Below are positions 1 to 33,485 of a DNA stretch of 33,485 nucleotides, piece after piece. Both the position numbers and the translations under genes were made by a program. Positions within the stretch are counted from its first letter, which is position 1. Each line of letters starts with the position of its first letter. The notes below the pieces were generated by a model that saw only the letters and a program-made list of their open reading frames with translations, was not told the origin of the DNA and made no database searches. Origin of the DNA: Chloroflexaceae bacterium (GTDB taxonomy: Bacteria > Chloroflexota > Chloroflexia > Chloroflexales > Chloroflexaceae); contig JAAURD010000028.1 in assembly GCA_012034075.1 (NCBI GenBank), positions 1 through 33,485 on the forward strand. The letters run 5' to 3'.

Positions 1-111
1 CCCCAGCGTACCTGCTACCAGCAACAACACTGCAACACCAGTGCGACGACGATGGTGTGAACGGAGTCGCCGCACCCAGCGTTGCAGGATTGATTCGCTT
101 GCATGGGTCAC
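1..111 (-). CDS. N-terminus of an unknown membrane-anchored protein (partial)
   Basis: This is the first 37 codons of a minus-strand gene that leaves the window at position 1. It starts with GTG at 111, which is preceded at a normal distance by an AAGGAA ribosome binding site. The translated start is basic (several Arg and His) and then becomes hydrophobic (GVAVLLLVAGTLG), as in a signal anchor or signal peptide. It begins about 40 bases after the metH stop in the same direction, so it may be transcribed from the same mRNA. The ATG a few bases further on is in another frame and soon hits a stop. Function cannot be told from this fragment. Confidence 0.5.
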   Translation of the reverse strand, partial: MTHASESILQRWVRRLRSHHRRRTGVAVLLLVAGTLG

Positions 112-152
112 CAGTCAGTTCCTTCCGCTGTGGCACCGGACTGAACCATGTC

Positions 153-3100
153 CTATTCCAAAACGGCTGCTACATCCGCATCAGCTCGCTCAAGCGTGCT
201 ACCAATGCTAAAGTATTTTGCTTCGGGATGATGCAGAACAATCGCTGCCGTGCTTTGTTCGGGTACCAGTTGATGGGCACTGGTCAACGACACGCCTATC
301 GTATCCATCGGTAACAGCAGTGGCAGACGTGTGTGATCCTCCAGATCGGGACATGCCGGATAGCCCCAGGAGAAACGCAACCCCTGCTGCCCAGGCAGCC
401 CCAGGCTGCGCCGAACAAGCCGATTGATATATTCAGCCAGAGCCTCTGCCAGCGATACCCCCAGGCCATGAATATAATATGCCTGGCTATAATCGCCCTG
501 CTGCTGCAAACGCTCACACAACTCGGTGATCTTATCACCTACGGTGACCACTTGAAACACCGCGACATCCATCTTGCCGCTTTCCACACTGGCAAAGTAA
601 TCGGCCATACAGAGCCGTTCGCCATGCGGCTGTCGCGGGAACCGAAACCGTGTGATCTCCTGTGGCTTGCCCTGACCATTGTCGGTCATGACTGAGGCTG
701 GCTCATACACCAACACTTCATTGCCAGCGCTCTGGGCTGGATAGTACCCATAGGCGATTTTGCAATCGAGCCAGCCATGACGTTCTGCATCTCTCTGCAA
801 CAAACGAACCCGGTCATCAAATTCAGCCTTCAGTTGCTGCCATTTTTCGCCTTTTGCATTTTTTGCTCCCCACTGCAAGCGATAGTGTGCATTGCGGTCA
901 ATACAGGCAAAGACATCGTCTAGCTGGATCCGATTCTGACGGATCACCTGCGCCCCCCAGAAGGGTGGTACGGGGATCGGCACATCCATAGACACCGCCG
1001 AGCGCGCTTCGCTGCTCCCTTGCTCACGTCCTACATCGGCCATCACCATACGACCCCGACGTGGCTTCTGCATCGACTCGGCCGCAGCCTGGAACAAATC
1101 TTCGAGCAAGACCGGACGTTTTTCGGCTGAACTGAGTTGATCCATGGTCTCCAGTCCCTCGAATGCGTCCTTGCAATAAAATACCCCGGCCTCATAGGGG
1201 CGATCACCCTCAACAAACAGGATACGGTGTCCATACTGTTGATTGATTGCGGCTCCACCCACCAGCACGGGCAGTTTCATGCCACGCCGATCAAGTTCCT
1301 GCACACAGAGCGGCATCTGCTTGCTGGTGCTTACCAGCAACGCCGAGAGACCAATCGCATCTACTTGATGTTCCAACGCTTTTTCAATGATGGTATTGAT
1401 TGGCACCTGTTTGCCCAGGTCAAACACGGTATAGCCATTATTGGCAAGAATCGTGTTGACCAGACTCTTGCCAATATCATGCACATCACCATACACGGTG
1501 GCCAGCACGACACGCCCTTTGCTGGTACCTTCCATCTTTTCCAGATACTGCTCCAGATGGGCAACGGAACGCTTCATCACCTCGGCGCTCTGCAACACAA
1601 AGGGCAAAATGAGTTCACCGGCGCCAAAACGATCCCCCACATCGCGCATGGCTGGTAACAGCACGCCGTTCAGCACATCCACTGCGGCATCGTTCTGGCT
1701 GGCAAAGGCCTGTCCATCATCCAGACGCAGTGCCAGCGAGGTATCGATCAGGGCTTCAATCCCATCGCGCTTGCGATGCAAAATCTGGTAGTGGATTTTC
1801 TCATCCGACGTCATGCCTTCGGTGGGGTCAACCGCGTCGGCTTTATTCGCCTGATTTGCATCAACCGTCTCAAAATGGGCAATAAATTGGGCCAGCGCAT
1901 CTTCATTCCGATTGAAGATTAAATCTTCGCACACCTGGCGCTGCTCTTCCGCTATTTCGGTGTAGGGGGTGATATGATTGGGGTTTACCATCGCCAGATC
2001 AAGCCCCGCCTGAACGGCATGGTACAGAAAGACGCTATTCAGCGCTGCCCGTGCATGCGGCGCCACCCCAAACGACAAATTGCTTACCCCCAGACTGGTC
2101 AGTGCGCCGGGCAGATGCGTCTTGATCAAACGCACGCCCTCTATCGTCCACCAGCCTTCGTCGCGGAGTTCATCTTGGCCGGTCGTCACCGGGAAGACAT
2201 TGACATCGAAGATCAGCGCATCGGGCGGCAAACCATACTCTTGCGTGGCAATGTCGTAGATGCGTTTGCAGATACGCAGCTTATCTTCGGGATGATGCGC
2301 CATGCCCTCTTCGTCAATCGCCATACAAACAACCGCTGCACCATAACGCACAGCCAGCGGCAGCGTTTGATCGATCTTCTGGCCGCGCCCACCCTCAAGG
2401 CTGGTGCTATTCAAGATAGGCCGACCAGGGTAAATCTGCAGTGCCGCTTCCAGCACATCAGTCTCGGTGCTATCAAACATCAGGGGCGCATCAACCGTCA
2501 TCGAGAGCAGTTTGACCAGTTTGACCATCTGTTCAGCTTCATCGGCGCGTTCTGTCATTGCCACACAGACGTCCAGCACATGTGCACCGCCATCGACCTG
2601 TTCACGGGCAATATCGACAATGCTCTGATAATCATCTTTGAGCAACAAACGTTTGACTTTGCGGCTACCCAGGCTATTGACCCGTTCACCCACAATCAAG
2701 GGGCGTGGGTCTTGATGTAGCAGCACAGCCTTCATGCCCGAAGAGACAAAGGGTTCCAGCGTTACATCAGTTGCTCCCTGGTCGTTTTGCTGTTCGATGA
2801 GACGCACCTGCTCGCACACCAGTCGAAGATGTTCGGGTGTTGAGCCACAACACCCGCCGACAATACGCACCTTGAGATCACGCACAAATTCACCCAGGAT
2901 CGCTGCCATCGGTTCTGGTTTCAGGGGATAGACGGCATCACCACCAACATTAAGCGGAATACCTGCATTGGGAACACAGCTCACCGGTAGCGTTGTATGG
3001 CTGGTAAGGTACCGTATCGTTTCACGCATATGCTCTGGCCCGGTCGAACAGTTCAGCCCAACCGCATCAACACCCAGCGCTTCAATGGTTGCCAGCGCAC

Positions 3101-3758
3101 TACCAATCTCTGTGCCCAGCAACATGCGCCCGTTGATATCAAGGGTGACCTGAGCTTGCAACGCCACCGGACGATCAGCCGCGGCAATCGCCTGCTGACA
3201 ACCCAGAATCGCCGCTTTGACTTCCAGAATGTCTTGACTCGTTTCAATCAATAGCACATCGACCCCACCATCAATGAGTGCTCGCGCCTGCTCATCAAAG
3301 AGGGCGACCAGTTCTGCAAAAGTAATATCGCTCAAATCCGGATTATCTGACGATGGCAACTTGCCGGTCGGCCCCATCGACCCGGCCACAAAGCGGGGAC
3401 AACCATCCATGGCAGTAAACTTGTCCGCTGCTCGTCGTGCAAGCGCAGCCGCCGCAGCGTTGAGTTCATACGTCTTATCGGCCAACCCCCACTCATCCAG
3501 GCGCAGACGCGTGGATTGGAACGTACACGTTTCAACAACATCGCAACCCACCTCGAAAAACGACTCATGAATTTGCGCAATCACATCGGGTCGCGTTAAG
3601 ACGAGGTAATCACGACAACCCTCGGTTGCGGCCCCACCATAATCCTCAGCCGTTAACGTAAAGGTATCGATGCTGGTGCCCATAGCGCCATCAAAGACCA
3701 ACACCCGTTGATCCAATGCATCTACATAGGGTGGACGTTGTTTTCGTGTTATCGACAT
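153..3758 (-). CDS. metH: Cobalamin-dependent methionine synthase
   Basis: Transfers a methyl group from methyltetrahydrofolate to homocysteine through protein-bound cobalamin; cytosolic, methionine and folate cycles. All four modules are present in the usual order over 1201 residues, close to the family length of about 1230. The homocysteine domain (about 10-325) has its zinc cysteines at C237 and C303-C304 (GGCCGS). The pterin domain begins near 355 (VGERVNSLGS). The cobalamin domain carries DVHDIGK with the cobalt-ligating histidine at about H760. The C-terminal reactivation domain contains GYPACPDLEDH. The ATG at 3758 has a GAAAGG element upstream. proB lies 99 bases upstream on the same strand, so the two may be co-transcribed, although an extended -10 box near the proB stop could give metH its own promoter. 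I see no cobalamin or SAM riboswitch in the 99-base leader. Confidence 0.98.
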   Translation of the reverse strand: MSITRKQRPPYVDALDQRVLVFDGAMGTSIDTFTLTAEDYGGAATEGCRDYLVLTRPDVIAQIHESFFEVGCDVVETCTFQSTRLRLDEWGLADKTYELNAAAAALARRAADKFTAMDGCPRFVAGSMGPTGKLPSSDNPDLSDITFAELVALFDEQARALIDGGVDVLLIETSQDILEVKAAILGCQQAIAAADRPVALQAQVTLDINGRMLLGTEIGSALATIEALGVDAVGLNCSTGPEHMRETIRYLTSHTTLPVSCVPNAGIPLNVGGDAVYPLKPEPMAAILGEFVRDLKVRIVGGCCGSTPEHLRLVCEQVRLIEQQNDQGATDVTLEPFVSSGMKAVLLHQDPRPLIVGERVNSLGSRKVKRLLLKDDYQSIVDIAREQVDGGAHVLDVCVAMTERADEAEQMVKLVKLLSMTVDAPLMFDSTETDVLEAALQIYPGRPILNSTSLEGGRGQKIDQTLPLAVRYGAAVVCMAIDEEGMAHHPEDKLRICKRIYDIATQEYGLPPDALIFDVNVFPVTTGQDELRDEGWWTIEGVRLIKTHLPGALTSLGVSNLSFGVAPHARAALNSVFLYHAVQAGLDLAMVNPNHITPYTEIAEEQRQVCEDLIFNRNEDALAQFIAHFETVDANQANKADAVDPTEGMTSDEKIHYQILHRKRDGIEALIDTSLALRLDDGQAFASQNDAAVDVLNGVLLPAMRDVGDRFGAGELILPFVLQSAEVMKRSVAHLEQYLEKMEGTSKGRVVLATVYGDVHDIGKSLVNTILANNGYTVFDLGKQVPINTIIEKALEHQVDAIGLSALLVSTSKQMPLCVQELDRRGMKLPVLVGGAAINQQYGHRILFVEGDRPYEAGVFYCKDAFEGLETMDQLSSAEKRPVLLEDLFQAAAESMQKPRRGRMVMADVGREQGSSEARSAVSMDVPIPVPPFWGAQVIRQNRIQLDDVFACIDRNAHYRLQWGAKNAKGEKWQQLKAEFDDRVRLLQRDAERHGWLDCKIAYGYYPAQSAGNEVLVYEPASVMTDNGQGKPQEITRFRFPRQPHGERLCMADYFASVESGKMDVAVFQVVTVGDKITELCERLQQQGDYSQAYYIHGLGVSLAEALAEYINRLVRRSLGLPGQQGLRFSWGYPACPDLEDHTRLPLLLPMDTIGVSLTSAHQLVPEQSTAAIVLHHPEAKYFSIGSTLERADADVAAVLE

Positions 3759-3841
3759 AACCAGAAAAAACCTTTCATACTTTCACTATCACATCACAAA
3801 CATTACCATCAAAACTTCACTGTTTTCCCTGTATGCCCTTC

Positions 3842-3849
3842 ATTGTATC
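3842..3849 (-). promoter_or_regulatory. Possible metH promoter (extended -10)
   Basis: On the minus strand a TGATACAAT word (TG-n-TACAAT) lies just beyond the proB stop, about 85 bases before the metH start. No convincing -35 hexamer is present. The same extended -10 style recurs before prfB, nurA and the tRNA genes in this window, which gives it some weight. Confidence 0.35.
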
Positions 3850-3857
3850 ACACCGTA

Positions 3858-4994
3858 TTAAATCAACACCATATCATCGCGATGCACAATTTCCGCACGA
3901 TAGCTATAGCCGAGAATAGCAGCAATCTGAGATGAATGCTGCCCTTTAATACGCAACAGATCAGATGAGCGATATTGGGTGATACCACGGGCTATCTCAT
4001 GCCCATCGGTTGTATAGATACGGATTGTCTGACCCCGATCAAAATCGCCCTCGACGTTGAGAATGCCCGCTGGCAGCAGACTCTTGCCCTGTTCGAGTAA
4101 TGCACGCGTAGCGCCGCTATCAACCACCACACGGCTATGGCGCACTGTTTCTGCCAGCATCCAGCGCTTGCGTGACTCAAGATGCGAAACGCTGGTGGTA
4201 AAACGTGTGCCCAGCGCTTCGCCCTGGGCTACGCGCACAATGACATCCTGGTGCGTGCCACTGGTGACCACCACGGCGGTGCCCGAACGCGTTGCCAGAT
4301 CCGCCGCCTGGACTTTGGTTTGCATCCCGCCAGTGCCGCGATGGCTGCCTGTTCCGCCCGCAATCTGCCAGATACGCTCATCAATTTGATCAACGGTAGG
4401 AATCAAACGGGCCTGCGGGTCGTGTCGGGGGTCCGCATCATACAGGCCATCAATATCAGTCAAGATCAAGAGCAAATCGGCATCAACCAGGTTAGAAACC
4501 AACGCCGAGAGATTATCGTTGTCGCCCAGCCGCGTTTCGTTGGTTGCAATCGCATCATTTTCATTGATAATCGGTACGAGTTGCTGTTCCAGACATTGCA
4601 GCAACGTATTGCGTGCATTGAGATACCGCCGTCGGTCACGCAAATCATCACGGGTGAGCAACGCCTGCGCCACTTTTAAGCCGTAAATATCAAATAGTTG
4701 CTCATAGAGATGCATCAACCGGCTCTGGCCCACTGCGGCCAACACCTGTTTCAGAGCAATCGTTGCTTCTTTGCTGCGGCGTCGGCGCGGCGGAAACCCC
4801 AGACGCTCCCAACCCGAGGCAATCGCCCCGGATGAGACGAGCAAGACTTCCATCTCGGAACGGTGCAACTGCCCAATCTGACGCGCCAGATCGACCATAA
4901 AAGGCCGATACAGCTGATCACTTCCACCAGTCAACAAGCTGGTACCCACCTTGACGACCAGTCGCCGGGGTATCAGCGTCTGTACATCAGTCAT
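3858..4994 (-). CDS. proB: Glutamate 5-kinase
   Basis: Phosphorylates L-glutamate with ATP, the first step of proline synthesis. The 378-residue product has the amino-acid-kinase domain (about 10-260) with VVKVGTSLL at the start, VSSGAIASG, NENDAIA and the DNDNLSALVS segment, followed by the GTGGMQTKVQAA motif typical of this enzyme. The C-terminal part (about 285-370) is the PUA domain found in full-length bacterial ProB. The partner proA is not next to it. A strong promoter lies about 75 bases upstream. metH follows 99 bases downstream in the same direction. Confidence 0.97.
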   Translation of the reverse strand: MTDVQTLIPRRLVVKVGTSLLTGGSDQLYRPFMVDLARQIGQLHRSEMEVLLVSSGAIASGWERLGFPPRRRRSKEATIALKQVLAAVGQSRLMHLYEQLFDIYGLKVAQALLTRDDLRDRRRYLNARNTLLQCLEQQLVPIINENDAIATNETRLGDNDNLSALVSNLVDADLLLILTDIDGLYDADPRHDPQARLIPTVDQIDERIWQIAGGTGSHRGTGGMQTKVQAADLATRSGTAVVVTSGTHQDVIVRVAQGEALGTRFTTSVSHLESRKRWMLAETVRHSRVVVDSGATRALLEQGKSLLPAGILNVEGDFDRGQTIRIYTTDGHEIARGITQYRSSDLLRIKGQHSSQIAAILGYSYRAEIVHRDDMVLI

Positions 4995-5070
4995 ACCTGC
5001 CCTACATTTGCCATCCAGACTACTCGCCCAGAGGGCATCCGCAATGATAACCTATCCCAACTAGAGAACA

Positions 5071-5099
5071 ATCCTAGCATTCAGCCTAACACCTGTCAA
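5071..5099 (-). promoter_or_regulatory. Promoter of proB
   Basis: On the minus strand a perfect TTGACA (5094-5099) and a TAGGAT (5071-5076) are separated by 17 bases. This is a sigma-70-type promoter that would start transcription near 5064, giving proB a leader of about 70 bases. It is the best promoter match between the divergent proB and the small gene at 5303. Confidence 0.75.
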
Positions 5100-5222
5100 C
5101 CGTTGCAACCGACCAGAATATGAAACAACACGGATCCGCTCATGGTTATACTACCCGCAACAGATACGATGATGTACGCTCTTGCTCATGCCAAAAACCT
5201 GGTTTCATACTTGTTCGGTCTA

Positions 5223-5251
5223 TTGTGTTTTTGCCATGCATGCGCTACAAT
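5223..5251 (+). promoter_or_regulatory. Promoter of the small gene at 5303
   Basis: TTGTGT (5223-5228) and TACAAT (5246-5251) are spaced by 17 bases and point towards the small gene 50 bases downstream. Together with the proB promoter this makes 4995-5302 a divergent promoter region; I see no gene in it. Confidence 0.55.
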
Positions 5252-5302
5252 AGAAGAAGAAACCTGGGCAGAGTATGAACAGACTATGGAAAGGAAATGA
5301 CA

Positions 5303-5554
5303 ATGCAAGAACAGATTGACAAAAGAGGCGGTATTTTTGCCATGGCATTTAAAGAGGTAGGTCGTTTTTGTGAAGAAGTTGCGGCCAAAGGCGATGAGTG
5401 GGCCAACAAAGTTCGCGATGACTTGAACGAGCGGGAAAAGCGTCGCCAGATGGAAGCACAGACAAAGCTACTCGAAGAAGAACGCCTGGCGCGTGAGGCT
5501 GGTGTGCAATCCAAGACATCCATGCCTGCGCCTCAGCGGCGTCTCACCCCATAA
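5303..5554 (+). CDS. Small conserved charged protein, function unknown
   Basis: An 83-residue protein, MQEQIDKRGG to PQRRLTP. It is rich in Glu, Lys and Arg; a central stretch (about residues 20-65) is predicted by eye to be one long amphipathic helix or coiled coil. No signal peptide or membrane segment is visible. The ATG at 5303 is preferred over the one six bases earlier, because the AAGGAA ribosome binding site is 8 bases from 5303 but almost touches the earlier codon. It has its own promoter and a strong hairpin follows, so it looks like a single-gene unit. I do not recognise the family. Confidence 0.75.
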   Translation: MQEQIDKRGGIFAMAFKEVGRFCEEVAAKGDEWANKVRDDLNEREKRRQMEAQTKLLEEERLAREAGVQSKTSMPAPQRRLTP

Positions 5555-5567
5555 CGCGCTGTATCGT

Positions 5568-5597
5568 CGCTCCGGGATGCTGCCGTATCCCGGAGCG
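5568..5597 (+). terminator. Stable hairpin after the small gene
   Basis: A perfect 11-bp stem, CGCTCCGGGAT (5568-5578) with ATCCCGGAGCG (5587-5597), and an 8-base loop. It lies 14 bases past the stop of the small gene. No T-run follows, so termination may be inefficient or the hairpin may protect the 3' end. Confidence 0.55.
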
Positions 5598-5718
5598 CAA
5601 GGACGCTGGCACAACCGCTGCCTATGATGGCCTGCAACTGCTTGCGATTGCGTTACCCAATGTTGACCATACCTGGTACAATAAAAGAATATATTTTTCC
5701 ATGCTACCAGGAATGGAC

Positions 5719-7242
5719 ATGAGTGATCAGCAAGCAGCAATTATTGACCTTGGTTCAAATACCACCCGGATGATTGTCATGGCCTATCAGTTACGGCATC
5801 ACTTCCGACTCACTGGCGAAATCAGCGAGACGGTGCGCCTAGCCGAAGGCGTGCGTGATGACGGCGTGTTGCAGGCCACCCCGATGCACCGTGCGCTGGA
5901 AGCCCTGAAAATGTTTCACACACTCTGCCAGTCCTCGCAGATTGACCATGTGATTGCCGTGGCAACCAGTGCATTGCGTGAGGCCAGTAACCAGGCCTCA
6001 TTTTTATATGCGCTGAAACGCGAAATTGGCCTTGACATGCGGGTCTTAAGCGGTGAAGAAGAAGCCTACTATGGCTATCTTGGCGTGATTAACTCCCTCC
6101 CTATGACCGATGGCTTTGTCATTGATATCGGTGGTGGCAGCACCGAAGTGACCCAGGTGGCCGATCGCTCATTTGTTCAGGGTATCTCACAACAAATGGG
6201 CGCGGTGCGACTGAAAGAGCGATTTGTGCAATCCGATCCGATTAGCGCCAAAGAGCTTGATACCCTGGAACGTGCTGTGGAAGAGGCGTTTGCCGAACTG
6301 GACTGGCTTCATACCGGACCACGCCAGACGCTTGTAGGTCTTGGTGGTACAATTCGTGCCCTGGCTCGCATTGATCACAAACGCCGCAACTATCCGATTG
6401 AGCGTATTCATGGCTATGTCTTGACCCGACGCTCGCTAGAGAATATCGTGCATACCCTTGCGGTGAGCACCCAGCGTGAACGTGAGGCTATTCCGGGCCT
6501 CAACCGCGACCGTGCCGATGTCATTCTGGCTGGAGCGGTAGTCCTCCGCCAGTTGATGCGTCAGGGCAAATTTGCCGAGATTATGATTAGCGGTCAGGGT
6601 TTGCGCGAAGGTGTCTTTTATGAGCACTTCCTGCGCCATGAACCACGACCGCTCTTTGCCGATGTGCGTGCTTTTAGCGTGCGTAATCTCGCCTATCAAT
6701 GCCAATTTGATGAGGCCCACGCCAACCGTGTCTGCGAACTGAGCCTATCGTTGTTTGATCAGCTAGCAGCACTGCATGGGTTTGGCGATTGGGAGCGCGA
6801 ACTCTTGAGTCATGCCGCTATTTTGCACGATATTGGCAAGCATATTAACTTTTACGACCACCATAAGCACTCCGAGTTTCTGGTAGTCAACTCGCCACTG
6901 CAGGGGTTTACCCATCGCGAAATTGCGTTGATTGCGCTGTTAACACGGCTGCATCGCAAAGGCGATATCAGTAAACGCGAATATCAAGGCGTCTTGCAGC
7001 GTTCCGACGTCGAACGCGTGCAAAAACTTGGCTCGTTACTGCGCATTGCCGAATATCTTGAGCGGAGCAAGGGCCAGCTGGTGCACTCTCTACAGGTACA
7101 GATCCAGCCCGATTTTGTGCGGATTCAGATAGAAGCAACCGGCGATGTATCGGTCGAAATCTGGGATGCCAACCGCCGTTCAGAACTCTTTCGCAAAGCC
7201 TTTGATCGTGATATCACGATTGTCTGGCTACCTGAATCATAA
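5719..7242 (+). CDS. Ppx/GppA family phosphatase with C-terminal HD domain
   Basis: Exopolyphosphatase or pppGpp phosphohydrolase of the ASKHA fold, releasing phosphate from polyphosphate or from the stringent-response alarmone. The 507-residue product starts with the phosphate-1 loop AAIIDLGSNTTRMIV, has the second phosphate motif VIDIGGGSTEV near residue 140, and ends in an HD-type domain with HDIGKHI near residue 370, as in long Ppx proteins. The ATG at 5719 has AGGA six bases upstream; in-frame ATGs at 5701 and 5713 are possible but less well placed. Sequence alone does not decide between Ppx and GppA. Its stop codon is followed at once by the glmS leader promoter. Confidence 0.93.
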   Translation: MSDQQAAIIDLGSNTTRMIVMAYQLRHHFRLTGEISETVRLAEGVRDDGVLQATPMHRALEALKMFHTLCQSSQIDHVIAVATSALREASNQASFLYALKREIGLDMRVLSGEEEAYYGYLGVINSLPMTDGFVIDIGGGSTEVTQVADRSFVQGISQQMGAVRLKERFVQSDPISAKELDTLERAVEEAFAELDWLHTGPRQTLVGLGGTIRALARIDHKRRNYPIERIHGYVLTRRSLENIVHTLAVSTQREREAIPGLNRDRADVILAGAVVLRQLMRQGKFAEIMISGQGLREGVFYEHFLRHEPRPLFADVRAFSVRNLAYQCQFDEAHANRVCELSLSLFDQLAALHGFGDWERELLSHAAILHDIGKHINFYDHHKHSEFLVVNSPLQGFTHREIALIALLTRLHRKGDISKREYQGVLQRSDVERVQKLGSLLRIAEYLERSKGQLVHSLQVQIQPDFVRIQIEATGDVSVEIWDANRRSELFRKAFDRDITIVWLPES

Positions 7243-7243
7243 G

Positions 7244-7272
7244 TTGCACCACCAGAGAATCTATGGTATAGT
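7244..7272 (+). promoter_or_regulatory. Promoter of the glmS leader
   Basis: TTGCAC (7244-7249) and TATAGT (7267-7272) with 17 bases between them, directly after the ppx stop codon. Transcription would start near 7279, about 70 bases before the ribozyme cleavage site and about 570 bases before the glmS start codon. Confidence 0.65.
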
Positions 7273-7344
7273 GCCATTTACGGTTCTAAATAGCGGTCAT
7301 ACAGGGGAAAGGTGACCAGGAGGAATGCCCACACAACACGTACT

Positions 7345-7562
7345 GTTTTAAGCGCATGGGCCTGATGTATGCCACAACAGAGGCACACATCAGGTTGACG
7401 AGGTGGAGGTTCCCCATTTCGCAATGGGGCTAACAGACGAGCCAGCATGGTCTCGTTCTGGAACATCGAGAGATCAGCGGATGCCTCCCAGGTGCTATCA
7501 CCACCTGTCAGTGTGCTGGGAAACGCCTTCCGGTAACGGACCAGGACAAACCAGACACGGTG
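7345..7562 (+). ncRNA. glmS self-cleaving ribozyme/riboswitch
   Basis: Metabolite-dependent ribozyme: glucosamine-6-phosphate acts as cofactor for self-cleavage of the glmS leader, which lowers glmS expression. The expected cleavage site A|GCGC is at 7351/7352. Recognisable parts in order: a hairpin CCTGATGT/ACATCAGG at 7361-7394; the conserved TTGACGAGG (7395-7403); GGAGG (7405-7409) pairing with CCTCC (7484-7488); the core CATCGAGAGATCAGCGGATG (7464-7483), closely matching the ATCGAGA...TCGGCGGATG of Firmicutes ribozymes as I recall them; a helix CTGG (7516-7519) with CCAG (7551-7554); and inside it TCCG-GTAA-CGGA (7529-7540), the GNRA-capped P4.1 stem, followed by GGACAAACC. The gene downstream is glmS. 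An extra two-hairpin insertion (7412-7461) sits inside the P3 region. Confidence 0.9.
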
Positions 7563-7850
7563 AATAACCCTTCTCTTTTCTTTGGCTTTCCCCATAGAGC
7601 GTCTTTTGCTGCCGGTATCGCACAGGGGGTGTCTTGTATGTACGCCCCACGATACAGGCTAGCTTTGCTATCGCCAGTGTGCAAAACGCAGGGCACGTTC
7701 TGCCGGTTGCACGTGTGCTGGTCGTAGCTTCGTGTTGTCATGGGTAACATCTTAATTGACATAACGCTCGTTGGTGCAGCAGATGAGGACATATCGCGCT
7801 GCGGTGGCCTCGACCAGCTGTGACGATGGGCAAAGAAAGGGAAGAACATT
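7563..7850 (+). promoter_or_regulatory. glmS leader between ribozyme and start codon
   Basis: About 290 bases without a credible gene. It ends in GGGAAG, the ribosome binding site for the ATG at 7851. A TTGACA word at 7756 has no -10 box at a proper distance. I see no further structured motif that I can name. Confidence 0.4.
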
Positions 7851-9707
7851 ATGTGTGGCATTGTAGGCTATGTTGGCCCGCGTCCAGCGGTTGAGGTGGT
7901 TGTCAGTGGGTTAAAGCGTCTCGAGTATCGCGGGTATGACTCGGCGGGGGTCGCCGTCTATCAGCCCGAACCGCAGCCGCACCTTGCGCTCTTGCGCAGT
8001 GTGGGCAAGCTGCACCAGCTGACTGAGCGTTTACAGCATGCAACGATGGGCGGCAGCTGCGGTATTGGGCATACCCGCTGGGCGACCCATGGCGGCGTCA
8101 CGGAGGCCAACGCCCATCCCCACAGCGACCAGCAGGGTCGCATTGTGCTGGTCCAGAATGGCATTGTCGAAAATTACCTGGAACTGAAAGAACGTCTGAT
8201 CGAACAGGGCCATGTCTTTCGTTCGCAGACTGACACCGAAGTGATTGCTCACCTGGTTGGTCGCGCCTATGCCGAATGCGGCTCGCTAGAGCTAGCAGTG
8301 CGGCAGACGCTAGACCTGCTGCATGGCGGTAACGCTATTGTTGCCATGTGTGTGGACGAGCCGGACATGTTGGTTGCGGCGCGGCTGGGCAACGCTGGCG
8401 GCGTGGTTATCGGTCTGGGTGATGGCGAAACGATCATTGCTTCGGATATTCCCGCCGTACTCGATTATACCCACCAGGTGCTCTTTCTGGAAGACCGTGA
8501 GCTTGCGGTCATCACCCGTGCTGGCGTTCGTATCAGCACGCTCGCCGGTGAGCGTATCCAGCGAGCAGCGACGCGGTTGGAGTGGGACCCGGTATCGGCA
8601 GCACGCGGGGACTACGAGCACTATATGCTGAAAGAGATTTTTGAGCAACCCCGCGCTTTGATGGATGTGCTACGCGGCCGAATTGATGTGGAAGCGGGCC
8701 GGGTGACTCTGGATGGGCTGCATCTGGACGATACCGCGCTACGTCAGATCAACCGTGTCTGTGTGGTGGCCTGCGGCACGGCGATGCATGCCGGCCTGGT
8801 GGGCAAATTTATGATTGAGATGCTCGCCGGGGTGCGGGTGGATGTCGATTATGGGAGCGAGTTTCGTTATCGCCAGCCGGTGCTGGATGAACACACGCTG
8901 GTGTTAGCCATTACCCAGAGCGGCGAGACGGTGGATACCCTGGCCGCGCTAGAAGAGGCACGCCATCAGGGTATCCCCAGTGCGGCTATCGTGAATGTGG
9001 TGGGCAGCCAGGCTACGCGCATCGCTAGCGGTGGCGCCATCTACCTGCACGCCGGGCCAGAGATTGGCGTCGCCTCGACCAAGTGCTTTACCAGCATGCT
9101 GGTCGCCTGTTACCTCTTTGCGCTACGACTGGCGCAGGCGCACCGGCGGCTCAGCGCGGATCAGATACGTTCCCATCTCCAGGCGCTGGTCGAGCTTCCA
9201 TCACGCGCCACCCAGGTGATTGAGCAGGCCCAGCCGATGTGTGTGCAACTGGCCGAGCAGTACCATCATGTCCACAGCGCACTCTATCTTGGCCGCCAGA
9301 TGAACTACCCGATTGCGCTTGAGGGGGCGCTCAAACTCAAGGAGATTAGCTATATTCACGCTGAGGGCTACCCGGCTGGTGAGATGAAGCATGGGCCGAT
9401 TGCGCTGATTGATGAGCATCTGCCGGTGATCTGCATTGCCCCGCGTGATACTATTTATGAGAAGATGTTGAGCAATATTGAGCAGGTGAAAGCACGTGGC
9501 GGCCAGGTGATTGCGATTGCCACTGAGGGCGATGAGCTATTGGCGCAGGAAGCGCGGCATGTCCTCTCCATTCCAGAGACGAGCACGCTACTCACACCGG
9601 TGTTAACGATTATGCCGCTGCAACTGTTGGCCTACTCTATCGCGCTGCGCCGTGGCTGCGATGTCGATCAGCCGCGCAACCTGGCGAAGAGCGTGACGGT
9701 GGAGTAG
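7851..9707 (+). CDS. glmS: Glutamine-fructose-6-phosphate aminotransferase (isomerizing)
   Basis: Makes glucosamine-6-phosphate from fructose-6-phosphate and glutamine, the entry step to UDP-GlcNAc and peptidoglycan. The 618-residue length is normal. The N-terminal glutaminase domain (about 1-240) begins MCGIVGYVG with the nucleophile Cys2 and contains HTRWATHG and QNGIVENY. Two SIS sugar-isomerase domains follow, with CGTAMHAG, TQSGETVDT, GVASTKCFTS and LEGALKLKEISYIHAEG. The C-terminus reads NLAKSVTVE, the conserved end of the family. The ATG has a GGGAAG site. Expression is probably fed back through the ribozyme in the leader. No glmM or glmU is nearby. Confidence 0.98.
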   Translation: MCGIVGYVGPRPAVEVVVSGLKRLEYRGYDSAGVAVYQPEPQPHLALLRSVGKLHQLTERLQHATMGGSCGIGHTRWATHGGVTEANAHPHSDQQGRIVLVQNGIVENYLELKERLIEQGHVFRSQTDTEVIAHLVGRAYAECGSLELAVRQTLDLLHGGNAIVAMCVDEPDMLVAARLGNAGGVVIGLGDGETIIASDIPAVLDYTHQVLFLEDRELAVITRAGVRISTLAGERIQRAATRLEWDPVSAARGDYEHYMLKEIFEQPRALMDVLRGRIDVEAGRVTLDGLHLDDTALRQINRVCVVACGTAMHAGLVGKFMIEMLAGVRVDVDYGSEFRYRQPVLDEHTLVLAITQSGETVDTLAALEEARHQGIPSAAIVNVVGSQATRIASGGAIYLHAGPEIGVASTKCFTSMLVACYLFALRLAQAHRRLSADQIRSHLQALVELPSRATQVIEQAQPMCVQLAEQYHHVHSALYLGRQMNYPIALEGALKLKEISYIHAEGYPAGEMKHGPIALIDEHLPVICIAPRDTIYEKMLSNIEQVKARGGQVIAIATEGDELLAQEARHVLSIPETSTLLTPVLTIMPLQLLAYSIALRRGCDVDQPRNLAKSVTVE

Positions 9708-9790
9708 GAGAGCCATCGTATATCTCATGTTTGTGCATGAATAATGAAGCTGATAACTGCTACCAGGTTGTTCCTTACTTTACGATACTA

Positions 9791-9881
9791 TTAGAGAAAT
9801 CTGGTGCGGCTCAGCATGCTGAGCCGCACACCTGACAGCAGAGAGATTACAAAAAGGCCTTCAGAACACAGATTTCTCTAA
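9791..9881. repeat. Nested inverted repeat between glmS and the converging gene
   Basis: A perfect 26-bp palindrome (9804-9829; half site GTGCGGCTCAGCA) is enclosed by a second inverted repeat, TTAGAGAAATCTG (9791-9803) and CAGATTTCTCTAA (9869-9881), 13 bp and perfect. It lies between the convergent glmS and the glycosidase gene, so a bidirectional terminator is the plain reading. The outer terminal repeats also look like a small MITE-type element. There is no clear T-run on either strand. Confidence 0.6.
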
Positions 9882-9905
9882 AAAAGGCTGTATTCAACCT
9901 TGTAT

Positions 9906-12836
9906 TCATTCACACTTGGCATACCATGGCACACCCACCGGTGGCTCCGGAATGGTCACCGCACCATCAATAGTCGGTAGTACGGCACGTCGTTCACCGT
10001 TCGCTTCCCACAGACTTACCTTTGCACAGCCATAATCAGCCGCAAAAGTTGGCCAGACACTCCCTGTGCGCCAGAAAACATCCACCGGTTGCTCTTTCTG
10101 ATCGGGTCTGGTAAAACGATACCAGTACACGCCTGCTGTCTCTGGCGTGGTGTTGTCAGCAATCACCTGCTGTAACGTGTGTCCTTCAAGCATCTGTGTG
10201 AGCTTCCTGTAAGCAATGAACGCTGGTTTGCGCAAGTCATCCTGTTCTGGATCGAGTGGGTAGCTACGTCGCAGCAAGCCGTAGTGGAATTGCTCCTCTG
10301 CTGCATCAAAAAACGGCTGTTCATAGTCGGCGTCATCTGTTGTGCTGTTACGCAGTTCATACCAGAACACCTTTTCCACACTTGGATGGGTCAGTGCCAA
10401 CAAGTACATTCGCACCAGGTAGTATGCCTGTGTTTCCTCATCCAAGCCAAGTTCGCCCGTGTATGTTGACCAACCCATCTCAGTTATCCAGATAGGCAGT
10501 GATCCGAACGGTTCCAACAGGCGATCCATAGCGTGCAGCTCAGCACGAAAGTCTTCTAACTGACCCTTCCGCGGCAATCTATCTTCCGGCGCGGAGGGAC
10601 GATAGGGATGAATGGCAACGATATCCACATGTTCCAAACCACCCACTTGCGCTACATCACTCAAATAAGAACGATAATCACTATTAAACACAGGAGGTGG
10701 CTCTACCCATACACTTGCTAGGCCGCCCAATACTAGTTGGGCTTCCGGATCTGCTGCCCGCGCTGCCTGCCGCGTCACTGCGAGCAGTTGTGTATACTTC
10801 TCTGGCGTATTAATACCCAGATGAGCACCGTACAGATGTAAATTCGGCTCGTTCCAGACCTCCCAGTACTTCACCCATCCTCTTTCATAACCATAGCGTC
10901 GCACCGTAGCATAAACAAAGTCGCCCCAGTCATCAATCCAGGCATCGAGTGGTGCCGGTTCGTGTCCGTAAAACCAGGCTGGATGATAGCTCAGTAACGC
11001 CAGCACATGAATACCCGCTGTCACTTGTATGCCAATAGCACGGTCATAGTCGTAGAGTCCTCTGGCGTAGCCAGGATAGGCAGTCCAGACAAACATGCCA
11101 TCACGATGGCGTTGAATGGTTGCCCAGGTTAACTCTTCGCGTTGCCACTGCACACCCGCCTCCTGCATCAGTGTCACCATTGCACGGTAATCGTCGTCGC
11201 GTACTCGCACGCCTAGCCGTGAAACAACACCGAATGGACTGGTATTGTGGTGATCAGGCAGGGGCAAGCGGTTGTTGACAAGGGTGATCGGCAATCCCAC
11301 CAACGGCAGCAACAGCACCAGGGCAATGACACTGCGGGGGATGCGTTTCGGCGGCTCTGGCGAAGTGCTATACTGCCACACTATAGCCCAGAGTAATGCA
11401 ACGACCAGAACCGGGGTATATACATACGGGCTACTCACCGGATGAAAGAGCAGATAAAAGAGCAAACTTGCTGTGATGATTGATAGCAAGGCAAACATGC
11501 TACGAGCACGATACCAGGTAAGTAACAGCATGCTCGCCGCAAGCAGCAACTGAGGTAGGTTGAAAAGTAACCGTGCGGTACCAGTCGTCTGATAAGCCTC
11601 TGCGCTACCGAGCACCTGTACACCCGTTAGAAGCGTGTTCCCTGAAAGCTGCAGTGGCTCCAGCGCCGCCCCCATGCCAAGTGCCCATAGTGGACGTTGA
11701 AAGCCTGCCAGTTCTACCCATGTCTCTGGGTGTGCCCAATAGCGATGGGGTACAATATCACCAACATTCATCCACATCCAATACCATGTAGTGAGATACT
11801 CTTGCAACCAGAACGCCACTGGCAGAAGGCAGAGCAGGGCCATCATCATGACTGCTATGATGGCGAGCAGCAGGGTGCGCCACCAACCGTGCCTGTGTAA
11901 CCAGTACAACAAGATAAAAGGCACAACAACCATTGTCAGTAGAGAGGCAGCACCTGCCAAGCCCATCAGCAGCACGGTGGCCATGGTGCGCTCGCTCACC
12001 AGCGTGGCCAGTAAGAGCGCAATGAGTGCCAGTGGTACAGGGGCAATGCTGGTAAGTGACCAGTGCAGTGCAGCCGGTAACAGGAAGACTGCACTCCAAA
12101 GCAGCAGTACCCGATCATCATTCCAGACAGTTGCCAAGGCAGCACGCGGTGGGGTACCTGCGTTTGTCTGAAGCGCGATAGCAGCCCATGCCAGCGCCAC
12201 GCCAATCAGCAGTTCAGCGAGCAGATTAACCAGACGTACATCCAGACCAAGTACATAGGCAGGCAGATAGGCCATCCAGGCAATGGGAAGAGAGGTAGGT
12301 GGTGATTGCCAGGGAGCCAGCCTGAGCACACCATCGTTGAGTATGTAACCGAATCGTTCTATGGTGAGAAGTGCATCGGCAGAAAAGCTCTTCATTGGCT
12401 CAACAAAAAAACAGGCGAGCCGCACCCCGCTACCCAGAAGCACCGCACTTACCACTATCCAGCCCGAGGCAGGTGGCGGAAAGAACAGCATACCAGTGAG
12501 CAGTAAAGCTCCACCAGCAAACAGTGCCAGCAACAATGGATGGAGACCAAACAGCACACCGAGTACATCACGCGCGAGTGCCAGCCAAGCCAGCAACAAG
12601 ACCAGCACCAGCATGCGGCGTGGCAATCCGGGCAAAATACACTCGCGGCGATCGATAATCGCAAAGACCACCCATCCCAATGCAACAAGCAACAATCCAA
12701 GAGCCGCTGCCGTTTCAAGATGGAGTGTGAGCGGGGCAGGCAAACCATAAACCTGCGGCACGCTGCTCACCTCTAGCAGCAGCACAAGTGCGAGGATAGG
12801 AAACAAGTAATATGCAGTGCGGTGCAATAGATGCAT
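9906..12836 (-). CDS. Polytopic membrane protein fused to a clan-A glycoside hydrolase domain
   Basis: A 976-residue protein. Residues 1 to about 525 form a dozen or so hydrophobic segments, resembling GT-C glycosyltransferase-type or DUF2029-like membrane proteins without a motif that fixes the family. Residues from about 545 form a (beta/alpha)8 glycosidase of the GH39/GH5 type: WEVWNEPN with the expected acid/base at E663, and PIWITEMGWST with the expected nucleophile at E786. A short beta-rich tail follows. By topology the glycosidase should lie outside the cell, tethered to the membrane part, and may trim or remodel cell-surface glycans; this is inference. The start is 17 bases beyond the stop of the CARF gene on the same strand, so the two may share an mRNA. 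The ribosome binding site is weak. Confidence 0.8.
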   Translation of the reverse strand: MHLLHRTAYYLFPILALVLLLEVSSVPQVYGLPAPLTLHLETAAALGLLLVALGWVVFAIIDRRECILPGLPRRMLVLVLLLAWLALARDVLGVLFGLHPLLLALFAGGALLLTGMLFFPPPASGWIVVSAVLLGSGVRLACFFVEPMKSFSADALLTIERFGYILNDGVLRLAPWQSPPTSLPIAWMAYLPAYVLGLDVRLVNLLAELLIGVALAWAAIALQTNAGTPPRAALATVWNDDRVLLLWSAVFLLPAALHWSLTSIAPVPLALIALLLATLVSERTMATVLLMGLAGAASLLTMVVVPFILLYWLHRHGWWRTLLLAIIAVMMMALLCLLPVAFWLQEYLTTWYWMWMNVGDIVPHRYWAHPETWVELAGFQRPLWALGMGAALEPLQLSGNTLLTGVQVLGSAEAYQTTGTARLLFNLPQLLLAASMLLLTWYRARSMFALLSIITASLLFYLLFHPVSSPYVYTPVLVVALLWAIVWQYSTSPEPPKRIPRSVIALVLLLPLVGLPITLVNNRLPLPDHHNTSPFGVVSRLGVRVRDDDYRAMVTLMQEAGVQWQREELTWATIQRHRDGMFVWTAYPGYARGLYDYDRAIGIQVTAGIHVLALLSYHPAWFYGHEPAPLDAWIDDWGDFVYATVRRYGYERGWVKYWEVWNEPNLHLYGAHLGINTPEKYTQLLAVTRQAARAADPEAQLVLGGLASVWVEPPPVFNSDYRSYLSDVAQVGGLEHVDIVAIHPYRPSAPEDRLPRKGQLEDFRAELHAMDRLLEPFGSLPIWITEMGWSTYTGELGLDEETQAYYLVRMYLLALTHPSVEKVFWYELRNSTTDDADYEQPFFDAAEEQFHYGLLRRSYPLDPEQDDLRKPAFIAYRKLTQMLEGHTLQQVIADNTTPETAGVYWYRFTRPDQKEQPVDVFWRTGSVWPTFAADYGCAKVSLWEANGERRAVLPTIDGAVTIPEPPVGVPWYAKCE

Positions 12837-12853
12837 ACATCACTTTGTTCTGT

Positions 12854-13915
12854 TTAGTTCTTGAGAAGTTGTTGTATCCAGTCAGCGACTTTTCGCGTCT
12901 GAGCATGCCCCTGTGCTGTTGTACGGACTATGAGATTCTGCGCTTTCTCTTGATCGGCCCATAGCACATAAATAAGACCATCATCCGAGATACGCTTGAT
13001 ACGTGTCAATGTCGTATTTTCATAATTACCACCAATAATCTGTTGGACTGGTTGAAGATTTGCAACCTGATGGCAAAAGTCGAGTATACCCTTTGGGGGA
13101 TGATGCTGTTGTTTCAGGAGTGAAGACGCGATTTTGTCATCGATCTTGTCTATATTTGCAGATGGTGGATCCTCGATAGCCTGCGCTTCCTGCTGTTCAC
13201 GGCGAAACCGACGATAGATTACTTCTCCTATAGGGGAAAGGAAAATGTGTCCATCTTCATCAGGGAGTGTCAGTAACGCTCTGATATAATCTTTATCAGG
13301 AAGACCTGCTAAACGTGATTCAATATCACACTTATGACGAATATCACTGTCAATCCAATGAAAAAATGACGGGTAACTCAGAATCAGGCTTGTATCCCAA
13401 CCGAGTGGTACTGGATTAAATGTCACCAGACTTTGAAATTTCTCATAAAGATATTTGACAGGAACTTGATACAACATTCCTAGCATAGTACTATAAACAA
13501 CTTCTGCTTTGAAACCTGCCGTAGCATTGATAATGATCTCACGTTCTTGCTTTTGGGCACGTTCAATTTCAGTGATCAGGCTATTGACCAGATTACGTAA
13601 CCCTCGTGACTCTAGGTGCCGTTCATCATCAGCGATTTGTAGTTCAACAAGTCGTACATCATTATATTCTTTCCCTTTCAAGAACTGTTGAATTAACATA
13701 GCACAACAACGTGCTTCATCTGTATCAGTGTGTAGCAGCACAATTTCATCTCTCGGTTCAGTAAACTTGAGTAGAGAGTTTGTTTCTGCTGAAGCGCGTT
13801 CGGGTTCTGTACGTAAGTACTGGCGCATCTGATCTTCAGTCGGTGTTTCCGTACTATATGTTCTTTTTGTGTTGGACAAGAGCGAAATACCCGTTGTTGT
13901 CAGGATAGTTTTCAT
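12854..13915 (-). CDS. CARF-domain CRISPR-associated protein (Cas_APE2256 type) with possible RelE-like C-terminus
   Basis: Cytosolic sensor of cyclic oligoadenylates in type III CRISPR immunity, by family. The N-terminal Rossmann-type CARF domain (about 1-200) shows MKTILTTTGISLL as the first strand and ligand loop, and INATAGFKAE (N130 onward), the N-x-T-x-GFK motif of the APE2256/Csx1/Crn1 group. Residues 200-245 form a helical linker with LSPIGEVIYRRF. The last 80-90 residues (from about 265) end in alternating strands, RIKRISDDGLIYVLWAD and NLIVRTTAQ, then a helix; by eye this resembles a RelE/ParE toxin fold, as in CARF-RelE mRNA interferases (Cami1). That assignment is inference. No HEPN R-x4-6-H motif stands out. 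No CRISPR array or other cas gene is in the window. A hairpin lies in its leader. Confidence 0.85.
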   Translation of the reverse strand: MKTILTTTGISLLSNTKRTYSTETPTEDQMRQYLRTEPERASAETNSLLKFTEPRDEIVLLHTDTDEARCCAMLIQQFLKGKEYNDVRLVELQIADDERHLESRGLRNLVNSLITEIERAQKQEREIIINATAGFKAEVVYSTMLGMLYQVPVKYLYEKFQSLVTFNPVPLGWDTSLILSYPSFFHWIDSDIRHKCDIESRLAGLPDKDYIRALLTLPDEDGHIFLSPIGEVIYRRFRREQQEAQAIEDPPSANIDKIDDKIASSLLKQQHHPPKGILDFCHQVANLQPVQQIIGGNYENTTLTRIKRISDDGLIYVLWADQEKAQNLIVRTTAQGHAQTRKVADWIQQLLKN

Positions 13916-13963
13916 TTGTCACTTCGCTTGTGTTTGCAATCCCATTAAAGTTAACATGAAGCA

Positions 13964-14039
13964 GTCTCAAAAACAGATCGCGGCTTGTCCCGACTGTTTC
14001 CCGATGCTTCAAAAAATGTGATCAGATAGTTTTTGAGAC
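13964..14039. repeat. Inverted repeat in the CARF gene leader
   Basis: GTCTCAAAAAC (13964-13974) and GTTTTTGAGAC (14029-14039) form an 11-bp perfect inverted repeat 54 bases apart. A second short pair, TGAAGCA and TGCTTCA, is interleaved with it. It lies between the CARF start codon (13915) and an extended -10 box TGATACAAT at 14057-14064 on the minus strand, so it would be part of the 5' untranslated RNA. It could be regulatory or a small insertion. Confidence 0.5.
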
Positions 14040-14056
14040 CAGTTCATGTAAAGGCT

Positions 14057-14064
14057 ATTGTATC
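14057..14064 (-). promoter_or_regulatory. Possible promoter of the CARF gene (extended -10)
   Basis: On the minus strand TGATACAAT (TG-n-TACAAT) lies about 140 bases before the CARF start codon. No good -35 hexamer is seen 17 bases upstream. Confidence 0.35.
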
Positions 14065-14124
14065 ATGGAATGAAAAATGCCGATACATACACATTCGTAT
14101 CAAGCACTACCCGAAGACAGTTAG

Positions 14125-14350
14125 TCACCCTAGAATAGTGTTCTGTCGATATATGCGTTGTATAATAGTTAAGGGACTACCATCAAAATTGCCAGGATTA
14201 ATATCTTTCACGAGCATAGGTTCCGGGTCACTCGCTTGGACACGGGGCAGGCTTGGGAACATCACCAGCAAGCAGATGATTGCCAGGAAAAGAAGTAGCG
14301 ATAATTAATGGACGACTGCTCCGCGGGGAGGTGGATGGTTGGTGAAACAT
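14125..14350 (-). pseudogene. Remnant of a secreted ELWxxDGT-type repeat protein
   Basis: An ATG at 14350 preceded by AAGGAT begins MFHQPSTSPRSSRPLI. A one-base shift near 14302 then brings in a signal-peptide core (LSLLLFLAIICLLVMF), an AxA-like end (RVQASDPEP) and MLVKDINPGNFDGSP. The words LVKDINPG are typical of the first repeat of secreted ELWxxDGT/hyalin-like proteins. The frame stops at 14125, so only about 75 codons survive with one frameshift. The remainder of 13916-14458 holds no other gene that I can support. Confidence 0.5.
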
Positions 14351-14402
14351 AACGATATCCTTTTCTAGCTCTAGTTCAGTATGTGGAGAGCCATATGTGA
14401 AA

Positions 14403-14436
14403 CCACGCCCCCAGCACCGCAGCACCGGGGACGTGG
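14403..14436 (-). terminator. Imperfect hairpin after the propeller gene
   Basis: CCACG (14403-14407) with CGTGG (14432-14436), and inner CCCC/GGGG pairs, fold into a GC-rich imperfect hairpin 23 bases past the stop of the minus-strand gene at 14459. Only a short T-run (TTTC) follows on the minus strand. Confidence 0.45.
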
Positions 14437-14458
14437 AGGGTATAGGTGGATGTGGGGT

Positions 14459-15946
14459 CTACCAGTCGGGGTCGCTCCCTTCCGTGACGAGGGTGCTGCC
14501 GCTACCATCGGTGTTCACGATATAGATTTCACCAGCGATACTGAAACCCGTCAAGGTAAATGCCAGTCTCGTACCGTCAGGTGACCAGCTTGGTTCACGA
14601 CCATCAGTCACCTCGGTACGCCCACTACCATCCGGGTTGATGATATACATCGGCACAGGACTTATATCATTGGCAGCAGTGGCGAAAGCCAATCGTGTGC
14701 TATCGGGTGACCAGTCTGGCCAAAGACCATTCAATGTTCCCGTATCAACCCTGGCTGGCTGCGAACCATCGCTATTCATGATGAATATTTCTGCGCGAAC
14801 CGCACCCACCGGGTTACGTTCCACTGTGGCCTCACGATCTGACGCAAACGCAATGCGGCTGCCATCCGGCGACCAATCAGGGAACCCATCACCAGATGGG
14901 TGGTTGGTCAGGTTTGTTACACCAGATCCATCGACATTCATAACGTAAATATCGCCATCACGTTCAAAAGCAAGCTGACTGCCATCTGGTGACCATGTTG
15001 GCGAACTGCTCATCCCACTTGTAGTAAGCGAGATTTGCCCAGCCCCATCAGCGTTCATAATGTAGATACTGCTGGTTTCAATATCAACACCACGCACAAA
15101 CGCGATACGGCTCTTATCCGGTGACCATACTGGCTGGCTGGCATCGCCGCTGGTCGTCAGTTGAGTCCGCCCACTGCCATCGGGATCGATAGTATAGATG
15201 TCAGTACTGCTGAAATCATCAGCACGTAGAGTATAGACAATCCGGTCGTTGACTGCCGGCGCGGGCGCGGGAGACACCACCGGCTCGCCCACTAGCGAAG
15301 CGCCCAGGCGGCTCAATAGCACGTTGAACGGCGGCTCGTTCTGCGGGTGCCGCTCGAAGCGCACCCGCTCGAACCACTGCACGGTGTAGGTGTTGCCATC
15401 CTCCAGCGTCGCCTCGAACTCGCCGGTCAGCGGGAAGCCGAACAGCGCGAGGCTCTCTGCCGCCGTGAATCCGGGCTGCCCATCCAGGTTCAGGCCGTTG
15501 CTGCTCCAGTAGGCCAGGAAATCGCCGCACACGTTGTAGCCGGTCTCGTTGAAGTAGGTGCAGCCCTCGTGCGGCTCCTCGCGGGGCGGTGGGCCACCGT
15601 CGCGCTCGACAAACTCGGCACCCAGCCGCCCGAGCAGTACATCGAAGGGCGCTTCGTTTTCCGGGTGCAGTTCAAGCCGGTTGCGCTCGAACCACTGCAC
15701 CTGGCCCGTCCAATCGCCAATCGTTTCCTCACGTTGCGAGGTGATGGGCAGGCCGAAGACGGGGAGACCGCCGTTCTGCTGCCAATACTGCAAGATGCGC
15801 CCGGAGACGCACAACCCGGTTTCCTGAAAACACTGCTCACCCTCTTGCGCCTGCGTCGGGGCAGGCGTGGCCACGAGCGGCAGCAGCAGGGCAACCAGGG
15901 CCGCCAGGGCGAATACCGTCCAGTTCCGTTTCGATCCGATGGACAT
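14459..15946 (-). CDS. Secreted TolB-like beta-propeller protein with two ETG/YW-type repeats
   Basis: A 495-residue exported protein. Residues 1-34 are a signal peptide (KRNW, hydrophobic core, TPAPTQAQ). Two related domains follow (about 38-115 and 128-220), each with CFQETG or YFNETG, a YW..NG.L segment, FGLPIT or FGFPLT, VQWFER and ELHPENEAPFDVLLGRLG; this domain is common in secreted Chloroflexota proteins as I know them. From about 235 come six PD40/WD40-like blades of the pattern IYIMN.DGSG...LT...P.WSPDG..IAF. No catalytic motif is seen, so a binding or scaffold role is likely. The ATG at 15946 has a perfect AGGAGG nine bases upstream. Codon GC content is visibly higher in the N-terminal half, with a break near 15240. 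Confidence 0.9.
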   Translation of the reverse strand: MSIGSKRNWTVFALAALVALLLPLVATPAPTQAQEGEQCFQETGLCVSGRILQYWQQNGGLPVFGLPITSQREETIGDWTGQVQWFERNRLELHPENEAPFDVLLGRLGAEFVERDGGPPPREEPHEGCTYFNETGYNVCGDFLAYWSSNGLNLDGQPGFTAAESLALFGFPLTGEFEATLEDGNTYTVQWFERVRFERHPQNEPPFNVLLSRLGASLVGEPVVSPAPAPAVNDRIVYTLRADDFSSTDIYTIDPDGSGRTQLTTSGDASQPVWSPDKSRIAFVRGVDIETSSIYIMNADGAGQISLTTSGMSSSPTWSPDGSQLAFERDGDIYVMNVDGSGVTNLTNHPSGDGFPDWSPDGSRIAFASDREATVERNPVGAVRAEIFIMNSDGSQPARVDTGTLNGLWPDWSPDSTRLAFATAANDISPVPMYIINPDGSGRTEVTDGREPSWSPDGTRLAFTLTGFSIAGEIYIVNTDGSGSTLVTEGSDPDW

Positions 15947-16052
15947 GCTGAACTTCCTCCTGATACAAAGATGTACTCAGTATAATTAGCCCTCAAAAAA
16001 AGAACGTACGCTTGTGAAAGTGGTGCTCCGTGTCTGTGAACGGAAAACAAGT

Positions 16053-16361
16053 CTATGGAATGGAAATCAACAAACGGGGGTGATTGCCATCGAGATAGAG
16101 CAAGAGAGGGTAGAACTTCTGCACCTCCGTCACCGAGTAGTCTACTGCCTTCGCTTCAACGACGGCAAGAGCAATATCGCAGTAGCATAGCAGATAGTCA
16201 GCGCGTTTGGGCGATTGGCGCATGGGCTTGCGCCGACCGTTGGCAACAATGCGGCTTGGCGCAATTGTATACCCTTCGACTATCGTATGGGGAGCGTTAT
16301 CCTAATCTGCTGCCACAAGTGCAGATGTGATAAATTGGCGGCGGGTCTCGGCTTCATTCAT
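16053..16361 (-). pseudogene. hsdR: Remnant of a type I restriction enzyme R subunit (N-terminus)
   Basis: Reading the minus strand from the ATG at 16361 gives MNEAETRRQFITSALVAAD, an in-frame TAG at 16302-16304, then in the same frame DNAPHTIVEGYTIAPSRIV, a basic stretch, KRADYLLCYCDIALAVVEAKA and VDYSVTEVQKFYPLLLYLDG, ending at a TAG at 16053. This is the beginning of HsdR: the MNEAETR start, the RADYLL and the AVVEAKA of the PD-(D/E)XK nuclease core are all there. About 100 of roughly 800-1000 codons remain, so it is a decayed fragment. No hsdM or hsdS is nearby. Confidence 0.75.
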
Positions 16362-16395
16362 CGGTTATGGTTTAACCCTCTCGTTAGTGTTGGTC

Positions 16396-16424
16396 TTGTC
16401 ACCACTTCAACGGTATGCTATAAT
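16396..16424 (+). promoter_or_regulatory. Strong promoter upstream of the small membrane protein
   Basis: TTGTCA (16396-16401) and a perfect TATAAT (16419-16424) with 17 bases between. It points at the gene at 16672, giving a leader of about 240 bases. A second TATAAT near 16497 has a TTGTGT only 15 bases away. The leader between contains no gene I can support. Confidence 0.65.
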
Positions 16425-16671
16425 AGTTCTACCAATAAAAAAGCGTGATTGAACGACTCATTCCTTTATCCCGGGTTGTGTCCTGCTTGTGTTTATTATA
16501 ATGCGTATTGGCTGATTTGTCTAACGTTTCATGCGTTCGTTTACAGGTAATCGGAGTCCATCAAAGCATGACCATGTTATCAAAGGCTCATTCGCTATCT
16601 CCTGATGTTGCATCTCACAACGGCTTATCCGGTGAAACCAGGAAGGAAAAACAATAAAAGGAAAGAACACT

Positions 16672-17181
16672 ATGTCTAAGTACAGACTTAAACCTCGACA
16701 GAAAGCCTGGCTAGTCGGATTGCATGTGCTGTCTGCGGGACTCTGGCTGGGTGCCGGCACCAGCCTGATCCTGATCAATCTCACTATCGGCCCGGACAGC
16801 GGGCTGCACGCTATCAACGCCACCGCCAAATATATCGATGATTTTCTCGTCATCCCCGCTGCTATTGGCAGTCTGCTCACCGGGTTGCTCCTCAGCTGGT
16901 TCACCAACTGGGGTTTCTTTGCCTACAAGTGGGTAACCATCAAGTGGGTTCTCACACTTGCATCCATTATCCTGGGCACCTTCTGGCTTGGGCCATGGCT
17001 CAATGGCATGGAGGTAATCAGCGCAACGGAGCATGCCCGCGCGTTGCAGGATGCAGTCTATCTGCACTACATGCAGATGAACGGCATCTTTGGTACAATC
17101 CAGGTCAGTTCACTGGTATTTATGATATTCCTATCCGTTTTGAAGCCCTGGAAAAAATGGAAGCAGCAGCAGTTGTCCTGA
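16672..17181 (+). CDS. Small four-helix membrane protein (DUF2269-like)
   Basis: A 169-residue integral membrane protein with about four hydrophobic segments (near 14-36, 55-78, 86-105 and 140-158), short charged loops and a basic C-terminus (KPWKKWKQQQ). The overall pattern, starting with WLVGLHVLSAGLWLGAG, resembles the DUF2269 group of predicted membrane proteins; the assignment is by eye. The ATG has AAGGAAAG upstream. It converges with the STAS gene at 17222 with only 40 bases between the stop codons. Function unknown. Confidence 0.85.
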   Translation: MSKYRLKPRQKAWLVGLHVLSAGLWLGAGTSLILINLTIGPDSGLHAINATAKYIDDFLVIPAAIGSLLTGLLLSWFTNWGFFAYKWVTIKWVLTLASIILGTFWLGPWLNGMEVISATEHARALQDAVYLHYMQMNGIFGTIQVSSLVFMIFLSVLKPWKKWKQQQLS

Positions 17182-17221
17182 ACCGGCGAGAGATGCTGCC
17201 AACACAGATTCAGACCAGCAA

Positions 17222-18820
17222 TCAGTGTAAGCCCTGCTGAAGCGTCGCTACCGTGCGGAACTGTGTGAGGTCCATGTGAAGTTCCACCAGAGTCTGCGCA
17301 AGCTCAGGTCTGACCCCAACCAGCACAATTTCAGCCCCCACAAGTCGTACTGCATGCCCCATCTGGATAATCACCTGTGCTGAAGCTGTGTCGATCAGTG
17401 CAACTCCGGTGAGATCGAGGAAGACCAGCCGCACCCGTTGTCGGTCCTTAACTGCACACAAAATGGTACTGAGGAGCAACTCAGCACGCTGGCTATCCAC
17501 TACTCCGATGATCGGCACAATCAGGGCATCTTCACGCACGGGGATAACGGGTACGGACAGTGCAACAATCGTAGCGCTCAACTGCTCCTGAAGCCTGATG
17601 CTGGCACGCAGTTCTGCTGCCTGTGCGCGCTGTGCAACCAGCGCTTGCTCGAGGTCTGCCGTGCGTACAACGACCCGCTGCTCCAGGTCTGCATTTGCTT
17701 GTGCAAGGTCTGCATTCGCCTGTGCAAGCTGCGCCGCGCTGTCGTCCAGAGCAGCGCGAGCAGCTTCTGCTTCGTTCTGGGCACGCTGCGCCACTTGTTT
17801 AGCGCGAGCCTGGCTCAGGCTCAACAGGATCGTCAGGCCGATGGCAATGATGATCATCTGACCAACGAGCGTATCGATCTGCTCATGGGCAATGTAGATT
17901 GGCATGCCATAACCAATCGCGACCGCTACGTAAGGCAGCAATGTTCGGAGACGACGCGGCCAATCTGTCTGGAAAGTAGCCATCTCAGGAAGATACGTCT
18001 GCCAATACTGCACCTGGGCAGCAATGACCGCAGCTAGCCATGACAGCACAAAGAGGCTATCAGTCCAGAAGAAACCGGTGTAATAAACATCCTGAAGTGA
18101 AAGATAGCCATACGTGGTATTTGCGGTGACATATAAAAAGAAACTGAGACCTAACCAATAGAAGGCTGACTGGCTGACACCAACCGGGCGGCGGTAGATG
18201 ACGGTTACACTGGTGAAGAATAACAGCAGAGAGCCAAGTGGAAAAGCCAGGGATACTACCGCGCCAAGCCAGCTCTCATACTCTGCGGTGATAGTCGGCT
18301 GGATCACCAGCACCCAGAGCACCGATCCGAAGCCGAGCATGACAATGCCCGAATCAAACCAGAGGGTCACCTTATCGTATTCGGTCACCGCTTTGGTAGG
18401 GAATGTCAGCATACCCCAGAGCCACAACAGGTAGCAGAACAGGAACACACCATCGGCAAGCGAAGGGAAGGGTATCGTAGCTAACGCCAGTTCCTGATAT
18501 GTATAGAGTACATTACCAACAGTCAACATGAAGAAGCCAGCGCACAGGATCCACCAGCCACGCCGAACACGCACTCCTAGCCGACGATTGACCCCGAGCC
18601 GTGCGCAGAGCAGCGTATTGGCTCCGCTAAGAAGCAAAAAGGCGATATTGGCGATAATGAGGCGCTGTACATCGTTACCCACTGGAAAAGCAAGCCAGAT
18701 GATATAGAAAACGGTATAGGCGGCTATGGCGAGCATCAGCCATGCGCCCCAGTCATGCCAACGTGACGGTTGCGGATCAGTCGGCCGGATTGGTATTCCT
18801 CGGGGTTCTGACATGGACAT
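17222..18820 (-). CDS. Membrane sensor with C-terminal STAS domain (RsbR-like)
   Basis: About 532 residues. After a short N-terminal stretch come about nine or ten hydrophobic segments (to about residue 315), then a long coiled coil rich in Ala and Gln (about 320-410), and a STAS domain (about 430-530) beginning PIIGVVDSQRAELLL, with FLDLTGVALIDTASA and VGVRPELAQTLVELH. This STAS pattern is that of RsbR-type stressosome proteins, which feed a signal to the RsbT kinase; the membrane part would be the sensor. The start was set at 18820 (MSMSEPRG), although the frame stays open to an ATG at 18907 and no clear ribosome binding site decides it. No kinase or sigma factor gene adjoins. Confidence 0.85.
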   Translation of the reverse strand: MSMSEPRGIPIRPTDPQPSRWHDWGAWLMLAIAAYTVFYIIWLAFPVGNDVQRLIIANIAFLLLSGANTLLCARLGVNRRLGVRVRRGWWILCAGFFMLTVGNVLYTYQELALATIPFPSLADGVFLFCYLLWLWGMLTFPTKAVTEYDKVTLWFDSGIVMLGFGSVLWVLVIQPTITAEYESWLGAVVSLAFPLGSLLLFFTSVTVIYRRPVGVSQSAFYWLGLSFFLYVTANTTYGYLSLQDVYYTGFFWTDSLFVLSWLAAVIAAQVQYWQTYLPEMATFQTDWPRRLRTLLPYVAVAIGYGMPIYIAHEQIDTLVGQMIIIAIGLTILLSLSQARAKQVAQRAQNEAEAARAALDDSAAQLAQANADLAQANADLEQRVVVRTADLEQALVAQRAQAAELRASIRLQEQLSATIVALSVPVIPVREDALIVPIIGVVDSQRAELLLSTILCAVKDRQRVRLVFLDLTGVALIDTASAQVIIQMGHAVRLVGAEIVLVGVRPELAQTLVELHMDLTQFRTVATLQQGLH

Positions 18821-19075
18821 TTCTAAAACTTTCGCTTGACAGACGGACCTAATCTGTATAAATGACAGAACTCGCTCGCATATAGTCGTAAAACCAATGG
18901 AACACAACTGATATCAGGTTTTTCCTCGTTCTGTCGCTGTCACATTCAAGAAGCACCACGCCGATAACAACCGGCCAGATGATTGCGTTGCGACTGTTGT
19001 TGCCAGCACATAGGTAACATATTGTTCTTTGATTATTATATCAGATAAGTGTCGTAAACGAAAGTCCTGAAAACA

Positions 19076-19191
19076 ATGATCGCAGAACATGACCGGGTGA
19101 TATTGAAGACCGAACTGTTAAATGTATGACTCTTGACGGGGAAACAATTGCATTAGTACCGCTCTTTACCGAACAGGTTCATGGCATTTAA
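19076..19191 (+). pseudogene. Remnant of a DUF4926-type small protein
   Basis: An ATG at 19076 gives MIAEHDRVILKTELLN, and after a change of frame the text continues MTLDGETIALVPLFTEQVHGI to a TAA at 19189. The two pieces match the beginning (EHDRVVL) and end (VTLDGETIAVVTL) of DUF4926 proteins as I know them, with the middle of about 30 residues missing. This indicates an internal deletion. DUF4926 genes usually sit beside a partner such as DUF6883, which is absent here. The rest of 18908-19259 shows no gene. Confidence 0.5.
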
Positions 19192-19221
19192 CAGGGTCAG
19201 TATGCGCATACTCACCCTGTT
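19190..19221. terminator. Hairpin downstream of the PAS-STAS gene
   Basis: AACAGGGT (19190-19197) pairs with ACCCTGTT (19214-19221), and the enclosed AGTATGCGCATACT (19199-19212) is itself a palindrome, with one C/C mismatch between the two parts. It lies 39 bases past the stop of the minus-strand gene at 19260. There is no T-run, so it may act as a terminator or as an RNA-protecting hairpin. Confidence 0.5.
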
Positions 19222-19259
19222 GAACTAACAAACCCATCGTAGCGGACAGAAGAACTGGC

Positions 19260-21290
19260 TTAGTGCTGCTTCGTTGTATTCTGCAACGCAGACGCAATAC
19301 CTACCTGCAAAGTCGCACGAGTAATGATGCCTCTCAAATCCACCCCAAGTTGTACGAGTGCCTGGGCAATCTGCGGCTGAATGCCGGTCAGCATGACCTG
19401 CGCTCCCAGCAACTTCACCGCCTGCGCTGTAGTGATCAGTGCTTGAGCAACCTGAGTATCGACCGTCGCAACACCCGTAATATCCAAAATAACGAGCCTC
19501 GCTTGTCGTCGTGCTACGCCTTCTAAGAGGGTGTCCAGAATCATCTGGGCCCGCTGGCTATCAATCGTACCAATCAGCGGCATAATGACTACCGTATCTG
19601 AAATGGGGATCAGCGGCGTACTGAGTTCACGCAGGGTAGCACGTTGGGCGGCAATCACTTGCTCTTGCAATCTCGTGCGTTCGGCCTCCTGGCGCTTGCG
19701 CTCAGTGATGTTGCGCACGGTTCCGAGTGCAAATTCCTTGTCCCCAATCTGTAAATACGTGCCCGATATTTCAACTGGGAAGATGGTGCCATCCTTCCGC
19801 TGATGCACGGTCTCCAGGAGAATTGAACCAGACTGTTTGATATAGTTCCACATGATAGACCATTGATGCGGAGGAAAATTGGGATCGATATCAGCCAGCG
19901 TTTTCCCTATCAATTCATCGCGGTGATAGCCAAGTTGTTTACACGCTGTGGTATTGACATACACCAATTGCCCATCAGGGGTCATCAGTTCTACTCCATC
20001 ACTGGCATGGTCGAGCGCAAATTGATGCATCTGAAGTTCAATTTCCTGCTGCTTGCGTTCAGTAATGTCCTCGAATAAACCAAGTACGGCAAAGACATCA
20101 CCTTCCGTGGTATGGAGCGGGATTTTGGTGGTGCGCAACCATTTCGTCTCATTTGTTACACCCACTTCTACATCGACGAATGGCTCTTCAAAGCCAATTT
20201 TTGGTTTGTCGTGCTCCATCACATGGCTATCGTCAGCACGGTACAGATCAGCAATATCTACCCAGGGCATATCAAAATCATTCTTGCCCACAATATCACC
20301 GGGCGAAACCAACCCGGCGGCATCAGCAAAATATTGATTGCACCCCAGGTAGGTCAGGTCACGGGCCTTCCAAAAAATTGCCTGCGGGATGTGATCAATA
20401 ATCAGGCGTAAAAACTGCTGCGATGTTTCAAGCTCTGTTTCAATCTGTTTGCGCTCGGTGATGTCATCGAAAATAGCCATAATACCGTTCACCTGCCCAT
20501 GTTCATCGTGCAGGGGTATCTTGTTTGTGTTCAGCCATGCGAGTTTGCTATCGGCTTGCACCTGCCGTTCAACGATAGTCTGTTCGGCTGTATCGGTTTG
20601 CATAACACGCTCGCCCATCATGCGAAAGAACTCGGCCTCTTCAGGTTGCCAGGCGAGATCATCATCGGTTTTACCGATAACCTGTTCCGGCGTTCCCACA
20701 CCAGCCATAGTCGCAAATGCCTGATAGACCCTGGTGCGATCTTGCCAGAAGACCGGCTGCGGCAGCGTATCGATAAACATTTGAAGTATTTCTGAGCTCT
20801 GACGTGCTTTTTCCTCTGATTGTTTGTGTTTGGTAATATCGAGCATATAGCCGTAGTAATGGGTGATAGTACCCTTCGGTTCACGGACAATCATCATAAA
20901 GACAGAAATCCAGCGGGTTTCGCCGTTGGCATGGAGCAGCCGATATTCCTGCTCAAAGGTCTCTTGTCCTTCAGCACTGCCGGTCCGCGCCTCTGCTGCC
21001 ACACGTTGCAGATCATCTGGGTGGACGATGCTACTATACGGCACGCGTCCGCTCGTGACATCGTCGGCCTGGTACCCCAGTAACCTGGCAATATTGGGCG
21101 AGACATACTCAACCGGCCATCCTTCAGCACAGCGCCATACAAAGAAGAGCATAGGGCCGTGGAAAAAAAACGCCTGGTCAAGCTCAATGTGTTGCTGATG
21201 GCATCCATGGGACATATCGAGTCCTGTGGATGACTGATACAGGGCATATGGATGCCTGGCAGTGATAGACACCGGGTAGTGAGTGCTCAT
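19260..21290 (-). CDS. Soluble multi-PAS sensor with C-terminal STAS domain (RsbR-like)
   Basis: A 676-residue protein without membrane segments. Four PAS/PAC units follow each other (about 38-155, 160-285, 290-415 and 420-545), each closing with an ITERK-type PAC end (DITKHKQ, DITERKQ, DITERKQ, NITERKR). A coiled linker with LSTPLIPISD leads to a STAS domain (about 565-670): MPLIGTIDSQRAQMILD, ILDITGVATVDTQVAQAL, LTGIQPQIAQALVQLGVDL. The Thr residues of the VDT and IITR segments, which correspond by eye to the RsbT phosphorylation sites of RsbR, are kept. Inferred role: a stressosome input protein for small molecules, redox or light. The ATG has AAGGA 7-8 bases upstream; a promoter lies at 21464-21492. 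Its STAS domain is a close paralogue of the one in the gene at 22004. Confidence 0.93.
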   Translation of the reverse strand: MSTHYPVSITARHPYALYQSSTGLDMSHGCHQQHIELDQAFFFHGPMLFFVWRCAEGWPVEYVSPNIARLLGYQADDVTSGRVPYSSIVHPDDLQRVAAEARTGSAEGQETFEQEYRLLHANGETRWISVFMMIVREPKGTITHYYGYMLDITKHKQSEEKARQSSEILQMFIDTLPQPVFWQDRTRVYQAFATMAGVGTPEQVIGKTDDDLAWQPEEAEFFRMMGERVMQTDTAEQTIVERQVQADSKLAWLNTNKIPLHDEHGQVNGIMAIFDDITERKQIETELETSQQFLRLIIDHIPQAIFWKARDLTYLGCNQYFADAAGLVSPGDIVGKNDFDMPWVDIADLYRADDSHVMEHDKPKIGFEEPFVDVEVGVTNETKWLRTTKIPLHTTEGDVFAVLGLFEDITERKQQEIELQMHQFALDHASDGVELMTPDGQLVYVNTTACKQLGYHRDELIGKTLADIDPNFPPHQWSIMWNYIKQSGSILLETVHQRKDGTIFPVEISGTYLQIGDKEFALGTVRNITERKRQEAERTRLQEQVIAAQRATLRELSTPLIPISDTVVIMPLIGTIDSQRAQMILDTLLEGVARRQARLVILDITGVATVDTQVAQALITTAQAVKLLGAQVMLTGIQPQIAQALVQLGVDLRGIITRATLQVGIASALQNTTKQH

Positions 21291-21463
21291 TAATCATTCC
21301 TTGTTTCTTATAGAGACATCCATGAATCATCGGACCATGGGAGCGGGTGCTTGCAGTGTCCGCATGCAGTTGCAAGCCGCCTCTACCTGGTGATAGTCCG
21401 ACGTCTATCGCATGTCTCTATGAGCATAAAAAACGCTTGTTATGAAAATAAATTGTAACCATC

Positions 21464-21492
21464 AGTATAGCATGGGGTTCTCCCTTAAACAA
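21464..21492 (-). promoter_or_regulatory. Promoter of the multi-PAS STAS gene
   Basis: On the minus strand TTGTTT (21487-21492) and TATACT (21464-21469) are 17 bases apart. The leader to the ATG at 21290 would be about 165 bases and holds no open frame of note. Confidence 0.55.
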
Positions 21493-21602
21493 GCAAATTT
21501 CAGGGTGTATATCGTTGAGAAATCTATAGAAACCTTCTGTTAGCAACAATTTCATCGTATTTCTACTCCTATCAACATTGATGCAGAAACGACCAGCTTA
21601 TC

Positions 21603-21886
21603 CCAAATTCGGTTCATCGATACGCGATATCCAGATTCAGTATCATACCAAATTCGGGTGATCACTGGTATGCGCTTCATATTGATAGAACGCGGAGCGC
21701 CTGCTTTGTAGGGTCGCAGCGCGCTGCGACCCTACCAAAGCAGGCTACAAGCCGCACCTACGTCTCATATCGATGAACCGAATTTGGTATCAGACGTAGG
21801 TGCGGTTTGCAGCCGCACACGCCAGCGGCAAACAGGCGCTACGCGTCCTATCAAAGAACATACCAGTGATCACCTGAATTTGGTAT
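21603..21886. repeat. Composite foldback (MITE-like) element
   Basis: Several inverted repeats are nested or interleaved here. The 28-base arm at 21645-21672 (starting ATACCAAATTC) matches the reverse complement of 21859-21886 with one mismatch, and pairing continues inward with two mismatches over 22 bases. A 19-bp perfect pair joins 21603-21621 and 21769-21787. A 14-bp perfect pair joins 21752-21765 (CCGCACCTACGTCT) and 21792-21805. In the centre a 26-bp palindrome (21709-21734) is extended by GCCTGCTTTG/CAAAGCAGGC to 21699-21745 with a single bulge. No transposase frame is present. It fills most of the 713-base gap between two STAS genes. Confidence 0.8.
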
Positions 21887-22003
21887 CACTGTTCCATCTC
21901 CTCTCTATCTCCTCTTTTTCTCCCCTTTTATTCTGGCGGTTAAATGATACACTTAAAACAGTTATATCTACTGTTGAAGCTATCAAAAGGGGAAAGAAAC
22001 CGC

Positions 22004-23041
22004 ATGAATGGAACAACGCTCTCACAAACCAACGGAACCGTTCAGAACGATAAAAACGAGAACGAGTATCTCCGCCAGCGTGTCAGCGCGTTAGAAGAAC
22101 AACTCCAGAAGATCAATGGAGCCATTCAAACACTACCCGAACAGGATTTTGCCCATCTTCAGCGCATCTACCAACATATGCATGGCAGTTCTCTTCCAGT
22201 AGAGGTAATAGTTTCTGCATCTCAGCACAATTCCGGTCAGGGTGAGACAACAGAAGCAGATCATCAGTTGCTTGTGTCCGTTTTTGAAAACTCTGCTGAT
22301 TTCATTGGCATTGCCGCCCTGGATGGCCAGGCACGCTACCTCAATGCCGCCGGGAGACAGATGGTTGGTCTGTACAGCGATGCCGAATTTCTGCAAACGA
22401 ACGTGATTAACTACTTTCCACCTGAAGACCATCAACGGCTAGAACAAGAGATCATGCCGGTTATTATACGTGATGGTTTTTGGAAAGGGGAGTTTCGCTT
22501 CTGTCACTTCAAGACCGGCGAACGTATCCCGATTGAATTAAACTTATTTCTTATTCGTGATCAGCAAACTGGCGAACCCACGTCTCTCGCTACCGTCACC
22601 CGCGACATCCGTAAGCAGAAGCAGGCTGAAGCTGAACGCACCAGATTGCAAGAACAAATCATTGAAGCCCAACGATTCGCCCTGCGCGAACTTTCCACCC
22701 CGCTTATTCCCATCAGCGATACCACTGTTGTCATGCCCCTGATCGGCACCATCGACAGCCAGCGGGCCCAGCAGGTGCTAGAGACCCTGCTCGAAGGCGT
22801 CAGCCAGCACCGCGCCCAGCTCGCCATCCTCGATATCACCGGCGTCCAGGTGGTGGATACCCAGGTGGCCAACGCACTCATCAGCGCGGCCCAGGCAGTC
22901 AAGTTGCTCGGCGCTCGCGTGATGATCACCGGCATACAGCCACGCATCGCCCAGACCCTGGTCCATCTTGGTGTCAGCCTGGATGGTATCATCACCCGTG
23001 GCACCTTGCAAGCAGGCATTGCCTATGCCTTGCAGCGGTAA
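22004..23041 (+). CDS. PAS-STAS sensor protein (RsbR-like)
   Basis: A 345-residue soluble protein: a coiled N-terminus (about 1-60), one PAS/PAC unit (about 90-215: ENSADFIGIAALDGQARYLN to TRDIRKQKQ), the linker LSTPLIPISD, and a STAS domain (about 235-340) with MPLIGTIDSQRAQQVLE, ILDITGVQVVDTQVANAL and ITGIQPRIAQTLVHLGVSL. It is the short paralogue of the gene at 19260 and probably another stressosome input protein. The ATG at 22004 is chosen because AAGGGGAAAG lies just upstream; the frame is open back to 21944 without a comparable site. A terminator hairpin follows 42 bases after the stop. Confidence 0.93.
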   Translation: MNGTTLSQTNGTVQNDKNENEYLRQRVSALEEQLQKINGAIQTLPEQDFAHLQRIYQHMHGSSLPVEVIVSASQHNSGQGETTEADHQLLVSVFENSADFIGIAALDGQARYLNAAGRQMVGLYSDAEFLQTNVINYFPPEDHQRLEQEIMPVIIRDGFWKGEFRFCHFKTGERIPIELNLFLIRDQQTGEPTSLATVTRDIRKQKQAEAERTRLQEQIIEAQRFALRELSTPLIPISDTTVVMPLIGTIDSQRAQQVLETLLEGVSQHRAQLAILDITGVQVVDTQVANALISAAQAVKLLGARVMITGIQPRIAQTLVHLGVSLDGIITRGTLQAGIAYALQR

Positions 23042-23083
23042 CATCCTACAGCGTCTGGATGAACATCGTATAGGTGTATGGTC

Positions 23084-23108
23084 AAGGCATCGCAACGTGC
23101 GATGCCTT
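23084..23108 (+). terminator. Intrinsic terminator of the PAS-STAS gene
   Basis: AAGGCATCGCA (23084-23094) and TGCGATGCCTT (23098-23108) form a perfect 11-bp stem with a three-base loop, followed by CGTTATAT, a weak T-rich tail. Confidence 0.7.
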
Positions 23109-23214
23109 CGTTATATCTAGCACATACGTATCCTCTGTTTCGACCGGTTATTCCGTGCTTATAAGAGCAATAATATCACTGGTATTTCTGTTCTATGCAG
23201 ACAAATGTTGCAAC

Positions 23215-23249
23215 GCATGCATGTTCTTTTGTGTTACGAACATGCATGC
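23215..23249. repeat. Perfect 12-bp inverted repeat
   Basis: GCATGCATGTTC (23215-23226) and GAACATGCATGC (23238-23249) with an 11-base loop. It is followed by an AT-rich stretch (to about 23280) that contains ATCTTTTAAAGAT. It could be a binding site, part of an origin-like region, or an RNA hairpin; there is no gene here. Confidence 0.55.
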
Positions 23250-23481
23250 ATATGATCTTTTAAAGATAAAAGAAATACAGTAGTCGTAATAGGCGTGTGG
23301 ATAGTGGGGATAAACCCATGAAATCGCTTGAGGTTGCGCCAAACAGGCAAGAACAACATGTGCAATGCTATCCCCATGATTCACAGCATACGAAAAGGCA
23401 CGTGATACAACCCACAGTATTCCCGATCAACCACCAGACAACCCACCGAAACAGCGTTCTGGATCGCCTGGCAGGCTCTTT

Positions 23482-23595
23482 TTTGTCAACGGTGATACCA
23501 CCAACTTTCCACGGGTAACACACTACTCTTCCCCAGAAATTTGTCAACGGTGATACCACCAACTTTCCACAGATAACCCACCAATCTTCCCCAGA
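23482..23595. repeat. 56-bp direct repeat, two copies
   Basis: Copy 1 is 23482-23537 and copy 2 is 23540-23595, two bases apart, differing at five positions. The first 31 bases (TTTGTCAACGG to ACTTTCCAC) are identical. Each copy contains TTTCCAC(A/G)G, which resembles a DnaA box. Nearby words one mismatch from a DnaA box are TGTGGATAG (23296), TGGGGATAA (23305) and TGTGGAAAA (23634). The gap 23042-23753 has no gene that I can support. Confidence 0.75.
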
Positions 23596-23680
23596 GAAAG
23601 GGTTCAAAACGCAATGGTGCATACTATCAAGTATGTGGAAAAGTCGTGGATAGCGGGGATAAGTCTTTCTTTTGGCATAG

Positions 23681-23712
23681 AAAAACCCACTCATGTAGGA
23701 TACATGAGTGGG
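23681..23712 (-). terminator. Rho-independent terminator of the bifunctional nuclease gene
   Basis: CCCACTCATGTA (23686-23697) and TACATGAGTGGG (23701-23712) form a perfect 12-bp stem with a three-base loop. On the minus strand the stem is followed directly by TTTTT (23681-23685). It lies 41 bases past the stop of the minus-strand gene. Confidence 0.9.
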
Positions 23713-23753
23713 AAATCGCAGTAGCACAACACCATTCGTCTGATCGGTCAGCG

Positions 23754-24317
23754 TTACGAAGATTTTTCGGGACCGCCTCTTTCGGGGTTATCCAGATCGA
23801 GCGTGTTGATAAAATCGCGGAAGAGCGAGAGCGAATCATCACTGGCTATTTCCGTTTCTGGTTCGTCACCACCGGCTGTCGGCGCAATCGAAGGTTCTGG
23901 TGATGGCTGTTCATCTTCATCAAAGAAGACACCGGCTTGATCAAGCACATGGGTTTCGACATAAATTGGAACATCGGTGCGTACTGCTAGCGCAATAGCA
24001 TCGCTGGGCCGGGCATCAACCTCAATCGTCCGACCATAGTGTTCAATCACAATATGGGCAAAAAAGGTGTTATCGTGAATATCGTTGATAAGGATATGCG
24101 CCACAGTCCCACCCATATCTACAATCATTGATTTGAGCAGATCGTGAGTTAGTGGGCGCGGAGGTTCGTGTCCTTGAATCGCCATAGCAATCGCTTCGGC
24201 TTCAAATGGGCCGATCCATATTGGAAGATAGCGGCGACTATCAGTCTCGCGGAGCACAACCACACGGTGTTGTGTCAAAAGGCTGACGCGGATACTGTCA
24301 ATCGTTACACGTATCAT
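23754..24317 (-). CDS. Bifunctional nuclease family protein (DUF151)
   Basis: A 187-residue cytosolic protein. Residues 1-130 match the DUF151/BFN domain: MIRVTIDSIRVSL at the start, LPIWIGPFEAEAIAMAIQG, RPLTHDLLKSMI, and ARPSDAIALAVRTDVPIYV. Plant and bacterial members have been described as nucleases acting on RNA and DNA, but the true role in most bacteria is open. The C-terminal 50 residues are acidic and low in complexity. The start at 24317 is the family start; the frame is open 39 bases further upstream without family support. It is a single gene ended by a strong terminator. Confidence 0.93.
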   Translation of the reverse strand: MIRVTIDSIRVSLLTQHRVVVLRETDSRRYLPIWIGPFEAEAIAMAIQGHEPPRPLTHDLLKSMIVDMGGTVAHILINDIHDNTFFAHIVIEHYGRTIEVDARPSDAIALAVRTDVPIYVETHVLDQAGVFFDEDEQPSPEPSIAPTAGGDEPETEIASDDSLSLFRDFINTLDLDNPERGGPEKSS

Positions 24318-24356
24318 CGGTTCGTCTTTCGTAGGACAGGCGCTGTACGCACGCAC

Positions 24357-24719
24357 CTGTTCCGCTGCGCTGGTGAGATGAACTCAGAGACCCTGGCGTG
24401 TATCCTGGCCTACACGCTCCTTATCAAAACGGAAATACAGCTGATTCTGCCCTGAAACCAATGGAATGGCCTGCAAGCGGCACGGTGCATTTCCGGTACA
24501 TTTACTGAAACAGTGAACTACGCTGGTCCTCTCACGTGAATCACGCTTGTATTATACCTTGATTCAAAAGAGAAAACCCTGGAAAAACTCTTTATTCCTG
24601 ATTAAATCTTAACATGCACCGTAAGGATACGTCAAGTGTCCTGATGCTTGATTGTTCCGATTTCCAACATTCTTTTCAAAGACGTTCTGGTTGCCCATCA
24701 AGTTGCATGCAAACCGGGT
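24357..24719. other. Gene-free stretch between jetA and the nuclease gene
   Basis: About 360 bases without a credible gene. On the minus strand a TATAAT (24551-24556) could be the -10 box for the nuclease gene downstream, but its -35 region is poor. There is no clear terminator for the JetA gene ending at 24720, and no trace of jetB, jetC or jetD. Confidence 0.5.
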
Positions 24720-26144
24720 TTAGGGTTTATCTGGTTCGGTGCGACGCAGCACAAAATCACGAAAACCGATGCCGGCCCGTTCTACCCACAGTTCCTGGTC
24801 GTCCAATGGCTCGGCAATATAGCCCAGCGAGCCATCACCGTAGTGCCGAAGATAGATCAGCAGTGACAGACTGTCAGCGTGCTGTAAGGGTAAATCTGCC
24901 CCATGCACCTGATCGTTCTGTTGGAGCAAGTCCAGCACAAACCGTCGTACCCGTTCGCGGCTGACGCTACGGTTGATATGGTGGCGGGTGCGGGTACGGG
25001 CTGCCTCAACATCGATTTCGGAGAGCATCAGCGGTTCATCCAGATCGGGCACAAAGGGCAGGTGCGGACGAGCCGGTGGCGCCAGCGATTCCGTATCCAG
25101 CAAGGCCATCGCAAAAAGGTTGATCAGCGGGGCATCGTCTTCTTGCAGCCACAGGTCGGTATCATCGGTATCGTTGTTATTGAGCAGATGGCTGATAATC
25201 GTGTGGAGCTGCCCGCTGCTAGTGGTTTCGGCCATCAGATGCAGCTCAATAATACGCACGGCCGAGTCAACAAACTGGCTATGGCGGACATCAATTGCTT
25301 GCAGGGCGCGGTCCAGGCCCTCAAATTGCTCGCGGATGTAGCGTAGCTGCAACGTGATTTCGTGGATCGCGGTTTCGGTGGATCTGGCATGACCACTGGC
25401 ACGCATGCGCCGCGCCATCTCGTGGATCTGCTGCTCATCTTCGAGCTGGGTGAGCGCTTCGAGCACGCCCGGCCGAAAGCGTGATACATGGTCGGTGGTG
25501 CGCAGCTGATGATAGGCGCGGTCGAGGATCTCATTGCGATAGTTGAGAAAGAAATGCTTGAGAATAGCGCTGGTCTTCAGCTGGTTGAGCACCTGCTCGA
25601 TATGCAGACCAATGGTATGTTGCAGCTCTTTGAGGCCCTGCACCAGCGTCATGGTCTGGCGATAGGCCTCGGGCAAGCGAAAGTGTGCGGTGCCATCGTG
25701 AACGGCGGCTTGCAGCAAGTCGTGGATTGAGCAGATGAGACCGGGCAGCGATGGCGCCTGGTTGCTGCTAATCTCGTGCAGCACATTGAGCAGACGAAAG
25801 GCGTAATCGGGCAGAATATAGGTCTGGGTGAAATCGCTCTGGGTTTCGATACGCAGCCAGCCACAACGAGTGAGATAACGCAGCAGATTGCCGGCACGAG
25901 CATGCAGGTCATCGGCCTCATCGAGGCTCATACTTTCGCTCTGGTCGGGGTTGATGTCCCAGGTATACTGCTGGGTAGCGAGCAGGTCGGCCACCAGGTT
26001 CACCGCCAACTCACGCGAGAGGGGCTGTTGCTGACGCTGTGTTTCGGCGAAGAGGGTCAGCAGCACGCTGGCGTAGGTAGGGGCACCCTGGGCCACCAGC
26101 GGGTTAAACAGGGTGGCGGGCACAACATCAAACAGGTTTACCAT
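24720..26144 (-). CDS. jetA: Orphan Wadjet JetA (MukF/kleisin-like) family protein
   Basis: A 474-residue protein of the JetA family (DUF5716). It shows the family's opening, MVNLFDVVPATLFNPL, then a helical winged-helix region, LLRYLTRCGWLRIE, the typical LPDYAFRLLNVLHEIS, a long helical middle with LKHFFLNYRNEILDRAYH and RFRPGVLEAL, and IREQFEGLDRALQAIDVRHSQF. In Wadjet systems JetA is the kleisin-like subunit bridging the SMC-like JetC with JetB, while JetD cuts plasmid DNA. Here jetB, jetC and jetD are all missing; the next gene downstream is a separate unit 400 bases away. The start lies 18 bases after the tRNA-Ser(GCT) gene, so jetA is probably read through from the tRNA promoter. The ATG at 26144 fits the family; an upstream in-frame ATG would overlap the tRNA. 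Confidence 0.88.
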   Translation of the reverse strand: MVNLFDVVPATLFNPLVAQGAPTYASVLLTLFAETQRQQQPLSRELAVNLVADLLATQQYTWDINPDQSESMSLDEADDLHARAGNLLRYLTRCGWLRIETQSDFTQTYILPDYAFRLLNVLHEISSNQAPSLPGLICSIHDLLQAAVHDGTAHFRLPEAYRQTMTLVQGLKELQHTIGLHIEQVLNQLKTSAILKHFFLNYRNEILDRAYHQLRTTDHVSRFRPGVLEALTQLEDEQQIHEMARRMRASGHARSTETAIHEITLQLRYIREQFEGLDRALQAIDVRHSQFVDSAVRIIELHLMAETTSSGQLHTIISHLLNNNDTDDTDLWLQEDDAPLINLFAMALLDTESLAPPARPHLPFVPDLDEPLMLSEIDVEAARTRTRHHINRSVSRERVRRFVLDLLQQNDQVHGADLPLQHADSLSLLIYLRHYGDGSLGYIAEPLDDQELWVERAGIGFRDFVLRRTEPDKP

Positions 26145-26161
26145 GGGCGCTTGTGTGGTGG

Positions 26162-26245
26162 CGGGGAGGGTGGGATTCGAACCCACGAGGGGTTGCCCCT
26201 AGCGGTTTAGCAAACCGCCGCACTAGGCCTCTATGCGACCTCCCC
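26162..26245 (-). tRNA. tRNA-Ser (GCT)
   Basis: Class II tRNA of 84 bases. The acceptor GGGGAGG pairs with CCTCCCC; the anticodon arm GCGGT-TTGCTAA-ACCGC has anticodon GCT; the long variable arm is AGGGG-CAA-CCCCT; the T-arm is GTGGGTTCGAATCCCAC. CCA is not encoded. It reads into jetA. Confidence 0.95.
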
Positions 26246-26279
26246 ACGACAAATAAGCTAGCATATGATACTTTTTTGG

Positions 26280-26361
26280 CGGAGGAGGTGGGATTCGAAC
26301 CCACGAGGCTCGCGCCTGGTGGTTTCAAGACCACTGCCATCAACCACTCGGCCACTCCTCC
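26280..26361 (-). tRNA. tRNA-Ser (TGA), anticodon loop one base short
   Basis: Class II tRNA. The acceptor GGAGGAG pairs with CTCCTCC; the D-arm is GGCCGAGTGGTTGATGGC; the variable arm is AGGC-GCGA-GCCT; the T-arm is GTGGGTTCGAATCCCAC. The anticodon arm reads GTGGT-CTTGAA-ACCAC: the stem is perfect, but the loop has six bases in place of seven, as if one A after the TGA anticodon were missing (usual loop CTTGAAA). Confidence 0.9.
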
Positions 26362-26394
26362 CACACTGCGATAGCCACCAGCCATATGCAGTGG

Positions 26395-26467
<73 letters not shown>

Positions 26468-26483
26468 ACACGCTATCAGATCA

Positions 26484-26512
26484 ATAATACCACACTGAAC
26501 ACGAGATTGCAA
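26484..26512 (-). promoter_or_regulatory. Promoter of the tRNA-jetA unit
   Basis: On the minus strand TTGCAA (26507-26512), 17 bases, then TATTAT (26484-26489) preceded by TGG, an extended -10. The tRNA-Trp 5' end is 17 bases downstream. Confidence 0.7.
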
Positions 26513-26522
26513 CCAGCAAATT

Positions 26523-26547
26523 GGTCCGCTTTGAAGAAAAACGGACC
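26523..26547 (-). terminator. Weak hairpin after the peptidase gene
   Basis: GGTCCG (26523-26528) and CGGACC (26542-26547) form a 6-bp stem 23 bases past the stop of the minus-strand peptidase gene. The tail AATTTG is only weakly T-rich. Confidence 0.4.
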
Positions 26548-26569
26548 GTCACTGGTGCAACCTACCCGA

Positions 26570-27961
26570 TCATTCGGCACGCTGGCTGAGACGGGCAGCA
26601 ATAAACACCCCCGAGGCCAGAATGACTAGGATGACCAGGCAGCCGCTGGTGAGCAGGGCCAGCTCGGCCCACTGGGGCAGCGGCACACCCGGGATGAGCG
26701 ATGGCGCTGGCTCAGCGGTTGGCTCAGGCACGATTTCGGCCGGGGGAATATCGACCGTATCGGGTGGCGGCAAGATCGGCGCACCCGCAAAGCGGTCGGG
26801 CGGCGCGGCGACCGGGCCAAGGTCTTCGGGGAGCGGGGCGATCTCGGCGGCGCCAATGGATTCGCGCCATGCCGTATCTAGTTCATCCACCGAAAGGCCG
26901 ATGGTCTCTTCTAGCGCAGTGTCGGTGGGCATAGCTGCGCCAAAGTCGTTGACCAGCTCGCTCATTGCTTCGGGGCCATAGGTGTCGATCATGTACGCGA
27001 CCACGCTATGGCTCTGCGCATAGGAGAGGCGGGCCTGTTGGGGGTCAGCCGGAAAGTTGGCGGCCAGGGCCTCCAACGGAATGAGTTCGCCGCTGCTGGC
27101 CGCCTCGTTGACCATCAACGGAAATTCAGCATCAACAATACCCTGGTTATAGACGGCAAGCCCCTCGTTGAACCAGAGGGGCACCCCGCCATAGGGGTTG
27201 TCGGTGGCCTGATGCAACACTTGATGCGAGAGCTCGTGCGGTATCAGGCGCTCGATCTCGACGACATTGCCGGGTCTGATATGCCCCAGGATAAGCCCAA
27301 GAGCAGGCCATGCCTGTCCGCCAATCCATTCCGCCGAGTTGGATCGCAGAGCCGAGCGCATCGCATCGCTGGAGGCGTAGACATAGATTTTAATCGGGTC
27401 TTGCACCGTGGCGCCAATGTCTTGCTCAAGCTGCTGCAGCGACTGCTCGGTGACCTGCACCAGGGCATCGCCAAAGGTCTGGTCGCCCTCGTACCAATAG
27501 ATCGTCACCTGACCAAACGACCGTTCTTGCCAGTCAAAGCGGTCATCGTGGTAGGCAACCTGCTGGGGCGGCGTTTCCAGGCGGTTGCCGTTGGCATCCT
27601 CAATCATCCAGCGGTACGTAAGGTCAGCACCGGGCGGGAAGTAGTAAACCTGGGTATTGATCTCATGCTCAGTGTCGATGCGTTGGGCCGGGCTGATCTC
27701 AATGGGGATAATGGTCAGACCATCGAGGCGAGCGGCGCCATAGAGCAGCTCAACGCTGGTGATCGGCGCGGCGCTGCTTTCGGCGCTCAACGTAAAGCGC
27801 ATCTGGTCGGGAAAGCTCACCTGGGCTTCGCTCTGCAGCAGGGTGATCGCCGTTGGCTCAGTCTGGGCCTGGGCCGCGCCAGTCAGTCCCTGGCTGAGAG
27901 CAAGCAGCAGGCTAAGCAGCAGCACAATAGGCCATCTGGTGGTATGGGCGTTTCTGTTCAT
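26570..27961 (-). CDS. Membrane-anchored zinc metallopeptidase (peptidase MA-like)
   Basis: A 463-residue exported protein. The N-terminus is a signal peptide (MNRNAHTTRWPIVLLL to GAAQAQ). A beta-rich domain follows (about 30-150), then a gluzincin catalytic domain with HELSHQ (H242, E243, H246) and WFNEGLAVY, whose E266 would be the third zinc ligand. A Pro/Glu-rich stalk and a single C-terminal membrane segment (LALLTSGCLVILVILASGV) with a short basic tail anchor it, leaving the catalytic domain outside. The substrate is unknown. The ATG at 27961 has GAGGAG upstream. prfB ends 23 bases before this start on the same strand, so the two may form an operon. Confidence 0.9.
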   Translation of the reverse strand: MNRNAHTTRWPIVLLLSLLLALSQGLTGAAQAQTEPTAITLLQSEAQVSFPDQMRFTLSAESSAAPITSVELLYGAARLDGLTIIPIEISPAQRIDTEHEINTQVYYFPPGADLTYRWMIEDANGNRLETPPQQVAYHDDRFDWQERSFGQVTIYWYEGDQTFGDALVQVTEQSLQQLEQDIGATVQDPIKIYVYASSDAMRSALRSNSAEWIGGQAWPALGLILGHIRPGNVVEIERLIPHELSHQVLHQATDNPYGGVPLWFNEGLAVYNQGIVDAEFPLMVNEAASSGELIPLEALAANFPADPQQARLSYAQSHSVVAYMIDTYGPEAMSELVNDFGAAMPTDTALEETIGLSVDELDTAWRESIGAAEIAPLPEDLGPVAAPPDRFAGAPILPPPDTVDIPPAEIVPEPTAEPAPSLIPGVPLPQWAELALLTSGCLVILVILASGVFIAARLSQRAE

Positions 27962-27984
27962 GGTATATGCTCCTCTGGGATGTG

Positions 27985-29089
27985 CTATGAGACCTGGACC
28001 ATGTGCCATCTGAGATAGGATTCGATAAAGGGATCGAGGCTGCCATCAAGCACCGCGCGGACATCGCTGGTCTCTTCGTCGGTGCGATGATCTTTGACCA
28101 GGGTGTAGGGGTGCAGATAATAGGTGCGCATCTGGTTGCCGAAGTCGGCCTGGCGATATTCGCCGCGCAGTTTAAGCCGTTCCTCTTGCTGGCGCTGGAG
28201 TTCGCGCTCCAGCAGGCGGCCACGGAGCACACGAATAGCAGTCTCTTTGTTTTGCAGCTGCGAGCGTTCGTTTTGGCAGGTGACGACAATGCCGCTGGGC
28301 AGGTGGGTCAGCCGCACGGCCGAGTCGGTGGTGTTGACGCCCTGACCGCCATGGCCGGCGCTGCGAAAGACATCGATGCGCAGGTCATCGGTGTTGATCT
28401 CCACTTCGGGCGCGTCGTCCACTTCGGGCATAATCTCCACGCGGGCAAAGGATGTTTGCCGCGCATGCGCCGAGTTGAAGGGCGAGAGCCGAATGAGCCG
28501 GTGGACGCCAGCTTCGGAGCGCACATAGCCGTAGACATTGTGTCCCCGCAGTTCGAGCGTGGCGCTTTTGATGCCAGCTTCGTCACCGGGGCTTTCATCC
28601 ACAATGCTCACTTTGTAGTTGCGTGATTCGGCCCAGCGGGTGTACATACGCATCAGCATCGCGGCCCAGTCCTGGGCATCCGTGCCGCCGGTGCCCGCCT
28701 GAATCGAGAGAAAGGCATCACGATCATCGTAGGGGCCGTTGAGCATCATGCTGAGTTCGCGCTGGCGCAGCTCGCGCTGGGCTTGCTCAAGCTCGGCGGC
28801 AATGTCGTCGCGCACGGACTGGTCGTCTTCGGCTTCGGCCAGTTCGATCAGTTCCTCTAGGTTGGTGAGTTGCTGGTCGAGGCTGTCCCACTGCTCCACC
28901 TCTTGTTTGAGCTGGGTGAGCTTTTGCATCAGTCGCTGAGCTTCGCGCTGGTCGTTCCAGAGGTTGGGGTCGGCGGCGCGAGTTTCGAGTTGTTCGATCT
29001 GCTGCTGCTTGCTGGGCAGGTCAAAGATGCCCCCGGATAGCGATGGCAGCTTCGCGCAGTTGTTGGAGTGTGTCTTTGAGATCTTGCAT
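27985..29089 (-). CDS. prfB: Peptide chain release factor 2, with programmed +1 frameshift
   Basis: RF2 recognises UGA and UAA and triggers peptide release. The first 22 codons, from the ATG at 29089, read [22 protein letters not shown] and run into an in-frame TGA at 29021-29023. Directly before it is the classical frameshift site: CGGGGG as internal Shine-Dalgarno, then CAT CTT TGA C. A +1 shift at CTT continues with [13 protein letters not shown]. The rest is standard: [11 protein letters not shown]-type start ([15 protein letters not shown]), the SPF codon-recognition motif ([10 protein letters not shown]) and the catalytic GGQ (GHGGQGVN). The total is 367 residues. The frame-continuous start at 29097 gives a non-homologous N-terminus. 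AAGGA lies upstream of 29089. Confidence 0.96.
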
Positions 29090-29134
29090 TGGGTCATTTT
29101 CCTTCGTTTTGCTTGTTTGTTATTTGCTGATGTT

Positions 29135-29143
29135 ATTATACCA
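29135..29143 (-). promoter_or_regulatory. Promoter of prfB (extended -10)
   Basis: On the minus strand TGGTATAAT: a perfect TATAAT (29135-29140) with an upstream TG. The -35 region is poor. The start of prfB is about 45 bases downstream. Confidence 0.55.
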
Positions 29144-29154
29144 GAATTGGGGAG

Positions 29155-29350
29155 CGGTTGGAGCGCAAAGCGCAAGTTGCAGCGTTGCAGCGTTGCAGCG
29201 GTCTGAGCGCAAAGCGCAAAGCAGCCTGAGCGCAAAGTGGTAACCATCCACCATGTTGCTATGACATTGTTTGGAACTATTGTACCATGCATGGCAAACG
29301 GTGGGAGCGCAAAGCGACGATGCACCACGCCGGCACGGCGGCACGGAGAA
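29155..29350. repeat. Short-repeat cluster downstream of herA
   Basis: The word GAGCGCAAAG(C/T)G occurs four times (near 29161, 29204, 29228 and 29304), GTTGCAGC three times in tandem (29176-29199), and CACGGCGGCACGGAG once (near 29333). The words GAGCGCAAAGCG and CACGGCGGCACGGAG occur again at 32942-32982, on the other side of nurA-herA. Apart from these repeats, 29090-29429 holds no gene. Confidence 0.65.
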
Positions 29351-29429
29351 GCCAGCGCTGGTCGGTGAACACGGTTGAGAGTGTTGCACGGTTCGTTTGC
29401 TGCTGAAACACTTTTCGGCAACGATCCTG

Positions 29430-31684
29430 TTACTCTTTGGGCTTGGGACCGGCTTTAATGTAGGTCGTTGTTCCGCCATCTCGCTTGGGGCCAGAGAATG
29501 TGTACCATTGTTGCGGTCCGAGTGTGGTATTAAGCGCATCGGGTATCAAGTTATGGGCAATATTCTGGCGATCTTCAAATGTTTTCGGGAATTGATTGCT
29601 CAGGAAGCCAATCAGTTTACCCCAGAGGAGACCTCTTTCACTGTGGAGTTCATGGTGGAGGGCTGTTTCGTGGAGGAATGCTTCTATCGCTCGGTTGCGG
29701 TAGATGGTGAGTGGGTCGGGGGGTTCAGAGACCGGATTACCATCGGTGTCCAGGTTGTTGGTAAACGGGTCTTCTTCATCAAACATGGAGAGCGTGACCA
29801 CCTGGTTGTTGCTTTTTTGTACTGGTGCGTTGGTGCGTTTCGCTACGTTCTGTTGTCCATTGGTCGTAATTGGCAGGGTTTCTGGTTGTATCGGTTCGGG
29901 AATGTGCAAGATCTGGTTCTGAATCGCCTGCTGGAGTGGCTCATCATATTCTTGTTTGAGCTGCGTAGCATAGGTTTGAACGGCAGGTTGATGGTACTGT
30001 GGATCAAGTGCCTGATACATCAGTTCAAATGAGAGTGCCCGCAGAGCGATGGGGTACGGTTTCCCGCCAACCGAACTCCAGAAGACACCCTGACCAGGGA
30101 TAGGTTCGTTGAGCAATGCACTCAGCAAATCTTCGCTAAAATGGGCATTGGCTTTGCGTACATTGGTCAAATCGACCGCAGAGAGCAGGTGAAAGATAAA
30201 CCAGTTATCGCCCTGACTGAGAATATCCACGGGGATGCTGCCCGGTTGCTGGGTAATCAGCAGGGCACCGAGGTCGTACTTGCGACCTTCTTTCACCCAG
30301 GCGATATAGGGTTCGGCCGCGGTGGCTTTTTCGTTGAGAACGGATTGGGCTTCTTCAACAACCGCAATCGTAGGAATGGTTTTGGGTTCGGCGGCGGTAA
30401 ATTCGTGCTGATTGTGGTTAAATATCTTGCGCAGAATCAGCGCCGAGAGGATCAGCGATTGTCGGCCATGCATTTGAGAGATGTCAACAATACATAATTT
30501 GCCGTTCCTCAGCGCCTGTAACAATTTGTCTATCAGCAAGCTGCTGCGGCTATGAATATCCTTGACAATACGGGTCATATTAGAGCGTGCGGCGTAGGCT
30601 TCGACCTCCTGGCGTTGTTCATCCAGATTGAGGATCCGGCAGATAGCTTCTATAGATGCCTGATTGCCATGTTGATCGATGATATTGACGAGTTCTTCCC
30701 ACTGTTTAGGGGGTAATCCTTTGAGTTTGTGGATATTTTGCTGGTTTTGTTGTTCTGGTGGTGTAGCAATACCAATAACATCTACCGCTCTAAGCCGCCG
30801 AATATCGAGCCGAATGCCATCGGCAACAAAGGATTGATAGAAGGCGCTGGGCGCTTTACGCGGGGTAAAGACGACGAGTTGATCCCGCAAAGCCGGCACA
30901 TCACAGAGACCAGGCCGGCCCTTATCATCGGCCAGAAGTATTCACCGTCCGGGTCGAAAATGATAGTACCGACGGGGACCTGTTTGTTACCGCGTTTGGT
31001 GACAGTCGGGGTGGTTTCATACAGTTTGCTGAAGAGCAGCTTATTGAGGTTTGATTTGCCAAACCCGGCGCGTGCAAAGATAAACGAGCGTCGGGCAACG
31101 AGGCTCGTGACTGGAAAACGGATAAGGATTTCTGGTTCTTTCATCTGCATCCAGGTTTCGATCTGAATCTTCTTGCTTCTATATGCGTATATATACTCTC
31201 CCAGAGCAAAATGGCCAATTTCGGCGCCATCTCCATGGTGGCCGGTTATTTCTTGCAGGACGCTGCCAGAGGGGAACGCGACTGCACTGCCCACATGGGG
31301 AAGTCGGCGGTGTGATGCTACAAATGTCAAACATTGGCCTTGTTTGCGCAGAACACCCAGCACACGGATGTTGACGCGGTATTTGAGATATTGTTCGCGC
31401 AGGTCTTCGGGGATAGCACGTCCTTCGCGGACGGCGCGGATGTTAAATGCTTCACCCTGGGTAGATGAAAGCTTGCCTTCGGAAGCAAAAGAAGTAATGC
31501 GACCGAGGACGGCTTCTTCGGGGGTTTCCAACTGAACCAGGAGAAACTGACCGTGCATGGGGATGCTTTGAAAATCATTGCGGTAAGGCAGCACCAGATC
31601 GGCATGAAATTCGAGTCCCCCCTCACGGAAGCCACGAAAGACACCGATGATCTGATCAGGTGGAAAGAGATCGATGTCGGGCAT
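29430..31684 (-). pseudogene. herA: HerA-like hexameric ATPase/translocase, interrupted by a frameshift
   Basis: HerA forms a hexameric DNA pump that works with NurA nuclease in DNA end processing. The 5' part (31684 to about 30930) has the N-terminal beta-barrel, the Walker A loop ARAGFGKSN and IIFDPDGEYFW. The frame then shifts: reading one base back at about 30930 continues PDDKGRPGLCDVPALRDQLVVF, and the 3' part (to 29430) carries Walker B-like IAVVEEAQSVLNEK, LLITQQPGSIP and NWFIFHL. Joined, they give about 750 residues with all ATPase motifs in order. One missing base explains the break; either a recent inactivating mutation or a sequencing error is possible. No canonical slippery heptamer is present, so programmed shifting is unlikely. 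The start is 15 bases after nurA. Confidence 0.88.
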
Positions 31685-31699
31685 ACCTGTTTGCTCCTT

Positions 31700-32821
31700 T
31701 CAGTAACGCTGTCGCGATGGGTCCGCATCTTGCAGGCGGAAGGTATCGAGTACCGGAGCTTCGTGGCCCAATGTGTCGCGAATGCCTTCAAAGATATGGT
31801 CTTGCAGCATATCCAGGTCAAAGTCAATCAATGCCGCATGTTCGTGGGCCTGCTGCAAACATTGGGGATAAAACGGTACGGGAAAGCCGTTGATCGCATC
31901 TGCCAGCAGGTAGCCCAGAACAATCTGCGCATCTGCAACCTGGGGCAGGTAGATATCCACCGGCCAGATGGGATCGCGTGGTCCGCTGCCAAATTTGACA
32001 AAGAACATTTTGCCACCGAGGAAGGGGCCGGTCTGTTCGTTGCCAAAGGGCCATTTTGTATCGATGTAGGCTTTCTTTTCGATGTCCAGAGGTATGTCGA
32101 CGTAGGCCGGGTAGTTAGTCACCAGAATATGCTCCAGGGCCATAGCGAGACGATAGCGGGTCAGGGCCTGGCTGTGTTTGGCAATCCCCACGAGATAAAC
32201 TTTGCGTCGTTGTTTTCTGTGCCGTTCGATCCCTTCGTTCAGGCCATCGAGGTATCTTGCAAACAGGCCATCGGCAAACTGCTTGCTGCGCAGCAGGCCG
32301 TCAAAAACGATCAGCGTGTCGCTACCAAAATCTTTTTCGCGAATAAGCGAGAAGAGGGTCGCCCATTCGACCATTTCGCGGTAACTTTGCACCCAGGATG
32401 CACTGATTGTGTCTGTATTATTGGTCGTGCGGATCATCTGGCTGAGATGGGCGAGATGGCGCACGCCGAGATAGGCCATCATTTTGCCCAGCGCGGTGCG
32501 CGGTGTGCCATCAGCAGCCCATTGTTTTTCGCTCAGTTGTGTGATGTTGGTGGTAGGTGTGATCGCTTCCAGGCAATATTCGTTGTTGCTTGAGTCAACC
32601 ACGCGGATAAGCTGCACCAGGAACGGGTCGAATTGGAGTTTGTTATTGCCGCCATCGGTAGCAACCAGCGAGATAGAAGTGCTGGTACGTGGTTGGATAC
32701 TTCGAACACCACTTTTTAAAGGGCGAATTTCGGCACGGATCTGTTCCAAGAGACCACGATCTTCTCTAATGCGTTCGGTGATCTCTTGCTGGAGTGTTTG
32801 ATAACTCTGTAGTTCTATCAT
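31700..32821 (-). CDS. nurA: NurA-domain nuclease
   Basis: NurA is a Mn-dependent 5'-3' exonuclease/endonuclease that acts with HerA. The 373-residue product has the family's signature: VATDGGNNKL with the first metal-binding Asp, TLIVFDGLLRS with the second, VYLVGIAKHSQAL with a conserved Lys, and the C-terminal QIVLGYLLADAINGFPVPFYPQCLQQAHEHAAL with Asp and His. It is the first gene of a two-gene operon, with herA 15 bases downstream. The ATG at 32821 is chosen by family length; the frame is open to 32899 but lacks homology there. An extended -10 promoter is upstream. Confidence 0.9.
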   Translation of the reverse strand: MIELQSYQTLQQEITERIREDRGLLEQIRAEIRPLKSGVRSIQPRTSTSISLVATDGGNNKLQFDPFLVQLIRVVDSSNNEYCLEAITPTTNITQLSEKQWAADGTPRTALGKMMAYLGVRHLAHLSQMIRTTNNTDTISASWVQSYREMVEWATLFSLIREKDFGSDTLIVFDGLLRSKQFADGLFARYLDGLNEGIERHRKQRRKVYLVGIAKHSQALTRYRLAMALEHILVTNYPAYVDIPLDIEKKAYIDTKWPFGNEQTGPFLGGKMFFVKFGSGPRDPIWPVDIYLPQVADAQIVLGYLLADAINGFPVPFYPQCLQQAHEHAALIDFDLDMLQDHIFEGIRDTLGHEAPVLDTFRLQDADPSRQRY

Positions 32822-32897
32822 AGGCCCCACGCCTTCTTTGCTTCGTTGCGCTATTGCCCGCTTGCTGCCTGTGAAGCAGGTTTTGCTTCTTGCGCTC

Positions 32898-32906
32898 ATT
32901 ATACCA
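32898..32906 (-). promoter_or_regulatory. Promoter of nurA-herA (extended -10)
   Basis: On the minus strand TGGTATAAT, identical to the prfB extended -10, lies about 75 bases before the nurA start. A weak CTGCCA could be the -35 box at 17 bases. Confidence 0.5.
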
Positions 32907-32941
32907 CTTTATGCTGGTTTTGGCAGGCTGCTCTCACTGCA

Positions 32942-32982
32942 CACGGCGGCACGGAGCAGTGAGAGCAGCCTGAGCGCAAAGC
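32942..32982. repeat. Short repeats upstream of nurA
   Basis: CACGGCGGCACGGAG (near 32942) and GCAGCCTGAGCGCAAAGCG (near 32964) match words found at 29155-29350, about 3.7 kb away on the other side of nurA-herA. Confidence 0.6.
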
Positions 32983-33051
32983 GGAACATGTGCAGCGTGA
33001 GACGTTCAATGTTTGTGGTTAAAACATGCAAAAATGTGATACAGGTGAATG

Positions 33052-33485
33052 TTATTGTTCGTTTACGCTATCGATAAGCCAGCTATTGCCATCATCTGCT
33101 ATTAAGTTGAAGATAAATGTTTGGCTGAACGATTTGCGGCACCCTGAGGGGCGATCAATGAAGGTGATCTTAGCCGATACGGTTGCCTGGTAGCTGTTCT
33201 GGCTCTGGGTAATGATATTTTGAGCGTAGACGTCACAGATTGCTGTCTGAAACCATGAGACATAGCTTTCAAAGTCCTTTTGGGATGCTTGAAAATTGGA
33301 ACTGAGGACATTCCATGCATCGCGGTAGTTTTCGGCTGCAATCATTTGCCAGTAGTTTTCAATGAAAATATCAGGAGGGATTCTTGGGATGGGGCTGGGA
33401 ATGACGCGGGTTGGCATTGGGCTTGGGAGGGGTTGGGTTGGCATTGGGCTTGGGAGGGGTTGGGTTGGCATTGGGCTTGGGTCAG
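33052..33485 (-). CDS. C-terminal part of a Pro-rich exported protein (partial)
   Basis: The gene enters from beyond the right edge. The visible 144 residues begin with a repeated Pro-rich linker (PMPTQPLPS units) and continue into a compact domain of about 105 residues: FIENYWQMIAAENYRDAWNV, LSSNFQAS, SYVSWFQTAICDVYAQ and a C-terminal GNSWLIDSVNEQ. This looks like the NTF2-like or YQ-A-W type domain found at the C-terminus of exported or kinase-linked proteins in Chloroflexota and cyanobacteria; the link is by eye. The linker suggests a surface location. An internal ATG at 33471 lies in the repeat and is not taken as the start. Confidence 0.75.
   Translation of the reverse strand, partial: DPSPMPTQPLPSPMPTQPLPSPMPTRVIPSPIPRIPPDIFIENYWQMIAAENYRDAWNVLSSNFQASQKDFESYVSWFQTAICDVYAQNIITQSQNSYQATVSAKITFIDRPSGCRKSFSQTFIFNLIADDGNSWLIDSVNEQ
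33411..33485. repeat. 27-bp tandem repeat with G-run pattern
   Basis: A 27-base unit (TTGGCATTGGGCTTGGGAGG plus GGTTGGG) is present nearly three times at the right edge and runs out of the window. It encodes the nine-residue unit PMPTQPLPS on the minus strand. On the plus strand each unit has four closely spaced G-runs, a G-quadruplex pattern. Confidence 0.85.

Follow-up and report, generated by a model that had tools for sequence, protein, structure and literature searches.

Does the leader of a Chloroflexales glmS gene hold a genuine glmS ribozyme and, if so, are the two additional hairpins within it a local oddity or a conserved part of the switch? The glmS RNA is a natural ribozyme with a metabolite for its cofactor, and most work has addressed the Firmicutes form. 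Cleavage depends on glucosamine-6-phosphate (GlcN6P), and the cleaved mRNA is then degraded (PMC6154101). We analyzed a stretch of 33,485 nucleotides from a Chloroflexaceae draft genome (hereafter the window), for which an earlier note, made from the letters alone, had proposed such a ribozyme with a two-hairpin insertion. Our results indicate that positions 7340–7569 very probably constitute a glmS ribozyme carrying a conserved inserted domain.

Identity and genomic setting of the ribozyme

The Rfam search that the earlier note had suggested matched RF00234 to positions 7340–7569 of the forward strand with 50.5 bits (E = 5e-9), covering 167 of 167 model positions and exceeding the curated cut-off of 37 bits. 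This was the sole glmS ribozyme match in the 5.0-Mb draft genome, and the only other above-cut-off Rfam matches within the window were three tRNAs. The ribozyme lies in the 5' leader of glmS on the same strand, as the note had it, and the genome, guessed to be of Chloroflexota, belongs to Chloroflexales. The principal features of the locus are:

7340–7569 (+): complete glmS ribozyme (matched by RF00234, single copy in this genome)
7851–9707 (+): glmS, glucosamine-6-phosphate synthase, 618 aa (Pfam GATase_6 and two SIS domains)

Upstream of the ribozyme is an exopolyphosphatase (Ppx-GppA) gene (5701–7242). Approximately 280 nt separate the ribozyme from the glmS start codon, a distance that counts against a working ribozyme; spacers are likewise long in the relatives, at about 190–875 nt from the core. 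This intervening leader (7570–7850) folds strongly (z −3), and a repeat scan and Rfam search of it returned neither repeats nor an Rfam family. Promoter and terminator scans of 7200–7870 found nothing. Elsewhere in the window, a gene with a Cas_APE2256 (CRISPR-associated) domain occupies 12854–13915 of the reverse strand, the tandem-repeat scan of the window detected no CRISPR-like array, and a perfect 27-bp tandem repeat of 2.7 copies lies at the contig end (33408–33481).

Core architecture

All helices of the family (P1, P2, P2.1, P2.2, P3, P3.1, P4 and P4.1) could be placed with standard pairs at exact coordinates. The assignment of P2.1 and P2.2 and the roles of core residues follow the core numbering of PMC7125110.

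7351–7352 (+): predicted cleavage site A-1/G1 (RF00234 alignment; cleavage by analogy with the family)
7353–7358 (+): P2.2 5' strand, C2–G7 (CGCAUG), with A7356 bulged (C5/G53 to A5/A53 covariation)
7359–7396 (+): P1 hairpin, 7359–7368/7387–7396 and 7370–7373/7382–7385 (fold, pair check)
7397–7403 (+): GACGAGG core strand, invariant in 42 relatives (core letters looking so by construction, see below)
7405–7409 (+): P2 5' strand GGAGG, partner 7484–7488 (covariation)
7465–7483 (+): AUCGA-GAGA-UCAGCGGAUG, comprising the P2.1 3' strand, loop, P2.2 3' strand and cofactor pocket segment (roles per PMC7125110)
7484–7488 (+): P2 3' strand CCUCC (covariation, pair check)
7489–7507 (+): P3 hairpin (pair check)
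7511–7558 (+): P4/P4.1 support domain with GUAA loop 7533–7536 (RF00234 alignment, pair check)

The hallmarks of the family are present: A-1/G1 followed by CGC (7351–7355), GACGAGG (7397–7403), AUCGA (7465–7469) and GCGGAUG (7477–7483). The motifs quoted in the earlier note, namely A7351/G7352, GACGAGG, GGAGG/CCTCC, the core at 7464–7483 and the GTAA loop, were all found in place, whereas the helix flanking the insertion, which it named P3, is P2. In the double pseudoknot around P2, 7399–7401 pair with 7466–7468 (P2.1) and 7353–7355 plus 7357–7358 pair with 7475–7479 (P2.2), every pair being standard. Bases 7498–7501 of the P3 loop can pair with 7560–7563 to form P3.1, so the P3/P3.1 pseudoknot accompanies a P4/P4.1 domain with a GNRA loop. 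The window thus shares with the RF00234 forms of Bacillus subtilis, Bacillus anthracis and Thermoanaerobacter tengcongensis the A/G cleavage site, P1, P2, the P2.1/P2.2 double pseudoknot, P3 with P3.1, P4/P4.1 with its GNRA loop, and the place upstream of glmS. It differs from them in having 53–54 extra bases, folded as two helices, in the joint J2/2.1 instead of the short 3–4-nt joint that is usual for the family, though not defining, and in carrying A5/A53 for C5-G53 in P2.2 and G-U pairs at the base of P1.

In two further loci (L077 and L311), P2.1, a usually invariant helix, was changed on both sides, with GACGCGG facing GCGA (A30-U43 to C30-G43), a compensatory change that arose in nature.

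By analogy with characterized members of the family, accumulating GlcN6P would bind a pocket formed by P2.1 and P2.2 and act as the acid catalyst for cleavage at A7351/G7352. Degradation of the cleaved downstream glmS mRNA would then lower GlmS synthesis, closing a feedback loop.

Covariation within P2.2

The letters AUGGG that follow GCGC do differ from the usual ones, as had been noticed; they are explained by covariation with a partner, A7476, and by G-U pairing at the P1 base. Position 5 pairs with position 53 in the standard form (C5-G53), and the window has A5/A53. Among ribozymes with the insertion, 99 copies combined CAN with A53 and 20 combined CCN with G53; among those lacking it, CCN accompanied G53 in 30 of 33. 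The rule of C5 with G53 and A5 with A53 was nearly exceptionless across about 100 relatives. In most A5/A53 copies, U6 could pair with A53 while A5 is bulged, a shifted-bulge P2.2 of the kind predicted by laboratory mutants (PMC7125110), making the Chloroflexota form a natural test of that movable bulge. Copies with A6 or C6 are unfit for the U6-A53 pair, so A5/A53 may also form a non-standard pair.

These altered positions after GCGC, together with the low RF00234 score (50.5 bits, against roughly 75–125 bits for many insertion-less forms), might be read as signs of a decayed ribozyme that has lost cleavage. We consider this very improbable, because all invariant core letters are retained, the altered position covaries with its partner as described, and the low score is in large part a consequence of the insertion itself. 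Indeed, a covariance model that includes the insertion (R1) scored the window, which was among the sequences used to build it, at 82.2 bits and insertion-less ribozymes at 27–40 bits.

The inserted two-helix domain

The insertion occupies J2/2.1, between the P2 5' strand and the P2.1 3' strand. The earlier note had placed two hairpins at 7412–7461; both exist, and better bounds are 7411/7412–7464. Its elements are:

7412–7429 (+): inserted helix A, 7412–7418/7423–7429, loop UCGC (double compensatory changes at all 7 pairs)
7430–7433 (+): conserved YUAA linker, here CUAA (alignment of relatives)
7434–7460 (+): inserted helix B, 7434–7437/7457–7460, 7438–7441/7452–7455 and 7442–7444/7448–7450 (fold; 4 of 4 basal pairs with double compensatory change)
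7461–7464 (+): conserved GAA(A/C) closing the insertion, here GAAC (alignment of relatives)

Across relatives, the insertion follows the consensus GGUU, a helix A of some 7 bp that mostly ends in a GNRA loop, YUAA, a variable helix B, and GAA(A/C) leading into AUCGA. The window reads GGUU, helix A (CCCCATT-TCGC-AATGGGG), CUAA, helix B (C7434 to G7460, with inner strands within 7438–7444/7448–7455) and GAAC; its helix A loop is UCGC, in place of the GNRA loop of most relatives. The folding energy of the insert alone was unremarkable (z −0.9), and we therefore dropped energy as evidence and relied on comparison.

The same order of helix A (with a GNRA-type loop in most), YUAA, a helix B of any length and GAA(A/C) recurred across 97 distinct Chloroflexota ribozymes, in 67 of which helix A measured 7 bp, the remainder having mostly 5–6 bp with a bulge. 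When a fixed, unfitted frame of 7 + 4 + 7 was imposed on 70 distinct sequences, helix A was fully paired in 50, with a mean of 6.26 bp compared to 4.64 ± 0.09 after swapping of 3' strands. Helix B, anchored on its flanks, gave 3.88 of 4 pairs (1.86 ± 0.14 swapped). In a MAFFT alignment of 42 rows, window included (A1), RNAalifold recovered both helices unaided, with double changes in 14 of 21 pairs. Within A1, 99.0% of cells were paired as opposed to 76.5 ± 1.0 when shuffled, the covariation score was 0.677 (shuffled, 0.218 ± 0.014), and all 11 insertion pairs showed double compensatory changes. Since the loci were chosen in part by core-containing patterns, core letters appear invariant by construction; helices A and B are unaffected.

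Two further candidates were set aside. One was a helix of its own, UUC/GAA, closing the insertion; its letters are nearly invariant, so it is indistinguishable from a conserved unpaired motif. The other, a likeness of YUAA/GAA to the UAA/GAN internal-loop motif, does not extend to the outer flanking pair, which is not kept, and we make no claim for it.

An expansion of the joint that is neutral or merely tolerated, and without a role, would agree with the existence of insertion-less forms and with the size of helix B, which ranges from a few base pairs to more than 100 nt (L063 and Herpetosiphonaceae-type loci). We regard it as unlikely: a neutral insert would decay, and here both classes preserve helix A, YUAA and GAA(A/C), each pair having undergone compensatory change.

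Distribution of the insertion

RF00234 matches were obtained in 103 of 158 genomes of the class and 91 of 301 genomes of the phylum, and many insertion-bearing relatives still score above its cut-off. R1 located the insertion form in about 40 of 82 Chloroflexales genomes, five of them missed by RF00234. The insertion was seen in both Chloroflexales and Anaerolineae, the latter supplying most of the matches listed in a pattern search of named genomes. The hairpins, which the earlier note had implied to be peculiar to the window sequence, therefore form a domain conserved among glmS ribozymes in both groups; a large Chloroflexota branch shares the insertion, which thus counts as a conserved element of the switch, not as a peculiarity of one locus. 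Variation occurs within it, as in three Chloroflexales loci (L022, L028 and L030) with a long helix B and AGCGA for AUCGA.

None of 38 Bacillota ribozymes that parsed cleanly or nearly so had the insertion (one locus, L297, was unparsed and left out); the joint measured 3–4 nt, and P2 strand plus joint 9–11 nt, in all 38. It was also absent from the loci read in other Chloroflexia orders (L031–L059 and L073–L079). These resemble the window in their core and, where GlmS was read, in preceding glmS, but differ in lacking the insertion (GGAGGC-UG-AUCGA) and in keeping C5-G53. In the GlmS tree, where the insertion-less group comprises ten sequences, GlmS of these orders forms a separate long-branched lineage, and the insertion thus tracks the GlmS lineage more than the class. 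Two insertion-form matches in metagenome-assembled genomes named Spirochaetaceae and Paludibacter accompany GlmS proteins about 70–78% identical to those of Anaerolineae, which points to misbinning or transfer.

McCown, Roth and Breaker reportedly described, in 2011, glmS variants from Deinococcus-Thermus whose catalytic core has additional stems, and part of the present findings may already have been published there. We also observed a Chloroflexota locus (L305, genome G233) with extra core-loop sequence between P2.1 and P2.2 rather than in J2/2.1.

Possible role of the insertion

What might a two-helix domain do in place of a 3–4-nt joint? An architectural role appears to be the most likely one, and we hold it with about even confidence. 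Helix A, usually with its GNRA loop, barely changes in length whereas helix B varies freely, a contrast that points to docking: the fixed-length hairpin probably docks on the ribozyme and would steady the fragile P2.1/P2.2 double pseudoknot, otherwise the task of the P3–P4 domain. The position of the insertion beside the pocket strand likewise favors structural support. For the window copy, whose helix A loop is UCGC, the docking idea is weaker. With a conserved domain set next to the cofactor pocket, this form lets one ask, in a natural RNA, what keeps the double pseudoknot together.

Because the insertion runs at its 3' end straight into the P2.1 strand, which contributes to the cofactor pocket, a signal could be relayed between them, and the insertion might instead be a second sensor, either an extra aptamer or a protein site, that tunes the ribozyme. 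This seems improbable, as its conserved unpaired bases (GGUU, YUAA and GAA) are too few for a typical metabolite pocket and the Rfam families in the window are tRNA and glmS only.

Consistent with the architectural reading, the P4 part was missing or misaligned in the Rfam alignments, from which P4 presence was read, of four insertion-bearing Anaerolineaceae loci (L092, L152, L123 and L118). These loci, and perhaps L106, L137 and L141, seemingly lack P4/P4.1, and their glmS start lies 85–125 nt after the core. Separately, Anaerolineae loci within L080–L159 (for example L084, L117, L118 and L123) show an extra helix between the leader just 5' of the cleavage site and the segment after P3, as in GGGAAAG/CTTTCCC and GTTTAGG/CCTAAAC. 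The longest such helix measured 6.74 with its own strands and 5.16 with swapped ones in Anaerolineae, whereas Chloroflexales, at 4.09 and 4.14, lack it.

Copies linked to glnA

In Anaerolineae, an altered glmS-type ribozyme lies upstream of the glutamine synthetase gene glnA in 12 of 12 loci with enough sequence (L082, L086, L114, L120, L125, L200, L202 and L227–L231). Two genomes (G306 and G334) each have two RF00234 matches, one before glmS and one before type I glutamine synthetase (TIGR00653, above its cut-off), and a third (G712) also carries a glmS-linked copy besides its glnA-linked one. The glnA copies have the same insertion and start A/GCG(G/A)CUG, compared to A/GCGCAUGG (the slash marks the cleavage site). 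Three of them exceed the RF00234 cut-off, and 7 of 396 genomes of that class carry the exact glnA-copy pattern. Their P2.2 can be rebuilt with G4 bulged, through C5-G54, U6-A53 and G7-C52.

All but two of 463 glmS ribozymes are said to precede glmS (McCown and colleagues, 2011), and our literature search found no paper joining the glmS ribozyme to glnA. We tentatively suggest, at somewhat less than even confidence, that the insertion form is a distinct subclass whose core is supported by the new domain, for some members instead of P4; a duplicate in Anaerolineae would have come to control glnA, its P2.2 rebuilt (A/GCGGCUGA, bulge shifted to position 4) and its response perhaps altered. If so, the availability of glutamine, from which GlmS takes its amino group, would come under the control of GlcN6P or a related amine, and with the glnA-linked relatives the class would act at two steps of one nitrogen path instead of on a single gene. 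In two of these loci, a 6S RNA (RF00013) lies directly upstream of the glnA-linked ribozyme (L230, 98–273; L231, 37–212).
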